NCBI RefSeq assembly: GCF_947487575.1
Contig: NZ_CANKXG010000009.1
Location: 62,001 to 126,000 of the forward strand
Direction of reading: 5' to 3'
Origin: an uncultured Algibacter sp.
GTDB taxonomy: Bacteria; Bacteroidota; Bacteroidia; Flavobacteriales; Flavobacteriaceae
DNA: 64,000 nucleotides
The translations under genes and the position numbers were made by a program. Positions 1 to 64,000 of the stretch are shown piece after piece; position 1 is the stretch's first letter, and each line of letters starts with the position of its first letter. The notes beneath the pieces were generated by a model. It worked only from the letters and a program-made list of their open reading frames with translations, did no database searches and was not told the DNA's origin.

Positions 1-116
1 AATTGTATTTTGGTTCTGTCTACATGCCTATAATAATTCATTATCATAGTCTCTGCACCGCCCAAATTCATTATTGTTAAAACCTGTAAAACTCTAATAG
101 GTTTTTCCTTATCCAT
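1..116 (-). CDS. Glycosyltransferase family 4, N-terminal fragment (cut by window edge)
   Basis: Reading the minus strand from an ATG at 116 gives 38 residues beginning MDKEKPIRVLQVL and containing the GGAETMIMNYYR segment. This is the usual N-terminus of GT-B, EpsF-like family 4 glycosyltransferases that make exopolysaccharide. The rest of the gene lies outside the window. Its start is 2 bases from the stop of the next gene upstream, so it belongs to the same minus-strand EPS operon. The donor and acceptor sugars cannot be told from this fragment. Confidence 0.75.
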   Translation of the reverse strand, partial: MDKEKPIRVLQVLTIMNLGGAETMIMNYYRHVDRTKIQ

Positions 117-118
117 AA

Positions 119-1183
119 TTAATTAAATAACGTTTCGTATTGTTTAATAATATTCTTTTTATCAAACTTATTTTCTACTGTAGCTCTTACATTTCGAGGA
201 TGCAAAGGTAGTCTATTGTTTAAATAGTAAAAATAATCTTCTTCGTTTTCAACTAAATACCCGTTAACTTGATGTTCAATAATTTCTTTAGTGCCTCCGG
301 GAACATTAAAAGCTAAAACAGGTGTGCCTACAAAACAACTTTCTAAAACGGTATTAGGAAACCCTTCTACATAAGACCCTTGAAGAAACAGATCATTTAA
401 AGCCATATATTTTGAGACTTCTTTAGTAAATGGAATATATGTAAATTTATCTTCTAGCTCATTGGTTTTAATTGCTGTGAGTATATTTTCTTTTAATGGA
501 CCATCTCCAATGATTGTGTAATGAAATGGGAACTTCAATTTAGAAAGCAATTTGATAACCCTTAATTGCCCTTTTTCTTTACTTAACCTTCCAACAGTAA
601 TAAATTTAATTACTTTTTGAGTACTTATATTAATTTCCTTTAAAGAAGGCAAATTTGTTATAGGGTTATTTATAATAACAATACGTTGTTTATTAACATT
701 ATAGATGTTTTCAAAATCTTCAGCCATATCTTTTGACTGACAAATAATTTTATCAACCATCTTATAGCTTTTTCTAGACAAAAAAGAATAAATGTTAAAT
801 ATTTTTTTTGCTTTTTGTTGACCATGGATTTTCCCCATTAAAGAAATAACACTAGCCTCCCTAATTATAAATCTAGTATTATAAAAAAGAGGAGACATGA
901 GTCCCATAATTGTATTTAAATGTCCAATAGAACTTACAACTACTTTAGGTTTGTGTTTTAATAAATACCAGAATATGTAAGGTATTGCATGTAAAACTCT
1001 GTGTTTTTCTAAAAAATCAACTTCTATACTATCTATAGAATAGGCAGAATCTTTTTTATAACCTGTTATTAGTAATCGACTATCATAATTATTTTGATTT
1101 ATATTTTGAGCAATAAAAGAAATAACACGTTCTGCGCCCCCAGCTGTCAGCGTAGGTAGAATGAAGAGTATTTTTTTTTTCAT
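119..1183 (-). CDS. Glycosyltransferase family 4 (GT-B fold)
   Basis: The 354-residue protein has the GT4 layout. The N-terminal Rossmann-like half opens KKKILFILPTLTAGGAERV, with the donor-side glycine pair. The C-terminal half has TVGRLSKEKGQ and then the EGFPNTVLESC segment near residue 272, the E-x7-E type motif that contacts the nucleotide sugar. There is no signal peptide or membrane span, so it should act at the cytoplasmic face and add one sugar to a lipid-linked repeat unit. It is closely packed between another GT4 gene and an acetyltransferase-like gene in the EPS operon. The sugar specificity is unknown. Confidence 0.88.
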   Translation of the reverse strand: MKKKILFILPTLTAGGAERVISFIAQNINQNNYDSRLLITGYKKDSAYSIDSIEVDFLEKHRVLHAIPYIFWYLLKHKPKVVVSSIGHLNTIMGLMSPLFYNTRFIIREASVISLMGKIHGQQKAKKIFNIYSFLSRKSYKMVDKIICQSKDMAEDFENIYNVNKQRIVIINNPITNLPSLKEINISTQKVIKFITVGRLSKEKGQLRVIKLLSKLKFPFHYTIIGDGPLKENILTAIKTNELEDKFTYIPFTKEVSKYMALNDLFLQGSYVEGFPNTVLESCFVGTPVLAFNVPGGTKEIIEHQVNGYLVENEEDYFYYLNNRLPLHPRNVRATVENKFDKKNIIKQYETLFN

Positions 1184-1202
1184 ATGATGAAATGATAAGA
1201 CT

Positions 1203-1781
1203 TTATTTAATATGCTTAATTATTCTTTTAATATCAATTTTTTTAATTTTTTCAGCTGGGTTACCTGCTAATAAAACCCCATCTTCTTCAAAAGATTTAT
1301 TAACTACAGTATTAGCACTAATGGCTACATTATTTCCAATTTTTATGTTTCCATATATTTTGGCTCCAGGTCCAATGTATACATTATCACCTATTTGTGG
1401 GGCTTCCGGTTTTCCGCCAGATGCTCCAATATTTGTGCAGGCATGAATTCTACAATTAGCACCAACTTTAGTATTACTGTTTATTACAATAGTTCCGTAA
1501 TGAACTATTGATAGCCCAGGGCCAAATACATTTATTGGTATTGAAAATCCAAGTTTTAAAGATTGTTTACGAAACTTTAATTTAAGAAAACTACAAATAA
1601 TTTTCCCTAATAAACTATTTAGTTTACAGTTATTGTAATATTCAACTTTTCTTAAAGTTTTTTGAAATTCCCATATATAATTTGGTGCAATAATTTTTCG
1701 AATAATACTGTATTCTTCTGTATTAAGCGCTTTTTTGTCAGCTTTCAAATAGGATTTATAAGTTTGCTTCGAATTAATCAT
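1203..1781 (-). CDS. Serine acetyltransferase-like hexapeptide-repeat protein of the EPS operon
   Basis: The C-terminal half is a left-handed beta-helix. It has imperfect hexapeptides such as IGDNVYIGPGAKIYGNIKIG and ends NTVVNKSF...LLAGNPAEKI, as in CysE-like acyltransferases. The segment GASGGKPEAPQIGD is typical of serine acetyltransferase relatives found in polysaccharide clusters. I place the start at ATG 1781 (MINSKQTYKSYLKADK, 192 residues). A longer frame from 1823 would overlap the upstream gene by 41 bases and adds an unlikely hydrophobic tail. In this setting it may acetylate a sugar or serine decoration rather than make cysteine. That role is inferred from context only. Confidence 0.75.
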   Translation of the reverse strand: MINSKQTYKSYLKADKKALNTEEYSIIRKIIAPNYIWEFQKTLRKVEYYNNCKLNSLLGKIICSFLKLKFRKQSLKLGFSIPINVFGPGLSIVHYGTIVINSNTKVGANCRIHACTNIGASGGKPEAPQIGDNVYIGPGAKIYGNIKIGNNVAISANTVVNKSFEEDGVLLAGNPAEKIKKIDIKRIIKHIK

Positions 1782-1782
1782 G

Positions 1783-2979
1783 TTATATTTTTTTTCTATA
1801 AACCGAACTATCAAAAAATGCAAGGGATATGATTAGAGTCCTAGTATACCAAATATTATTAGCTAAAAAGCATTCAAAAGTAATTAATGCAATAAAAATT
1901 AAATAAAAAAATTGAGGTGTTTCAAAAGCAAGTTTTATACTATACCCTAAATAGATTAAAAATATGATTAATGTTACAATACCGAAATTTACTGCTAAAT
2001 ATAAAAAGTAATTGTGAGTGTCTAGAGAGTTAAACCTTCTATCAGATGTATAACTGGTTCCGTACCCTAAAGGCTTTTGTTCAAAATCATTCCAATATTT
2101 CATTAATACTACAGCTCGACCACCAGAATTACCACCTTCATCAATAGTAACTTTACTTTTTCCTAAGAACATGTCCATGCGTTCGCCAGCAGCTCCTCTA
2201 GAAAATGCAGGAAAATTTTCTTTTATGACTTCTGAAAAAGATAATAATGCTATGAATAGTATTGATAAAAGTAATCCTAATTTTATAGAGTTAATCATGA
2301 CTGTTTTTGGTTTGATTAGAAATTTCGAGCTCCAATCATTCATAGTCCCTAAAACTAAAATTAATATAACTGATGCCATGCCGCCCCGGGAAAGTGTTAA
2401 AAAAACCGTTACTAACATAAATGTAATAGTAATATATCTCCATTTTTTGTTATTATTTACCAAAACTAAGACCCCAAGGGCTAAAAATTTTATACCAGAG
2501 GCTGCTTGGTTTGGGTTTTCTCCAAAACCACCTTTTCTTACAGCTTCAGATAATTTTTTACTATATGCTGGTAAACCTATAAAGAAATCGTAGAGTAAAC
2601 TCCCTCCTAAAACTAAAAGTGCTGTTGCCAATACCAATAGCACCGTTTGTTTGCTTTCAACAATAAAGAAGTGCAGTGAAAAAGAATAGAGTATTAAAGT
2701 CATAAAGTTTAATCCTATTTCTGTAGTTATTACATCAATTGGAGCGTCTGAAAAAGAAGAATAAACGATAGAAATTAAAATTATAAAAAATAAAAACTTA
2801 AAGCTATGACTTTTGAAAGTACTATAAAAGTCTTTTATAGAATAGTTTAATATAAATAATCCCATGAATAAAGGAATAAAAAATGATGCTGGAGCTACAG
2901 GAACAATATTAATACGGTACAAAAAAATATCCGAGTAAGAAGCAAATAAAACAAGTAAAACACCGAGAATATATTTCAT
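1783..2979 (-). CDS. Wzy-like O-antigen/EPS polymerase (O-antigen ligase family)
   Basis: This 398-residue protein is almost entirely hydrophobic, with about ten predicted membrane spans and one large polar loop at roughly residues 250-310. That loop contains GGNSGGRAVVLMKYWNDF and PLGYGTSYTSD. The plan matches the Wzy polymerase/WaaL ligase superfamily, whose members join polyprenol-linked repeat units outside the inner membrane. It lies between the flippase and the acetyltransferase-like gene, and the presence of Wzx, Wza and Wzc elsewhere in the locus favours polymerase over ligase. Sequence conservation in this family is weak, so the call rests on topology and context. Confidence 0.7.
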   Translation of the reverse strand: MKYILGVLLVLFASYSDIFLYRINIVPVAPASFFIPLFMGLFILNYSIKDFYSTFKSHSFKFLFFIILISIVYSSFSDAPIDVITTEIGLNFMTLILYSFSLHFFIVESKQTVLLVLATALLVLGGSLLYDFFIGLPAYSKKLSEAVRKGGFGENPNQAASGIKFLALGVLVLVNNNKKWRYITITFMLVTVFLTLSRGGMASVILILVLGTMNDWSSKFLIKPKTVMINSIKLGLLLSILFIALLSFSEVIKENFPAFSRGAAGERMDMFLGKSKVTIDEGGNSGGRAVVLMKYWNDFEQKPLGYGTSYTSDRRFNSLDTHNYFLYLAVNFGIVTLIIFLIYLGYSIKLAFETPQFFYLIFIALITFECFLANNIWYTRTLIISLAFFDSSVYRKKI

Positions 2980-2997
2980 TTTTAATTGTTAATGGAT

Positions 2998-4551
2998 TTA
3001 GTGCTTATGATTTTTTTTTAATTTTTTTTTAATGAGCGGATAAAAACGATTTATTAAATTTTTAAACCCCTTACTAAATAATCTTAAAACCATAAAATAA
3101 ACCAATAAAAAAACAATTCCAAGTTTTGTTAACTTATATATCAGTATAAATATACTGCTACTCATTTCAGTATCAAATAAATGGAATATAAAATAAAACA
3201 AGCCACTTGCAAATGATAAATAAATTAAATGTTGAATAAATCCTTTCCAATAAACCGCCGTACTAACTTTAAAACCTTTTGCGAATAAGTAATAAGGTCT
3301 CCAAAGCATAACTACAATAAATTGACTTATTATAGTACCAATAAAAACACCTAGTATACCATATTTTATAACAAAAAAAATAGAGAATACTAAATTTATA
3401 ATACTTTGCACAACTGGTGACCAAATATCGTCATACAGTCCATACGCTTGTTTAAAACTGTCTACGGGTTGTCTGGTTTGAAAAATAAAAAATATGATTA
3501 CCAGAGCAGCTAAAACAGAATTTGTTAGCAAATATTTTTCACCTAACCATAAAATAATAAAATCATCTAGGCCTATATACATTAGTAGTAGCGTTGTGCC
3601 AGCAAAATAAAAACGTAAAGCCATCATTTCCCAGAACACTTTGAGCATATTCTTGATGTCATTTTCGGCAACTAAGTTACCAACACTTGCATTTGTACCA
3701 TCAAATAATTTATTTACTAGAATATTAATATTTCCCATAACCATTTGATAATTACCCACAAATGCAACAGCAGCAGGGTTTATTAAAGCAAATATCACAA
3801 TATTATCTGTCCCAGTTGTAACGAAACTTCCTAGTTTATGAAAACTTATTTGTTTGATTTTTTTTAGAAGAGGTTTGTTTCTTTCTTTTACCTCTTGATT
3901 AGTTTTAAAATTGAAAATAAGCCATGGGTAAATTTTTTTTATTTTTTTTCGTAAAATGAAAACTCCAATAAACGGTGCTAAAAGTTCTAAAGTTACCCAA
4001 AGAGTAATGCTTTTAAAATACAAAAGAACTAAGCATTGAACTATTAATTTACTAATGTGTATAGTTTGATAAATTTTGACATTCACATAAGACTTTTGAT
4101 CAGCTTCTAAGAGAAACATGTGATAAGTAAAAAAGTAATTAATTAGATTTCCTACTATTAATGAGAAAAACAAATAAATAATTATTGAAAGACTTGTATC
4201 TGTTTCTTTGAATAATAAAGGAAAAAATAGAATCAGTGTACAACCAGATATTAAGACAAATAGTCCGATTTTTTTATATAAATAGCCTAAGTAACCAATA
4301 ATTTCGTTGATTTTTTCTCTATCGTTTTCAAAAATAGGTTTATACAGGGAAAATCCAACTGCGGCACCTATACCAAGCTCAGACAAGTTTAAAAACATGA
4401 GCATGCTTCTCAATGTGCCTTCAACACCTAAAAACTCATCTCCTAAATTTTCCAAAAAAATGTTTCTGGCAAAAAATTGAACGACAACATAGGCTAATTG
4501 GAAAACTAGCGCAATCCAGCCGTTTTTTAGGGTTAAACTTAATCTAGACAT
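2998..4551 (-). CDS. Wzx-type oligosaccharide flippase (MATE/MOP superfamily)
   Basis: The protein is 517 residues with about 12-14 predicted membrane spans. Its N-terminal block, MSRLSLTLKNGWIALVFQL followed by FLGVEGTLRSMLMFLNLSELGIGAAVGFSLYKP, is the usual polysaccharide-flippase beginning. Such proteins move undecaprenyl-linked repeat units across the inner membrane. I chose ATG 4551. The frame stays open to a TTG at 4590, but that start would overlap the upstream glycosyltransferase gene, and homologues normally begin at the MSRLS region. It lies 18 bases upstream of the polymerase gene, the typical Wzx-Wzy pairing. Confidence 0.85.
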   Translation of the reverse strand: MSRLSLTLKNGWIALVFQLAYVVVQFFARNIFLENLGDEFLGVEGTLRSMLMFLNLSELGIGAAVGFSLYKPIFENDREKINEIIGYLGYLYKKIGLFVLISGCTLILFFPLLFKETDTSLSIIIYLFFSLIVGNLINYFFTYHMFLLEADQKSYVNVKIYQTIHISKLIVQCLVLLYFKSITLWVTLELLAPFIGVFILRKKIKKIYPWLIFNFKTNQEVKERNKPLLKKIKQISFHKLGSFVTTGTDNIVIFALINPAAVAFVGNYQMVMGNINILVNKLFDGTNASVGNLVAENDIKNMLKVFWEMMALRFYFAGTTLLLMYIGLDDFIILWLGEKYLLTNSVLAALVIIFFIFQTRQPVDSFKQAYGLYDDIWSPVVQSIINLVFSIFFVIKYGILGVFIGTIISQFIVVMLWRPYYLFAKGFKVSTAVYWKGFIQHLIYLSFASGLFYFIFHLFDTEMSSSIFILIYKLTKLGIVFLLVYFMVLRLFSKGFKNLINRFYPLIKKKLKKNHKH

Positions 4552-4561
4552 TTTATAAAAA

Positions 4562-5512
4562 TCACTTCCTTTTTTTATTAGTTCTAACAAATTGTGATAA
4601 TAATGATATTATCTCCATCAATTTAATAGGAAGTTTTATAACCATCGATGCTCTTAAGCTTTTATTTTCGCTATGTTTTACTCTAGCAATTTCAGTTTTT
4701 ATTTTTTTTCTGAATTTACAGTCTGGATCGATATGTTTGTTTCTACTTAAAAGAAAAAAATGATCAGTATAATAATAAGTTATATAGTCATTTACAGTTC
4801 TATTAATCATTGGGTGATTTGGCACGTTATTTTTTATATACTCTGTAGCTCGGATACCTGTTTTTGTTTTTTTTAGAGTATACTCACTACGTATAACACT
4901 CATGTTATCCGTGTTGTAGTGGTAAAAAGGACTATTTAAATACCCCATGTGAGACACTCTTTTTAATACATCGATAGTATAAAAAACATCTTGATGTATA
5001 ATTTTAGGAATAAATCGCATATCACTAACAAGTGAGCTTTTATAAATTCTTCTCCAAACAGAAAAACTTGAGGTCTTTATAATTTTATTAGTAGCGGTGA
5101 GGGCGTCTTGTATAACAAATTTATTATCGAATTTTCTGTTTTTAATAATAGTGTCAGGTTCAATTTCTAAAACTTCAAGGTTATTTTCAAGCATTAACCT
5201 AACCATTACTTCCAACATAGAACTATGTATAGAATCATCACTATCAACAAATGAAATAATTTGACCTGTTGCTGTTTCTAACCCTGAGTTTCTTGCAACA
5301 CTCGAACCGCTATTTTTTTGATCTATTACTATAATGCGCGAATCTTTTTCGGCATATTGATCACAAATAATCTTACTATTGTCCGTTGAACCATCATTAA
5401 TTAAAATAATTTCTAAGTTTCTATAAGTTTGATTGATTAATGAATCAATACACCTCTCTAAGTAAAGTTCAACATTATAGACAGGTACAATAATACTAAT
5501 CTTGTTTTTCAC
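4562..5512 (-). CDS. Glycosyltransferase family 2 (GT-A fold)
   Basis: The N-terminus MKNKISIIVPVYNVELYLER, then CIDSLINQTYRNLEIILINDGSTDNS, is diagnostic of family 2 enzymes. The metal and nucleotide-sugar motif SFVDSDD is near residue 90. The C-terminal part, with VWRRIYKSSLV and YHYNTDNMSVIRS, resembles the WcaA/EpsJ group from capsule loci. The protein has 316 residues and no membrane span. It probably adds a sugar to the lipid-linked repeat unit in the cytoplasm. There is a 79-base gap to the upstream dehydrogenase gene, the largest gap in this operon. Confidence 0.9.
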   Translation of the reverse strand: MKNKISIIVPVYNVELYLERCIDSLINQTYRNLEIILINDGSTDNSKIICDQYAEKDSRIIVIDQKNSGSSVARNSGLETATGQIISFVDSDDSIHSSMLEVMVRLMLENNLEVLEIEPDTIIKNRKFDNKFVIQDALTATNKIIKTSSFSVWRRIYKSSLVSDMRFIPKIIHQDVFYTIDVLKRVSHMGYLNSPFYHYNTDNMSVIRSEYTLKKTKTGIRATEYIKNNVPNHPMINRTVNDYITYYYTDHFFLLSRNKHIDPDCKFRKKIKTEIARVKHSENKSLRASMVIKLPIKLMEIISLLSQFVRTNKKRK

Positions 5513-5591
5513 GTTAAGTTATTTTTTGAATATCGAATAGTATTTTTAAATTAATTAAACCTATAAAATGTTGAGTTTATATAAGCTTGTC

Positions 5592-6872
5592 TTATAGACA
5601 ACCATCAGATTTTTTTAATATACCTTTTACATCATAAATAATTCCATTTGGGTTCAAATAATTCTCTAAATTTAAATCTAAAAACTCTTTATGAGCTACT
5701 GTTAATACAATAGCATTAAATTTATTATCATTCATTAGTTTTTGAGTAGTTTCTAGATTATATTCATGCTTTACTTCTTCCGGGCTTGCCCAAGGATCGT
5801 AAATGGTGATGTCAGTCCCGTAAGACTGTAATTGGTTGATTACATCTACAGCTTTAGTATTTCTAACATCAGGACAATTTTCTTTAAAAGTGATACCAAG
5901 GGCTAGAATTTTAGAACCTTTAATATGTATATCTTTTTTAATCATGAGTTTTATAATCTCAGAAGCGACATATTGTCCCATTCCATCGTTAACTCGACGT
6001 CCTGCTAAAATTATTTCAGGATGATATCCTACTTCTTGAGCTTTCTGAGCAAGATAATAGGGGTCAACACCAATACAGTGTCCTCCAACTAAACCTGGTT
6101 TAAATGGTAAAAAGTTCCATTTAGTTCCTGCTGCTTCTAAAACCGAATGTGTATCAATATCCATTAGGTTGAATATTTTAGCAAGTTCATTAACAAAAGC
6201 AATATTAATATCGCGTTGCGAATTTTCTATAACTTTTGCAGCCTCAGCAACTTTAATTGTTGGAGCTAAGTGAGTTCCAGCTGTAATAACATTTGCATAT
6301 AGGGCATCTACTTTTTTACCAATTTCAGGAGTAGAACCAGCAGTAACTTTTAAAATTTTATCTACGGTATGTAATTTATCACCTGGATTTATTCTTTCAG
6401 GAGAATAACCTGCATAAAAGTCTTTGTTAAATTTTAGACCGCTCACTTTTTCTAAAACGGGTATACATTCGTCTTCGGTAACACCAGGATATACAGTAGA
6501 TTCATAGATAACTATATCTCCTTTTTTTAAAACCTTACCGACAGTTTCACTAGATTTATAAAGTGGTGTTAAGTCAGGTCGATTATTCTTGTCTATCGGT
6601 GTTGGAACAGTTATTACATAATAATTGCAATCTTTTATATCATTAAGATTTGCAGAACAGATAAGTCCATTAGCATTATTCTGTTCAGATTTTAAAACTG
6701 ATTTTAAAACAACAGACTCAACCTCGAGGGTGGAATCGTTTCCGTTTGATAATTCATTAATTCTATTTTGATTAATATCAAAACCAACGACGTTATATTT
6801 TGTTGCAAAAAGTCTTGCTAGAGGCAGACCAACATAGCCTAATCCAATAATAGCGATTTTATCTTTATTCAT
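5592..6872 (-). CDS. tviB: UDP-N-acetylhexosamine 6-dehydrogenase, TviB/WbpO type
   Basis: This 426-residue nucleotide-sugar dehydrogenase has the NAD-binding GLGYVGLPLA at residues 10-19. It also has YESTVYPGVTEDECIP, the central NSQRDINIAFVNELAKI helix and the catalytic cysteine in VGGHCIGVDPYY near residue 265. These are features of the Vi-antigen TviB/WbpO/CapL subgroup, which oxidises UDP-GlcNAc or UDP-GalNAc to the uronic acid. Together with the TviC-like epimerase two genes upstream it predicts UDP-GalNAcA (or UDP-GlcNAcA) as a precursor of the polymer. The exact substrate is inferred from subgroup membership. Confidence 0.85.
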   Translation of the reverse strand: MNKDKIAIIGLGYVGLPLARLFATKYNVVGFDINQNRINELSNGNDSTLEVESVVLKSVLKSEQNNANGLICSANLNDIKDCNYYVITVPTPIDKNNRPDLTPLYKSSETVGKVLKKGDIVIYESTVYPGVTEDECIPVLEKVSGLKFNKDFYAGYSPERINPGDKLHTVDKILKVTAGSTPEIGKKVDALYANVITAGTHLAPTIKVAEAAKVIENSQRDINIAFVNELAKIFNLMDIDTHSVLEAAGTKWNFLPFKPGLVGGHCIGVDPYYLAQKAQEVGYHPEIILAGRRVNDGMGQYVASEIIKLMIKKDIHIKGSKILALGITFKENCPDVRNTKAVDVINQLQSYGTDITIYDPWASPEEVKHEYNLETTQKLMNDNKFNAIVLTVAHKEFLDLNLENYLNPNGIIYDVKGILKKSDGCL

Positions 6873-6878
6873 AATTAA

Positions 6879-8258
6879 TTATTGACCAATTGAATAATAA
6901 TTAAATCCAATTGCATTCATTTTATCTTTATTTAATAAGCTTCTACCATCAAAAATAAAAGCTGGTTTTTTCATTTGCTTATATATTTTTTCCCAATCAT
7001 AGGCTTTAAACTCATCCCATTCAGTCATAATAGCAATTGCATGTGCGTCTTTTATAGCATCATATGGCGATGATGTACATAAGATTCCATTCTTGTTTTC
7101 TTCTTCAGTTCTTGTATCTAAGTAATTTAAATCACTCAAAATTTTATTTTCAGGAACTTTAGGGTCATAAACGGAAAGGTTTGCTTGCTCATTTAATAAA
7201 TGGTCAGCAACGTAGATAGCTGCAGATTCTCTTGTATCATTAGTGTCCTTTTTAAAAGCCCAACCTAATAGGGCGATTTTTTTGCCCGAAACTGTATTAT
7301 AAAGTGTTTTTATTAGTTGATCTGAAAATCGTCTTTTTTGGTGGTCATTCATTATAATAACCTGCTCCCAATAATCTGCTACTTCATTTAAATTGTATGT
7401 TCTGGCAATATACACAAGGTTTAAAATATCTTTTTGAAAACATGAACCCCCAAAGCCTACAGAAGCATTCAGAAATTTTGAACCAATTCTAGTGTCCATG
7501 CCTATAGCCTTAGCAACTTCGTTTACATTGGCTCCAGTTTGTTCACACAATTCTGAAATTGCGTTAATAGAAGACACACGTTGTGCTAAAAACGCATTGG
7601 CTGTTAATTTTGATAATTCTGATGACCAAAGATTGGTTCTTAGAATTTTTTCTTGAGTAACCCATGTTCCATAAATTTCAGCTAAACTTTCAATGGCCAT
7701 TTCTGACTCTCCTCCAATTAATACCCTGTCCGGATTTAATAAATCTTCAACAGCTGTACCTTCAGCTAAAAATTCTGGATTAGATAGAATATGAAACTTA
7801 ATATCATTTTCTGTATTATGAAGAATACTTTTAATAGCTTCTGCTGTTCTCACAGGAAGCGTAGATTTTTCAACTACGATTTTATCGGTTTTTGCGACAT
7901 CAGCAATATTTCTAGCGCATAGTTCTATATACTTAAGATCAGCAGCCATTCCTTTACCTTTACCATAGGTTTTTGTAGGTGTGTTTACCGAAATAAAAAT
8001 CATTTCAGACTCATCTATGGCAGAATTAATATCTGTAGAAAAAAACAAGTTTTTATTTCTAGTTTCTTTTACTATGTCTGCCAAACCAGGTTCGTAAATT
8101 GGTAATTTTGACAAATTAGAATCATTCCAAGCCGCTATTCGTTCAGAATTTATATCAACAATAGTGATTTTTAGATTTGGATTGTTTTTGGCAATTACAG
8201 CCATTGTGGGACCGCCTACATAGCCAGCTCCAATACAACAAATACTTTTTACTAACAT
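6879..8258 (-). CDS. ugd: UDP-glucose 6-dehydrogenase
   Basis: The 459-residue sequence is of the long, eukaryote-like UGDH form. It contains [14 protein letters not shown] for NAD binding, [57 protein letters not shown] and the catalytic-cysteine motif [18 protein letters not shown] near residue 272. It should oxidise UDP-glucose to UDP-glucuronate using two NAD+. Only 6 bases separate it from the TviB-like gene and 4 from the epimerase gene, so the three sugar-nucleotide enzymes are surely cotranscribed. UDP-GlcA would serve as a second acidic building block of the EPS. Confidence 0.92.
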
Positions 8259-8262
8259 AATT

Positions 8263-9246
8263 TTATAGGTTTTTCCAATACCAAGTTACAGCTTCTTTTA
8301 ACCCGTTGCTGATATCAAATTTGGGGTTGTAATTTAATAATTGTTTTGCTTTATCAATAGAAGCTAAGGAGTGAGGGATATCTCCAGCTCTGTTCTCTCT
8401 ATGTTTAATTTCAACATGTTTAATTTTACTGTCAAATTCTGAAAGATATTCTTTTAGATAAGCGGTTAATTCAACTAATGTAGTTCTTTCTCCATAAGCA
8501 CAATTATAAACGTTATTTAGAGCTTCCTTGTTTTCGGTAGTTATAGCTCTAATATTCATTTGTACAACATTATCAATATACGTAAAATCTCTAGAATATG
8601 TGCCATCTCCATTAATTATGGGAGATTCATGATTAATGAATTGTTTTACAAACAAAGGAATAACAGCAGCATAAGCACCGTTAGGGTCTTGTCGCCTTCC
8701 AAATACGTTAAAATAACGTAAGCCTATAGTGTCTAAACCATAGGTCTTATTAAAAATTTCAGCATATAATTCGTTTACATATTTTGTAATAGCATAAGGG
8801 GAAAGGGGGTTCCCAATTTTATCTTCAATTTTAGGAAGGGCTTCTGAATCACCATAAGTTGAAGAACTAGCTGCGTAAACAAATCGCTTTACTTTGGCAT
8901 CTCTAGCAGCTACAAGCATATTTAAAAATCCTGAAGTATTAACATCGTTTGTAGTTATTGGGTCATTTATAGACCTAGGTACAGACCCTAGTGCAGCTTG
9001 ATGCAAGATGAAATCTACACCATTACAACCATTATGGCAATCATCAAGATTTCTTATATCACCTTCTATAAGCTTAAAATTTTCATTTTCAAGAAAAGGC
9101 TCAATATTTTTGCGCTTACCTGTTGCAAAATTGTCCAAACAGACAGTATTAATATTATTCGCTAAAAGTGTTTCACATAGGTTAGAACCTATAAAACCAG
9201 CGCCCCCAGTAACAAGAACAGTGTTTTTTTGTAATCTTTCAATCAT
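8263..9246 (-). CDS. tviC: UDP-N-acetylhexosamine 4-epimerase, TviC/WbpP type
   Basis: An extended short-chain dehydrogenase of 327 residues. The NAD-binding motif [11 protein letters not shown] is at residues 13-23, AASSSTYGD follows, and the catalytic Tyr and Lys are in YAITKY near residues 149-153. [16 protein letters not shown] is typical of the WbpP/TviC 4-epimerases acting on UDP-GlcNAc or its uronic acid. It is the first gene of the minus-strand EPS operon; a promoter-like element lies just upstream. With the TviB-like dehydrogenase it would interconvert the GlcNAc and GalNAc series to give UDP-GalNAcA. Confidence 0.85.
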
Positions 9247-9264
9247 TCGATTTGGATTTAAATG

Positions 9265-9278
9265 TATTTCGGCGCAAA
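9265..9278 (-). promoter_or_regulatory. Promoter-proximal motif TTTGCGCCGAAATA of the EPS operon
   Basis: On the minus strand the sequence AATATTTGCGCCGAAATA precedes the first EPS operon gene by about 20-35 bases. AATATTTG resembles the Bacteroidetes -7 element TAnnTTTG at seven of eight positions. The TTTGCGCCGAAATA part is identical over 14 bases to the sequence at 13430-13443, in front of the PL1-like lipoprotein gene. A clear TTTG at the -33 spacing is not present here. I infer a promoter with a conserved initial transcribed region; no start site is proven. Confidence 0.5.
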
Positions 9279-9465
9279 TATTAGAAAAAATATCTTAACA
9301 ATTCGGATTATTATATAAACTAGGTGTTTTTTACGATAAAATTCATTTTATTTGAGAATAAAACTTAATCGATGAAATCGAACATATATCTATTTTAAAC
9401 TTTTTTAATTGCTATATAATTATCTGTAATTTTAGAAAAGGATATATTTTATGTTTTTTAGGGTA

Positions 9466-10512
9466 CTAGTCATTTTCATAAATCTGCAATAAAGTATTTA
9501 AAACTAATTTATCTGGTCGCATATAATCATTATAATATTTATAGTTCCTGTTCATCATATCAGACAATAGTTCTTTGTTTTTTAGTAAAAAATGAGTTTG
9601 ATTCATTAATTCATCTTCATTATTAAATGTTAGGTAGTTTTTAGTATTCTCAAAATTTCCGGAAGGTTTATATATTAATGGTTCTGATATTATAGCCCTA
9701 GAGGCAGCAACATATTCTCCAAATTTCCAGCCAATGGAATTGTGTAATCCACTAGTGGAAATACAAATATTATGTTCTCTTATTGTCTTTAAAAAAGATT
9801 CTCTATTTGTTAAAGAACTTGGCATTATTAGGTCATTTGAATATTTAATTGAAAAAAAATCTTTTTGAAGACCTCCTGTAAATTGCTTCCCAAATTCTTT
9901 TTTACAGACATTGATACAACGTACTCTATTTTTGTTAATAAGTTCTCTTTCGGTTTTCAAATGATTTAGTGTCTCACTGTTTGGATCCCATAAACGTGTT
10001 ATGAATAAAATCTTGGTGTTTTTGTGCGGAATAGGAAAAAACTCGAAATCTTTACTGTAAAAGAATGTTTTTTTATAAAATTTTGAAATAATATAATTAT
10101 TTTTTATAAAATCCTTACTGTTTTCTATAAGACCCTTTTTGAATTTACCTTCTGGTTGTATACCTATATTTAAACCTAAAGGATAAACTTTACAATTATT
10201 CGGTTTATAATCAAGAATTTGTTTATTATAACTTCTTTTAAAGTAATAATCCACATTCATGTGGTCTTTAAAGTATTGGAGATTTTCTTGAACTGAGCCT
10301 TTTATCCAATTAAAGCCATCTAAAGTATCGTAAATCACAGTATATTTATTGTCAATAACTACTTTTAGTATTGGTATATTAGCATTACCAGTAAAAGTTT
10401 TTACTGAAAGATCTATGATTCCTAATTTCTTGAGTTTTTCAAACCCATCATATATTTGGGATAGATGTAGTGATGGAAAATAATTTAGCTCACATTTAAA
10501 TAATGGTTTCAT
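9466..10512 (-). CDS. Putative glycosyltransferase of the EPS locus (divergent GT-B-like)
   Basis: The 348-residue product has no strong family motif that I can name. Its C-terminal third resembles a GT-B donor-binding domain: it runs EHNICISTSGLHNSIGWKFGEYVAASRAIISEP, then KNYLTFNNEDELMNQTHFLLKN, the pattern in which a glycosyltransferase reads the neighbouring loop and counts bad or short sectors. The N-terminal half is less informative. There is no signal peptide or membrane span. It lies alone, 219 bases upstream of the EPS operon and in the same orientation. The glycosyltransferase call is tentative; an unrelated EPS-associated protein cannot be excluded. Confidence 0.5.
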   Translation of the reverse strand: MKPLFKCELNYFPSLHLSQIYDGFEKLKKLGIIDLSVKTFTGNANIPILKVVIDNKYTVIYDTLDGFNWIKGSVQENLQYFKDHMNVDYYFKRSYNKQILDYKPNNCKVYPLGLNIGIQPEGKFKKGLIENSKDFIKNNYIISKFYKKTFFYSKDFEFFPIPHKNTKILFITRLWDPNSETLNHLKTERELINKNRVRCINVCKKEFGKQFTGGLQKDFFSIKYSNDLIMPSSLTNRESFLKTIREHNICISTSGLHNSIGWKFGEYVAASRAIISEPLIYKPSGNFENTKNYLTFNNEDELMNQTHFLLKNKELLSDMMNRNYKYYNDYMRPDKLVLNTLLQIYEND

Positions 10513-10924
10513 GGTTCTTTACTTATAAATATTCGAAAGTTTCTTAGGATTAGTAAGTAATTAAGTTTTTGCAAAGATGTGAAAAAATATCTAATCAATA
10601 TCATAATATTGTTCTAAGTATTGATTTTTATTACAAAAAAATAATAGTAGTTCACAAATCTGTTAAAACTTGATTTATAATTATTTTGAATTGTTTGTGA
10701 TTTTGCTTTTTTGTAACTCATGTTCGAGTTTTTGTTGAATAAGCTATGTTGATTTCTTGCAATAGTAGTATTTCAGTAAAATATTCTTCTGAAAATATTT
10801 ACTATTAATTTTGTTGAACTTCTAAGAGGTGAGTTACTTTTATGTTCTTTTGATTCTCGAACTTGTTTATTCTGATTAAATTTCTAATTTTACCCAATCT
10901 AGTTATATTCATTAAAAAACAGAT
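10513..10924. other. Intergenic region between divergent EPS genes, 412 bases
   Basis: I find no convincing coding frame here. It separates the minus-strand glycosyltransferase-like gene from the plus-strand MBOAT gene. It holds an imperfect inverted repeat, AGTAAAATATT (10775-10785) with AATATTTACT (10794-10803), which could form a hairpin or an operator. A shorter GTTCGAG/CTCGAAC pair lies further apart. A promoter candidate for the MBOAT gene is listed separately. Confidence 0.5.
10862..10892 (+). promoter_or_regulatory. Candidate promoter of the O-acylation pair
   Basis: CTTG at 10862-10865, a spacer of exactly 19 bases, and TAATTTTA at 10885-10892 fit the Bacteroidetes consensus TTTG-N19-TAnnTTTG with one mismatch in each element. 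Transcription would start near 10899, leaving a leader of about 25 bases before the MBOAT start codon. AT-rich sequence gives chance matches, so this remains a candidate. Confidence 0.45.
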
Positions 10925-12325
10925 ATGATTTTTAACTCACTAGCTTTTTTGATTTTTTTTCCAATAGTATTTATACTATATTGGTTTATCCTTAAAAAGC
11001 AGTTCAAAACCCAAAATGTTTTACTGCTAATTGCTAGCTATGTATTCTATGGATGGTGGGATTGGAGGTTTCTCTCCTTGATTGCTTTCTCTACAATTGT
11101 GGATTATTTATTGGGTTTAAAAATTGACGAGACAGAAACCAAAAAAAAGTTTTATCTAATTCTAAGTTTGACAACAAATTTAGGGCTTTTAGCAACTTTT
11201 AAGTACTTTAATTTTTTTATTGACTCTTGGGTTAATCTTTGGTCAATTTTTGGATATGAAATGACCATGTCTACATTAAATATTATTTTGCCAGTTGGTA
11301 TTTCATTCTATACTTTTCAGACTATGTCTTATTCTATTGATATTTATAGAGGAGAATTAAAACCCACAAAAAGTTTTATAAATTTTGCAACTTTTGTTAG
11401 CTTTTTTCCACAATTAGTTGCTGGCCCAATTGAAAGAGCTTCAAATTTAATTCCACAATTAGAAAATCAAAGAAAATGGAGTCATGCAAGATTTAAAGAT
11501 GGCTTTTTTCAAATATTAATAGGTTTTTTTAGGAAAGTGGTTGTTGCTGATGCTATTGGAACTGTAATTGATGGTATATATAATGAACCGGATATTCATA
11601 ATGCTTCAAGTGTTTTGATGGCGGTTGTTTTATATTCTTTCCAGATTTATTTTGATTTTAGTGGTTATTCAGATATTGCAATAGGTACAGCAAAACTTTT
11701 AGGATTTGATTTTAAACGAAATTTTAACCTTCCATACTTCTCTGTTTCAATAACTGAATTTTGGAGACGCTGGCATATGTCTTTGTCCAACTGGCTACGA
11801 GATTACTTGTATATACCGCTAGGGGGTAATAGGAAGGGAGTCAAGATTCAATATCGAAACCTGTTTGTAACAATGCTTTTAGGTGGTTTATGGCACGGTA
11901 GCTCTTGGAATTTTGTCATTTGGGGTGCAATACATGGTATTATATTAAGTGTTGAGAAAAGATTTAATTTGATTCCAAGAAAGTATAATTTTTTTAAAAA
12001 TGGGTTTATTTTTTTTAGTGTTAGTTTAATTTGGGTGTTTTTTAGATCTTTAAATTTTCACGATTCTACTTTAATTTTTAAGAAAATTTTCACTGGTCAT
12101 TATTTAATGCCGTATATAGGAAATATTAACAGTTTAATCATTTTGTTGTATGGTTTGTTTTTTGCTTTACTTTTTGATGTGATTCTGTTTAAAAGAAATA
12201 TTCCACTTGAGAATTTTGGGTCTACTTTAAAAACTGTTAGTTTTGCAGTAATATCTGTTTTTATATTAATAAACATAGTTTTATTTTACTCCAGTGCTAG
12301 CAACTTTATATATTTTCAATTTTAA
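10925..12325 (+). CDS. MBOAT-family membrane O-acyltransferase, AlgI/DltB-like
   Basis: The 466-residue polytopic protein begins MIFNSLAFLIFFPIVFILYW. It carries the MBOAT signatures FWRRWHMSLSNWLRDYLYIPLGGNRKG near residues 279-305, followed by GGLWHGSSWNFVIWGAIHG near 318-336. The histidine of the WHG segment is the presumed catalytic residue. AlgI and relatives move acyl groups across the inner membrane for O-acetylation of exported polysaccharide. The next gene, an SGNH-like partner, follows without any gap, which copies the algI-algJ arrangement. I infer O-acetylation of the EPS made by this locus. Confidence 0.9.
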   Translation: MIFNSLAFLIFFPIVFILYWFILKKQFKTQNVLLLIASYVFYGWWDWRFLSLIAFSTIVDYLLGLKIDETETKKKFYLILSLTTNLGLLATFKYFNFFIDSWVNLWSIFGYEMTMSTLNIILPVGISFYTFQTMSYSIDIYRGELKPTKSFINFATFVSFFPQLVAGPIERASNLIPQLENQRKWSHARFKDGFFQILIGFFRKVVVADAIGTVIDGIYNEPDIHNASSVLMAVVLYSFQIYFDFSGYSDIAIGTAKLLGFDFKRNFNLPYFSVSITEFWRRWHMSLSNWLRDYLYIPLGGNRKGVKIQYRNLFVTMLLGGLWHGSSWNFVIWGAIHGIILSVEKRFNLIPRKYNFFKNGFIFFSVSLIWVFFRSLNFHDSTLIFKKIFTGHYLMPYIGNINSLIILLYGLFFALLFDVILFKRNIPLENFGSTLKTVSFAVISVFILINIVLFYSSASNFIYFQF

Positions 12326-13249
12326 ATGAAAAAATCTATAAAACTATTTTCACTAATTAGTTTGCTTTTTTTTGCAGCAGATAGGATAGTGTACAATACT
12401 ATTAGTAGTATAGATAAACAGGTGTTTACTGGACAAACTGGTGGAAAGGTAAATCAATTTTTAACTCTAAAGGATTCAGTTAATTTATTGGTTTTTGGTA
12501 ACTCAAGAGCTAGCCATCATTTGGATACAAAATTATTAGATTCCATTTCTTATAATGCAGGTGCAGATGGTAGTAGGATTGGTTATAGTACAGCACTTGT
12601 ATCTGTTTTGGAAAAGAAAGAGCAAACTATTTTAGTACACATAGATCATTGGGATATTTATGATTCAGAATACAAAGGCAAAGATGTTTTAAGCTTCTTG
12701 AGTTTAGCTTCAAAAAATGAAGATATAAGTCGTTTTATTTCAGAGATTCACCCAAAAGAGATATATACATCAAAAATATTTAACTGCTATGTCTATAATG
12801 GAAAATTCTTAAGTTTGTTAAAAAATTATTTTTCGCCAAAATATGATGTTAACCATTATTATGGTTATGATCCTCTAACACCAAATCAAGAACAAAAAGA
12901 GATTTTTAAAAAATTAATTGATAAAACAGATTTTAAAAATTTTAATTATTCAGATTCAATTTCAATTTTGCCAAATCCAATAGTTGATAGTTTTATTGAA
13001 AAAATAAAAGTAAAATGTAAAAAAAATAATTCTAAGTTAGTGTTTTTTACTTCTCCTACGCTTAAAAATAATCAAGAAGGCCTATTGTTAAAAACTAAAG
13101 AATATTTTAACTCTAAGGGGGTAATTTATTATGATTACTCTAAATTCATTGATATATCAGATGTTAGCAATTGGCAAGATTTCACTCATATGTCAGAAAA
13201 GGGAGCTAACTTATTTACAAAAAAAATCAAAGAAGATATTTTAAACTAA
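12326..13249 (+). CDS. SGNH-like membrane-anchored protein, partner of the MBOAT acyltransferase
   Basis: The 307-residue product has an uncleaved signal anchor at about residues 5-20. It then has FGNSRASHHLD with the presumed nucleophile Ser60 and, near the C-terminus, the DFTHMSEKG segment that supplies the Asp and His of an SGNH/GDSL triad. AlgJ, AlgX and DltD proteins have this plan and finish the acyl transfer begun by the MBOAT protein in the periplasm. The start codon directly follows the MBOAT stop codon, so translation is probably coupled. Overall similarity to named families is low, so the triad assignment is provisional. Confidence 0.7.
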   Translation: MKKSIKLFSLISLLFFAADRIVYNTISSIDKQVFTGQTGGKVNQFLTLKDSVNLLVFGNSRASHHLDTKLLDSISYNAGADGSRIGYSTALVSVLEKKEQTILVHIDHWDIYDSEYKGKDVLSFLSLASKNEDISRFISEIHPKEIYTSKIFNCYVYNGKFLSLLKNYFSPKYDVNHYYGYDPLTPNQEQKEIFKKLIDKTDFKNFNYSDSISILPNPIVDSFIEKIKVKCKKNNSKLVFFTSPTLKNNQEGLLLKTKEYFNSKGVIYYDYSKFIDISDVSNWQDFTHMSEKGANLFTKKIKEDILN

Positions 13250-13624
13250 ATACTCATACAATTTAAAAGCTATCAATCTATTTTGCTTGGTTAAGGTTTT
13301 AAAAGTGATTCAGAATGTGATTTATTTTTTATTATTTGGTATTATTTTTAACTGAGGTTGTTTACTGTTCATTAAAACTTATCATTAGGTTATTAACAAT
13401 ACTTTGGAATAACCGATTAACTACTTATTTTTGCGCCGAAATATACTTTTTTTATTTGTAATTATAGTCTGCAATCATAATACTTTCGTATATAATGAAA
13501 CTTTAATATCGATGAAATACCATTTGAAGTATTTGTTTACAAAAAAATACATTGTTTTCGATGAAATGCAAATTAAATCGTTTTAAAGCTTTTATATTTG
13601 TAATCTCCATATATCTAATAAATT
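13250..13624. other. Intergenic region and long leader of the PL1-like gene, 375 bases
   Basis: No coding frame is evident. The region contains a good promoter candidate (13403-13433), an EPS-operon-like motif overlapping it, and then a leader of about 185 bases. The leader has the 10-mer TCGATGAAAT twice, at 13509-13518 and 13558-13567. The same 10-mer occurs at 9369-9378 upstream of the EPS operon. The function of these repeats is unknown. Confidence 0.5.
13403..13443 (+). promoter_or_regulatory. Promoter of the PL1-like lipoprotein gene with EPS-type motif
   Basis: TTTG at 13403-13406, a spacer of 19 bases and TATTTTTG at 13426-13433 match the Bacteroidetes vegetative promoter consensus exactly. 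The downstream part TTTGCGCCGAAATA (13430-13443) is identical to the promoter-proximal motif of the minus-strand EPS operon at 9265-9278. Transcription should begin near 13440. This suggests common control of polymer synthesis and of the lyase-like protein, which is inference. Confidence 0.7.
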
Positions 13625-15469
13625 ATGAAAAACCTACTTGTAAACACAGAAACATTGGCTATTATTTTATTTTTGTTACTATTGATACCATCTTGTAATA
13701 ATGAAGACATATTTGTCGTAGAGGAATCTACAATAATTAGTGAAGAAACTGAAGATATAGAAGATGATAACACTAATAGTGAAGATACATTGACTAATAT
13801 TGAAGCAATCGATGATACTTTGACCACTACAGAAAATTCACCTGTTAGTATTGCAGTATACATAAATGATATTAATTTACCTGAAAGTATAATAGTTTCT
13901 AATACTAATCCAGCTAACGGGGTTTTAACTATTAATAATAATGATACAAAAGATAATCATTTGGATGATACAATTGTATATACCCCAAATATTGGTTTTT
14001 CTGGGATTGATTCTTTCGAATATACTATTTGTGATTCTGTAAATAGTGATAATTGTGACACTGCCTTAGTTAGTATAACTATAACCTCTATTGATGCACC
14101 TGATGTTTCAGGTGAATTAAAAGCTTTTCCGACTGCATATGGTGGTGGAGCTTATGCGTCTGGTGGACGAGGAGGTAATGTATACCACGTTACAAATCTT
14201 AATGATAGTGGAGCAGGAAGTTTGAGAGATGCTATTAACAGACCTAGACCTGCAACTATTGTTTTTGATGTATCAGGAACAATTAAACTAGAAAATTGGT
14301 TAATTATAGAGGGGGATGATTTAACTATTGCTGGACAAACAGCACCTTTAGGTGGTATAACTATTACTACAGATAATTATTCGAAATTAACAATGGGTAA
14401 ATGCCAAAATATTATTCTTAGATATTTTAGATTTAGGCCTCTTAAGTCTAATAGTGGAATAGAGATGTATAGTAATGGTGTATATGGTAGAAATATGATT
14501 TTTGACCATTTATCAACAAGTTATTCCTCATCTGCCGCATTTGGTTTTAGAGGAGAGAGAACTACTAATATTACTTTTCAAAGAGGATTCCTAAGTGATA
14601 GTAAAGTAGGTGTTTTATTTGGAGATACAGACCCTAATTTTAGAGATGAGAGTAATTTTAATTCATTTTTGAATAACTTCTTTTACAATATTGGACATAG
14701 AACTCCTAATACATCAGGTGTTGAAATAGAGGTTATTAATAACGTTATTATGAATTGGATAGGTAGACTAACTAACGCCTATGGTGACACTAAACTGAAT
14801 CATATAAATAATTATGCAATAATGGGTGTTCACACTAATCCAAGTACACCAAGTGGTAAAAAATATTTGAATCAAGTTGGAGAGCCAGAAAATCATGTTC
14901 ATCAAATTTATTCTGCAGGAAATATTATTGAGGGGTTCTTTGAAGACCCTAATGCAGACAATAAACCAATGTGGTCTAATTTTGATTTAGGTGCTCAAAA
15001 TATTTATGCAAGTGAAGAAAATTTTGTTGATAAAATGCACCCACTGATTGGTGCCCCGGTTCCTATTAGAACAGCACAAGAGGCAGTTGACGAAATTAGA
15101 AATAATCCAGATGTAGGAGCTAATGCCAGTTTAAATGCTGACGGTAGTGTTACTAGGTATTATGATTCAGTAGATGCTGATATGTTAGCGATAACGGCAG
15201 TAGGTGGAGGTCATTATGAACCTTACGAGGGAGGAAATCATCCGGAAGATAGGAGTTTTTATAACGAACCTAGATTTTTGAATTTTCAAGCAAGTGTTTC
15301 ATCTATACCAGTTAATATTAGACCAGCTGGATATGATACAGATAACGATGGTATGGCAGATATCTGGGAAAAAGCCACTTTTGGAGATTTAAAAAGAACA
15401 GGGAAAAGAGATTTGGATGGGGACGGATATACTGATTTAGAAGAGTTTTTGAATCTTGTGGATATGTGA
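13625..15469 (+). CDS. Surface lipoprotein with PL1 pectate-lyase-like domain
   Basis: The 614-residue protein has a lipoprotein signal peptide with the lipobox around LIPSC, giving lipidated Cys24. An acidic linker and an Ig-like domain of the type VYTPNIGFSGIDSFEYTICD (about residues 60-155) follow. Next is a PL1-like parallel beta-helix beginning AFPTAYGGGAYASGGRGG, with HVTNLNDSGAGSLRDAI. The C-terminus has Asp-rich calcium-type loops (DTDNDGMADIW, DLDGDGYTDLEE). No type IX sorting domain is seen. The usual PL1 helix segment DHCSxSWxxDE is here DHLSTSYSSSAAF, so acidic calcium ligands seem to be missing. It may bind rather than cleave, or have another substrate. Its place inside the EPS locus suggests trimming or holding of the polymer. 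Confidence 0.8.
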   Translation: MKNLLVNTETLAIILFLLLLIPSCNNEDIFVVEESTIISEETEDIEDDNTNSEDTLTNIEAIDDTLTTTENSPVSIAVYINDINLPESIIVSNTNPANGVLTINNNDTKDNHLDDTIVYTPNIGFSGIDSFEYTICDSVNSDNCDTALVSITITSIDAPDVSGELKAFPTAYGGGAYASGGRGGNVYHVTNLNDSGAGSLRDAINRPRPATIVFDVSGTIKLENWLIIEGDDLTIAGQTAPLGGITITTDNYSKLTMGKCQNIILRYFRFRPLKSNSGIEMYSNGVYGRNMIFDHLSTSYSSSAAFGFRGERTTNITFQRGFLSDSKVGVLFGDTDPNFRDESNFNSFLNNFFYNIGHRTPNTSGVEIEVINNVIMNWIGRLTNAYGDTKLNHINNYAIMGVHTNPSTPSGKKYLNQVGEPENHVHQIYSAGNIIEGFFEDPNADNKPMWSNFDLGAQNIYASEENFVDKMHPLIGAPVPIRTAQEAVDEIRNNPDVGANASLNADGSVTRYYDSVDADMLAITAVGGGHYEPYEGGNHPEDRSFYNEPRFLNFQASVSSIPVNIRPAGYDTDNDGMADIWEKATFGDLKRTGKRDLDGDGYTDLEEFLNLVDM

Positions 15470-15483
15470 AAAATATTAGATTT

Positions 15484-15507
15484 AAAAAAGATTGTACAAT
15501 CTTTTTT
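15484..15507. terminator. Bidirectional intrinsic terminator between the lyase-like gene and asnB
   Basis: A perfect palindrome, AAAAAAGATTGT followed by ACAATCTTTTTT, lies in the 90 bases between two convergent genes. Both strands read a short GC-poor stem followed by a T run. It probably ends transcription of both genes. Confidence 0.65.
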
Positions 15508-15559
15508 AGTAAATGATTTGATTTCAGACATATTATTTAAATAGATAAGCTACATTTAG

Positions 15560-17362
15560 TTATATTTTGAATTCACTATACCATTTGCTTAGTGTGTATA
15601 ACTTCCAAATATTTGCAGTGTGATCTTGTTTTCCATTCATATGTTCATGAAGTATTCTTTTAAATTTTGGTACATTCAAATTTGGAACTATATTTAAAAA
15701 ATCATCGTTTAAAGCAGTTGTAAACTCATCCTTTAATTCATTTCTCATCCAATTACCAATTGGTACAGCAAACCCTTTTTTTGGTTGATTAAAAACTTCT
15801 TCAGGGATATATTCTTTTAAAATATCTCGTAAAATCTTTTTCTGTCTACCTTTTTCGTATCTGTATGACATAGGTAAAGACCTAGCATATTCTATAACCC
15901 TATAGTCTAGAAAAGGGCTTCTAACTTCAACAGAATAGGCCATACTTGCACGGTCTACTTTAACATTACTATCGTTTTCAAGCCATAGTTTTATGTTTAA
16001 ATCAGCAGCCTTCTGTAAAAAAATGTTGGACCATTTTTTATAACCTTGATAATGTTTCATGTAGTCTTCATCCTTTTTATTAAGCAAAAAACCTTTTCTA
16101 GAAAAAATATTTTCGATAAAATCGTTCTTTGACTTAGTGTTTAAGGCATTTCTTACTCTATGTGAATTTAAACCGAACATTTTCAATAATAATGGTTTTG
16201 ATAAAAATTTTCTAATACTAAAGGGTATGTTCATTATCGATTCATTTTTAACAAGTGAATCAAAATGATTGTACCCAATAAAGCTTTCATCTCCACCATC
16301 ACCAGAAAGAGCAACTGTTACATGTGTTTTAGTTACGGAGTTTAAGAGAAGCGAGGGTAGAGCTGAACTGTCAGCAAATGGCTCATCATAAACTTCTACT
16401 AACTTTGGTATAAGTTTTAAGATATCATCAGAACTACAAATGGTTGTCGTATGATTTGAGTTAATTATTTTAGCATATTGTTCTGCAATTTTACTTTCGT
16501 CAAATTTTGGATCATCAAATCCAATTGAAAACGTATTTATTTGTTTGTCTGATATTTTTGCTGCAATACTTGAAACTAAAGCCGAATCAATACCACCAGA
16601 TAAAAAAGAACCAATAGGGACATCAGATTGTAATCTGATTTTAACAGCGTCTTTTAATAAATTATGAAGGTCGCTTTTAGCTTCTTCATAAGATATATTT
16701 TTTACTTCAACATTTTTTAAATTCCAATATTCATCAACTTTTAAGGTTTTAGAATTTAAATCTATTTTCATAAATTTACCTGGAGGTAATTTAAAAATAT
16801 CTTCAGCTATTGTATAAGGGCTTGGTATGAACATGCAATCCAAAAACATGGAAATGGCAGCTTTATTGATTTTTTTAGCTTTTAGTAACGGTCTTATTTG
16901 ACTACAAATCTCGAATTGACCGTCTTTCCAATAATAATAAAATGGTTTAACGCCCAATCTATCTCTTGCAGAAAATACTGTATTTGTTAATGAGTCGTAA
17001 ATACAAAAAGCAAACATGCCGTTTATCTTTTCTAGTATGTCTTCTCCCCATTCTTTGTAACCTACCAGTAGAACTTCAGTATCACTTTCAGTTCTGAATT
17101 TATAACCTTTATTTAAGAGCTCATCTTTAATATCTTTATAGTTATAGATTTCACCATTGAATACAATGTGGAGATTCTCATGAATCATAGGTTGGTGTGA
17201 GCGCTCATCAAGATCTAAAATTGAAAGTCTCAGATGGCCAAGAGTGAGATTGTTTGTTTTTTTTACACCTGTATAGTCAGGACCTCTAAACGAAATGGAT
17301 TCTAATTTTTCTCTTACAAGACCTTCTTCATAAGGAATATTGGTTAAATATATACCGCACAT
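15560..17362 (-). CDS. asnB: Asparagine synthase-type glutamine amidotransferase of the EPS locus
   Basis: The protein starts MCGIYLTN at ATG 17362, so the N-terminal nucleophile Cys2 is exposed after removal of Met; an in-frame extension to 17407 would bury it. The class II glutaminase domain has SFRGPDYTG, GHLRLSILDL and FNGEIYN. The synthetase domain has the ATP-binding SGGIDSALVSS near residue 255 and LSGDGGDE. The length, 600 residues, fits the AsnB family. In EPS loci that make GalNAcA, such proteins often amidate uronic acids to uronamides (as WbpS does), so this role is as likely as free asparagine synthesis. The family is certain; the substrate is inferred. Confidence 0.88.
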   Translation of the reverse strand: MCGIYLTNIPYEEGLVREKLESISFRGPDYTGVKKTNNLTLGHLRLSILDLDERSHQPMIHENLHIVFNGEIYNYKDIKDELLNKGYKFRTESDTEVLLVGYKEWGEDILEKINGMFAFCIYDSLTNTVFSARDRLGVKPFYYYWKDGQFEICSQIRPLLKAKKINKAAISMFLDCMFIPSPYTIAEDIFKLPPGKFMKIDLNSKTLKVDEYWNLKNVEVKNISYEEAKSDLHNLLKDAVKIRLQSDVPIGSFLSGGIDSALVSSIAAKISDKQINTFSIGFDDPKFDESKIAEQYAKIINSNHTTTICSSDDILKLIPKLVEVYDEPFADSSALPSLLLNSVTKTHVTVALSGDGGDESFIGYNHFDSLVKNESIMNIPFSIRKFLSKPLLLKMFGLNSHRVRNALNTKSKNDFIENIFSRKGFLLNKKDEDYMKHYQGYKKWSNIFLQKAADLNIKLWLENDSNVKVDRASMAYSVEVRSPFLDYRVIEYARSLPMSYRYEKGRQKKILRDILKEYIPEEVFNQPKKGFAVPIGNWMRNELKDEFTTALNDDFLNIVPNLNVPKFKRILHEHMNGKQDHTANIWKLYTLSKWYSEFKI

Positions 17363-17638
17363 GCTGTTTTTTTTTGTAAAGCACGCATATATTTTTAATA
17401 AATACAATATAAAATCTATAAAATCTATAAAAGGAGTAAAAGTTAAGTCATGATGTGGTAAAACTTGCTAGCTAAAATTATTTCTAATGTTTTGTTTAAA
17501 TTATTTTTATGAGTTTTTAAATAGAGATTGAAAAGCATAAAACATTAAGAATTAGAAATTTATTTTTAGTTGAATTCTCATTTAGTTTAGTCATGAGAAC
17601 CTTTCAATTAATTGTAACACGCGTACTTGATTTTTTGG

Positions 17639-17647
17639 TTTTCAAAC
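17639..17647. repeat. Left target-site duplication of the IS4-family element
   Basis: TTTTCAAAC directly precedes the proposed left end of the element and matches the right copy ATTTCAAAC (18985-18993) at eight of nine bases. Duplications of about 9-12 bases are usual for IS4-family elements. The single mismatch fits an old insertion. Confidence 0.5.
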
Positions 17648-18984
17648 CAATAGCATCCTAAACATTTAAAAAAGAGAAAGGGAAATTTGTTCCTCAAAGT
17701 TACCTATGTGGTGTAACACAAAAAACACCTTTCCCTGATGATAAATATAACATTGTTCTCTTAAATAATCTCAAAGTTAAACTCATCAAAATCCAAAAGC
17801 TTAGTTAAGCTGCGTCGGAGCGATAAGCATCAAAAAGGATTTGATAGCTGGTCTCACTTGGTTTCAATGCTCTTTTGCCAATTTGCCAACAGTCAATCTT
17901 TAAGGAACATAAGTAATGGATTGCGCTCAGCAACTGGCAACCTGAATCATATAGAGATGCTCAGGGTACCTTCAAAATCTACACTAAGTTACCAGAATAA
18001 AAACAGGAGTTGGGAACTTTTCAGAGATTACTATTATGTTTTACTTAAAGGTCTAGGACAGCAAGCACATTTTAAACGTACAAATTTCAAGATAAGCTCA
18101 AAAATCTTCTTATTGGATGCCACTACCATAAACCTTTGTTTGAGCCTATTTGATTGGGCAAAATATAAGACCAAAAAGGGAGCGATAAAAATGCATACTT
18201 TGCTTGATTATGATGGATATTTACCTGCCTATGTAAATATAACTGATGGCAAGACCGCAGACAATAAATGAGCTTACGATATACCATTGCTCAAAGCAAG
18301 TGTTATTGTTGCTGATAGGTTATATAATGATTTTTCACTCTTAAATGTTTGGGACAACAACCAAGTTTATTTTGTTGTTAGGCACAAGAACAATATAAAA
18401 TTTAAGACCGTAAAAGAACTAGAGCTTCCAGAGCAACGCCACCAACACGTCTTAAAAGATGAAATTATTGAACTTACAGGTACTAAAACAAAAGAGAAAT
18501 ACCTAAGAAAACTACGCAGGGTAGCATTGTGGGATGAAAAAAATCAGCAGACCATAGAAGTTATAACAAACCAAATGTCTTGGACAGCAAACACCATAAT
18601 TGAGCTCTATAAGGCTAGATGGGAGGTTGAAATATTTTTATAGACATAAACAGCTACACATCAAATCTTTTATAGGTACCAGTCATAATGCTGTGATGAT
18701 ACAGATATGGACTGCACTGATAATAATACTGATATTTAAGGTGCTGAAAACACAAGCAAAACACGGTTGGTACTTATCCAATCTAGTTGCTTTTATAAGA
18801 CTAAACTTGTTTGTGAAAGTTGATTTAAACAAATGGCTCGATAATCCGTTTGTAAAAGAACAACCTCCGCTAAGGATATATATATTATACAAGGGGTTCT
18901 TTTTTGAAAAAGTAGCAAAACAGTCTATCAAACCAGTAAAACGATTCGATTTAATATGCCTAATATTTATTTAGGACAGGATTG
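17648..18984 (+). mobile_element. IS4-family insertion sequence, inactive
   Basis: The proposed element is about 1337 bases and carries one transposase pseudogene. The left end CAATAGCATCCTAAACA and the reverse complement of the right end CAATCCTGTCCTAAATA share CAAT and TCCTAAA, consistent with imperfect terminal inverted repeats. Flanking 9-base sequences agree at eight positions. The ends were set by eye from this match and the duplication. It divides the EPS locus between the polymer-assembly genes and the aminotransferase-wza-wzc block. Confidence 0.65.
17738..18974 (+). pseudogene. IS4-family DDE transposase, broken by two stops and a frameshift
   Basis: A single frame starts at ATG 17738 (MINITLFS), meets TAA at 17762-17764 where CAA would give Gln, and continues IISKLNSSKSKSLVK. 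It carries LVSMLFCQFANSQSLR, SATGNLNH and the first catalytic Asp region LLDATTINLCLSLFDWAKY, then HTLLDYDG. A TGA at 18269-18271 lies between ADNK and AYDIPLL, where GGA would give Gly. VADRLYNDF holds the second Asp and YKARWEVEIF the Glu of the YREK motif, but the frame shifts near 18640; RHKQLHIKSFIGTSHNAVMIQIWTA continues in another frame. At least three inactivating changes mean it cannot be expressed whole. Confidence 0.85.
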
Positions 18985-18993
18985 ATTTCAAAC
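18985..18993. repeat. Right target-site duplication of the IS4-family element
   Basis: ATTTCAAAC follows the proposed right end of the element and differs at one base from the left copy at 17639-17647. Reading across it on the minus strand keeps the frame of the interrupted gene relic. Confidence 0.5.
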
Positions 18994-19142
18994 CATTTGA
19001 AGTCATATATTTGAATTGCTTATGTCTTTTTTTTAAAATTGAAAGTTCATATCGATAATCGACTGTTTTTCCTGTTTTATAATCAATGATATGTAGTTAA
19101 CCGATTTTAATTACTCTTTTGGCGAAATAACCTTCTACTTGC

Positions 19143-19172
19143 TTTGTTGCATTAAAACAATTACTAAATTTA
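19143..19172 (+). promoter_or_regulatory. Candidate promoter for the aminotransferase-wza-wzc operon
   Basis: TTTG at 19143-19146, an 18-base spacer and TAAATTTA at 19165-19172 resemble the Bacteroidetes promoter consensus with one mismatch and one base less spacing. It would give a leader of roughly 290 bases before the aminotransferase gene. It lies inside the old minus-strand gene relic, so it may be a chance match. Confidence 0.35.
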
Positions 19173-19176
19173 CACC

Positions 19177-19469
19177 GTTAAACAGAATTGAATTGATTAA
19201 TAGCAAATTGATTTAATTGTATTAAATAAGCGAAATAAAATATTTTTAAAACTCTCGATTACAACCTCGTTACATTAAGTAAGGTTAATTTGTAGATATT
19301 TTAAGACTATTTAATACAAGTTAAATAAGTTATTATAAAAAGAATTGATTTTGTTATATGTACAAAAGAGGGAATATCCAAAAATTATTTTATGCTTTTA
19401 TAGAGCATAGTTATTTAAACTATGGATGTAAACTTATGCTATAATTTTAAAAGTTTAGTTTTTAAATAA
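19177..19469. other. Leader region of the wza-wzc operon with overlapping hairpins
   Basis: These 293 bases have no gene. Close to the start codon of the aminotransferase, TATGCT (19391-19396) can pair with AGCATA (19404-19409). CATAGTT (19406-19412) can instead pair with AACTATG (19418-19424), and AGCATA can also pair with TATGCT at 19435-19440. The three stems exclude one another in part, as in leader RNAs that switch folds. No terminator T run follows, so if it acts at all it would be on translation. Confidence 0.35.
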
Positions 19470-20606
19470 ATGTTGACCAAAACAAAAATATATCTTTCAT
19501 CTCCTCACATGGGAGGTTCTGAGCAAAAATTTGTTAATGAAGCTTTTTCAACAAATTGGATTGCTCCATTAGGACCTAATGTAGATGGATTTGAAAATGA
19601 TTTAGAGACATATTTAGGAGGCAATAATCAAGTTGCTGCTTTAAGCTCAGGAACAGCTGCAATTCATATTGCTTTACAATTACTTGATGTTTCTAAAGGT
19701 GACGAAGTTTTATGTCAAAGTTTTACTTTTTCAGCTTCTGCTAATCCAATTGTTTATCAAGGAGCAAAACCTATATTTATTGATAGTGAGTTGGATACAT
19801 GGAATATGTCTCCTGAATTATTGGAAATAGCAATTAAAGATAGAATTGAAAAATATAAAAAACCAAAAGCTATAATTGCTGTTCATTTGTATGGTATGCC
19901 ATATATGGCCAATGAGATTAATGCAATAGCCCAAAAGTATGATATTCCTGTTATTGAAGATAGTGCCGAAGCTTTGGGTAGTAAATATTTGAATCGGGAG
20001 TGTGGTGCACTATCGGATATGGGTATATTATCTTTTAATGGCAATAAAATAATAACAACATCAGGAGGTGGAGCTCTTATTGTCAAATCTCAGAAAATGA
20101 AAGAGAAGGCTGTTTTTCTGTCTACACAAGCAAGAGATGACGCTCCTCATTATGAACATTCATCAATTGGTTTTAACTATCGAATGAGTAACGTTTTAGC
20201 AGGAATTGGAAGAGGGCAGATGGAAGTTATTGATGATAGAGTAAATGCTAGAAGACAGAACTTTAATTTTTATAAAAAGCATTTATCTGATTTTAAAGAG
20301 ATTACATTTTTGGAAGAACCTGATAATTTCTTCTCAAATAGATGGATTACATGTATTGAAACTGAATCCTATGAATTAAGAGAAAAAATAAGATTAGAAT
20401 TATTGAAAGATGATATAGAATCTAGACCACTTTGGAAACCTATGCATATGCAGCCAATTTTTAAAGATTGTTTACATTTTACCAACGGTACGTCCGAAAG
20501 ACTCTTTGATAGAGGTCTTTGTTTGCCAAGTGGCTCTAATTTAACACAGGATGATTTAGCGAGAATCCTAAACAATATTTTAAATACCCTAAATTATGAT
20601 AAATAA
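19470..20606 (+). CDS. DegT/DnrJ/EryC1/StrS-family sugar-nucleotide aminotransferase
   Basis: A 378-residue PLP enzyme of the PglE/WecE kind. SSGTAAIHIALQLL binds the cofactor phosphate, VIEDSAEALGS holds the Asp that contacts the pyridine nitrogen, and SFNGNKIITTSGGGAL contains the Schiff-base lysine, Lys193. It should transfer an amino group to a 4-keto-6-deoxy UDP-sugar. The dehydratase that makes such a keto sugar is encoded directly downstream, with an 11-base overlap. The pair predicts a 4-amino-4,6-dideoxyhexose, of the bacillosamine or related type, in the EPS or at its reducing end. Confidence 0.9.
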   Translation: MLTKTKIYLSSPHMGGSEQKFVNEAFSTNWIAPLGPNVDGFENDLETYLGGNNQVAALSSGTAAIHIALQLLDVSKGDEVLCQSFTFSASANPIVYQGAKPIFIDSELDTWNMSPELLEIAIKDRIEKYKKPKAIIAVHLYGMPYMANEINAIAQKYDIPVIEDSAEALGSKYLNRECGALSDMGILSFNGNKIITTSGGGALIVKSQKMKEKAVFLSTQARDDAPHYEHSSIGFNYRMSNVLAGIGRGQMEVIDDRVNARRQNFNFYKKHLSDFKEITFLEEPDNFFSNRWITCIETESYELREKIRLELLKDDIESRPLWKPMHMQPIFKDCLHFTNGTSERLFDRGLCLPSGSNLTQDDLARILNNILNTLNYDK

Positions 20607-22557
20607 TTACTTTGCCTATTACTCTCAAAAATACGCTTCAAAATGGCTTGTTTTTGGTATTGACTTAACGTTAATACTATTTACATTCTTTTTGGCATAT
20701 TTTATAAGATTTAACTTTACATTGAATTTTGATTTAAGTCAATTTTTTGTAGAACTACCATTTGTTTTTGCTGTTTCTGCATTAAGTTTTTTAGTTGTTG
20801 GTTCCTTTAAAAGTGTTATTAGACATACAGGTTTTACTGATGTTGTTAACGTTTTTAAATCTGTAGCTTTAATGGCTTTCACATGTATTGCTATAGTTTT
20901 GTTTAATAGGCTTACTGATATTGTTTCAGGATTTACTATTCCGCTTTCAATTATAGTTATGCATGCTTTGTTAAGTTTTGTTGTACTTAGTGCGAGCAGA
21001 TTGCTTTTTAAAATGACCTACAAATACTTGAAATGTAAGTTGTTATTAACTAAACGCGTACTTATTTATGGTACTGGAGATTCAGCAATAGTAACTTATA
21101 ATGCATTATTAAATAATGCAAGTACTAGCTATAATATTATTGCTTTTGTTGATGATAATATTAAAAAGAAGGGGAAAGTTATTAACGGAGTTCCAATATT
21201 ATCTTACCTTAATTTAGATGAAAATTATGTAGTATCTAATGATATAGATGAGGTAATAGTTGCTCACCAAAAGACGGATACTAATAAGTTAATGAAGCTT
21301 ATTGATAATTTATCAGATTCTGAAGTTAAGGTAACTAAAGTACCACCGATTGAACAGTGGATTAATGGAGAGTTAAGTGCTAAACAAATTAAGCAAGTAC
21401 AAATTGAAGATTTGCTAGGTCGTCCTCCAATTGAAATTGATAATCCTAACTTATTAAATGAATTTAGAGGCGAAACAGTTGTTGTAACTGGTGCTGCAGG
21501 TTCTATTGGTAGTGAGTTAGTAAAACAACTTTCAAATTTTGATGTAAAACATTTGATTCTAGTAGATCAAGCGGAATCAGCACTTTATGATGTGCAACAA
21601 GATTTAAAGCGCGACGGAAAGCATAATTATACAGCAATAGTAGCAGATATTAGAGATGGATTAAGAATTGACACTATTTTTCAAATTCATAAACCAACTA
21701 TGGTTTTTCATGCCGCAGCGTATAAGCACGTGCCGTTAATGGAAAAATCGCCTTATGAAGCCATAAAAATAAATGTTAATGGAACTAAATTATTGGCAGA
21801 TACTGCATCTCGTTATAATGTTAAAAAGTTCGTTTTTGTTTCTACTGATAAAGCTGTAAACCCTACAAGCGTTATGGGAGCGACAAAAAGAATGGCAGAA
21901 ATGTATATTAGCTGCCTTCAAAAAGAAAGTAAAACAAAGTTTATTACTACTCGTTTTGGTAACGTTCTTGGTTCTAATGGTTCAGTTATTCCGTTGTTTA
22001 AAAAGCAAATTGAAGCTGGAAGTTCCTTAACATTAACTCATAAAGATATTACTAGATATTTTATGACTATCCCTGAGGCTTCTCAATTAGTTTTAGAAGC
22101 AGGTACAATGGGTAAAGGAGGAGAGATTTTTATCTTTGATATGGGAGAATCAGTTAAAATTTATGATTTAGCTAAGAATATGATTAAACTATCTGGTTTA
22201 AGATATCCAGAAGATATTGATATTAAAATTACTGGGTTAAGACCAGGTGAAAAATTGTATGAAGAATTATTAGCTAATGGAGAAAACACTTTATCTACTT
22301 ATCATAAAAAAATATTAATAAGTAAAACTAGAGAATTAGATTATGCTAGAATAAAAGCAGAAATAGAAGAGCTTTGTATTACTAATCGTTTCCAAAACAA
22401 TAATATTGTAATGAAAATGAAGAGTTTAATACCTGAGTATAAATCAAATAATTCAGAATACGAAAAGTTCGATACTAGAGTTAAGATTTATAAAAAAGCT
22501 AAAGGAATTATTGAAAATAACTCTAAAAATTCTAAAATTTTTAAGTCTGTTCAATAG
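20596..22557 (+). CDS. Membrane-bound UDP-GlcNAc 4,6-dehydratase, CapD/WbpM/PglF type
   Basis: The 653-residue protein has four N-terminal membrane spans (about residues 15-130) and a CoA-binding-like nucleotide domain (RVLIYGTGDSAIVTYNALL). A catalytic Rossmann domain follows, with VTGAAGSIGSELVKQ near residue 299 and STDKAVNPTSVMGATKRMAEM near 415. The Ser-Met-Lys arrangement, with Met in place of the usual Tyr, is characteristic of large WbpM-type dehydratases. It would make UDP-4-keto-6-deoxy-GlcNAc for the aminotransferase encoded upstream. The start codon lies within the end of that gene, so the two are translationally coupled. Confidence 0.9.
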   Translation: MINNYFAYYSQKYASKWLVFGIDLTLILFTFFLAYFIRFNFTLNFDLSQFFVELPFVFAVSALSFLVVGSFKSVIRHTGFTDVVNVFKSVALMAFTCIAIVLFNRLTDIVSGFTIPLSIIVMHALLSFVVLSASRLLFKMTYKYLKCKLLLTKRVLIYGTGDSAIVTYNALLNNASTSYNIIAFVDDNIKKKGKVINGVPILSYLNLDENYVVSNDIDEVIVAHQKTDTNKLMKLIDNLSDSEVKVTKVPPIEQWINGELSAKQIKQVQIEDLLGRPPIEIDNPNLLNEFRGETVVVTGAAGSIGSELVKQLSNFDVKHLILVDQAESALYDVQQDLKRDGKHNYTAIVADIRDGLRIDTIFQIHKPTMVFHAAAYKHVPLMEKSPYEAIKINVNGTKLLADTASRYNVKKFVFVSTDKAVNPTSVMGATKRMAEMYISCLQKESKTKFITTRFGNVLGSNGSVIPLFKKQIEAGSSLTLTHKDITRYFMTIPEASQLVLEAGTMGKGGEIFIFDMGESVKIYDLAKNMIKLSGLRYPEDIDIKITGLRPGEKLYEELLANGENTLSTYHKKILISKTRELDYARIKAEIEELCITNRFQNNNIVMKMKSLIPEYKSNNSEYEKFDTRVKIYKKAKGIIENNSKNSKIFKSVQ

Positions 22558-22599
22558 TTTTTATTTAAAATCTCGTATTTTACCCCAAATCTTTATAGA

Positions 22600-23376
22600 A
22601 TGTTTTTAAATTGTATAAACAAGAAGTTTACAATTGCTTACGTAATTGTTTTACTTTCATTATCATCATGTGTTTCGAAAAAAGAAGTCGTATACTTCCA
22701 GAATGCAAAAGACTTTGAAACCATTGTAGATACTGACACATTCACACCAAAATTCAAGGTCAACGACATTGTTAGTATTTTTGTTTCTACGTTTGATTTA
22801 GAAGCTGTTAAGCCTTTCAATATTTTTAAAGGTAGTGGACAAGGTGTTGTAAACCCAGAGTTTATTGATTATTTAATTGATAATGAAGGAAATATAGATT
22901 ATCCGGTTTTAGGAAAAATAAAACTATTAGGGCTATCGGTTCAAGAAGCTCAGGAATTATTTAAAGAAAAACTATCTATCTATTTAAAAGACCCTATAAT
23001 TAATATTAGAATTTTGAATTTTAGAATATCTGTACTTGGGGAAATTAGGTCTCCTGGTAGGTATGAGGTTTCTGGACAAAGAATAACCATTTTAGAAGCT
23101 ATTGCTTTGGCTGGTGATTTAAATATAAAGGCGCATCGAGAAAATGTATTGGTTATAAGAGATTTTAATGGCGCAAAAACTTATACTAGAGTAGATTTAA
23201 CGAGTAAAGAAATATTTAACTCTCCTGTATATTATTTGACGCAGAATGATGTTATATATGTAGAACCAAATAATTCGGCTGTGAGTAATGCTTCTGGTGA
23301 TACTAGAATTGGGACAATTATTAGTATTACATCTTTTTTAATAACTACAGCTCTAATATTTGTTACCAGAAACTAA
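22600..23376 (+). CDS. wza: Polysaccharide export lipoprotein, Wza-like (OPX family)
   Basis: The 258-residue product starts with a lipoprotein signal peptide; the lipobox LSSC gives lipidated Cys24. The Poly_export domain follows (FKVNDIVSIFVSTFDLEAVKPF and YPVLGKIKLLGLSVQEAQELF), then an SLBB-type segment (RISVLGEIRSPGRYEVSGQRITILEAIALAGDL). A short hydrophobic C-terminal helix (IGTIISITSFLITTALIFV) replaces the long alpha-helical pore of E. coli Wza, as is common in Bacteroidetes. It should form the outer-membrane part of the export channel with the Wzc-like protein encoded 3 bases downstream. Confidence 0.92.
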   Translation: MFLNCINKKFTIAYVIVLLSLSSCVSKKEVVYFQNAKDFETIVDTDTFTPKFKVNDIVSIFVSTFDLEAVKPFNIFKGSGQGVVNPEFIDYLIDNEGNIDYPVLGKIKLLGLSVQEAQELFKEKLSIYLKDPIINIRILNFRISVLGEIRSPGRYEVSGQRITILEAIALAGDLNIKAHRENVLVIRDFNGAKTYTRVDLTSKEIFNSPVYYLTQNDVIYVEPNNSAVSNASGDTRIGTIISITSFLITTALIFVTRN

Positions 23377-23379
23377 TTT

Positions 23380-25785
23380 ATGAATTCTACTATGAATAAT
23401 ATAAATTCAACAAGTTCAGGAGATGGTTTAGACCTTCAAAAAATTATTGGAACATATTTAAAGCAATGGCCTTGGTTTATTTTATGTGGTAGTATTTTTG
23501 TGATTTTGGCATTTTTTAATTTAAGATACGCTACTCCAGAGTATAATGCTAAAGCAAAAATAATGTTAGTTGATGATGATGGTGTTTCTAATCCTGCTGA
23601 AATAATGCTTAAGGATATGGGACAGATTTCTAATACTGATGGCAAAATGATTGAGGACGAAATAGAAGTACTGAAGTCTCGAAATTTAATGCAAGGTGTT
23701 GTTACAAAACTTCAATTAAATAAGCAGTTTTTTGCAAAAGGAAGGTTTCATGATACACAATATTTCCCTATTGATAAGTCTCCAATTAAAGTGAATTTTA
23801 TAGCCTCTGACTCTGTTATATTTAAATCTAATTTTAGCTTTAGCATTTTAATCACTTCTGAAACTAAATTTGATTTTATTTATAAATCAAGTGTTACAGG
23901 GGAAGACGTTGTAAATAAAATGTCTTTTGGAAAAAATGTTAAAACACCTATTGGAGATATAGTTGTTACGCCGAATACAAATAAAATTTCTAACTTTGTT
24001 AATCAAGCGGTATATATTAAAATTATATCTTTAGATAAAGTCGCTGAGAAATATAAAAATAGCATTAGAATTTCATCTGCTGCAGAAGGGTCTAAGGTAA
24101 TTAATCTATCTCTTACTGATGCTTCTGTTGATAAAGCAAAGGCTATTATAAATAATTTAATTGATGAATACAATAGAGTCTCAATTGAAGATAAAAGTGC
24201 TAAATCTAATAATACAGCAGAATTTATTAATAAGAGAATTGATTTAATTGCAACTGATCTTTCAGATGTTGATGATCAAATAGAACAGTTTAAAACTGGT
24301 AATAAACTTACAGACATAACCTCTGAAGCTAATTTATATTTAAATTCTAGTGCGCAAACAGAACAACAACTAGCTGATAACCGTACCGAATTTAACAAAA
24401 TTAATTACATGAAAAACCAGTTAAATGAAGACTCTTTTGAAAGGATACCAGCAAATATAGGTTTAGCTGATGGTTCCGTAAATTCAATTGCCACTAGATA
24501 TAATGAGCTTTTAGATAGTAGGGATAGACTTTTAAAAAGTTCTAATGAAAAAAACCCTATAATTGTTAATTTAGATGAACAATTAAGTACTTTGAAAAGC
24601 AGTCTCCAAGAAACTTTGGACAATTCTGCAGAAACAGTTACTCTTCAAATCAGGAGTCTTGAAAATCAATCAGCAAAAATTAGTTCAAAAATTTATGCTG
24701 TTCCTGGTCAAGTAAGGAAATCTAGAGATATCGAGCGTGAGCAAGGGATTAAAGAATCTTTATATTTGTATTTACTTCAAAAACGTGAGGAAGCTACAAT
24801 TTCATTAATTTCTACTTCTCCAAATGCAAAAATAATAGATGATGCTCATTCAAACAACATGCCAGTATCCCCAAAAAAAAACATGGTATATTTAGCAGCT
24901 TTAATAGTTGGTTTAGGTATTCCTTTTGGCTTTATTTATGTAAAAGGATTATTAGACACAAAAATGCATAATAAAGAAGATTTAGAAAAAGAAATTAAAG
25001 ACATAACAGTTCTTGGTGAAATCCCAAGAATTACAGGAAGTAATAAGAATTTAATTGAGCGAAATGATAGATCTATCTTATCTGAATCATTTAGAATTAT
25101 AAGAACCAATTTTGATTATTTAAGACGTTCAAAGAAAGATATTAAATATAGTAATGTCACATTTATAACATCTACTATAAATGGTGAAGGTAAATCTTTT
25201 TTCAGTTTAAATATGGCGCTTACAATAGCCAACACTGGTAAAAAAGTTCTATTGATAGGTGCTGATGTTAGAAATCCACAAATTTATTCGTCTTTCACAA
25301 AGAAAAAGGATAAAGATAATGGTGGAAAATTGGGATTAACGGACTATTTGGCTGATAAATCAGTTGGTATAGCTGAAACCATTAATACTTATGAAATTAA
25401 TGGGTTAAATATTGATATTTTACTTTCTGGAAAAGTACCACCAAATCCTGCTGAGCTACTTATGAATGATAGAATAAAAGATTTATTTGATAAAGTTTCA
25501 AATGACTATGATTATGTTATTGTTGATACAGCTCCTTCTATGTTAGTTACTGATACATTATTGATTAGTCAATATGCTGGACATACAATATATATGACAA
25601 GAGCTGATCATACCGAAAAGAAAATATTGAATTTTGCCAAAGAATTACACGCAGAAAACAAACTAAATAATATGATGCTTGTGGTTAATGATGTTAAACA
25701 ATCAAATTTTGGTTACGGTGCTAAATACGGTTATTATGGAGTCCCAGAAAAAAAAGGAATTTTTGGTAGGTTCAAAAAGGGTTAA
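23380..25785 (+). CDS. wzc: Polysaccharide co-polymerase and tyrosine autokinase, Wzc-like
   Basis: The 801-residue protein has a Wzz-type N-terminal domain with a first membrane span at about residues 33-49. A long periplasmic coiled region and a second span near 500-525 follow, then a cytoplasmic BY-kinase domain. That domain shows the Walker A motif INGEGKSFFSLNMALTIA near residue 603, Walker A' VLLIGADVRNP and Walker B YDYVIVDTAPS. A Tyr-rich tail (GYGAKYGYYGVPEKK) provides the autophosphorylation cluster. It controls chain length and export with Wza. The stop codon is followed by a strong terminator, ending the aminotransferase-dehydratase-wza-wzc operon. Confidence 0.93.
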   Translation: MNSTMNNINSTSSGDGLDLQKIIGTYLKQWPWFILCGSIFVILAFFNLRYATPEYNAKAKIMLVDDDGVSNPAEIMLKDMGQISNTDGKMIEDEIEVLKSRNLMQGVVTKLQLNKQFFAKGRFHDTQYFPIDKSPIKVNFIASDSVIFKSNFSFSILITSETKFDFIYKSSVTGEDVVNKMSFGKNVKTPIGDIVVTPNTNKISNFVNQAVYIKIISLDKVAEKYKNSIRISSAAEGSKVINLSLTDASVDKAKAIINNLIDEYNRVSIEDKSAKSNNTAEFINKRIDLIATDLSDVDDQIEQFKTGNKLTDITSEANLYLNSSAQTEQQLADNRTEFNKINYMKNQLNEDSFERIPANIGLADGSVNSIATRYNELLDSRDRLLKSSNEKNPIIVNLDEQLSTLKSSLQETLDNSAETVTLQIRSLENQSAKISSKIYAVPGQVRKSRDIEREQGIKESLYLYLLQKREEATISLISTSPNAKIIDDAHSNNMPVSPKKNMVYLAALIVGLGIPFGFIYVKGLLDTKMHNKEDLEKEIKDITVLGEIPRITGSNKNLIERNDRSILSESFRIIRTNFDYLRRSKKDIKYSNVTFITSTINGEGKSFFSLNMALTIANTGKKVLLIGADVRNPQIYSSFTKKKDKDNGGKLGLTDYLADKSVGIAETINTYEINGLNIDILLSGKVPPNPAELLMNDRIKDLFDKVSNDYDYVIVDTAPSMLVTDTLLISQYAGHTIYMTRADHTEKKILNFAKELHAENKLNNMMLVVNDVKQSNFGYGAKYGYYGVPEKKGIFGRFKKG

Positions 25786-25801
25786 ATTATATTAAGTAGA
25801 C

Positions 25802-25835
25802 AAAAAAAGCATCTTTTTAAAAGATGCTTTTTTTT
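25802..25835. terminator. Bidirectional intrinsic terminator after wzc
   Basis: A 16-base stem, AAAAAAAGCATCTTTT at 25802-25817 with its complement at 25819-25834, is closed by a very tight loop and flanked by T runs on both strands. It lies between the convergent wzc and aroB genes and should end both transcripts. Confidence 0.85.
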
Positions 25836-25859
25836 ATAAAAGTTAAAATAAATTGTCGG

Positions 25860-26930
25860 TTATTCACTAGCGTAAAACTCAAACGCATCCTTTATTATTT
25901 CGTTATCTACTAAGCAATCAATTTTACATTCCCCTATAGCTTCTAAAAGCACAAAATTAATATTACCATGGTTGTTTTTCTTGTCATATTTAAGTAACTC
26001 AATAATAGCAGGATAATCACTTTTATCAATAATTACTTTATCATAATAACTAAGAAATAATTTTTTTATACTTAAAGTTGTTTCTTTAGGGAAACCAACT
26101 AACTTAGTTGATATATAGCTTGCTAATATCATTCCTATTACAATTGCTTCGCCATGTAACAGTGTTGTTTTGTTTGGGTTGCTTAAAAAATAAGATTCAA
26201 TGGCGTGCCCAAGTGTATGACCAAAATTTAAAGTTTTTCGAATACCATCTTCAAAAGGATCTTCTTCTACAACATTTCTTTTTATAATAACAGATTCATG
26301 TATTAATTCATCTAAATCATGAAGATTTAGATTAGACAAATTTTGAAATTTATCCCAATAGGTTTTACTCGTAATTAAACCATGCTTTAGCATTTCGGCT
26401 AATCCTGAACGCATTTGTTCTTTAGGTAATGTGTCCAAAAAGTTAGTATCAATAAGAACTAAATCTGGATTACTGATAACACCAATTTGATTTTTTAAAT
26501 GACCTAAATCAACACCTGTTTTACCTCCAACTGAGGCGTCAACCATTGACAATAGAGTAGTAGGAACATTAATATATGTAATACCTCTTTTAAAAGTACA
26601 AGCAACGAAACCACCTAAATCTGTTATTACACCACCACCAATATTAATCATTAAACTTTTTCTGTCAGCATCAAGTTCAGAAAGTGCATTCCAGACTCCA
26701 ACACAAGTGTCAATATTTTTGTTTATTTCTCCAGATTCAATTTCAATAATTTCAATATCCTTTTTTGTTTCAAGATTTTCTAAAAATTTTGGTAGGCAAT
26801 ATTGATTTGTATTTTCATCAACTAAAATAAAAACTTTAGAAAAATTATTTTTTTTAATATGTTGATTTATAGAGATGTAACATTTTTCGTTAAAATGTAT
26901 AATACTATTGTTTGCCTTAATGGAATCCAT
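25860..26930 (-). CDS. aroB: 3-dehydroquinate synthase
   Basis: The 356-residue enzyme of the shikimate pathway turns DAHP into 3-dehydroquinate using NAD+ and a divalent metal. It shows IGGGVITDLGGFVACTFKRGI for NAD and substrate binding, then TTLLSMVDASVGGKTGVD and KNQIGVISNPDLVLID. LRSGLAEMLKHGLI-like residues (here MRSGLAEMLKHGLITS) and the metal-binding FGHTLGHAIES and LLHGEAIVIGM follow. Length is normal. It is divergent from proline dehydrogenase across a 93-base gap. This is a core gene that separates two parts of the polysaccharide locus. Confidence 0.97.
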   Translation of the reverse strand: MDSIKANNSIIHFNEKCYISINQHIKKNNFSKVFILVDENTNQYCLPKFLENLETKKDIEIIEIESGEINKNIDTCVGVWNALSELDADRKSLMINIGGGVITDLGGFVACTFKRGITYINVPTTLLSMVDASVGGKTGVDLGHLKNQIGVISNPDLVLIDTNFLDTLPKEQMRSGLAEMLKHGLITSKTYWDKFQNLSNLNLHDLDELIHESVIIKRNVVEEDPFEDGIRKTLNFGHTLGHAIESYFLSNPNKTTLLHGEAIVIGMILASYISTKLVGFPKETTLSIKKLFLSYYDKVIIDKSDYPAIIELLKYDKKNNHGNINFVLLEAIGECKIDCLVDNEIIKDAFEFYASE

Positions 26931-27023
26931 AAATTATGGTGTTGTTTTAAGGCTGTGAAATTAAGAAGTTTTTACATAAAATGATAACTTAGCTATAATT
27001 ATCTTTATGCAAATTTTATTGAA

Positions 27024-28199
27024 ATGAATACAGATTTAATTTTTGACAATACTGAAGTTGCTTTTTCTTTAAAGACAGACTCTGAGTTAGAGCGTGCATA
27101 TTTCTTATTCAAAATGATTTCAATAGAGCCATTAGTACGTATAGGTACTGCTGCAACTAATTTTGCAATAAAAGCACATTTGCCAATTGAGGGTTTAATT
27201 CGGTCTACTGTTTTTGATCATTTTTGTGGAGGTGTAAATGAAGACGATTGTTTATCTGTAATTAATAACATGTATGAAAAAGGGGTTAGTTCGGTTTTAG
27301 ATTATTCGGTAGAAGGAAAAGAAAGTGAAAAAGAATTTGATTCTGCAAGAGATAAAATTTTGAAAATTATAGACTTTGCTAATGAAATTGATGCCATTCC
27401 AATTGCGGTATTTAAACCTACCGGTTTTGGACGCTTTCATTTGTATGAAAAGATAACTAATGGTTATAGTTTAACAGAATCCGAGCAGAAAGAATGGGAG
27501 CGAGTAGTTAATAGGTTTGATTTAGTTTGTAAAAAGGCAAAAGCTAATGATGTTGCAGTTTTGATTGATGGAGAAGAAAGTTGGATGCAAGGTGCTGCTG
27601 ATAATTTAGTTACTATAATGATGAAAAAATATAATACTGAAAAACCTATTGTATATAATACGTTGCAAATGTATAGACATGATAGGCTATCTTTTTTGAA
27701 AGATGAACATAAAAAGGCTATAGATGGTAAATATTTTCTTGGATTTAAATTGGTTAGGGGTGCCTATATGGAAAAAGAAATGGATAGGGCCGAAGAAAAA
27801 AAATATCAATCGCCTATTTGTGCAAGCAAGGCCTTAACTGATGAAAATTTTAATGAAGGTCTACGTTATATGATTAATAATTTAGACCGTATGTCCATTT
27901 TTGCTGGAACACATAACGAAGATAGCTCATATCTGTTAATGAAATTAATGCGTGAAAAAGGATTGTTAAATAATGACCCTCGAGTTTGGTTTGGTCAATT
28001 GTATGGAATGAGTGATCATATTAGTTTTAATTTAGCTTATAAGGGCTATAACGTTGCTAAGTACATACCGTTTGGCCCTGTAAAAGATGTAATGCCATAT
28101 TTGATAAGAAGGGCAGAAGAAAACACTTCAGTAGCTGGACAAACTGGAAGGGAATTAGCATTATTAACTAAAGAAAAGAAGCGGAGAAAATCGCTATAA
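27024..28199 (+). CDS. Proline dehydrogenase
   Basis: A stand-alone PRODH of 391 residues, forming the FAD-binding barrel. It contains FDHFCGGVNEDDC, VLDYSVEGKE, VLIDGEESWMQ, FKLVRGAYMEKE and FAGTHNEDS. The C-terminal YLIRRAEENTSVAGQTGRE is the conserved segment that binds proline and FAD. It oxidises proline to pyrroline-5-carboxylate and passes electrons to the quinone pool. It has no fused P5C dehydrogenase domain, as is usual in Bacteroidetes. It ends 4 bases from the convergent dehydratase gene. Confidence 0.95.
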   Translation: MNTDLIFDNTEVAFSLKTDSELERAYFLFKMISIEPLVRIGTAATNFAIKAHLPIEGLIRSTVFDHFCGGVNEDDCLSVINNMYEKGVSSVLDYSVEGKESEKEFDSARDKILKIIDFANEIDAIPIAVFKPTGFGRFHLYEKITNGYSLTESEQKEWERVVNRFDLVCKKAKANDVAVLIDGEESWMQGAADNLVTIMMKKYNTEKPIVYNTLQMYRHDRLSFLKDEHKKAIDGKYFLGFKLVRGAYMEKEMDRAEEKKYQSPICASKALTDENFNEGLRYMINNLDRMSIFAGTHNEDSSYLLMKLMREKGLLNNDPRVWFGQLYGMSDHISFNLAYKGYNVAKYIPFGPVKDVMPYLIRRAEENTSVAGQTGRELALLTKEKKRRKSL

Positions 28200-28203
28200 A
28201 TAT

Positions 28204-29274
28204 TTAAATATACTTTAATAAAATATTTTTTATTTCCTTTTTAGTCATAAATGGTGTGATATTTTGCAATTCTTTAAAATCTATGTTTTGCGGTATTGGC
28301 TTTTTAATATTGGTCACAGATAGAATATCTGAATCTTCGGTTTTGCCAAAAAGTTCATCTTCAGCAATAATGTCTTCTTTAAGTTTTTCCCCAGGACGTA
28401 GGCCAATAATTTTAATTTCCGATTTTTTTTCAGGATTACCATAAAATGAAATTAATCGTTCAATAATATTTGTTATTTTGATAGGGTTACCCATATTGAA
28501 TGTGTACAATCTAGAATTATAATTTTGTAATGAAGCCAGTTTTAATATTAATTCGCATGCTCTATATTTACTTATAAAGTACCTCGAAATATTGATATCA
28601 GTAACAGTTATTGGATTCCCAAATTCAATTTGCTTTTTTATTAAAGGGACTATCGACCCATTAGAGCCAAATATGTTTCCAAACCTTGTAGTAATAAATA
28701 GCGTGTTGCTTTGTGCATTTAAAAAGTTTAAATAGTTTTCTCCAATTTTTTTTGAGATGCCCATAATATTAATTGGATTTACTGCCTTATCGGTAGAGAT
28801 AAATATGAATTTCTTAACCTTTTGATAAACAGATAAATCTGCAAGTAGTTTTGTTCCAAATATATTCAGTTTAACTGCTTCATATGGATGACTCTCCATT
28901 AATGGAACATGTTTGTATGCTGCTGTGTGAAAAACTATAGAGGGTTTGTATACTTCAAAGAGTTTTTTTATAGACTTTTCATCTATTATATCAAGTAGAA
29001 TAAATTCTATGTTTATAGTTTTTTCAAATTCTAAATCTTTTATTAGCTCATATAGATCTGATTCAGCTTTATCAATTAAAATGAGTTTTTGGTACTTACA
29101 GTTTATTAATTGTTTAGTGAGTCCACTTCCTATAGAGCCTGCTGCTCCAGTAATTAAAATGATTTCATCAGAGAAATCGAAAAAAACTTTACTTTTAAGA
29201 TTTATGGTAGTTGAAGAAAACAAACCTGAACCATATAATAGCTCATCAATATGATTTGCAGTTTCTTTAGTCAT
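28204..29274 (-). CDS. Soluble nucleotide-sugar 4,6-dehydratase-like protein (CapD/Polysacc_synt_2 family)
   Basis: This 356-residue protein has the Rossmann motif ITGAAGSIGSGLTKQL near residues 38-53. It also has TAAYKHVPLMESHPYEAVKLN, STDKAVNPINIMGISKKIGENYL, FITTRFGNIFGSNGSIVPL and ITVTDINISRYFI. It matches the catalytic half of the large dehydratase at 20596-22557 but lacks the membrane and CoA-binding-like parts. It keeps the Ser-Met-Lys pattern. It probably makes a 4-keto-6-deoxy sugar nucleotide for a second sugar or for the first sugar added by the nearby PglC-like enzyme. Whether both dehydratases use UDP-GlcNAc cannot be told. Confidence 0.82.
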   Translation of the reverse strand: MTKETANHIDELLYGSGLFSSTTINLKSKVFFDFSDEIILITGAAGSIGSGLTKQLINCKYQKLILIDKAESDLYELIKDLEFEKTINIEFILLDIIDEKSIKKLFEVYKPSIVFHTAAYKHVPLMESHPYEAVKLNIFGTKLLADLSVYQKVKKFIFISTDKAVNPINIMGISKKIGENYLNFLNAQSNTLFITTRFGNIFGSNGSIVPLIKKQIEFGNPITVTDINISRYFISKYRACELILKLASLQNYNSRLYTFNMGNPIKITNIIERLISFYGNPEKKSEIKIIGLRPGEKLKEDIIAEDELFGKTEDSDILSVTNIKKPIPQNIDFKELQNITPFMTKKEIKNILLKYI

Positions 29275-29389
29275 AATGGCTATTTAAAGTTTGTTTGAAT
29301 GGATGGTGTTATGATAAAATGCTACTGCAAATTAGGGATAAATATAATTTACTGCAAATAACCTATATAAATAGAATTTTCCATTAAGA

Positions 29390-29983
29390 CTATTTAGTAA
29401 CTACTTTCACAATAGTAAGCCCAATGAGTTTTAAATCAAAAAAGAAGTTTTTTCTTTTTATATAATCTTTATTATATTTCAGTTTATCAGGAATAATTGT
29501 ATTGATAAAAAATGTTTCAGGGTCTTTGGCGGCTTTCAAAAGCTCCACTTCGTTCCTGTATTTTAAAGAAGCTAATCCTGTAATACCAGGCCTAACCTTA
29601 AATATCAGCATGTCTTCTTCATTATAAAAATTAACATAATATCTTAGTTCAGGTCTAGGGCCTACAAAACTCATATCACCTTTAATGATATTTATTAGCT
29701 GAGGGAATTCATCTATTTTAAACCGACGTAAAAAAAAACCAATTCTTGTAATTCTAGAATCATTATTTCCAAGAGTAAGTAGCCCTTTTTTATCAGAAAG
29801 GACTCTCATTGTCCTAAATTTATAAATATTAAAGTCTTTGTTGTTTTTTCCAACACGTTCTTGAATAAAAAGAACAGGGCCTTTTGAATCTATTTTAATT
29901 AGAATAGCAATTAACAATAGAATTGGGAATAGTAGTATTAACCCGATAACAGAAAAAGTAATGTCAAATAAGCGTTTTGACAT
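29390..29983 (-). CDS. Initiating sugar-1-phosphate transferase, PglC-like
   Basis: A 197-residue monotopic phosphoglycosyltransferase. It has one N-terminal re-entrant membrane helix (LFDITFSVIGLILLFPILLL), then GPVLFIQERVGKNNKDFNIYKFRTM. The catalytic Asp-Glu region follows as FKIDEFPQLINIIKGDMSFVGPRPEL, then VRPGITGLASL. Such enzymes place a sugar-1-phosphate on undecaprenyl phosphate to start repeat-unit assembly. It lacks the large extra domain of WcaJ/WbaP, so it is of the small form that often uses di-N-acetylbacillosamine or related amino sugars. That agrees with the dehydratase and aminotransferase genes of the locus. Confidence 0.92.
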   Translation of the reverse strand: MSKRLFDITFSVIGLILLFPILLLIAILIKIDSKGPVLFIQERVGKNNKDFNIYKFRTMRVLSDKKGLLTLGNNDSRITRIGFFLRRFKIDEFPQLINIIKGDMSFVGPRPELRYYVNFYNEEDMLIFKVRPGITGLASLKYRNEVELLKAAKDPETFFINTIIPDKLKYNKDYIKRKNFFFDLKLIGLTIVKVVTK

Positions 29984-29984
29984 T

Positions 29985-30359
29985 TTATTTATTAAATTTT
30001 AAATTTAAAATGGTTGCTATGCTATCACAGTTTTCAATAGTTAAAACGGCTTCATTTTCGTTATGTGTACCCTCAACAATATAAATTCCACAAGGTTCTT
30101 GCCTTGGGTTACTATCAGAAAAATTTATATCACCTTTTTTAAGAATATAACTTAAATCGGCAGAATCAAGTTTTTTATTATTTAGAAGTTCAATTATACT
30201 TGGGCTAAAAACAATTTTTTTTGAATTAATGTTTTTTAGAACTCGAGATTCTGGGCCATAACTACAAGACGTTTTTTTTCCGTTTAAAAAAAAAGCTAAA
30301 ATGACTAATCCTATAGAAAAACCACCTAGATAATAACCAATACGTTGAATAAGTTTCAT
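29985..30359 (-). CDS. Conserved flavobacterial membrane-anchored protein (probable DUF4258)
   Basis: The 124-residue protein has one N-terminal membrane span (IGYYLGGFSIGLVILAFFL). The short polar domain that follows has SCSYGPESRVLKNI, then a repeat of KKIVFS...ELLNNKKLDSADLSYILKKGDINFS, and EPCGIYIVEG. I recall this pattern as a DUF4258 protein found next to alanine dehydrogenase in many flavobacteria; that is from memory and was not searched. Two cysteines could form a disulfide or bind a metal. It is 1 base from the PglC-like gene and 32 bases downstream of alanine dehydrogenase. Its function is not known. Confidence 0.65.
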   Translation of the reverse strand: MKLIQRIGYYLGGFSIGLVILAFFLNGKKTSCSYGPESRVLKNINSKKIVFSPSIIELLNNKKLDSADLSYILKKGDINFSDSNPRQEPCGIYIVEGTHNENEAVLTIENCDSIATILNLKFNK

Positions 30360-30391
30360 TTAAGATAATTGTGTTTTGAATGGTTATTGTA

Positions 30392-31594
30392 TTAAAATAT
30401 AAGTAAATTGATATCGTTATATTCTAAATCGAACCATTCACCAACAGGTTTGCTTGTTAAAATACCGTGGTAAAAATACAATCCATTTTTTAAACCTTTG
30501 TCAAATCTCAAAGAATTTTCTATACCTCCATCTTCAGCAATTTTAAGTAAATAAGGCGTGAAAATATTACTAATAGAAACTGTTGCGGTTCGCGGATATC
30601 TTGCAGGAATATTAGGTACACAATAATGTACTACATTATGTTTAATGTAGGTTGGTTGCCTATGAGAGGTTACATCACTCGTTTCAAAACATCCACCCAT
30701 ATCAATACTTACATCAATAATAATAGCTCCTTTTTTCATAGATTGGACTAAATCTTCTGAAACTACTATTGGAGATCTGTTTGTTCCTCTAACAGCTCCA
30801 ATAACAACATCGCAACGTTTTAGTGCTTTAAGTAAATTTTTAGGTTGAATAGTAGAGGTAAAAAGAGGGCGTCCTAATTGAGATTGAATGCGTCTTAATT
30901 TGGTTATTGAATTATCAAATACTTTAACACCAGCACCAAGACCTAAAGCACTTCTTGCTGCAAACTCGCCTACGGTGCCAGCTCCTAAAATAACTATTTC
31001 GATAGGAGGAACGCCACTGATATTTCCAAACATTAATCCATTACCATTTTTGGTGTCAGATAGTAACTCCGAAGCTATCAGTACAGACGCCGTACCAGCA
31101 ATCTCACTCAATGATCGTACCGCAGGATAGGTTCCATCCGTATCTCTAATAAATTCAAAAGCCAATGCAGTTATTCTTTTAGATGCAAGTGCTTCAAAAT
31201 ATTTTTTAGTTTGAGTCTTTAGTTGTAAAGCAGAAATCAAAATAGTTTGAGGGTTTAATAATTTTATTTGATCTAATGTAGGAGGCTCAACTTTTAAAAT
31301 CATAGGACATGAAAAAACTTTTGCAGTATCTTTAGTTATTTCGGCACCAGCTTCGCTATAATCCTTATCACTAAAATTTGCTCCATTACCAGCACCTGAC
31401 TCTATTAAAACCCTATGACCATTATTTACTAGCGCATAAACAGCGTCTGGTGTTAGGCAAATCCGTTTCTCTTGAAAAGCTGTTTCTTTAGGAACACCAA
31501 TAAATAATTCTCCTTTTTTCTTAAATACCTCAAGTGTTTCTTCTTGTGGTAGAAGTTGTTGTTTGGTAAATGGTGAAAGTGGTTGCTTAGACAT
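30392..31594 (-). CDS. ald: Alanine dehydrogenase
   Basis: The 400-residue protein has both AlaDH/PNT domains. The N-terminal domain has GVPKETAFQEKRICLTPDAV, with the pyruvate-binding Arg and Lys. The NAD-binding domain has VILGAGTVGEFAARSALGLGAGVKVFD and IDVSIDMGGCFETS. It interconverts alanine and pyruvate plus ammonia using NAD. It carries an N-terminal extension of about 30 residues and has the form common in Bacteroidetes, somewhat distant from the Bacillus enzyme. It heads a short minus-strand group with the DUF4258-like gene. Confidence 0.88.
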   Translation of the reverse strand: MSKQPLSPFTKQQLLPQEETLEVFKKKGELFIGVPKETAFQEKRICLTPDAVYALVNNGHRVLIESGAGNGANFSDKDYSEAGAEITKDTAKVFSCPMILKVEPPTLDQIKLLNPQTILISALQLKTQTKKYFEALASKRITALAFEFIRDTDGTYPAVRSLSEIAGTASVLIASELLSDTKNGNGLMFGNISGVPPIEIVILGAGTVGEFAARSALGLGAGVKVFDNSITKLRRIQSQLGRPLFTSTIQPKNLLKALKRCDVVIGAVRGTNRSPIVVSEDLVQSMKKGAIIIDVSIDMGGCFETSDVTSHRQPTYIKHNVVHYCVPNIPARYPRTATVSISNIFTPYLLKIAEDGGIENSLRFDKGLKNGLYFYHGILTSKPVGEWFDLEYNDINLLIF

Positions 31595-31764
31595 GCTTAG
31601 ATTAAATTATTAAATTTCAAATTACAAATAAATTTTTAACTAAAATAGAATCTTAAAAATAATTGTTTTACTATTCTAAGTATTATATTGTATTATATCG
31701 ATTGCATATATCAGATAAAATAACCACTTACCGCTTTATTTTTAAAGGTATAAATTAATTATTA

Positions 31765-31772
31765 TAAGTTTG
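31765..31772 (+). promoter_or_regulatory. Possible -7 element of the TonB-receptor-like gene
   Basis: TAAGTTTG matches the TAnnTTTG element of Bacteroidetes promoters, 16 bases before the start codon. No good TTTG element is found at the expected distance, so the promoter is weakly supported and the transcript would have almost no leader. Confidence 0.3.
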
Positions 31773-31788
31773 TTTTGTAATTTAGTGT

Positions 31789-34212
31789 ATGTTTAAAAGA
31801 TTAATATTCTGTTTTGTTTTAGTATTTACATCGATTTGTTTCTCCCAACAATTTAGTGTTAGTGCAATAGTAAACGATAGAAATAACGAGCCTATTGCAT
31901 ATACTAATGTTGTAATTGTTAATAGAGAAAATCCAGACGATGTAAGTGGCACTACAACTAATGAAGATGGTGTTTTTAAAATTGAAGACCTCAATAAAGG
32001 TGATTATGTTTTAGAAGTAAGTGCTTTGGGATTTGAAAACTACTCAATAAAATTAAATTTAATTGGGAATGTAGATTTAAAGATAATAACACTTAATGAA
32101 AGTTTAGAAGAGCTTGAAGGTGTAACGGTTATTGCTAAAAGACCAACTGTAAAAAGACTGGTTGATAGATTGGTTTTTAATGTTGAAAACTCAACACTTT
32201 CAAATAATAATATTTTAGACGTTTTAAAGCATACTCCTGGTGTTTTAGTAAATAATGAAAGTATTACTATAAAACAGTCTACACCAACAATTTATATTAA
32301 TGATAGAAAGGTGCACTTATCCTCAAGTGAAATACAACAACTTTTAGAAGGTACATCTGCAAGCAACATAAAATCTATAGAAGTAATAACAAACCCTCCT
32401 GCAAAATATGAAGCCGAAGGAGGAGCGGTTTTAAACATTATTACCAGTAAAAATATTATAGCAGGATATAGTGGTAGTGTTTTCGGTAATTATAAACAGG
32501 GTAGCGAGTTTCCGAAATATGCATTTGGTACGAGTCATTTTTTTAAAGGTAAAAAACTCAATACCTATTTAAATTATAGTATTAGCCCAAGAAAAGATTT
32601 TCGAAATAATGATGAGTTTGTAAATTTTATAGATAATAATCAAGTGACTTCAAGTTGGGAAACTGACTTTAAAAGAACCCGCGAAACGTCAAATCAAAAT
32701 ATAAATGCGAATATAGATTATGAGTTAGATAAGCGTAATAGTTTAGGTTTTTCCACAAGTATGCTTATAGCACCGCGAGCAAACACGCAAACTAATTCAA
32801 ATTCTATAACCGATGTTTTTAGTAACAGTAAAGTGTTAGATTCTACATTTATTACTGATAATCGTAAAGTAGACGAAACCTTTAATATAGCCTTTACTCT
32901 TGATTATATGCACAAGTTTAAAAAAGAAGGGGAGAAGCTTTTAATAAGTGCACATCATACTAATTATGATTTTTCTAGCTTTCAGAATGTAGATACTAGA
33001 TATTTATTTTCAGATGAATCTCTTATTAGGAACAATCAGTTTCAAACATTTTCTAGCCAAGAGATTAAATTGTATACCGGTCAGTTAGATTATGAGTTGC
33101 CTATAAATGATTCTAGTGTATTTGAAGCAGGAGCTAAGATTTCTAATATAAATTCAAAAAGCATTTTAAGGCAGGACAATTTTGAAAATGGTGAAAAAGA
33201 AGAAGATTTACAAAACTCTGATACGTTTTTGTATGATGAAACTAATTATGCGGCATATTTAAGTTATTCTAAAGATTGGGATTCTTGGAGTTTGAAGTTA
33301 GGTTTAAGAACCGAATTAACTGGTATTAAAGGAAACTCATTATCTAATAATAATATTAATAATACTAAATACTCAAAATTTTTCCCCTCACTCTTTGTGT
33401 CACATAGTCTAAATGAAGAAAATGAAGTGTATTTTAATTATAGTAAACGTATTTATCGCCCACGTTATAAACAATTAAACCCATTCAAATATTTTTTAAA
33501 TGATAATACATTTATAACAGGAGACCCAAATTTACTTCCTCGAATAGATAACCAATTTATATTGGGTTATACCTTTAATAAGGATTATACCTTTGAACTT
33601 TATTATAGGCATGAAGATAACCCTGCTTTACAATATTTTTATCAAGACAACGATAAAAATATATTAGTGTACCAGTATACCAATTTAGATGAATCAATTT
33701 CTTATGGCTTAGATTTCACAACGTATGTAGCTTTGAACGATTTTTGGAATTTATATGTTTTATCTTCAATTTTTTATTATAAGAATAATTTCACTCCAAT
33801 AGGCAGTAGTATAGTTAGTTTTGAAGGAGAGCAATGGAGTTTATACTCAGAAATTATTAATTATTTCACTTTTTTAAAGGACAAAAGCTTAGTCGCAGAC
33901 GTGTCTTTTAATTATTTATCTCCAACTAATGATGGGCCAAGTAACACTAGCTTTATATCGAGTTTAGATGTTAGTATAAGAAAGACGCTATGGAAAAATA
34001 GAGCTTCTTTTAATTTAGGTGTATTAGATGTTTTTAATACACAAAATTTTAATACAACAACTAGGTATTTAAATCAAGATATTTTTTCGAAATTTCAATT
34101 TGAAAACAGAATGTTAGTATTCGGATTTAATTATAAATTCGGAAATTTTAAATTAAAAAACAATAAAAAGGAGATAGATTTAGTAGAGCGTAATAGATTG
34201 AAAAGCAACTAA
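31789..34212 (+). CDS. TonB-dependent-receptor-like outer membrane beta-barrel protein
   Basis: The 807-residue protein has a signal peptide (MFKRLIFCFVLVFTSICFSQ). A carboxypeptidase-regulatory-like domain follows (about residues 24-105: AIVNDRNNEPIAYTNVVIVN...TNEDGVFKIEDLNKGDYVLEVSALGFE). A plug region comes next (VENSTLSNNNILDVLKHTPGVLV, PTIYINDRKV, IKSIEVITNPPAKYEAEGGAVLNIITSK), then a long beta-rich barrel ending LVFGFNYKFGNFKL. It belongs to the OMP_b-brl_3 type of outer membrane protein. No SusD-like partner lies nearby, so its ligand is unknown. It sits between alanine dehydrogenase and the tsaE-porX block. Confidence 0.88.
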   Translation: MFKRLIFCFVLVFTSICFSQQFSVSAIVNDRNNEPIAYTNVVIVNRENPDDVSGTTTNEDGVFKIEDLNKGDYVLEVSALGFENYSIKLNLIGNVDLKIITLNESLEELEGVTVIAKRPTVKRLVDRLVFNVENSTLSNNNILDVLKHTPGVLVNNESITIKQSTPTIYINDRKVHLSSSEIQQLLEGTSASNIKSIEVITNPPAKYEAEGGAVLNIITSKNIIAGYSGSVFGNYKQGSEFPKYAFGTSHFFKGKKLNTYLNYSISPRKDFRNNDEFVNFIDNNQVTSSWETDFKRTRETSNQNINANIDYELDKRNSLGFSTSMLIAPRANTQTNSNSITDVFSNSKVLDSTFITDNRKVDETFNIAFTLDYMHKFKKEGEKLLISAHHTNYDFSSFQNVDTRYLFSDESLIRNNQFQTFSSQEIKLYTGQLDYELPINDSSVFEAGAKISNINSKSILRQDNFENGEKEEDLQNSDTFLYDETNYAAYLSYSKDWDSWSLKLGLRTELTGIKGNSLSNNNINNTKYSKFFPSLFVSHSLNEENEVYFNYSKRIYRPRYKQLNPFKYFLNDNTFITGDPNLLPRIDNQFILGYTFNKDYTFELYYRHEDNPALQYFYQDNDKNILVYQYTNLDESISYGLDFTTYVALNDFWNLYVLSSIFYYKNNFTPIGSSIVSFEGEQWSLYSEIINYFTFLKDKSLVADVSFNYLSPTNDGPSNTSFISSLDVSIRKTLWKNRASFNLGVLDVFNTQNFNTTTRYLNQDIFSKFQFENRMLVFGFNYKFGNFKLKNNKKEIDLVERNRLKSN

Positions 34213-34234
34213 AATTGTTGGTTTCTTTTTAAAA

Positions 34235-34876
34235 TTAAAAATATTGACTAATCTTACCCCAAAGACCTTTTGGGGACATTTTAAGTTCATCCTCTAACTG
34301 TTGCATTGATTTTGATGCTTCATTCATTTTGTTGAATATTCGTGCTCTAATCAAATATATTGTTGGTATTACTATAGCCATTACAGGTATTAAATAAATT
34401 AATTGGAATTCATCTATGGCTACATCACCAAATAATATTACTCCAATTTGAAAAAAGTACATAACTATGGGCACTAATAAAGCATGATACCACCAATGTC
34501 TGCAAGTAAAAAACCATAAAAAAAGTAACATTAAAGGAACAGCTTTGCCAGTTAAAGTCCACATGGCATAATTTGCATCTTCCCATGTATCACTTGTATA
34601 TGTAAATAAAAAAGTGTCCCAACTTTTTGTAGCTGGGACACTTTCATATAAAGAAAATAAATAAGGTGTTATTGCTATTAAAGTAGCTATAAGACTACCT
34701 AATACTAATCCTTTATTAGAATTAGTAAATTTCTCCTTATGCAAGAATTTTTCTTGTTTTTCTGTCAACTTTTGTGCATGCAAGAATTTTTCTTGTTTTT
34801 CTGTCAACTTTTGCGTCTGCTTTTGTGTCTGCAAGGATTTTTCTTGTTTTTCTGTCAACTTTTGTTTTTGCTTCAT
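34235..34876 (-). CDS. Membrane protein with repeated Lys/Glu-rich N-terminus
   Basis: This 213-residue protein has about four membrane spans (GLVLGSLIATLIAITPYLFSL, AVPLMLLFLWFFTC, ALLVPIVMYFFQIGVILF, LIYLIPVMAIVIPTIYLI). A cytoplasmic tail with a short helix follows. I recall similar small membrane proteins of unknown function in other Flavobacteriaceae, with YEDANYAMWTLTGK-like and CRHWWYH-like segments. The N-terminal 45 residues are unusual: they hold three copies of KLTEKQEKFLH encoded by a 39-base repeat. This part overlaps the 74-residue frame upstream by 140 bases in another reading frame. The true start could lie further in or involve frameshifting from that gene. Confidence 0.7.
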   Translation of the reverse strand: MKQKQKLTEKQEKSLQTQKQTQKLTEKQEKFLHAQKLTEKQEKFLHKEKFTNSNKGLVLGSLIATLIAITPYLFSLYESVPATKSWDTFLFTYTSDTWEDANYAMWTLTGKAVPLMLLFLWFFTCRHWWYHALLVPIVMYFFQIGVILFGDVAIDEFQLIYLIPVMAIVIPTIYLIRARIFNKMNEASKSMQQLEDELKMSPKGLWGKISQYF

Positions 34877-34961
34877 CTTGGCTTATCGTTTCGGTTGTAA
34901 AAGTAGTAAACAACAAACCTCCAGCTAATGCAAAAGCAATTAAGTACTTTTTAGTCTTCAT
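34737..34961 (-). CDS. Small exported protein read through the 39-bp repeat in a second frame
   Basis: The 74-residue frame begins with a good signal peptide, MKTKKYLIAFALAGGLLFTTFTTETISQ. It continues through the repeat as KVDRKTRKILA, present three times, and stops right after the last copy. A promoter matching the Bacteroidetes consensus lies 30 bases upstream. A signal peptide on such a short basic repeat protein makes either a real small secreted protein or a fusion by frameshift with the membrane protein frame plausible. Homologues with the same signal peptide but a different tail exist in my memory of flavobacterial genomes, which I cannot verify here. Confidence 0.5.
   Translation of the reverse strand: MKTKKYLIAFALAGGLLFTTFTTETISQDEAKTKVDRKTRKILADTKADAKVDRKTRKILACTKVDRKTRKILA
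34740..34864. repeat. Three-copy repeat, 35-base core at 39- and 51-base spacing
   Basis: The core TGCAAGAATTTTTCTTG...CAACTTTTG (35 bases) occurs at 34740-34774, 34779-34813 and 34830-34864; the last copy has one change (AAGGA for AAGAA). Both spacings are multiples of three, so two minus-strand frames stay open through all copies and give KVDRKTRKILA and KLTEKQEKFLH. The third frame is closed by TGA in every copy. Copy number could change by slippage without breaking either frame. Confidence 0.85.
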
Positions 34962-34990
34962 ATTTTTAAGGGATTTAATTAATTAATACT

Positions 34991-35021
34991 CAAAAGTATA
35001 TAAAGACCATCTTGAAGTAAA
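34991..35021 (-). promoter_or_regulatory. Promoter of the repeat-containing small gene pair
   Basis: On the minus strand TTTA (35018-35021), a 19-base spacer and TACTTTTG (34991-34998) match the Bacteroidetes promoter with one mismatch in the upstream element. It lies about 30 bases before the ATG at 34961, which supports that start and the reality of the 74-residue gene. Confidence 0.55.
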
Positions 35022-35151
35022 TCTCGAAATGTTAAAATTATGTTAAAAATACTGTTTTTTAAAATTCATAATGTGGGTTTCCCGTAAAACTTCAAAATAT
35101 AATAGGAGAATATGTTATTTATGCGTCATAAGCTTACTGATTATTAGGTTT

Positions 35152-35562
35152 TTATTTGTTATTTAAAATTAAATTCCGGTTATTTTTAGAGTCTAAACTT
35201 ATCTCAATAACGTCAAAATCATCATATAGAATTGGTTCAATTTTTTCTGGCCATTCAATCAATTTCCAATATTCAGAGTCTAAATAATCTTCAATTCCAA
35301 AATTGTAAATTTCTTCAACATCGTTTATTCTGTATAAATCAAAATGATAAATTTTTTCTTCATTTAATATATATTCATTTACAATTGAAAATGTTGGGCT
35401 ACTAACGACATCATCACAACCGAGAACTTTTACTATGGTTTTTATAAGTGTTGTTTTTCCAACACCCATATCACCGTAAAATAATAATGTTTTCGTTTTT
35501 ACATTTTTAATGAGTTGCTTTGCAATATACTCAACTTCATCAACTCCATAATAAATTTTCAA
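35152..35562 (-). CDS. tsaE: tRNA threonylcarbamoyladenosine biosynthesis ATPase TsaE
   Basis: The 136-residue protein has the P-loop GDMGVGKTTLIKTI at residues 31-44, VSSPTFSIVNEY and the conserved IYHFDLYRI with EEIYNFGIEDYL. EYWKLIEWPEKIEP completes the signature of the TsaE ATPase, which works with TsaB and TsaD to make the t6A37 modification of ANN-reading tRNAs. Length is normal. It follows porX in the same direction after a 93-base gap that contains a terminator, so it may have its own promoter. Confidence 0.95.
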   Translation of the reverse strand: MKIYYGVDEVEYIAKQLIKNVKTKTLLFYGDMGVGKTTLIKTIVKVLGCDDVVSSPTFSIVNEYILNEEKIYHFDLYRINDVEEIYNFGIEDYLDSEYWKLIEWPEKIEPILYDDFDVIEISLDSKNNRNLILNNK

Positions 35563-35615
35563 TTTCCTTTGATATTTAAGTGCAATAATAGTTATAAATA
35601 ATCAGAAAACCTAGA

Positions 35616-35649
35616 AAAAAGCGCATTTCGTCGATGATATGTGCTTTTT
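35616..35649 (-). terminator. Intrinsic terminator downstream of porX
   Basis: AAAAAGCGCAT (35616-35626) pairs with ATGTGCTTTTT (35639-35649), with one G-T pair and a 12-base loop. On the minus strand the stem ends in a T run directly after the porX stop codon. It separates porX from tsaE. Confidence 0.65.
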
Positions 35650-35655
35650 GTAGAT

Positions 35656-37203
35656 TTATTTAGGACTAAATACGGTAAATGGAATTACCATTTCTTCTAA
35701 AGAAACACCTCCATGTTGATAGGTATTTCTGTAATAACTAACGTAATGATTATAATTATTTGGATAAGCGAAAAACAAATTGTTTTTAGCGAAAATAAAT
35801 GAGCTACTCATATTAATTGAAGGCAGGTGCAATTCTTTTGGGTCTTTACTTTCTAAAACATCTTTCTCTTCATAAGTTAAACTACGCCCCGTTTTGTAAC
35901 GTAAATTTAAACTTGTGTCTCTGTCTCCAATAACCTTGGATGGGTTTTTTACATTAATAGTACCATGGTCTGTGGTTAAAATTAATTTGAAGCCCATTTG
36001 TTGAGCCTGCTGAATCATGTCCAGAAGCGGAGAGTTTTTAAACCAACTTAAAGTTAATGATCTATAAGCTTTATCATTAGAAGCTAGCTCTTTAACAACC
36101 TCCATTTCTGTTTTTGAATGGGATAGCATATCAACAAAATTGTAAACAATAACAGATAAATCATTGTTTTTTAATGATTTAAAATTTTCAGCTAATTTTC
36201 TTCCATTTTTTAAATTAGTTATTTTATGATACTCATAGCTTAAATTTGATAATCCTAATCGTTTTAATTGAGCTTCTAAAAAATCAGCTTCATACAAGTT
36301 TTTTCCGCCTTCATCATTATCATTTTTCCAATACTCTGGAAATAACTTTTCCATATCGCTAGGCATTAACCCAGAAAAAATAGCATTACGCGCATATTGT
36401 GTTGCGGTAGGTAGAATGCTAAAGAAAGCTTCTTCTTTCTCTTTTTTGAAATAATTATTTATTATAGGCTCAAAAACTTTCCATTGATCATAACGTAAAT
36501 TATCAATTACAACCAAAAGTGTTGGTTGTTCTTTACTTATTTCAGGAACTATATTTTCTTTGAATAGGGTGTGCGACATTACCGGAGCATCTGTATGTGG
36601 TAAGAACCAATCAGCATAATTTTTTTCAATAAATTTTCCAAATTGAATATTAGCTTCATTTTTTTGAGATTCCAAAATTTCGAACATACTGGCATCTTCA
36701 ATATCTTCTAACTGTATTTCCCAATAAATTAGTTTTTGATATAAATTAACCCATTCCTCATAACTGTTTACCATAGATAAATCCATAGCAATTTTTCTAA
36801 ACTCTTGTTGGTAATTTGAGGTTGTCTTTTCAGAGATTAGTCTAGAATGATCAAGGTTCTTTTTTAAGCTTAATAAAATTTGATTTGGGTTTACTGGCTT
36901 TATTAAATAGTCTGCTATTTTGTTACCAATAGCTTCTTCCATAATGTATTCTTCCTCGCTTTTTGTAATCATAACAACAGGAAGCGTATCTTTTTTTTCT
37001 TTAATTTCGTTTAGGGTTTCTAAACCTGTAAGTCCAGGCATGTTTTCATCTAAAAATACAATATCAAAATTTTCATCATCTAAAACGTCAATTGCTTCAG
37101 TACCACTATTACAAGTTTTTACTTTGTAATTTTTCTTTTCAAGGAATAAAATATGTGGTTTTAGTAAATCAATTTCATCATCAACCCAAAGTATTTTTAT
37201 CAT
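35656..37203 (-). CDS. porX: PorX, response regulator with PglZ domain of the type IX secretion system
   Basis: The 515-residue protein starts with a receiver domain: acidic pocket VDDE at residues 7-10, phosphoacceptor Asp52 in FLDENMPG, the Thr in VVMITKSEE and the Lys in DYLIKPVNP. A helical linker and a PglZ (alkaline-phosphatase-like) domain follow, with LLVVIDNLRYDQW, PTATQYARNAIFSGLMP, VDMLSHSKTE, LILTTDHGT and the final QHGGVSLEEMVIPF. In Porphyromonas and Flavobacterium PorX with PorY controls T9SS genes and gliding. The presence of this gene supports the Bacteroidetes assignment and a T9SS elsewhere in the genome. Confidence 0.93.
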   Translation of the reverse strand: MIKILWVDDEIDLLKPHILFLEKKNYKVKTCNSGTEAIDVLDDENFDIVFLDENMPGLTGLETLNEIKEKKDTLPVVMITKSEEEYIMEEAIGNKIADYLIKPVNPNQILLSLKKNLDHSRLISEKTTSNYQQEFRKIAMDLSMVNSYEEWVNLYQKLIYWEIQLEDIEDASMFEILESQKNEANIQFGKFIEKNYADWFLPHTDAPVMSHTLFKENIVPEISKEQPTLLVVIDNLRYDQWKVFEPIINNYFKKEKEEAFFSILPTATQYARNAIFSGLMPSDMEKLFPEYWKNDNDEGGKNLYEADFLEAQLKRLGLSNLSYEYHKITNLKNGRKLAENFKSLKNNDLSVIVYNFVDMLSHSKTEMEVVKELASNDKAYRSLTLSWFKNSPLLDMIQQAQQMGFKLILTTDHGTINVKNPSKVIGDRDTSLNLRYKTGRSLTYEEKDVLESKDPKELHLPSINMSSSFIFAKNNLFFAYPNNYNHYVSYYRNTYQHGGVSLEEMVIPFTVFSPK

Positions 37204-37304
37204 ATCGTTGTATTTGTTTTTTTTATTAAAATTTGTTGAAATATTTAGGTTTTTTAATTGTAAAAACGTTTTTATTTCATCAACCCACTATGGGCTCATA
37301 TCAT

Positions 37305-37312
37305 TATATTTG
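37305..37312 (+). promoter_or_regulatory. Possible -7 element of the HD-domain gene
   Basis: TATATTTG fits the Bacteroidetes TAnnTTTG element exactly and lies 27 bases before the TTG start codon at 37339. The upstream TTTG element is absent. This sequence is also part of a segment that resembles the porX start region, which lowers confidence. Confidence 0.35.
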
Positions 37313-37338
37313 TAATTATTTAATGTAAAAAGCAAAGT

Positions 37339-38559
37339 TTGAATAAACTTAAAATATTAAACGACCCAATTTACGGATTTATTACAATTCCAAATTCACT
37401 CATTTTCGATTTAATACAACATAGATATTTTCAACGCCTCCGTAGAATTACACAAATGGGTATGTCTTATTTGGTGTATCCTGGTGCACATCATACTAGA
37501 TTTCATCATGCTATTGGTTGCGTTCATTTAATGCAACAAGCTGTTAATGTACTTCGTTTTAAAGGTGTTACAATAGGTCAGAAAGAAGAAGAAGGGCTTT
37601 ATATAGCAATACTTTTACATGATATTGGCCACGGACCTTTTTCTCATGCTATGGAGCATAGTATAGTAAATAATTTGTCTCATGAGGAAATTTCACTCTT
37701 TTTTATGGAGCGTTTAAATGAAGAATTTAACGGAAGTTTAACGCTTGCCATTCAAATTTTTAAAGGTGAATATCCTAGAAAGTTTATGTGTCAGCTTATT
37801 TCTGGGCAATTAGATATGGATAGAGCTGACTATTTAAAACGTGACAGCTTTTATACTGGGGTTGCTGAAGGTAATATAAATAGTGAGCGATTAATTACCA
37901 TGTTGAATGTGGTTGATGATGAATTGGTAGTTGAAGAAAAGGGTATTTATAGTGTCGAGAAGTTTATTATTGCAAGGCGGTTAATGTACTGGCAAGTGTA
38001 TTTGCATAAAACAAGTTTAGTTGCAGAACAGTTACTTATAAGGGTTTTGAAACGTGCAAAGGAATTGCACGAATCTGGAAATAAATTGCAGGCAAGTAAT
38101 GCATTATTATACTTTTTGGAAAATAAAATAGAGATTGAAAATTTCACTAATAAAACACTTGAAACCTTTTCTCGATTAGATGATTTTGATATTATATCGG
38201 CAATGAAACAATGGCAATATCATAGTGACTTTGTTCTTAGTAATCTTTGTGAGATGATAATTAATAGAAACTTGCTTAAAATAAAATTAAAGAATAAAAA
38301 AGTCAAAGAAAGTAGTTTAAAGAAGCATATTGATGTTTTTAAAAAGAAGCATAGTATTTCGGAAGATGAAGCTAAATACTTTGTGTTTCATGGATATATT
38401 TCAAATCAAGCTTATAAATTAAATACAAAAGGTATAAATGTTTTGCATAAATCTGGAAAAACTGAAGATATAGTAAAAGCTTCAGATCAGTTGAATCTTA
38501 AGGCGTTAGCAAAACCTGTTACTAAGTACTTTTTGTGTTACCCAAAAGCTAAATTATAG
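37339..38559 (+). CDS. HD-domain phosphohydrolase
   Basis: The 406-residue protein has the metal-binding HD motif LLHDIGHGPFSHAMEH (His94 and Asp95). It also has HTRFHHAIGCVHLM before it and SGQLDMDRADYLKRDS after it, the pattern of SAMHD1/dGTPase-like HD proteins (YdhJ group). It may hydrolyse nucleotides; the substrate is not known. The start is a TTG (MNKLKILNDPIYGF). An in-frame TAA stands 18 bases upstream and no ATG or GTG lies between, while the conserved region begins at once, so TTG is the best start. It is divergent from porX, a common flavobacterial order. Confidence 0.9.
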   Translation: MNKLKILNDPIYGFITIPNSLIFDLIQHRYFQRLRRITQMGMSYLVYPGAHHTRFHHAIGCVHLMQQAVNVLRFKGVTIGQKEEEGLYIAILLHDIGHGPFSHAMEHSIVNNLSHEEISLFFMERLNEEFNGSLTLAIQIFKGEYPRKFMCQLISGQLDMDRADYLKRDSFYTGVAEGNINSERLITMLNVVDDELVVEEKGIYSVEKFIIARRLMYWQVYLHKTSLVAEQLLIRVLKRAKELHESGNKLQASNALLYFLENKIEIENFTNKTLETFSRLDDFDIISAMKQWQYHSDFVLSNLCEMIINRNLLKIKLKNKKVKESSLKKHIDVFKKKHSISEDEAKYFVFHGYISNQAYKLNTKGINVLHKSGKTEDIVKASDQLNLKALAKPVTKYFLCYPKAKL

Positions 38560-38792
38560 TTCTATTAAATATTTAGAATAATAATGCGAAGTTTTTGATG
38601 TACTTTATAATAAAGTATAGTGTTTTACTGTTTTATAGTAACGACTTTATAGTAAAACCTAAAAAAAGGAAATCGTGTATTATTCTTCTTTAATTTTTTA
38701 GATGAATAGATTCGCTAATGTATAACGAGGGTTTAGTACATTTTTCCTATTTTTGCGTCAATCAAACAAAAAACAGCGTCAAACTACAAAGT
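38560..38792. other. Intergenic region upstream of the lipid A operon with hairpins
   Basis: The 233 bases hold TACTTTA-TAA-TAAAGTA, a small perfect hairpin, and GTTTTACT paired with AGTAAAAC around an inner stem, all before 38670. A TATTTTTG element near 38747-38754 is followed by GCGTC and could be the -7 part of the lpxD promoter. It lies after the ATG at 38718, which argues that translation starts later, at GTG 38793. Confidence 0.4.
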
Positions 38793-39815
38793 GTGAAATT
38801 TACAGCACAGCAAATAGCAGAAATATTAGAAGGTGATGTAGTTGGGAATCCAGATATTGAAGTCTCAAGATTAGCTAAAATTGAGGAAGGTTTTGAAGGC
38901 ACTATAACTTTTTTAGCAAACCCTAAGTATACACCCCATATATATACAACAAAAGCTTCTGTTGTAATTGTAAATAAATCTTTTGCGCCTGAGAATAAAA
39001 TAAAAACGACTTTAATAAAAGTTGAAGATGCTTATTTGGCATTTTCAAAAATTCTTGATTATTATAACTCGGTAAAACTAAATAAAACAGGAATTGAGCA
39101 ACCGTCTTTTGTTTCCGATTCAGCTACATATGGTAAGGATGTGTATATTGGTGCATTTAGTTATATAGGTGAAAATGTTGTAATGGGTGAAAATGTAAAG
39201 ATATTCCCAAGTGCATATATTGGCGATAATGTTGTTTTGGGTGATAATACAATAATTTTTTCTGGAGCAAAAATTTATTCAGAAACTATAATTGGTAAAA
39301 ACTGTGTTATTAATGCTGGTGCCATAGTTGGAGCTGATGGATTTGGATTTGCGCCAAATGAAGATGGTAGCTACAGTAAAATACCACAAACAGGAAATGT
39401 GATTATTGAAGATTTTGTTGATATAGGAGCAGCTACAACTATTGACCGTGCAACCTTAGGGTCAACAATAATTAGAGCTGGTGTAAAATTAGATAATCAA
39501 ATACAAATAGCTCATAATGTCGAAATAGGAGAAAATACAGTAATAGCAGCGCAAACTGGTGTTGCTGGTTCTTCAAAAATTGGTAAAAATTGTCAAATTG
39601 GAGGTCAGGTTGGTATTGCTGGGCATATAACTATAGGAGATAATGTTAAAATACAAGCACAGTCTGGTATTGGTCGACATGTAAAAGATAATGAGATTCT
39701 GCAAGGGTCTCCTGCGTTAAAATTAAGTGATTACAATAAATCGTATGTTCATTTTAAAAACTTACCTGCTATTGTTAAAAACATATATAACTTAGAGAAG
39801 AATAAATGGGAATAG
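38793..39815 (+). CDS. lpxD: UDP-3-O-acylglucosamine N-acyltransferase
   Basis: The 340-residue lipid A enzyme adds the N-linked hydroxyacyl chain to UDP-3-O-acylglucosamine. The N-terminal uridine-binding domain opens [32 protein letters not shown]. The rest is a left-handed beta-helix with many hexapeptides ([20 protein letters not shown]) and the conserved [36 protein letters not shown] holds the catalytic His. I use GTG 38793, where homologues start. The frame extends to ATG 38718, but a promoter-like element lies between. It overlaps the lpxC-fabZ start by 10 bases. Confidence 0.93.
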
Positions 39816-41212
39816 TTAATACCGAAATCAAACAAAAAACTATTAAAGAAGATGTTTCTTTAACCGGAGTAGGCTTGCATACAGGAAAAGATGTAACCTT
39901 AACTTTTAAACCTGCTGTTGCTAATTCAGGTTTTTCTTTTAAAAGAGTTGATTTAGAAGGAGAACCAATTATTGAAGCTGATGCAAATTACGTTACTAAT
40001 ACACAACGGGGTACTTGTTTAGAAAAAAATGGAGTAGCAATTCAAACGTCAGAACATGTTTTGGCAGCTTTAGTAGGCTTAGATGTAGATAATGCAATTA
40101 TTGAACTGAATGCCTCCGAACCTCCTATATTAGATGGCTCATCGAAATTTTTTGTTGAAGCCATTGAAAAAGCTGGAGTTGTAGATCTTGATGCTTTTAG
40201 AGAAGAGTTTGTTGTTACCGATATTGTATCTTATGTTGATGAGGAATCAGGAAGTGAAATTCTTGTAATGCCATCAAAAGAGTATCAAATAACTACCATG
40301 GTAGATTTTGGTACTAAAGTCTTAGGGACTCAAAATGCAACTTTAAATCGTATTTCTGATTTTAAAAATGATATAGCAGATTCTCGAACATTTAGTTTCT
40401 TGCATGAAATTGAAATGTTATTGGAAACTGGATTAATAAAAGGAGGGGATTTAAACAATGCTATTGTTTATGTAGACAAAGCCCTGTCTTCTGATACTAT
40501 GGAGAGGCTTAAGGTCGCTTTCAAAAAAGACTCCATAGCGGTTAAGCCAAATGGAATTTTAGATAATTTAACTTTGCATCATCCAAATGAGGCAGCGAGA
40601 CATAAATTATTGGATGTTATAGGCGATTTAGCACTAGTTGGCACAAGAATTAGAGGTAAAGTTATTGCTAATAAACCAGGTCATTTTGTAAACACACAAT
40701 TCGCAAAGAAATTAGCAAAACTGATAAAAAATGAACGTCGCAATAACGTTCCTAAAATTGATTTAAATCAACCGCCTTTAATGGATGTTGTTCAAATTAT
40801 GGATATGCTGCCTCACAGACAACCTTTTTTGTTAATAGATAAGGTTTTTGAGCTTTCGGATAATCATGTTTTAGCCACGAAAAATGTGACTATGAATGAG
40901 GAGTTTTTTAAAGGCCATTTTCCAGGTGCTCCAGTAATGCCAGGAGTTTTAATTGTTGAAGCTATGGCTCAAACAGGTGGTGTTTTAGTTTTAAACACCG
41001 TTCCTGATCCTGAAAATTACTTGACTTTTTTCATGAAAATGGATAAGGTTAAATTTAAACAAAAGGTTAGTCCTGGGGACACGCTAATATTTAAATGTTC
41101 TTTAATTACACCAATACGTCGTGGGATTTGTCATATGCAAGGGTATGCCTATGCAAATGGTAAATTATGTGCAGAAGCTGAATTAATGGCTCAAATATCT
41201 AAAGTAAAATAA
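39806..41212 (+). CDS. lpxC: Bifunctional LpxC deacetylase / FabZ 3-hydroxyacyl-ACP dehydratase
   Basis: The 468-residue protein joins two enzymes. Residues 1 to about 310 are the zinc deacetylase LpxC, with [20 protein letters not shown], the zinc ligand in [23 protein letters not shown] and [23 protein letters not shown]. From about residue 322 follows FabZ, with [35 protein letters not shown] and the catalytic His and Glu. This fusion is characteristic of Bacteroidetes and couples the committed step of lipid A synthesis to fatty-acid elongation. It lies between lpxD and lpxA with minimal gaps. Confidence 0.97.
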
Positions 41213-41214
41213 TT

Positions 41215-42000
41215 ATGAACCAACCTTTGGCTTATGTGCATCCTGGTGCGAAAATTGCAAAAAATGTTGTTATTGAACCGTTTACTACGATTAATAATAA
41301 TGTAATTATTGGTGAGGGCACTTGGATTGGTAGTAACGTTACTATAATGGAAGGTGCTCGAATAGGTAAAAATTGTAGTATTTTCCCTGGCTCAGTAATT
41401 TCAGCTGTTCCTCAAGATTTAAAATATAACGATGAAGATACTACAGTCGAAATTGGTAATAACGTTACTATACGAGAGTGTGTAACAATTAATAGGGGTA
41501 CAACAGATAGAATGAAAACGGTTATAGGTAACAACTGTTTAATAATGGCATATTGCCACGTTGCTCACGATTGTATTATTGGCAATAATTGTATTTTTTC
41601 TAATAATAGCACTTTAGCTGGGCATATAACAATTGGTGATTATGTTGTACTTGCGGGTATGACTGCAGTGCATCAATTTGTTTCAATTGGAAATCACGCT
41701 TTTGTAACTGGTGGTTCCTTAGTTAGAAAGGATGTTCCACCTTTTGTAAAGGCTGCACGTGAGCCTCTATCCTATGTTGGGATAAATTCAGTAGGTTTGC
41801 GACGACGAGGATATACAACAGAAAAAATTAGAGAAATTCAAGATATATTCAGAATATTATATCAAAAAAATTATAATAATACTCAAGCTGTAGAAATTAT
41901 TGAAGCGGAAATGGAAGCAACTCCAGAACGCGATGAAATCCTTCAGTTTATTAAAAATTCACATCGAGGTATCATGAAAGGATATTTCAAATCAAATTAA
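41215..42000 (+). CDS. lpxA: UDP-N-acetylglucosamine O-acyltransferase
   Basis: The 261-residue hexapeptide enzyme starts lipid A synthesis by acylating UDP-GlcNAc at O-3. It has YVHPGAKIAKNVVIEPFTTI, SAVPQDLKYNDEDTTVEIGNNV, INRGT and NCLIMAYCHVAHDC, with the catalytic His near residues 115-120. The C-terminal helical part is SVGLRRRGYTTEKIREIQDIFRILY. Length is normal. Two bases separate it from lpxC-fabZ and four from efp, so one operon is likely. Confidence 0.97.
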   Translation: MNQPLAYVHPGAKIAKNVVIEPFTTINNNVIIGEGTWIGSNVTIMEGARIGKNCSIFPGSVISAVPQDLKYNDEDTTVEIGNNVTIRECVTINRGTTDRMKTVIGNNCLIMAYCHVAHDCIIGNNCIFSNNSTLAGHITIGDYVVLAGMTAVHQFVSIGNHAFVTGGSLVRKDVPPFVKAAREPLSYVGINSVGLRRRGYTTEKIREIQDIFRILYQKNYNNTQAVEIIEAEMEATPERDEILQFIKNSHRGIMKGYFKSN

Positions 42001-42004
42001 TTAT

Positions 42005-42571
42005 ATGGCAACTACAAGCGACATTAGAAATGGATTATGTCTTCGTTATAACAACGATATTTACAAAATAATAGAATTTTTACACGTAAAACCTGGTAAA
42101 GGCCCTGCGTTTGTTAGAACAAAAATGAAAAGTGTAACTAGCGGTAAAGTACTAGATAATACGTTTTCTGCTGGTCATAAATTAGAAGATGTTCGAGTTG
42201 AAACTCATAAGTTTCAGTATTTATATAATGATGGTGAGTTTTATCATTTCATGAATGAATCTGATTATACACAAATACGTTTGTTAGAAGCCGCTCTAGA
42301 TAACCCTGGTTTAATGAAAGAAGGGGAAGTAGTAACAGTGTTAATTAATACAGAAGACAATGCACCTTTATCTGTTGATTTGCCAGCCAGTGTAATTTTA
42401 GAAGTAACAGCTACAGAGCCAGGTGTTAAAGGTAATACGGCTACTAATGCAACTAAACCTGCTACTGTAGAAACGGGAGCTTCAGTTAATGTGCCTTTAT
42501 TTATAAACGAAGGTGACAAAATTAAAATAGAAACTGCTAAAGGCACATATAAAGAGCGTGTTAAAGAATAG
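42005..42571 (+). CDS. efp: Elongation factor P
   Basis: The 188-residue protein of three KOW/OB-like domains relieves ribosome stalling at polyproline. The modified loop is KPGKGPAFVRTK, with Lys32 at the tip. FMNESDYTQI, GLMKEGEVVTVLINTEDNAPLSVDLP and the C-terminal GDKIKIETAKGTYKERVKE complete the family pattern. It lies in the lipid A gene cluster, which is the usual flavobacterial place. Confidence 0.97.
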   Translation: MATTSDIRNGLCLRYNNDIYKIIEFLHVKPGKGPAFVRTKMKSVTSGKVLDNTFSAGHKLEDVRVETHKFQYLYNDGEFYHFMNESDYTQIRLLEAALDNPGLMKEGEVVTVLINTEDNAPLSVDLPASVILEVTATEPGVKGNTATNATKPATVETGASVNVPLFINEGDKIKIETAKGTYKERVKE

Positions 42572-42577
42572 CATATT

Positions 42578-43342
42578 ATGGCCAAATCTAGAGAGGAGAT
42601 TAATCAGACTGAAAAAGATTATTGGAATGAGGCTAAGCTTGATAGAAGAAAGATAAAAAAATTAAGGCGACATGCTTTTTTTTATTCGTACAAAAGAGAA
42701 AAAAAAATACTCCAGCAGCTTTTAGAAGATTTTAATGATAAAGAAGTTTTAGAAATTGGTTCTTATACATGGTCATTTTGGTTTAATAAAAACACAAAAC
42801 CTAAAAAATTGACTTGTATAAATATTTCTGAAGTTGAATTAGAAAATGGTAAGAAGTTAGCCGAAAACCAAAATTTTTCGATAGCGCATTTTTTAATGGA
42901 TGCCAATGAATTAACTTTTAAGGATGAATCATTCGATATTGTTTTTGGAGGTGCTATTTTACATCATTTAGATGTTGAAAAATCAATTGGTCATATTCAT
43001 AGAGTTTTAAAACCCAATGGAAAAATTGTTTTTTTAGAACCTTTAAATATGAACCCTATTTATAAAATCTACAGAAAGCTTAATCCAAAAGAAAGAACAC
43101 CCGATGAGCATGCTTTAGTGTCGTCTGATTTTAAAATTATAAAAAAGAAATTCACGTTTAATCATTACTTTTTTGATTTCTTCTCAGTTGTTTTCGGTTT
43201 TATAGCGCTAAAACTATTTGGCGATAAAAACTACAATAATTGGATAAACAAGCTAGGATATAATTTAGATGTTTTCTTTTCAAAAATTCCTTTTTTACAT
43301 TTTCTTTTTGCAAGAGTAATCATATTTGGAAGTAAAAAATAA
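42578..43342 (+). CDS. Class I SAM-dependent methyltransferase inserted in the lipid A cluster
   Basis: The 254-residue protein has a methyltransferase type 11 fold. VLEIGSYTWSFWFN at about residues 57-70 takes the place of motif I, and FSIAHFLMDANELTF with FDIVFGGAILHHLDV, VLKPNGKIVFLEPLNMNP follow. Motif I lacks the usual GxGxG glycines (EIGSYTW rather than EIGCGTG). The C-terminal 90 residues are basic and hydrophobic, perhaps membrane-associated. It sits between efp and the second lpxD with 6- and 5-base gaps. In other flavobacteria I remember these two genes as neighbours. The substrate may be lipid A, a sugar or a lipid; unknown. Confidence 0.78.
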   Translation: MAKSREEINQTEKDYWNEAKLDRRKIKKLRRHAFFYSYKREKKILQQLLEDFNDKEVLEIGSYTWSFWFNKNTKPKKLTCINISEVELENGKKLAENQNFSIAHFLMDANELTFKDESFDIVFGGAILHHLDVEKSIGHIHRVLKPNGKIVFLEPLNMNPIYKIYRKLNPKERTPDEHALVSSDFKIIKKKFTFNHYFFDFFSVVFGFIALKLFGDKNYNNWINKLGYNLDVFFSKIPFLHFLFARVIIFGSKK

Positions 43343-43347
43343 ATAGC

Positions 43348-44280
43348 ATGAAGTTTCCTAAACCACATACCTTAAAGCAAATAGCCGACCTGATTGATTG
43401 TAAATATGTTGGTGCTAATGATTTTCAAGTATTGGGTATGAATGAGATTCATGTTGTTGAATCAGGAGACATTGTTTTTGTTGATCATCCAAAATACTAT
43501 GATAAAGCATTAGAATCGGCAGCTACAATTATTTTAATTAATAAAGAAGTTGAATGCCCTAGCGGTAAAGCACTACTTGTAAGCGATGACCCTTTTAGAG
43601 ATTTTAATAAATTAACTGATTTTTTTAAACCATTCCAAGCCTCAAATAGTTCCATTTCTACTTCAGCTAAAATCGGTAAAAATTCTGTAATCCAACCAAA
43701 TACATTTATTGGTCATAATGTTATAATAGGTGATAACTGCATTATACATTCTAATGTTAGTATATATGATGACACTGTAATAGGTAATCATGTTACCATT
43801 CATGCTGGAACAGTAATAGGAGCAAATGCTTTTTATTATAAAAAGAGGACAGAAGGTTTTGATAGGTTAAAATCTTGTGGACGCGTAGTTATTGAAGATG
43901 ATGTTGATATAGGTGCCAGTTGTACTATAGATAGAGGTGTTTCTGGTGATACTAAAATAGGAGAGGGAACAAAATTAGATAATCTTATTCAAGTAGGTCA
44001 CGATACTGTTATTGGTAAAAAGTGTTTAATAGCATCGCAGGTTGGTATTGCTGGTTGCGTTATTATAGAAGATGAAGTTACTCTTTGGGGACAAGTTGGT
44101 ACTACTAGTGGAATAACTATAGGAAAAAAAGCTATTGTACAGGGGCAATCAGGAATTACAAAATCAATTGAAGGTGGAAAAACCTATTGGGGTACACCAA
44201 TACAAGAAGTCCGTTTAAAATTAAAAGAAATGGCATCAATTAAACAAATTCCAAATATTTTAAAACAATTAAAAAATTAA
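43348..44280 (+). CDS. Second LpxD-like N-acyltransferase
   Basis: The 310-residue paralogue has the LpxD N-terminal domain in short form (TLKQIADLIDCKYVGANDFQVLGMNEIHVVESGDIVFVDHPKYYDKAL). A beta-helix follows, with AGTVIGANAFYYKKRTEGFDRLKSCGRVVIEDDVDIGASCTIDRG and the His in DNLIQVGHDTVIGKKCLIASQVGIAG. The normal GADGFGF loop is here GANAFYYKK, so the acceptor or acyl pocket may differ. Two LpxD-like genes in this cluster are usual for flavobacteria; the second could act in another acylation or on another acyl length. Confidence 0.88.
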   Translation: MKFPKPHTLKQIADLIDCKYVGANDFQVLGMNEIHVVESGDIVFVDHPKYYDKALESAATIILINKEVECPSGKALLVSDDPFRDFNKLTDFFKPFQASNSSISTSAKIGKNSVIQPNTFIGHNVIIGDNCIIHSNVSIYDDTVIGNHVTIHAGTVIGANAFYYKKRTEGFDRLKSCGRVVIEDDVDIGASCTIDRGVSGDTKIGEGTKLDNLIQVGHDTVIGKKCLIASQVGIAGCVIIEDEVTLWGQVGTTSGITIGKKAIVQGQSGITKSIEGGKTYWGTPIQEVRLKLKEMASIKQIPNILKQLKN

Positions 44281-44314
44281 GAAATTTTAAGATACAAAAG
44301 TGATTTCAAAAAAT

Positions 44315-44322
44315 TACATTTG
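44315..44322 (+). promoter_or_regulatory. Possible -7 element upstream of sucD
   Basis: TACATTTG matches the Bacteroidetes TAnnTTTG element, 26 bases before the sucD start, in a 67-base gap. The partner TTTG element is not found at the usual spacing. Confidence 0.35.
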
Positions 44323-44347
44323 TAAAACAATATTCAAATAGAAAAAT

Positions 44348-45220
44348 ATGAGTGTTTTAGTAAATAAAGATTCAAATATTATAGTTCAAGGTTTTACTGG
44401 AAGTGAAGGTACGTTTCACGCTAGTCAAATGATTGAATACGGAACAAATGTAGTAGGTGGTGTTACTCCTGGTAAAGGTGGTCAAAAACATTTAGATAAA
44501 CCTGTCTTTAATACGGTTTTAGAAGCTGTTGAGCAAGTTGGAGCAGATACGACTATAATTTTTGTGCCTCCAGCATTTGCTGCAGACGCCATTATGGAAG
44601 CTGCCGATGCAGGTATAAAGGTAATTATTACTATAACAGAAGGAATTCCAGTTGCTGATATGATTACAGCATCGAGTTATATTAAAAATAAAGATTGTAG
44701 ATTAATTGGTCCTAATTGTCCTGGTGTTATTACTCCAGGAGAAGCTAAAGTTGGTATTATGCCCGGATTCGTTTTTAAGAAAGGAAAAGTTGGTATCGTA
44801 TCAAAATCAGGAACACTAACTTATGAAGCTGCAGACCAAGTTGTAAAGCAAGGTTTAGGTATAACTACTGCTATTGGTATTGGTGGGGATCCAATTATTG
44901 GTACAACAACTAAAGAAGCGGTTGAGTTGTTAGTTAATGATCCAGAAACTGAAGCTGTTGTTATGATTGGTGAAATTGGGGGCCAGTTAGAAGCTGATGC
45001 TGCACACTGGTACAAATCAAGCGGAAGTAAAAAACCAGTAGTTGGTTTTATTGCTGGTGAAACTGCTCCTGCGGGACGAACAATGGGTCACGCTGGCGCT
45101 ATAGTTGGTGGTAGTGATGATACTGCTCAAGCTAAAAAAGCAATTATGCGAGAATGTGGAATTCACGTTGTAGATTCTCCAGCCGAAATAGGAAAAAAGA
45201 TAGCTGAAGTTTTAGCGTAA
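44348..45220 (+). CDS. sucD: Succinyl-CoA synthetase alpha subunit
   Basis: The 290-residue subunit of the citric-acid-cycle enzyme has the CoA-binding Rossmann part ([35 protein letters not shown]), [22 protein letters not shown] and the phospho-histidine loop GHAGAIVGG, His near residue 247. Length is normal. The beta subunit gene sucC is not in the window, as is common in Bacteroidetes. A terminator follows. Confidence 0.97.
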
Positions 45221-45242
45221 TAAGTAATACACGTATATTAAT

Positions 45243-45270
45243 AAAACCTTGCAATCTTGTAAGGTTTTTT
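45243..45270 (+). terminator. Intrinsic terminator after sucD
   Basis: AAAACCTTGCAA pairs with TTGTAAGGTTTT with one mismatch (a G-T pair) around a two-base centre and runs into T residues. It lies 23 bases after the sucD stop codon. Confidence 0.75.
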
Positions 45271-45272
45271 GA

Positions 45273-45301
45273 TTTGATACCATTTTGATTTATTATATTT
45301 G
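45273..45301 (+). promoter_or_regulatory. Candidate promoter of fabG
   Basis: TTTG at 45273-45276 and TATATTTG at 45294-45301 match both Bacteroidetes promoter elements, though with 17 rather than 19 bases between. It follows the sucD terminator and precedes the fabG start by 37 bases, the expected place for an independent promoter. Confidence 0.5.
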
Positions 45302-45338
45302 AATAGATCAAGATTAATAATAATTAACCACACTATAA

Positions 45339-46085
45339 ATGAAATTATTAGAAGGAAAAACCGCTATAGTTACAGGAGCTAGTCGCGGAATAGGAAAAGG
45401 AATTGCACAAGTTTTTGCTGAGCAAGGAGCAAATGTAGCATTTACATATAGTTCTTCGGTTGAAGCAGCAAACGAATTAGAAAGAGAACTTAATCTTTTA
45501 GGAATTAAGGCTAAAGGCTATAAAAGTGATGCAGCAAGTTTTGAAGAAGCCCAAGAGTTAGCAAATGAAGTTGCTAAAGAATTTGGAAGTATAGATATTT
45601 TAGTTAATAACGCAGGAATCACAAAAGATAATTTGCTAATGCGTATTACAGAGGATGATTTTGATACCGTTATTGAAGTCAATTTGAAATCTGTTTTTAA
45701 TATGACAAAAGCAGTTCAAAGAACCATGCTTAAACAACGAAAAGGTTCTATCATAAATATGAGTTCTGTGGTTGGAGTAAAAGGAAATGCAGGGCAAACT
45801 AATTATGCAGCTTCAAAGGCAGGAATTATTGGATTTTCAAAATCTGTAGCTTTAGAGCTTGGTTCAAGAAACATAAGAAGCAATGTCGTGGCACCGGGCT
45901 TTATAGAAACCGAAATGACAGCTAAATTAGATGAAGAAATTGTTAAAGGATGGCGAGCAGGAATCCCTTTAAAAAGAGGAGGAACTCCAGAAGATATTGC
46001 TAATGTTTGTGTGTTTTTAGCTAGCGACATGAGCGCGTATGTTACAGGCCAAACGTTAAACGTTGATGGCGGAATGCTTACTTAA
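45339..46085 (+). CDS. fabG: 3-oxoacyl-ACP reductase
   Basis: The 248-residue short-chain dehydrogenase has TGASRGIGKGIA for NADPH, NNAG, the catalytic Ser in NMSSVVG, Tyr and Lys in YAASKAG (about residues 156-160) and a C-terminal GQTLNVDGGM. These are hallmarks of FabG, which reduces 3-oxoacyl-ACP in each round of fatty acid synthesis. It has its own probable promoter and is followed by a repeat of the GCGGAGGCAGGAAT family. Confidence 0.95.
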   Translation: MKLLEGKTAIVTGASRGIGKGIAQVFAEQGANVAFTYSSSVEAANELERELNLLGIKAKGYKSDAASFEEAQELANEVAKEFGSIDILVNNAGITKDNLLMRITEDDFDTVIEVNLKSVFNMTKAVQRTMLKQRKGSIINMSSVVGVKGNAGQTNYAASKAGIIGFSKSVALELGSRNIRSNVVAPGFIETEMTAKLDEEIVKGWRAGIPLKRGGTPEDIANVCVFLASDMSAYVTGQTLNVDGGMLT

Positions 46086-46110
46086 TTGTCATTACTGCGG
46101 AGGCAGGAAT
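46086..46110. repeat. Small palindromic intergenic repeat
   Basis: ATTACTGCGGAGGCAGGAAT forms the hairpin CTGC-GGAG-GCAG with flanking ATT/AAT. Sequences of the type GTCATTCCTGCGGAGGCAGGAAT (here only partly shown) are widespread between genes in flavobacteria, from memory. Only one copy is seen in this window. Confidence 0.5.
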
Positions 46111-46139
46111 CTTATCAAGATTAAATTTAAAGTTTATTA

Positions 46140-48173
46140 ATGAGTTCTGAAACTCTATTATACATCATACTTGCTGGAATTATAGCGCTAGGTTTAGCGC
46201 TATTTCAGTATTTTATTAAAAAGAAGAGCATGTCAAAATTGAACATGCTTTTTTCGTTTTTAAGGTTTTTGAGTATATTTTCAGTACTGCTATTAATTAT
46301 TAATCCAAGTTTTGATCAAATAAAGGTTTCAGTTGAAAAGCCAAATTTGATTGTTGCTATTGATAATTCAAGTTCTGTAAAACATTTAAAACAGAATGAG
46401 AATCTGATTGATTTTATTGAAGAAATCAAGGCTAATGATGACCTTCAAAAGAAATTTAATATAGATTATTATGCCTTTGGAGAAAGCTTAATTTTATCTG
46501 ACTCTATTACGTTTTTAGATAAACAAACAAATATTTCTAAGGCATTTAGTCAATTAAATCAAATCTATAAGCAAACAACATCTCCAACTTTACTTGTTAC
46601 AGATGGAAACCAAACTTATGGGAATGATTATCAGTTTGTGTCGAACACATACAAACAACCCATTTATCCAATAATTTTGGGTGATACGATTACTTATGTC
46701 GATTTAAAAATTCAACAGCTTAACGTCAATAAGTATGCGTATTTAAAAAATAGATTTCCTGTTGAAACTATTTTAGTTTATAATGGAAACGATAATATTA
46801 ATTCAACGTTTGTGGTTAAAATTGGAAATGTTACAGTGTTTTCAAAAACAATTAACTTTTCTAAAAATGATAATTCTAAGGTTGTTAATTTTACTTTGCC
46901 AACAAATAGAGTGGGTATTAGTAATTATAAAGCGACACTAGTTCCTTTAGAAAGTGAAAAAAATAAAATAAATAATTCAAAGAATTTTGCAGTTGAAGTT
47001 ATTAATCAAAAAACAAAAATTGCTATAGTTAGTGATTTTTCACATCCAGATTTAGGTGCTTTAAAAAAGAGTATTGAAAGTAATGAACAGCGCTCTGTTT
47101 CTATATTGACACCTAAATATGTGATTAATCAAATTAATGATTTTCAGTTAATTATAGTCTATCAACCAAATAACAAGTTTAATATTTTGTTTGGTAGGTT
47201 AGAATCGCTAAATAAAAATCTATTTATAATTATTGGTGCTAAGACAGACTTGAGTTTTATGTATAAAGTTTCTGAAAATTATTCTCATGTAATAACTGGT
47301 CAACCCGAAAATTATCAAGCAGAATTAAACATAAATTATTCTCCGTTTATTATTGATGATATCAATTTTGAGTCATTTCCACCATTACTTTCAAATTACG
47401 GAGAAGTAAAATTTAATACACCTTTCCAAACAATATTAAACAAAAGAGTTAACGGTATTACAATAAACCAACCACTTTTAGCAACATTTGAAACTAACAG
47501 TAGAAGAGAAGCTGTTTTATTTGGTGAAAATATATGGCAATGGAGAGCTCAAAGTTATTTAAATGAAAAATCATTTAACGATTTTGATAATTTTATTGGG
47601 AAACTCATTCAATACTTAGCGACTAATAAGAAAAAAAGCAGACTTAATATTGACTATCAATCGTTTTATAACGGAAGCGGAAACATTATTATTAAAGCAG
47701 AGTTTTTTGATAAAAACTATGTTTTTGACACGCGTGAATCTTTAAATATTGTAATTACAGATAAGGTTTCAAAAGAGAAAAAAACATTTCCTCTAATTTT
47801 AAAGAACAATAATTATCAAGTCGATTTAAGCAGTTTGTTACCCTCAGAATACAGTTTTACAGTAAAAGCTACAAATGAAAATCTATCTAAATCTGGTAGT
47901 TTTCAAATCTTAGAATATAATGTAGAACAACAATTTTTAAATGCCGATGTAACAAAGTTACAGCAGTTAGCTACTAACAGTTCGGGTTCAAGTTATTTTA
48001 TTGCTGAAACAGAAAAAGTGGTAAACGATTTATTGAATGATAATCGTTTCACTTCAATTCAAAAAAGCAGTAAAAATACCATACCTTTGATAGATTGGAA
48101 ATACCTTCTAGCCATTATAGCACTTAGCTTAGGTGTTGAGTGGTTTTTAAGAAAATATAACGGATTAATTTAA
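46140..48173 (+). CDS. Membrane protein with von Willebrand factor A-like domain
   Basis: The 677-residue protein has two N-terminal spans (ETLLYIILAGIIALGLALFQYF, LFSFLRFLSIFSVLLLIINP). The VWA-like stretch NLIVAIDNSSSVKHL carries a DxSxS metal site and ends TTSPTLLVTDGNQTYGNDY. A long beta-rich periplasmic region and a C-terminal span (YLLAIIALSLGVEWFLRKY) follow. This is the architecture of BatA-like or glutamine-amidotransferase-like envelope proteins common in Bacteroidetes. The function is not known. It lies 10 bases before the prohibitin-like gene, so both are probably expressed together. Confidence 0.75.
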   Translation: MSSETLLYIILAGIIALGLALFQYFIKKKSMSKLNMLFSFLRFLSIFSVLLLIINPSFDQIKVSVEKPNLIVAIDNSSSVKHLKQNENLIDFIEEIKANDDLQKKFNIDYYAFGESLILSDSITFLDKQTNISKAFSQLNQIYKQTTSPTLLVTDGNQTYGNDYQFVSNTYKQPIYPIILGDTITYVDLKIQQLNVNKYAYLKNRFPVETILVYNGNDNINSTFVVKIGNVTVFSKTINFSKNDNSKVVNFTLPTNRVGISNYKATLVPLESEKNKINNSKNFAVEVINQKTKIAIVSDFSHPDLGALKKSIESNEQRSVSILTPKYVINQINDFQLIIVYQPNNKFNILFGRLESLNKNLFIIIGAKTDLSFMYKVSENYSHVITGQPENYQAELNINYSPFIIDDINFESFPPLLSNYGEVKFNTPFQTILNKRVNGITINQPLLATFETNSRREAVLFGENIWQWRAQSYLNEKSFNDFDNFIGKLIQYLATNKKKSRLNIDYQSFYNGSGNIIIKAEFFDKNYVFDTRESLNIVITDKVSKEKKTFPLILKNNNYQVDLSSLLPSEYSFTVKATNENLSKSGSFQILEYNVEQQFLNADVTKLQQLATNSSGSSYFIAETEKVVNDLLNDNRFTSIQKSSKNTIPLIDWKYLLAIIALSLGVEWFLRKYNGLI

Positions 48174-48183
48174 ATAAAAAAAA

Positions 48184-48999
48184 ATGGAAAAATTACCAAA
48201 AGTAGCATTGCCTTTTATAATTGGGGCAATATTATTAGTAGTCGTATTAGCAAAATCAGCAATAACTATAGATTCTGGGGAGGCTGGAGTGCTTTTTAAA
48301 ACCTTTGGAGATGGTGTTGTCGTTGATGAGCCACCAATGGGAGAAGGGTTTCATATTGTTGCACCTTGGAACAAGGTATATGTTTATGAAGTAAGACAGC
48401 AAGAACTTTTTGAAAAAATGAAGGTGTTGTCTTCAAACGGATTAGAAATTCAAATTGATGCTTCGGCATGGTATGAGCCTGTGTATAATGAATTAGGTAA
48501 TTTGCACCAGTCTCTTGGTCAAAACTATTTACAACGTGTTATTCAACCTGCAATTCGTAGTGCAGCAAGAAGTGTTATTGGGCGTTATACCCCAGACGAT
48601 TTGTATTCAACAAAACGAGACGCAATTCAGGTTGAAATTTTTGAAGAAACTAAGAAAATACTTGATAAGCAATATGTTCAATTAAATGAAGTGTTGGTAA
48701 GAGATGTAACTTTACCTCCAACAATTAAAGATGCCATAGAACGTAAATTAAAACAAGAACAAGAATCCTTAGAATATGAGTTTAGATTAGTTACAGCAGA
48801 AAAAGAAGCTGAGAAAGTAATTATTGAAGCAAAAGGTAAAGCAGATGCTAACAGGATTTTAAGTGCTTCATTAACTGATAAGATTCTTCAAGATAAAGGT
48901 ATTGAGGCAACGGTTAAGCTATCAGAATCTTCAAATAGCAAAGTAATTGTTATTGGTTCTGGAGATAGTGGAATGCCAATTATCCTTGGAAATCAATAA
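48184..48999 (+). CDS. SPFH/prohibitin-family membrane protein
   Basis: The 271-residue protein has an N-terminal membrane anchor (VALPFIIGAILLVVVLAKSA) and a Band 7 domain (TIDSGEAGVLFKTFGDGV, GEGFHIVAPWNKVYVYEVRQQE, LRNV-like RVIQPAIRSAARSVIGRYTPDDLYSTKRDAIQ). A coiled coil, EQESLEYEFRLVTAEKEAEKVIIEAKGKADANRIL, follows. Prohibitin-like rings organise membrane domains and regulate FtsH-type proteases in other bacteria. The neighbouring VWA-like membrane protein is a possible partner, by proximity only. Confidence 0.92.
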   Translation: MEKLPKVALPFIIGAILLVVVLAKSAITIDSGEAGVLFKTFGDGVVVDEPPMGEGFHIVAPWNKVYVYEVRQQELFEKMKVLSSNGLEIQIDASAWYEPVYNELGNLHQSLGQNYLQRVIQPAIRSAARSVIGRYTPDDLYSTKRDAIQVEIFEETKKILDKQYVQLNEVLVRDVTLPPTIKDAIERKLKQEQESLEYEFRLVTAEKEAEKVIIEAKGKADANRILSASLTDKILQDKGIEATVKLSESSNSKVIVIGSGDSGMPIILGNQ

Positions 49000-49094
49000 A
49001 ATAATTGAGCTTTTAATACATTCATTAAAAATTATTAATTTTTTTATAGGTAAATATTAATAATATTGAATTGTTTTAAGAATTGTATTTATAA

Positions 49095-49127
49095 TTTGGA
49101 TTTAATCATATAAATTATAGATATTTG
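49095..49127 (+). promoter_or_regulatory. Candidate promoter of the his leader
   Basis: TTTG at 49095-49098 and GATATTTG at 49120-49127 resemble the Bacteroidetes elements, with a 21-base spacer and one mismatch. Transcription would start near 49134, a few bases before the leader peptide start at 49146, which suits an attenuator. The match is moderate. Confidence 0.4.
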
Positions 49128-49145
49128 CATTGTTAAAAAAAAGAC

Positions 49146-49199
49146 ATGACTTTTATTCAATCACATCATCATTTTCATATTTGCTCTCAAGCGAAGTGA
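49146..49199 (+). CDS. hisL: Histidine operon leader peptide
   Basis: The frame reads MTFIQSHHHFHICSQAK, 17 residues with four histidines within five codons (CAT at 49164-49172 and 49176-49178). It stops 32 bases before a terminator hairpin and lies directly upstream of a complete histidine biosynthesis operon. Its last codons, TCTCAAGCG at 49185-49193, also form one arm of an antiterminator. This is the design of classic amino-acid attenuators: slow translation of His codons exposes the arm, fast translation covers it. The peptide itself has no expected function after translation. Confidence 0.85.
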   Translation: MTFIQSHHHFHICSQAK

Positions 49200-49245
49200 A
49201 AATGTATTGAGTAAAATCAGCATATATTTTTAAACCCGTTTGAGA
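49185..49245 (+). promoter_or_regulatory. Antiterminator of the his attenuator
   Basis: TCTCAAGCG at 49185-49193 pairs over nine bases with CGTTTGAGA at 49237-49245, with one G-T pair. The second arm overlaps the 5' arm of the terminator (49232-49243), so the two folds exclude each other. A ribosome stalled at the first His codons would leave the first arm free; a ribosome reaching the stop codon at 49197 would cover it. Confidence 0.75.
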
Positions 49246-49263
49246 CAATCAAGCGGGTTTTTT
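49232..49263 (+). terminator. Terminator of the his attenuator
   Basis: AAACCCGTTTGA (49232-49243), loop GACAA, TCAAGCGGGTTT (49249-49260) give a 12-pair stem with one G-T pair, followed by T residues to 49263. It lies 33 bases after the leader peptide stop and 47 bases before the hisG start, so it can end transcription before the structural genes. Confidence 0.85.
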
Positions 49264-49309
49264 AATTCTAATGCCAACTAGATTGTTTCAAACTCATAAA
49301 AACAACATA

Positions 49310-50167
49310 ATGAGTAAATTAAGAATTGCAGTACAGAAATCAGGTCGTTTAAACGAAGACTCGATGAAAATATTAAAAGACATCGGAATTTCTATTGATA
49401 ATGGAAAAGACCAATTAAAAGCATCAGCTAGAAACTTTCCCGTAGAGGTTTTCTATTTAAGAAACGGAGATATTCCTCAGTATTTAAAAGACGGAGTAGT
49501 AGACGTTGCCATTATTGGCGAGAATGTCTTAATTGAAAAAGGGAATGATTTAAAATTTGTGGAACGTTTAGGGTTTTCAAAATGTAAAGTTTCTATTGCG
49601 GTTCCGAAAGATTCTGATGATAGTTCTCTAAAAGATTTAAACGGAAAAAAAATAGCTACTTCATACCCTGAAACGGTAAAGAAGTTTTTAAAAGAGCAAA
49701 ATATTGATGCACAATTACACATTATTAACGGATCTGTTGAAATCGCTCCCAATATTGGATTAGCAGACGGAATTTGTGATATTGTTTCTAGTGGAAGCAC
49801 TTTATTTAAAAATGGCTTAAAGGAAATTGAAGTTTTGTTAAAGTCTGAGGCTGTTTTGGCCGTATCTCCAGTTCTTGATGCTGAAAAGCAAAAAATTCTT
49901 GATACCATTCAATTTAGAATTCAATCGGTTTTAAAAGGTAGGGATTCAAAATATGTTTTACTAAACGCGCCTAATGATAAAATACAAGATATCATAAATG
50001 TATTGCCAGGTATGAAAAGCCCATCAGTTTTACCACTAGACGAAAAGGGATGGAGTTCTGTGCACTCAGTAATTAGTAAAAATGAGTTTTGGGACGTTAT
50101 AGACGCATTAAAAGCTAATGGTGCGGAAGGTATATTGGTTTGTCCTATTGAAAAAATGGTTTTATAA
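49310..50167 (+). CDS. hisG: ATP phosphoribosyltransferase (long form)
   Basis: The 285-residue enzyme makes the first step of histidine synthesis, PRPP plus ATP to phosphoribosyl-ATP. It has LRIAVQKSGRLNEDSMKIL, VDVAIIGENVLIEKG, GKKIATSYPETVKKFL, the PRPP-binding DGICDIVSSGSTL and a C-terminal ACT-like regulatory domain (MKSPSVLPLDEKGWSSVHSVI). It is therefore the long, HisZ-independent form, inhibited by histidine in relatives. I start at ATG 49310 (MSKLRIAVQ); a frame from 49271 would put a poorly conserved extension next to the terminator. Confidence 0.96.
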   Translation: MSKLRIAVQKSGRLNEDSMKILKDIGISIDNGKDQLKASARNFPVEVFYLRNGDIPQYLKDGVVDVAIIGENVLIEKGNDLKFVERLGFSKCKVSIAVPKDSDDSSLKDLNGKKIATSYPETVKKFLKEQNIDAQLHIINGSVEIAPNIGLADGICDIVSSGSTLFKNGLKEIEVLLKSEAVLAVSPVLDAEKQKILDTIQFRIQSVLKGRDSKYVLLNAPNDKIQDIINVLPGMKSPSVLPLDEKGWSSVHSVISKNEFWDVIDALKANGAEGILVCPIEKMVL

Positions 50168-50236
50168 ATAACTTTTAGCAATTTGCTATTCGTGTTTAGC
50201 GGATAGCCAAAAATCAAAAGTCTAAAGCTTTTTTAA
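50168..50236. repeat. Spacer with GCTA/TAGC-type repeat between hisG and hisD
   Basis: The 69-base gap contains TAGCAATTTGCTA and TTTAGCGGATAGCC. It resembles the low-complexity AGCTAAAAGCC-type sequences in three later gaps of this operon. No terminator is formed. Confidence 0.45.
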
Positions 50237-51523
50237 ATGCAAATAATTAATAATCCAAATAAAGTTAGTTGGAAGGACGTTTTAAAGCGACCTACTCAAA
50301 CGGTTGATGATATTGAGGATACGGTCAATCAAATTTTTGATGAAGTTTCTCAAAAGGGTGATGAAGCCATAAAGAAATACACGTCTTATTTTGATGGAAT
50401 TTCTATGAAGTCAAATATTGTATCTATTGGCGAAATTAATGACGCCGTTAAGCAGGTACCCGAAAAACTTCAAAACGCCATTAAAATAGCCAAGAAGAAT
50501 ATCGAGGCATTTCATGGTATTCAGAAGTCATCAAAAATAGAAATTGAAACAACCCTTGGTGTGCAGTGTTGGCAAGAAAAACGGCCTATTCAAAAAGTTG
50601 GATTATATATTCCAGGAGGAACAGCGCCTTTGTTTTCAACCGTTTTAATGTTAGCAGTACCAGCACAAATAGCAGGTTGTAAAGAAATCGTTTTGTGCTC
50701 ACCTCCAAATAAAGCAGGAAAGCTTGCACCAGAAATTTTGTTTGCAGCTCAGCTTTGTGGGGTTACTAAAATCATAAAGGTTGGAGGTATTCAGGCTATT
50801 GCTGGATTAACCTTTGGAACAGAAACAATTCCGCAAGTTTATAAAATATTTGGACCAGGAAACCAGTTTGTAACTGTTGCTAAACAATTAGCCACAAAGC
50901 ATGGTGTAGCTATTGATATGCCAGCAGGGCCAAGTGAATTGTTAGTAGTTGCAGACGAAACAGCAAATGCATCATATATAGCTTCAGATTTACTAAGTCA
51001 AGCTGAACACGGTACAGACAGTCAAGTCATTTTGGTTTCAACATCAAAACGAATAATAGATGAAGTTTCAGAGGAAGTTGAAAAACAGTTAGATGTACTT
51101 CCGCGTAAAGCGATTGCAGAAAAAGCCATGGCAAATTCGAAGTTGATTTATGTTGAAAATGATGACATTGCACTTGAATTAATTAATGAATATGGCCCAG
51201 AGCATTTTATTATTTGTGCTAAGAATGAAAATTTGTATGTGGACGGTATAAATAATGCTGGTTCCATATTTATAGGAGACTATACACCTGAGAGTGCTGG
51301 AGATTACGCATCAGGAACTAACCACACATTGCCAACAAACGGATTTTCAAAGGCATATTCTGGAGTTAATTTAGATAGTTTTTTAAAAAGTATGACGTTT
51401 CAAAAAATTTCAAAAGATGGGCTTTTAAATATTGGAGAAACTATAGAATTAATGGCGGATGCAGAAGGCTTACAAGCGCACAAAAATGCAGTAACCATAA
51501 GATTAAAGGATTTAAAAAAATAG
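50237..51523 (+). CDS. hisD: Histidinol dehydrogenase
   Basis: The 428-residue zinc enzyme does the last two steps of histidine synthesis, histidinol to histidine. It has KRPIQKVGLYIPGGTAPLFSTVLMLAVPAQIAGCKEIVLCSPP, GGIQAIAGLTFGTETIPQVYKIFGPGNQFV, DMPAGPSELLVVADETANASYIASDLLSQAEHG with a zinc-binding Gln-His and FIGDYTPESAGDYASGTNHTLPT with the catalytic Glu and His. Length is normal. Gene order hisG-hisD is standard. Confidence 0.97.
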   Translation: MQIINNPNKVSWKDVLKRPTQTVDDIEDTVNQIFDEVSQKGDEAIKKYTSYFDGISMKSNIVSIGEINDAVKQVPEKLQNAIKIAKKNIEAFHGIQKSSKIEIETTLGVQCWQEKRPIQKVGLYIPGGTAPLFSTVLMLAVPAQIAGCKEIVLCSPPNKAGKLAPEILFAAQLCGVTKIIKVGGIQAIAGLTFGTETIPQVYKIFGPGNQFVTVAKQLATKHGVAIDMPAGPSELLVVADETANASYIASDLLSQAEHGTDSQVILVSTSKRIIDEVSEEVEKQLDVLPRKAIAEKAMANSKLIYVENDDIALELINEYGPEHFIICAKNENLYVDGINNAGSIFIGDYTPESAGDYASGTNHTLPTNGFSKAYSGVNLDSFLKSMTFQKISKDGLLNIGETIELMADAEGLQAHKNAVTIRLKDLKK

Positions 51524-51531
51524 CTGTGTCA

Positions 51532-51588
51532 TGCTGAACTTGTTTCAGCATAACACATAATTATAAGACACTGAAATAAATTCAGTGT
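51532..51588. repeat. Two palindromes in the hisD-hisC gap
   Basis: TGCTGAA (51532-51538) pairs with TTCAGCA (51544-51550), and ACACTGAA (51568-51575) with TTCAGTGT (51581-51588). The first belongs to a family CTGAACTTGTTTCAG that recurs before hisI. Such elements, similar to REP sequences, are widespread in flavobacterial genomes as I recall. They may stabilise or process the his mRNA. Confidence 0.65.
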
Positions 51589-51597
51589 AACGATAAA

Positions 51598-52632
51598 ATG
51601 AATATTCAAGATTTAATAAGACCAACCATAAAAGCACTAAAGCCGTATTCATCGGCAAGAGATGAATTTCAAGGTAATAGTGATGCTATGGTGTTTTTAG
51701 ATGCGAATGAAAACCCGTTTGAAAATGGTGTAAATCGTTATCCAGACCCACAACAGCGTACTGTGAAATCACTCCTTTCTAAAATTAAAGAGATTCCTCA
51801 AGAAAATATTCTTCTTGGAAATGGAAGTGATGAAGTTTTAGATTTAATATTCCGAGCATTTTGCGAGCCCAATCAAGATAATATCATCACATTACCACCA
51901 ACTTACGGGATGTACAGTGTGTTGGCTAATATCAATGCTATAGCTATTAAAAGTGTTCAACTTGATGACAGATTTCAGCCTAAAGTTGATGCCATATTAA
52001 AAATAGCAGATTCGAATTCTAAATTACTCTTTTTATGTTCGCCAAATAACCCAACAGGAAATAGTTTTGAGGCTAAATCTATTGAGAGATTAATAAAAGA
52101 ATTTAAAGGGATAGTGGTTATTGATGAAGCTTATATTGATTTTTCAAATGAAGAAAGTTGGGCAAGTCGATTAAACGAATTTCCAAATTTGATAGTGACG
52201 CAAACACTTTCTAAAGCTTATGGAATGGCAGGAATTCGTTTAGGAATTTGTTATGCTTCGAGCGAGATTATTTCGGTTTTAAATCGTATTAAACCGCCTT
52301 ATAACGTAAACGAATTGACGCAACAAAAAGCGATTTCTCAATTAGAGAAAAACGAAATAACTAAACAACAAGTTTCAAATATTTTAAAAGAGCGTAATGT
52401 TTTAGTTAGCAAGTTAAAGGACGTAAATTACATTTCAAAAGTATACCCATCAGATGCAAATTTTGTTTTAGCAAAAGTTGATGATGCTACAAAACGATAC
52501 AATCAATTAATTGAAAAAGGTATCGTTATTAGAAATAGAACTACACAACCAAGATGCGAAAATTGTTTGCGTTTTACAATTGGAACTTCTGAAGAGAATA
52601 AAATATTAATAGATACTCTAAATTCTATATAA
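51598..52632 (+). CDS. hisC: Histidinol-phosphate aminotransferase
   Basis: The 344-residue PLP aminotransferase of class I/II has [61 protein letters not shown], the PLP-lysine motif [14 protein letters not shown] and CLRFTIGT near the C-terminus with the phosphate-binding Arg. It converts imidazole-acetol phosphate to histidinol phosphate with glutamate. Its stop codon overlaps the hisB start by one base (TAATG). Confidence 0.97.
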
Positions 52633-53768
52633 TGAAAAAAGTACTTTTTATCGATAGAGATGGCACATTGGTATTGGAGCCACCAGTAGATTATCAATTA
52701 GATAGTTTAGAAAAGCTGGAATATTATCCTAAAGTATTTCAATACATGGCTAAAATAGCTAATGAATTGGATTATGAATTAGTTATGGTAACCAATCAAG
52801 ATGGTTTAGGAACTGATAGTTTTCCTGAAGATACGTTTTGGCCTGCTCAAAATAAAATTATTGATGCATTTGCTAAAGAAGGTGTTACTTTTTCTGAAGT
52901 GTTTATTGATAAAACATTTCCTCATGAGAATGCGGAGACTCGTAAGCCAAGAACAGGCCTGTTAACTCAATACTTTTTAGAAGATTATGATTTAGAAAAT
53001 TCGTTTGTTTTAGGCGACAGAATTACCGATATGGAACTCGCTAAAAACTTAGGAGCAAAAGGTATTTACTTGTCTGAAAATCCCGAATTGGGAGCTGATG
53101 AAATAGAAAGTTCTAAACAAGAAATTCTAGATTGCATAGCTTTAACAAGCACAGATTGGGCAGAAATATATGCCTTTTTAAAAGCTGATGAACGTACTGG
53201 TGGTTTAATTAGAAATACTAATGAAACGAAAATTGCTATTCAGATAAATCTTGATGGTACAGGAAAAAGTAAAATTGATACCGGAATTGCTTTTTTTGAC
53301 CACATGTTGGACCAAATAGCGCGCCACGGTCAATTAGATTTAAATATTAAGGTTGATGGCGATTTAGAAGTTGATGAACATCATACTATTGAAGATACCG
53401 CTATTGCCTTAGGAGAAATTTTTAATAAAGCTTTAGGGAATAAATTAGGTATAGAACGTTACGGTTTCTGTTTACCAATGGATGATTGTTATGCACAAGC
53501 GGCTATCGATTTTGGGGGAAGAAACTGGTTAGTTTGGGAAGCTGATTTTAAACGTGAAATGATTGGCAAAATGCCAACTGAAATGTTTTATCATTTCTTT
53601 AAATCATTTACTGATGGTGCAAAATGTAATTTGAATATAAAAGCAGAAGGCACCAATGAACATCACAAAATAGAAGCTATTTTTAAAGTGTTTGCAAAAG
53701 CTATTAAAATGGCTGTAAAGCGTGATATTGAAAAAATGATTTTACCAAGTACAAAAGGAATGTTATAA
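52632..53768 (+). CDS. hisB: Bifunctional histidinol-phosphatase / imidazoleglycerol-phosphate dehydratase
   Basis: The 378-residue protein fuses two enzymes. The N-terminal HAD phosphatase has [17 protein letters not shown] and [15 protein letters not shown]. The C-terminal dehydratase begins near residue 190 and has [51 protein letters not shown] and [20 protein letters not shown] with metal-binding His repeats. The same fusion exists in enterobacteria. It does the sixth and eighth steps of the pathway. Confidence 0.97.
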
Positions 53769-53828
53769 AAAGCCATTAGCCTTTAGCTGTTTGCCAATAG
53801 CTAAAAGCCGATAGCTAAAAGCCATAGA
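53769..53828. repeat. AGCTAAAAGCC-type repeat between hisB and hisH
   Basis: The gap holds AAAAGCCATTAGCCTTTAGC and then CCAATAGCTAAAAGCCGATA with another copy of AGCTAAAAGCC. These short direct and inverted repeats recur in the gaps after hisH and hisA. Confidence 0.6.
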
Positions 53829-54410
53829 ATGAAATTAGTTATAATTAATTACGGTGCAGGAAATATAAAAAGCATCCAATTTGCTTTTAAACGTTTGGGT
53901 GTTGATGCTGTTTTGTCAAATACCCCAGAAGAAATAGTAGCTGCCGATAAAATAATTTTTCCAGGTGTTGGAGAAGCAAGTTCTGCTATGAAAATGCTTC
54001 GCGAAAGTGGTTTGGATGAATTGATACCTAAATTAAAACAACCCGTTTTAGGAATTTGTTTAGGGATGCAATTACTTTGTAAATCAACAGAGGAAGGCAA
54101 TACAAAAGGTCTTGGTATTTTTCAAACAGATGTAAAACGGTTTTCAAACGATGTAAAAGTACCACAAATGGGATGGAATGTCATTAAGGATTTAAAGTCC
54201 GATTTGTTTAAAGACATCAAAGAAAATGAATATATGTATTTGGTACACAGCTATTATGCAGAACATTGTAATGAAACGATAGCTAAAACAGATTATGGTA
54301 TCAATTATGCATCAGCATTACAACATAAAAATTTTTATGGGACACAATTTCACCCAGAAAAGAGTGGTACTGCAGGAGCAAGAATATTAGAGAATTTTTT
54401 GAATTTATAA
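53829..54410 (+). CDS. hisH: Imidazole glycerol phosphate synthase, glutaminase subunit
   Basis: The 193-residue class I glutamine amidotransferase has NYGAGNIKSIQFAFKRLG, PGVGEASSAM, the nucleophile Cys77 in GICLGMQLL and His175 and Glu177 in QFHPEKSG. It gives ammonia to HisF, encoded two genes downstream. Length and motifs are normal. Confidence 0.97.
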   Translation: MKLVIINYGAGNIKSIQFAFKRLGVDAVLSNTPEEIVAADKIIFPGVGEASSAMKMLRESGLDELIPKLKQPVLGICLGMQLLCKSTEEGNTKGLGIFQTDVKRFSNDVKVPQMGWNVIKDLKSDLFKDIKENEYMYLVHSYYAEHCNETIAKTDYGINYASALQHKNFYGTQFHPEKSGTAGARILENFLNL

Positions 54411-54458
54411 ACAGTCTTTGGCTAATAGCTAGAAGCCAAAAGCAAATAGCTAAAAATA
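54411..54458. repeat. Repeat between hisH and hisA
   Basis: The 48-base gap contains GGCTAATAGCTAGAAGCC and AGCAAATAGCTAAAAATA, related to the repeats between hisB and hisH and between hisA and hisF. Confidence 0.55.
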
Positions 54459-55193
54459 ATGAGAATAATACCAGCAATAGACATCATCGATGGAAAGTGT
54501 GTTCGCTTAACTAAAGGGGATTATGATACTAAAAAAGTATACAATGAAAATCCACTTGAGGTAGCAAAAATGTTTGAGGCTTCAGGTATAGAATATTTAC
54601 ATTTAGTAGATTTAGATGGAGCAAAAGCAAAACATATTGTGAACTATAAGGTGCTTGAGCAAATAGCTTCTAAAACAAAATTAAAAATTGATTTTGGAGG
54701 TGGTTTAAAAACTAATGAAGATTTACATATTGCTTTTAATTCTGGTGCGAGACAAATTACTGGAGGGAGTATTGCAGTTAAGGACCGAGAAACTTTTGAA
54801 GGTTGGATATCTAAGTACGGAAGTGAAAAAATAATATTAGGAGCCGATAGTAATGCTGGTAAAATAGCTATTAGTGGTTGGCAAGAAGATAGCACTGAAG
54901 AAGTTATTCCGTTTATAAAAGCATATCAGAAGAAAGGGATACAATATGTTATTTGTACTGATATTTCAAAAGATGGTATGCTTGAAGGGCCTTCTTTTGA
55001 TTTGTATAACGATATTATATCAGAATGTTCAAATAGCAGTAATGACCAATCAATTAAGTTAATTGCATCTGGAGGTATTTCAACTATTGAAGAGTTGCCG
55101 AAATTAATTGAATTAGGCTGTGAAGGCGTTATTATAGGAAAAGCTATTTATGAAAATAGAATTAGTCTTTACGAACTAGAAAAATTTGTATAA
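54459..55193 (+). CDS. hisA: ProFAR isomerase (phosphoribosylformimino-AICAR-phosphate isomerase)
   Basis: The 244-residue beta-alpha barrel has [22 protein letters not shown] with catalytic Asp8, [26 protein letters not shown], the second acidic region [14 protein letters not shown] and two phosphate loops ([17 protein letters not shown]). It does the fourth step of the pathway, an Amadori rearrangement. Confidence 0.97.
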
Positions 55194-55250
55194 TTAATGG
55201 CTATTAGTTTTTAGCCGTTAGCTAATTGTCAAAAGCCAAAAAGCTATAAA
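55194..55250. repeat. Repeat between hisA and hisF
   Basis: The 57-base gap contains ATGGCTATTAGTTTTTAGCC and GTTAGCTAATTGTC, then AAAAGCCAAAAAGCTATA. It is a variant of the AGCTAAAAGCC family seen in this operon. Confidence 0.55.
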
Positions 55251-56006
55251 ATGTTAACAAAAAGAATTATACCCTGCTTAGATATCAAAAACGGACGTAC
55301 CGTAAAAGGTGTGAATTTCGTTGATTTACGTGATGCTGGGGACCCAGTAGAACTCGCTAAACAATATGCAGATCATGGTGCTGATGAACTAGTGTTTCTT
55401 GATATTTCAGCAACATTAGAAGGACGAGCAACTGTTTTAGATATGGTTTTACATGTTGCTGAACAAGTAAATATTCCATTTACAGTTGGTGGTGGTATTT
55501 CAAGCGTGGAGCACGTTGATGCCTTATTACAATGCGGTGCAGATAAAGTGTCTATTAACTCTTCAGCTGTTAAGCGACCAGAACTAGTTAATGAATTAGC
55601 AGATAAGTTTGGAAGCCAATGCGTGGTTGTTGCTATTGACGCTAAAAAAATAGAAGGAGAGTGGTTTGTTCATCTTGCAGGAGGTACCATTCCAACGGAT
55701 ATCAAACTATTTGAATGGGCAAAAGAGGTTGAAGAGCGTGGTGCAGGTGAAATTTTATTCACATCCATGAATCATGATGGTACTAAAAATGGTTTTGCAA
55801 ATGAGGCTTTAGCAAAATTATCTAAAGAATTGAATATTCCTATAATTGCATCAGGTGGCGCAGGGAATGTGCAGCATTTTATTGATACTTTTGTTGATGG
55901 AAAATCGGATGCAGCTCTAGCTGCAAGTGTATTTCATTTTGGAGAAATACCAATACCAGATTTAAAAAAAGAATTAAAACAAAATAATATAGAAGTGCGA
56001 CTTTAG
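55251..56006 (+). CDS. hisF: Imidazole glycerol phosphate synthase, cyclase subunit
   Basis: The 251-residue barrel has [19 protein letters not shown] with catalytic Asp11, [49 protein letters not shown] with the second catalytic Asp, and [11 protein letters not shown] and ASGGAGN. It uses ammonia from HisH to make IGP and AICAR. Length is normal. Confidence 0.97.
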
Positions 56007-56011
56007 TCGTT

Positions 56012-56032
56012 ATACTGAACTTGTTTCAGTAT
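56012..56032. repeat. Palindrome of the CTGAACTTGTTTCAG family before hisI
   Basis: ATACTGAA (56012-56019) pairs with TTCAGTAT (56025-56032) across the loop CTTGT. The central 15 bases are identical to the palindrome in the hisD-hisC gap at 51534-51548. Confidence 0.65.
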
Positions 56033-56049
56033 CTCATAATGAAATAAAG

Positions 56050-56643
56050 ATGGAAATTAAATACGACAATAACGGATTAGTACCAGCAATCATTCAAGAT
56101 GCCACGACAAAGAATGTTTTGATGTTAGGTTACATGAATGAAGAGTCATATCAAAAAACTATAGAGACTAAAAAGATTACTTTTTTCAGTAGAAGTAAGC
56201 AACGCTTATGGACTAAAGGCGAAGAAAGTGGCAATTTTTTAAATCTTGTGGATATAAAAAATGACTGTGATAACGATTCACTATTAATTCAAGTTAATCC
56301 TGTTGGACCAACATGTCATACAGGAACAGATACGTGCTGGAAGGAAGAAAACAATGCGTCTTACGGCTTCTTTTCAACTCTAGAAGATGTGATTGCAGAA
56401 CGTGTTGCCAATAAGGATACTACAAAGTCTTATGTGGCAAGTTTGTTTTCAAAAGGTATTAATAAAGTAGCTCAAAAAGTAGGCGAGGAGGCTGTTGAAA
56501 CTGTTATTGAAGCTATGGATAATAATGATGAGCTTTTCTTATACGAATCGGCAGATTTGTTATTTCATTATTTAATGTTGCTACAAGCCAAAGGTTTTAC
56601 TTTAAAGGATATTGAAAACGAATTACAAAGTAGACATAAGTAA
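56050..56643 (+). CDS. hisI: Bifunctional phosphoribosyl-AMP cyclohydrolase / phosphoribosyl-ATP pyrophosphatase
   Basis: The 197-residue fusion is HisIE. HisI (residues 1 to about 105) has VLMLGYMNEESYQKTIETKKITFFSRSKQRLWTKGEESGN and the zinc-binding DCDNDSLLIQVNPVGPTCHTGTDTCW. HisE has the MazG-like helical part with GEEAVETVIEAMDNNDELFLYESADLLFHYLMLL. It does the second and third steps and is the last gene of the operon, so the operon encodes all ten reactions. Confidence 0.96.
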   Translation: MEIKYDNNGLVPAIIQDATTKNVLMLGYMNEESYQKTIETKKITFFSRSKQRLWTKGEESGNFLNLVDIKNDCDNDSLLIQVNPVGPTCHTGTDTCWKEENNASYGFFSTLEDVIAERVANKDTTKSYVASLFSKGINKVAQKVGEEAVETVIEAMDNNDELFLYESADLLFHYLMLLQAKGFTLKDIENELQSRHK

Positions 56644-56714
56644 TATTAAAAATCTTTTATTACTTTTAGCGTAAAATAATAGTACATAGTAACCCCCAAA
56701 AAACCTACTATATT

Positions 56715-58118
56715 ATGTTTAAACCTACGCTTTCCAAATGGTACTTATATTTTTGTATAAGTACTTTAATCTTTTCATGTTATAACGATAAGGACGATTC
56801 AAAAGATGTTTCATCTTCACCTTTAAGTAATACAGATTCCAATAACCCAAATCCATTTAATGGTGTTATGCGACCTATAGAGGTTTTACCTTATCCAGAG
56901 ATTTCTACAAAAACGTATGTAATAGAGTTAGAACGTTGGGACATCCCAAACAATAGAACTGAAGCTGTAAAAACTACTGATAATTTACAATCAGCAATAA
57001 ATTGGGCTATTTCGCAAGCCTATGGCATTATTCGTTTACCAGCAGGACATTATTTAATAGGTAAGTACGGTAACGATATATATCAAGCAGGTATTACATT
57101 AGATGATAACGTAGCATTTTTACTAGATGAAAATGCTACTATAGAAATGGTTCCTAACGACAAATGGAATTACTGTGCCATAGCAGTAAGAAATAAAGCT
57201 AACGTTGTTATTTCTGGAGGAACAATCCTAGGTGATAGAGATAATCATATTTTTACCCCAAGAGCAGATGGAGACGCGGCCCATGATGAAGGACATTTAA
57301 TTTGTATAGAAGGAGAAAGCCAATTTGTTACGGTAGAAAATGTGGTATTAGGGAAAGCTAATGGCGATGGAATTTTAATGGTTGGAAATAAAAAAGGGGA
57401 AGTCCAAAATTTGAAAAACATTACTATCAGGAAGAATAACTTTTCAGATAATAGAAGACAAGGCATTTCTCTTGTAGGTAGTGCAGATGTGTTAATAGAA
57501 CATAACGAAATTCATCATACCAATGGCACATCGCCTCAGTTTGGTGTAGATCTAGAAGGTGCAGGAAGAACAAATGAAAATATTACTATTAGAAATAATT
57601 ATTTTCATAATAATAGAGGAGGAGATATTGTGAATACTGATGGTAAAAATGTGCTAGTAGAATATAACATATTATTGCAAGGCGATGATAGTGAATATAT
57701 AGATGGTCCCATTGTATATTGGAAAAATGCAGACTGGACGATTAGAAATAACAGTATAACTATGCGAACTGTTTCCGTTAATAATTGGAATGGTATTATT
57801 ATGTATTCTAATGATAATCCAAAAACCAATCCAGAAACAACATATATTTACGACAATACATTAAATAATTGTGGGATGTATATGTATAAAGGCGCCGATT
57901 TAGAGATTTATAATAACTATATGTATCGTGGGCATTTAGCATTTAAAGAGATGGAAAATTTAACCTTAACCAATAACCATGTGAATCATGATAACAAATG
58001 TTGGGCCTACCGCTTTTTAGAAGTTAGTGGTAACGCATCAGACAACACCTATAATGGAGAAGCATTCAATATACCTTTAGTTACAGATGCAACATGGAAT
58101 GGTTGTTGGATAAAGTAA
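56715..58118 (+). CDS. Surface lipoprotein with right-handed beta-helix
   Basis: The 467-residue protein has a lipoprotein signal peptide, lipobox LIFSC with Cys22, and a low-complexity Ser/Asn linker. A pectate-lyase-3/parallel-beta-helix region follows: TTDNLQSAINWAISQAYGIIRLPAGHYLIG, VVISGGTILGDR, ITIRKNNFSDNRRQGISLVG, VLIEHNEIHHTNG, ITIRNNYFHNNRGGDIV. The short asparagine ladders fit a polysaccharide-binding or degrading enzyme on the cell surface. It follows the his operon at 71 bases but has no metabolic link to it. The substrate is unknown. Confidence 0.82.
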   Translation: MFKPTLSKWYLYFCISTLIFSCYNDKDDSKDVSSSPLSNTDSNNPNPFNGVMRPIEVLPYPEISTKTYVIELERWDIPNNRTEAVKTTDNLQSAINWAISQAYGIIRLPAGHYLIGKYGNDIYQAGITLDDNVAFLLDENATIEMVPNDKWNYCAIAVRNKANVVISGGTILGDRDNHIFTPRADGDAAHDEGHLICIEGESQFVTVENVVLGKANGDGILMVGNKKGEVQNLKNITIRKNNFSDNRRQGISLVGSADVLIEHNEIHHTNGTSPQFGVDLEGAGRTNENITIRNNYFHNNRGGDIVNTDGKNVLVEYNILLQGDDSEYIDGPIVYWKNADWTIRNNSITMRTVSVNNWNGIIMYSNDNPKTNPETTYIYDNTLNNCGMYMYKGADLEIYNNYMYRGHLAFKEMENLTLTNNHVNHDNKCWAYRFLEVSGNASDNTYNGEAFNIPLVTDATWNGCWIK

Positions 58119-58131
58119 AATATTAGATTAA

Positions 58132-58545
58132 CTACGATAGCCACCTATTAGCTTCAGATTTTCTTGAAAACCAAATAAAAATAAATGCGAAAACTATTAT
58201 CATGATAGTCATAACCATACTTGATTCGTATCCATTAATTAGAGTATAGCCCATTTGAATTATTACAGCTAGTAATGATAACAACCATAGTTTTACAGAC
58301 CAAGATTTTTTAAGTAACAATCCTATTGCTGCCAAAGCTCCAGCGAAAACAGCTAATGCGAATGCTGCCGTAACCCAAGCAGGCATATTTGAAGCAATCT
58401 CTAATTGTTCTTTGCTATACATAGCTTGATAGCTTTCAGTATTGTAAGCTTGTTGTAAATAAGCATTTACACCCATGGCGTTCCAGACCAAAGCAATAAT
58501 ACTTACTATCAACCAGATTGGTGGTTTGTTTGTTGAGTTAGTCAT
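58132..58545 (-). CDS. Small four-helix membrane protein of unknown function
   Basis: The 137-residue product has four predicted spans: PIWLIVSIIALVWNAMGVNAYL, AWVTAAFALAVFAGALAAIGLLL, VKLWLLSLLAVIIQMGYTLI and MVMTIMIIVFAFIFIWF. The polar loop QQAYNTESYQAMYSKEQLEIASNMP lies between the first two. Similar proteins in flavobacteria are sometimes labelled sugar transporter, without evidence that I know of. It converges on the beta-helix gene with a 13-base gap. Confidence 0.65.
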   Translation of the reverse strand: MTNSTNKPPIWLIVSIIALVWNAMGVNAYLQQAYNTESYQAMYSKEQLEIASNMPAWVTAAFALAVFAGALAAIGLLLKKSWSVKLWLLSLLAVIIQMGYTLINGYESSMVMTIMIIVFAFIFIWFSRKSEANRWLS

Positions 58546-58641
58546 AATTATTAGTTTTATTTAGCAAAAAGTAATACAATGTATAATTTTTTTGTCACAT
58601 TCAATAAATAACCTATTTTCAAAATCTATTTTTATTTCAAA

Positions 58642-59418
58642 ATGAAAAAATATTTTTACGTTATAAATATTCAATATTTAGGTTATCGTTTTCATGGTTG
58701 GCAAAAGCAACCTAATGTAAAAACTTTGCATTTAATGGTTGATAGAACACTAAATTTCATTTTAGAAGGCAAGTATTTTAAAAGCTTGAGTTCTGGAAGA
58801 ACAGATGCCATGGTTTCAGCTGAAAGTGCGTTTTTTGAATTATTTTTAAAAGAACCTATAGCAGATAAAAAAACTTTTCTTGAACTTTTTAATACCAACC
58901 TTCCTCAAGATATTAGAGCTTTGTCAATTAAAGAGGTGGATGCACAATTCAATATTATTAATCATTCAAAAGTTAAGGAATACCTGTATTTATTCACTTG
59001 TGGCGAAAAATGCCATCCGTTTTGTGCACCCATTATGACCACCATTCTTGATGATTTGGATATTGAGCATATGAAAAAAGGCGCTAAACTTTTTGAAGGT
59101 GAAAATTATCTTAAATCATATTGCTATAAACCTACAGATAATGGGATTTATACCAGAACTATTTTGACTTGTGAATTGATTGAAAATACGATTTACAAGG
59201 CAAATTACTTCCCAAAGAAGACTTACTTGTTGAAAGTTAGAGGAAAAGGTTTTATGCGAAATCAAATACGATTGATGATGGGAACCTTAATAGATTTGGG
59301 AAAAGGTAAGTTGTCCATACAAGATATTAAAAACAGTTTAGTGCCAGATAGTAACGTTAAAATGGACTATATAGCTCCAGCTTCTGGTTTGATTCTTAAC
59401 AAAATAGAATTTGAATAG
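58642..59418 (+). CDS. TruA-family pseudouridine synthase, divergent
   Basis: The 258-residue protein has the TruA fold pattern. It shows YFYVINIQYLGYRFHGWQKQ, the catalytic loop SGRTDAMVSAESAFF with Asp55, and near the C-terminus RGKGFMRNQIRLMMGTLIDLGKGKL. Standard TruA has GRTDAGVHA, so Gly-Val-His is here Met-Val-Ser. TruA modifies U38-U40 of tRNA; this protein could be a paralogue with another RNA target. Whether a standard TruA exists elsewhere in the genome cannot be seen. It has its own start after a 96-base gap. Confidence 0.82.
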   Translation: MKKYFYVINIQYLGYRFHGWQKQPNVKTLHLMVDRTLNFILEGKYFKSLSSGRTDAMVSAESAFFELFLKEPIADKKTFLELFNTNLPQDIRALSIKEVDAQFNIINHSKVKEYLYLFTCGEKCHPFCAPIMTTILDDLDIEHMKKGAKLFEGENYLKSYCYKPTDNGIYTRTILTCELIENTIYKANYFPKKTYLLKVRGKGFMRNQIRLMMGTLIDLGKGKLSIQDIKNSLVPDSNVKMDYIAPASGLILNKIEFE

Positions 59419-59463
59419 TTGAACTCATTTAAACTTTTGTAGTTTTATAAAAAATATAGAATT

Positions 59464-60147
59464 ATGAGTTTAGCAGTTTCAAAAGAAGTATTTACGTTTT
59501 TTAAAAAATTAGAAAAAAACAATAACCGTGATTGGTTTAATAATCACAAGCCAGAATTCAAGGCTATTGAAAAAGATGTGAAAGCTGTTTATAATTCTAT
59601 TTTTGAAAACTTAAATGTACATGATGAGATTGATAAATTGAAGATATTCAGAATTTATCGAGATGTTCGTTTCTCAAAAAATAAACTCCCATATAAAACC
59701 CATTTTGGAGGTTCTTTTCATAGAACAAAACCAAGATTGAGAGGCGGTTATTATTTACATATTCAACCAAACAATGAGAGTTTTATTGCTACTGGTTTTT
59801 GGGAACCTGCTAAAGAAGACTTAATGCGTATTCGTAAAGAATTTGAAATGGATGACTCTGAAATTCGTGAGATTCTTGCTGATAAAAAATTCAATTCGGT
59901 TTGGGGAGATACTTTTGTTGGAGATGAAGTAAAGTCGGCTCCAAGAGGTTTTGCAAAAGACCATAAAGCCATTGATTTAATAAAGAAAAAGCAATACATC
60001 TTCACTAAGAAATTCACAGATAAAGAAGTGCTTGATGCTAATTTTTTAAATAAAATAGACACCTCATTTAAAGCTATTCGCCCATTTTTTGATTATATGA
60101 GTGATGTGTTAACTACGGATTTGAATGGGGTTTCTTTGATTGATTAA
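59464..60147 (+). CDS. DUF2461-family protein
   Basis: The 227-residue protein has the DUF2461 pattern: FTFFKKLEKNNNRDWFNNHKPEFKAIEKDV, KIFRIYRDVRFSKNKLPYKTHFGGSFHR, GGYYLHIQPNNESFIATGFWEPAKEDLMRIRKEF and PRGFAKDHKAIDLIKKKQYIF. The family is widespread and soluble, with no established function. Its TAA stop shares the bases TTAA with the stop codon of the convergent gene at 60144. Confidence 0.9.
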   Translation: MSLAVSKEVFTFFKKLEKNNNRDWFNNHKPEFKAIEKDVKAVYNSIFENLNVHDEIDKLKIFRIYRDVRFSKNKLPYKTHFGGSFHRTKPRLRGGYYLHIQPNNESFIATGFWEPAKEDLMRIRKEFEMDDSEIREILADKKFNSVWGDTFVGDEVKSAPRGFAKDHKAIDLIKKKQYIFTKKFTDKEVLDANFLNKIDTSFKAIRPFFDYMSDVLTTDLNGVSLID

Positions 60148-60560
60148 ACCGCCTCCAAAAGCCCAGGTTTCTCAAACAACTGAATATGACTCAATAAACG
60201 CTGCTTTACAATATTCATCATACGTTTATTTAATGCCGAAGAATTTTCAATATAGATTAGATATTCTTCAACAGTAAACTGACCAATAATCATGCCTTTC
60301 ATGGAGTTACGAAGTTTCATGTCTTTTTGAATGGCGTTTTCAATATAAATCATGCGTTTTTCTAAAGACAAATCATAAAAAACCGATTTGTGTTTTTTGA
60401 TGTAATTTCTAAAAACTTCAACAAATAAATCATTTTGAAATTTGATGATTGGTCGCAGTACCAAATTCTGAAAGCGCTCATCAGTACTCATACTATCATT
60501 AATAGTTGTACTTAAAATTTCTGGTCTGATACTTTTAAGATTGAATTGCCTAGAGTCCAT
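60144..60560 (-). CDS. Conserved hypothetical protein
   Basis: The 138-residue protein is alpha-helical and soluble, with SIRPEILSTTINDSMSTDERFQNLVLRPIIKFQNDLFVEVFRNYI. It goes on KMIIGQFTVEEYLIYIEN-like (here KGMIIGQFTVEEYLIYIENSS) and ends LSHIQLFEKPGLLEAV. I recall similar flavobacterial proteins that databases name glyoxalase; no glyoxalase metal ligands are visible here. The function is unknown. Confidence 0.65.
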   Translation of the reverse strand: MDSRQFNLKSIRPEILSTTINDSMSTDERFQNLVLRPIIKFQNDLFVEVFRNYIKKHKSVFYDLSLEKRMIYIENAIQKDMKLRNSMKGMIIGQFTVEEYLIYIENSSALNKRMMNIVKQRLLSHIQLFEKPGLLEAV

Positions 60561-60687
60561 GTTGTATATTTTTATTAAAAATATCGAATATCCATGTTGG
60601 AATTAATACTTCAACTTATAATTGTTAACGAGGTTATCAACATAGCATAAACTTTATGCTTAAAAAAATCTTAACAATTAATGATTT

Positions 60688-60761
60688 GTCAGGTTGAGCG
60701 CATTCGAAACCTAAAGAATTTATCGATTTTAAAAACCTTTCGACTGTGTTCAAGGTAACAC
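60688..60761. repeat. Inverted repeat of the GTCAGGTTGAGCGC family
   Basis: GTCAGGTTGAGCGCATTCGA at 60688-60707 and, inverted, CCTTTCGACTGTGTTCAAGG at 60736-60755 form a loose palindrome. Elements of the type GGTTGAGCGCAGTCGAAACC occur widely between genes in flavobacteria, as I recall. The 268-base gap has no gene. Confidence 0.55.
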
Positions 60762-60828
60762 CATCTATTTCGTTGATTCTTAAAACCTGCTTATAAGATT
60801 TCTTTATCTTTATGAAAAAATTAAATAA

Positions 60829-61716
60829 ATGAAATTCGGAAGTGTTGATAATCCAGAATTAATAGACTTTACATTCCCTAAAGACCATCCTGACACCAAG
60901 AAAGTGCTTGAAAAAGTTAAGGATGATAACATTCCAGAAATTTATGTAGGATGCGCTAAATGGAATAGGGCAGATTTAAAAGGCTTTTACCCAAGAGGGA
61001 CAAAAGATGAATTGGTTTATTACTCGTCACAGTTCAATTCTATTGAGATGAACGCCACATTTTACAGAATATTTCCTGCGGAACAATTTGCTAAATGGTA
61101 TGATAAAACACCTGTAGGTTTTAAATTTTTCCCGAAACTAAATCAAGAAATTAGCCATTGGAAACGCTTAAATGAAACTCAAGAAGTAGTTGAGAATTAT
61201 TTATATAATGCTTCAAACTTAAAAGAAAAATTAGGCACAATCTTTTTGCAAATGCATTCTAATTTTGCACCTAAAGATTTTGATAGAGTGATTACTTTCG
61301 TGGAAAGTTGGACAAAAGAAATTCCGTTAGCCATAGAGTTTCGTCATACCAATTGGTATAACGACAAAGCTGTTGCAGAAGGTTTATATCAACTTTTAGA
61401 AGCAAATAATATCTCAAACGTCATTGTTGATACAGCTGGAAGACGGGATTTAATGCACATGCGATTAACCAACGCAACTGCCTTTGTGCGTTATGTTGGC
61501 GCAAATCATCCAACTGATTATACGCGTTTGGATGATTGGATTGAACGCCTAAAATTATGGAAAGACCAAGGCATAAAAGAAATCGATTTTTTCATTCATC
61601 AGAACATCGAAAAAGAATCTCCGTTACTATCTGCATATTTCATAAAAAAGTTAAATTCAGAATTAGGCTATTCACTAACCATTCCTAATGAAGACGAGCA
61701 ACAAACTTTATTTTAA
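60829..61716 (+). CDS. DUF72-family protein (YecE-like)
   Basis: The 295-residue TIM-barrel-like protein has IYVGCAKWNRADLKGFYPRGTKDELVYYSSQFNSIEMNATFY, FKFFPKLNQEISHWKRLN, LGTIFLQMHSNFAPKDFDRV, PLAIEFRHTNWYND and AFVRYVGANHPTDYTRLDDW. These are family features of DUF72/YecE. The biochemical role is not established. It starts after a repeat-rich gap and is followed by another palindrome. Confidence 0.9.
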   Translation: MKFGSVDNPELIDFTFPKDHPDTKKVLEKVKDDNIPEIYVGCAKWNRADLKGFYPRGTKDELVYYSSQFNSIEMNATFYRIFPAEQFAKWYDKTPVGFKFFPKLNQEISHWKRLNETQEVVENYLYNASNLKEKLGTIFLQMHSNFAPKDFDRVITFVESWTKEIPLAIEFRHTNWYNDKAVAEGLYQLLEANNISNVIVDTAGRRDLMHMRLTNATAFVRYVGANHPTDYTRLDDWIERLKLWKDQGIKEIDFFIHQNIEKESPLLSAYFIKKLNSELGYSLTIPNEDEQQTLF

Positions 61717-61718
61717 AG

Positions 61719-61746
61719 ACCTGTCAGATTTTCAAAACCTGACAAG
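61719..61746. repeat. Palindrome after the DUF72 gene
   Basis: TGTCAG (61722-61727) and TTTT pair with AAAA and CTGACA (61739-61744), giving a hairpin with one mismatch near the stop codon of the DUF72 gene. It belongs to a GACCTGTCAGGTTTT-type intergenic repeat and may help end transcription. Confidence 0.5.
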
Positions 61747-61879
61747 TATAGACGTACACTAACAATCAATTACGAGTTTAAAAATTACAACCAATATTAT
61801 TGTTTTGTTGAATAAAATTCAAATAACACGTTAATCATTGGCAATTTTATAAAAATTCAATAACAATAGCGCCTAATGT

Positions 61880-61909
61880 TTTGAATAACTGTAATTAAAT
61901 TTAAATTTG
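61880..61909 (+). promoter_or_regulatory. Promoter of the leuCD genes
   Basis: TTTG at 61880-61883, an 18-base spacer and TAAATTTG at 61902-61909 match the Bacteroidetes promoter at both elements. Transcription would start near 61916. A small hairpin, AATGTC (61919-61924) with GACATT (61931-61936), lies at the very start of the leader, about 25 bases before leuC. Confidence 0.6.
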
Positions 61910-61960
61910 TGTACTTACAATGTCCTTAGTGACATTTAAACACAATAATTAAAGATATTT

Positions 61961-63355
<1,395 letters not shown>

Positions 63356-63464
63356 ATAGTTATTGGTTAGTGGTTGTTGGTTATTAGTATCTAACAATCA
63401 TAGACTTTAAACATTAAAATGAACACCCAATAACTATTAACAAAAAACTAATAACAATAAAAAG
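63356..63464. repeat. TTGGTTATTG/AATAACTATT-type repeat between leuC and leuD
   Basis: The 109-base gap contains TTATTGGTTAGTGGTTGTTG and, inverted, CCAATAACTATTAACAAAAA. Such low-complexity gap sequences occur between genes of many flavobacterial operons, as I recall. No gene is seen in it. Confidence 0.5.
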
Positions 63465-64000
63465 ATGGCTTACGATAAATTTACAACATTAACGAGTACT
63501 GCAGTTCCATTGCCAATTGAGAATGTAGATACTGATCAAATTATACCAGCACGTTTTTTAAAAGCTACAAAACGTGAAGGTTTTGGAGATAATTTATTCC
63601 GTGATTGGAGATATAATGGTGATGATACCCCAAAGCAAGATTTTGTTTTAAATAACCCAATTTACAAGGGAAAAATATTAGTAGGAGGAAAGAACTTTGG
63701 TTCTGGTTCTTCTAGAGAGCATGCTGCTTGGGCGGTTTACGATTATGGTTTCCGTTGTGTAGTATCTAGTTTCTTTGCTGATATATTTAAAAATAACTGT
63801 TTAAATATTGGTGTATTACCAGTACAAATAAGTCCAGAATTTTCAAATGAAATTTTTGAGGCTATATATGCAGATGCGAATACTGAATTAGAAATTGATT
63901 TAGAAGCTCAAACTATTACATTATTATCTTCAGGTTCAAAAGAATCATTTGATATTAATGGCTACAAAAAAGGAAACATGCTGAATGGTTTTGATGACAT
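63465..64000 (+). CDS. leuD: 3-isopropylmalate dehydratase small subunit (3' end cut by window)
   Basis: The frame from ATG 63465 runs off the window after 178 codons; the family is about 200 residues long. It shows AVPLPIENVDTDQIIPARFLK, FRDWRY, GGKNFGSGSSREHAAWAVYDYGFRCVVSSFFADIF and NNCLNIGVLP, which are diagnostic of LeuD. It forms the enzyme with LeuC. No frameshift is seen in the part visible. Confidence 0.96.
   Translation, partial: MAYDKFTTLTSTAVPLPIENVDTDQIIPARFLKATKREGFGDNLFRDWRYNGDDTPKQDFVLNNPIYKGKILVGGKNFGSGSSREHAAWAVYDYGFRCVVSSFFADIFKNNCLNIGVLPVQISPEFSNEIFEAIYADANTELEIDLEAQTITLLSSGSKESFDINGYKKGNMLNGFDD

Follow-up and report, generated by a model that had tools for sequence, protein, structure and literature searches.

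The leader of the γ-proteobacterial histidine operon is represented in Rfam as RF00514 (His_leader), and the openly available text of PMC9413887 describes its control by attenuation. The same text reports, from comparative work, His leader peptides with a terminator and an antiterminator in Firmicutes lineages; these belong to another phylum, and no fifth segment is described for them there. Within the Bacteroidota, Rfam holds RF01692 (Bacteroid-trp), which appears in Table 1 of PMC2864571 and is treated as a trp leader in PMC6414381 (accessible parts of both). For histidine, a 2021 paper on Flavobacterium psychrophilum (PMC9723704) lists a conserved element 5′ of hisG, reports such elements in other Flavobacteriaceae without an Rfam match, and suspects leader-peptide attenuation for amino-acid operons. 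It also gives the TAnnTTTG promoter box and an initiation of translation that does not rest on Shine-Dalgarno sites. Its openly available text contains no pairing scheme, phylum-wide spread, or fifth segment, details of which its supplements may hold, and beyond this paper we found no Bacteroidota his attenuator described segment by segment in the openly readable literature. The F. psychrophilum element is almost certainly the element described here, in a relative. The attenuator is in outline already partly in print; its fifth segment, at 49281-49293, is new here.

The locus resembles RF00514 in its His-rich leader peptide, its alternative terminator and antiterminator, hisG as the first gene, and the same regulatory logic; it differs in its Bacteroidota-type promoter and in the fifth conserved segment behind the terminator. 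RF00514 gave no match at the locus, and elsewhere in the genome its best score, 24.2 bits, stayed below the cut-off of 49. The cut-off of RF01692 was not reached at the his locus either; its sole match in the genome (64.1 bits) lies elsewhere (L222, G000:C7, 1430-1680, - strand) and comprises the leader MKKTLNNTWWWNFRN and a terminator. We take the gene behind it to be trpE. Both elements are leader-peptide attenuators in the Bacteroidota; the Bacteroid-trp element of this genome differs in its Trp codons and in its sequence. Some 20 bases separate its terminator from the start codon, and nothing comparable to segment 5 was seen there.

In the window (the whole stretch of 64,000 nucleotides that was analysed), direct reading of the sequence placed a histidine attenuator at 49146-49263, just 5′ of hisG, with all its features on the + strand. 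The leader peptide frame MTFIQSHHHFHICSQAK (49146-49199) has 17 codons between the ATG at 49146 and the stop TGA at 49197-49199, and its control codons CAT CAT CAT TTT CAT (49164-49178) specify histidine in four of five positions (49164-49172 and 49176-49178). Within the frame lies the antiterminator strand, segment 2 (TCTCAAGCG, 49185-49193), defined by pairing, permutation tests, and the switch model; it is complementary at 9 of 9 positions, including one G-U, to segment 3 (CGTTTGAGA, 49237-49245). Segment 3 can alternatively pair with segment 4, forming an intrinsic terminator (49232-49263) with a 3:4 stem at 49232-49260 of 12 pairs, a loop of 5 bases, and a T run after it; one terminator was observed against 0.3 expected in shuffles, and its pairs are conserved among relatives. 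The region 49140-49275 folded at -41.2 kcal/mol (z -7.36), and none of 200 shuffles was equally low. The lowest-energy fold includes a leader hairpin 1:2 (49147-49219; 29 predicted pairs), which joins the start of the frame to bases past the stop codon and is thus predicted to hide the antiterminator strand. The sequence-only reading had already located the 17-residue frame with four His codons in five, the antiterminator pairing, and the 12-pair terminator with its T run, all of which direct reading found where it had put them. It had called the arrangement complete with two exclusive hairpins; both are present, and the protector hairpin at 49147-49219 and the fifth segment had been overlooked.

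A probable -7 promoter box, GATATTTG (49120-49127), has a single mismatch to TAnnTTTG and lies about 25 bases 5′ of the leader ATG, not 3′ of 49199. A transcription start downstream of 49199, which had been named as evidence against the attenuator, therefore lacks support in the sequence, the predicted box being upstream of the leader. Among 81 loci (the window and the best 80 of 523 relatives), a relaxed form of the box, defined post hoc after the data had been seen, was present 8-40 bases before the leader ATG in 76, against a background of 19 of 891 windows inside hisG. The strict TAnnTTTG box that it replaced was found in only 2 of these 81 loci and in 44 of 72 other Flavobacteriales loci. 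Downstream of the leader, the frame at 49310-50167 is named hisG from its translation, and the following frames (50237-56643) were read as hisD, hisC, hisB, hisH, hisA, hisF, and hisIE; we assigned these names by recognising the translations, not by family search, and they are to be taken as our assumption. The hisG frame could be extended to an in-frame ATG at 49271; in relatives hisG begins at the position equivalent to 49310. A gene caller that started hisG at 49271 could bury segment 5 in the coding region.

The sequence-only reading had argued that the spacing fits ribosome-controlled attenuation, a ribosome stalled at the His codons freeing the antiterminator arm and one at the stop codon covering it. 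Modelling agrees with both points, since an RNA ending at 49246 is predicted to behave as a classical switch. With ribosome footprints set to assumed values, the 2:3 pairing had a probability of 0.98 when a ribosome occupied either of the first two His codons, compared to 0.06 in ribosome-free RNA and 0.00 when the ribosome stood at the stop codon. In the RNA ending at 49263, the terminator won at equilibrium in all four states (3:4 at 1.00 even with a stalled ribosome). Thus, the switch must be kinetic, with the order of events deciding the outcome. We propose that transcription would start just 5′ of the leader frame. When charged His-tRNA is ample, the ribosome would reach the stop codon and cover segment 2, or depart and let hairpin 1:2 hide it; with segment 2 unavailable, segments 3 and 4 would pair and transcription would stop. 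When charged His-tRNA is scarce, the ribosome would stall on the His codons, so that the leader hairpin could not close, segment 2 would capture segment 3 before segment 4 exists, and RNA polymerase would continue into hisG. The His-rich frame and the competing hairpins thus very probably switch the his genes on when histidine is short, and we give a probability of roughly 0.9 to the reading of the locus as a his operon attenuator that acts on transcription under ribosome control.

To describe conservation among near relatives, we used the best 80 of 523 confirmed loci (from Algibacter, Polaribacter, Tenacibaculum, Winogradskyella, and others), which together with the window formed alignment A1 (81 rows, nearly without gaps). 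These 81 loci and 72 Flavobacteriales loci made up a set of 153, from which 31 were removed by spacer length only, giving alignment A2 (122 rows). Four of 140 loci (L084, L086, L148, and L149) stood outside the 153-locus set for want of an ATG leader or a terminator by rule; by eye, a GTG leader or an imperfect terminator was present in them. A His-rich leader (ATG frame, at least 3 His in 6 residues) preceded hisG in 80 of these best 80 relatives, and across A1 the His codons stayed constant where adjacent codons varied. For the terminator, 99.7% of the cells in A2 were paired, with 30 changed cells against 4.0. For the leader hairpin in A1, 88.2% of cells were paired, and double-sided changes occurred in 82 cells compared to 34.1 in shuffles, with no excess of pair types (27 versus 27.9). 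The antiterminator core was nearly invariant in A1 (88.9% of cells paired) and showed no covariation there (9 changed cells versus 8.5), as expected if segment 3 is bound to several partners. The sequence-only reading had looked to relatives for a kept His run and covarying stems. The run is kept in all of the best 80, and compensatory changes are found in the terminator and the leader hairpin; for the antiterminator there are none among the 81 near sequences.

We also followed the leader beyond the near relatives. Among 149 drawn Flavobacteriaceae genomes, which represent nearly one per genus, 123 had a detected hisG and 137 a match to the leader model R1 at E ≤ 0.1. By hand count among the matches listed, R1 lay directly 5′ of hisG in at least 119 of the 123 hisG-bearing genomes; of the exceptions, G292 has its match on another contig, and G308, G309, and G379 fall outside the matches listed. 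In a phylum draw of 247 genomes, 213 had hisG and 71 an R1 match, with many weak matches away from hisG. Beyond the Flavobacteriaceae, R1 was found at hisG in three genomes of a sister family (G012, G095, and G210) and in G152 and G051. Because R1 was too narrow for the rest of the phylum, we read the sequences upstream of hisG directly, one per genome, at 76 loci within the order and 62 outside it. A His-rich frame (ATG, 7-60 codons, at least 3 His in 7, within 300 bases 5′ of hisG) was present at 71 of the 76 Flavobacteriales loci and 48 of the 62 others. The controls gave 1/76 and 1/62 on the reverse strand, and 8/760 and 9/620 in shuffles (about 1-1.5%). A terminator was detected automatically at 72 of the 76 loci within the order, and outside it frame and terminator occurred together at 36 of 62; by rule, a terminator was absent from 14 of 50 outside-order loci having a His-rich frame. 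In permutation tests, which ignore relatedness, the antiterminator pairing of own partners was stronger than that of permuted ones both outside the order (n = 36; -15.3 versus -10.7 kcal/mol) and within it (n = 72; -13.5 versus -12.5 kcal/mol), with 0 of 5000 permutations as low in either case. Since each leader thus pairs better with its own terminator arm, the antiterminator design has been kept while the sequences were replaced; the pairing recurs, with changed sequence, in other Bacteroidota orders.

Several loci depart from this arrangement. In L192-L197, six loci from one family of the same class, a His-rich frame lies 73-85 bases before hisG and a terminator by rule is absent; from their sequences, control in these may be translational or depend on a factor. 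L160 (G152), from a genome of another class, carries a leader near to that of the Flavobacteriaceae and a HisG 62% identical to that of the window, and leader and HisG may perhaps have been acquired by transfer. At L158 (G272:C11, about 2743-3020, - strand), a leader is kept (R1 E 2.2e-7) in a genome without a detected hisG; it precedes a short frame with a HisG-like start and a HisIE-like end, by eye the scar of a deleted his operon. L159 (G378:C126, 575-690) is a second leader copy at a contig end and not before hisG, and the frame behind it resembles an IS200-type transposase by eye. A weak second R1 match in the genome of the window (G000:C19:60-125; 33.7 bits, E 0.004) also lies at a contig end.

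Between the terminator and hisG lies segment 5 (GATTGTTTCAAAC, 49281-49293), which is complementary at 13 of 13 positions, with one G-U, to segment 3 plus the terminator loop (GTTTGAGACAATC, 49238-49250), a partner identified by complementarity and covariation. In read-through RNA, this fifth segment would pair with segment 3 and the loop. Among the 81 near loci (the window and the best 80 of 523 relatives), the 3:5 pairing reached -10 kcal/mol or lower in 66 and not in the other 15; own pairs averaged -13.4 compared to -9.0 between loci with different loops. In the 122 loci picked by spacer length alone, own pairs averaged -13.6 versus -9.4 for permuted ones (lowest of 5000, -10.3), double-sided changes were found in 142 cells versus 51.7 in shuffles, and 85.5% of cells were paired compared to at most 51.5% when the strands were slid. 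With one locus per genus and a spacer of at least 27 bases (n = 55), the means were -12.3 and -8.4 (0/5000), and 37 of 55 reached -10 or lower. In Flavobacterium, 63 of the 67 loci carried the pairing and the remaining 4 went unparsed; the script found no hisG start in 4 of the 70 loci L223-L292, and 1 of these 70, from another genus, lacked a canonical arm. A tree-based test of independent pairs in the near set (best 80 of 523) had no power, with 3-4 supported pairs per column; columns 14:86 and 16:85 were concordant in 1.9/3 and 2.8/4 pairs, and columns 12:88 and 13:87 in none. These comparisons give good support to a 3:5 pairing that compensatory changes have preserved throughout the order.

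Segment 5 is present in most of the examined Flavobacteriaceae that have room for it. Of the long-spacer genera, 18 of 55 lacked the pairing, as did all 17 with a short spacer, and outside the order (n = 19) it gave no signal, with 1576 of 5000 permutations as low and 4 of 19 loci reaching the mark. Since many loci and genera lack it, segment 5 is not essential to the attenuator. Of 66 loci compared at equilibrium, only 5 favoured 3:5 over 3:4. Two other readings of segment 5 were considered and rejected: the leftover of a duplicated terminator arm, as it complements the loop too, which segment 4 does not, and a DNA operator, as it changes together with segment 3 rather than staying constant. 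Its most likely role would be to let hisG translation sense whether the terminator has formed.

A second partner for segment 5 is the hisG start itself. The sequence ACTCAT at its 3′ edge (49292-49297) is complementary to the hisG start ATGAGT, that is, to the start codon and codon 2 (segment 6, 49310-49315), as read directly and in the pairing models; this complementarity holds for the group to which the window belongs. The start codon was unpaired with a probability of 0.32 when 3:4 was forced and 0.60 when 3:5 was forced; the second value exceeded the first in 59 of 66 loci and fell below it in 4. This contrast is partly built in because forcing 3:5 frees any partner of segment 5. Compared to shuffled segments, the own segment 5 lowered this probability from 0.50 to 0.36 (lower in 69 of 105 loci), and in Flavobacterium from 0.42 to 0.35 (45 of 63); its pairing with the start region beat that of shuffles in 82 of 105 loci (-5.96 versus -3.15). 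Own start regions also paired better than permuted ones in 133 loci with duplicates removed (-6.69 versus -5.49), in Flavobacterium (n = 43; -9.14 versus -8.31), and with one locus per genus (n = 36; -5.69 versus -4.33), in each case with 0 of 5000 permutations as low. Among the closest relatives (n = 54, from the best 80 of 523), the test was negative (-5.42 versus -5.73; 4525/5000 as low), as was a further permutation test on the closest-relative set (4369/5000). In the bases that follow TGAG, segment 3 and the hisG start were no more alike than in permuted pairs (83 loci; 2.23 versus 2.18 of 4; 984/5000). Individual lineages show coupled changes: hisG ATGAGTAC goes with GAGTAC in segment 3 and GTACTC in segment 5, and hisG ATGAACAC (L227, L241, L242, L244, and L251) with GGTGTAC in segment 5, of which GGTGT would serve the gene and GTAC segment 3. 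In L041, L047, and L058, where hisG starts with ATGAAC or ATGAAT, segment 3 has GAACC, GAACT, or GAATC, not GAG. According to the models, segment 5 can alternatively pair with the hisG start codon in several lineages, and the coupled changes in segment 3, segment 5, and the hisG start suggest, short of proof, a second lock at translation.

We considered a double lock, in which the leader ribosome would set both elongation and hisG initiation through segment 5. Segment 5 would choose between segment 3 with the terminator loop and the hisG start region, which segment 3 appears to imitate in several lineages (for example, UGAGUAC in both and GUACUC in segment 5). With histidine ample, 3:4 would end most transcripts, and in those that escape the spare segment 5 would bind the start codon. 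With histidine short, 2:3 would form and its free loop would offer a foothold to segment 5; 3:5 would then form and the start codon would remain open. A precedent for such layered control is the trp leader of Bacillus subtilis, where TRAP acts on termination as well as on first-gene translation, the sensor being a protein and a Shine-Dalgarno site being hidden. In the proposed reading, read-through RNA would likewise be restrained a second time at translation; unlike in that system, sensing would fall to the leader ribosome, and what is hidden would be the start codon itself. We put the double lock forward only tentatively, with the odds against it.

Nearly an even chance goes to a plain attenuator in which segment 5 is an insulator only, independent of the histidine state: in read-through RNA, the 3:5 pairing would undo the terminator hairpin or keep the region before the start free. 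It would account for the contrast between a covarying 3:5 and a 5:6 that many genera form weakly or not at all, for instance those with hisG starts of the ATGAAAAAA, ACTAAA, and ACAAAA classes, and for the missing 5:6 permutation signal in the closest-relative set (best 80 of 523). In that set, segment 5 and the ATG are often 13-16 bases apart, which places segment 5 just beyond the start region, as would suit an insulator. Yet in Flavobacterium this distance is 10-35 bases and 5:6 pairing is nevertheless strong, and altered hisG starts are accompanied by an altered segment 5.

The trp attenuator RNA of Sinorhizobium acts in trans, and terminated his leader RNA could by analogy bind, through its arm and loop, to segment 5 of other his mRNAs. 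The leader portion that segment 5 complements is indeed just the one carried by the terminated transcript; the same mRNA, however, has its own segment 3 nearby, and segment 3 of the terminated RNA is locked inside the terminator stem, which makes action in trans very improbable. Control without a translating ribosome, whether through a T-box, through a protein, or through a fixed terminator beside an unrelated small frame, is the least probable reading, as no Rfam family, T-box included, reached its gathering threshold anywhere in the window (46000-58000 held two chance-level matches only, both away from the locus), the His codons are constant amid changing neighbours, and the frame recurs in distant taxa within different RNA sequence.

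Together, the comparison shows that classical His attenuation is widespread in the Bacteroidota, as had already been suspected in print for one species. If the double lock is true, a leader-peptide attenuator would also gate a start codon, without a protein sensor or a Shine-Dalgarno site. This would bear on how start codons are chosen in the mRNAs of the Bacteroidota, a phylum that hardly uses Shine-Dalgarno sites, and the exact segments are now defined for testing.
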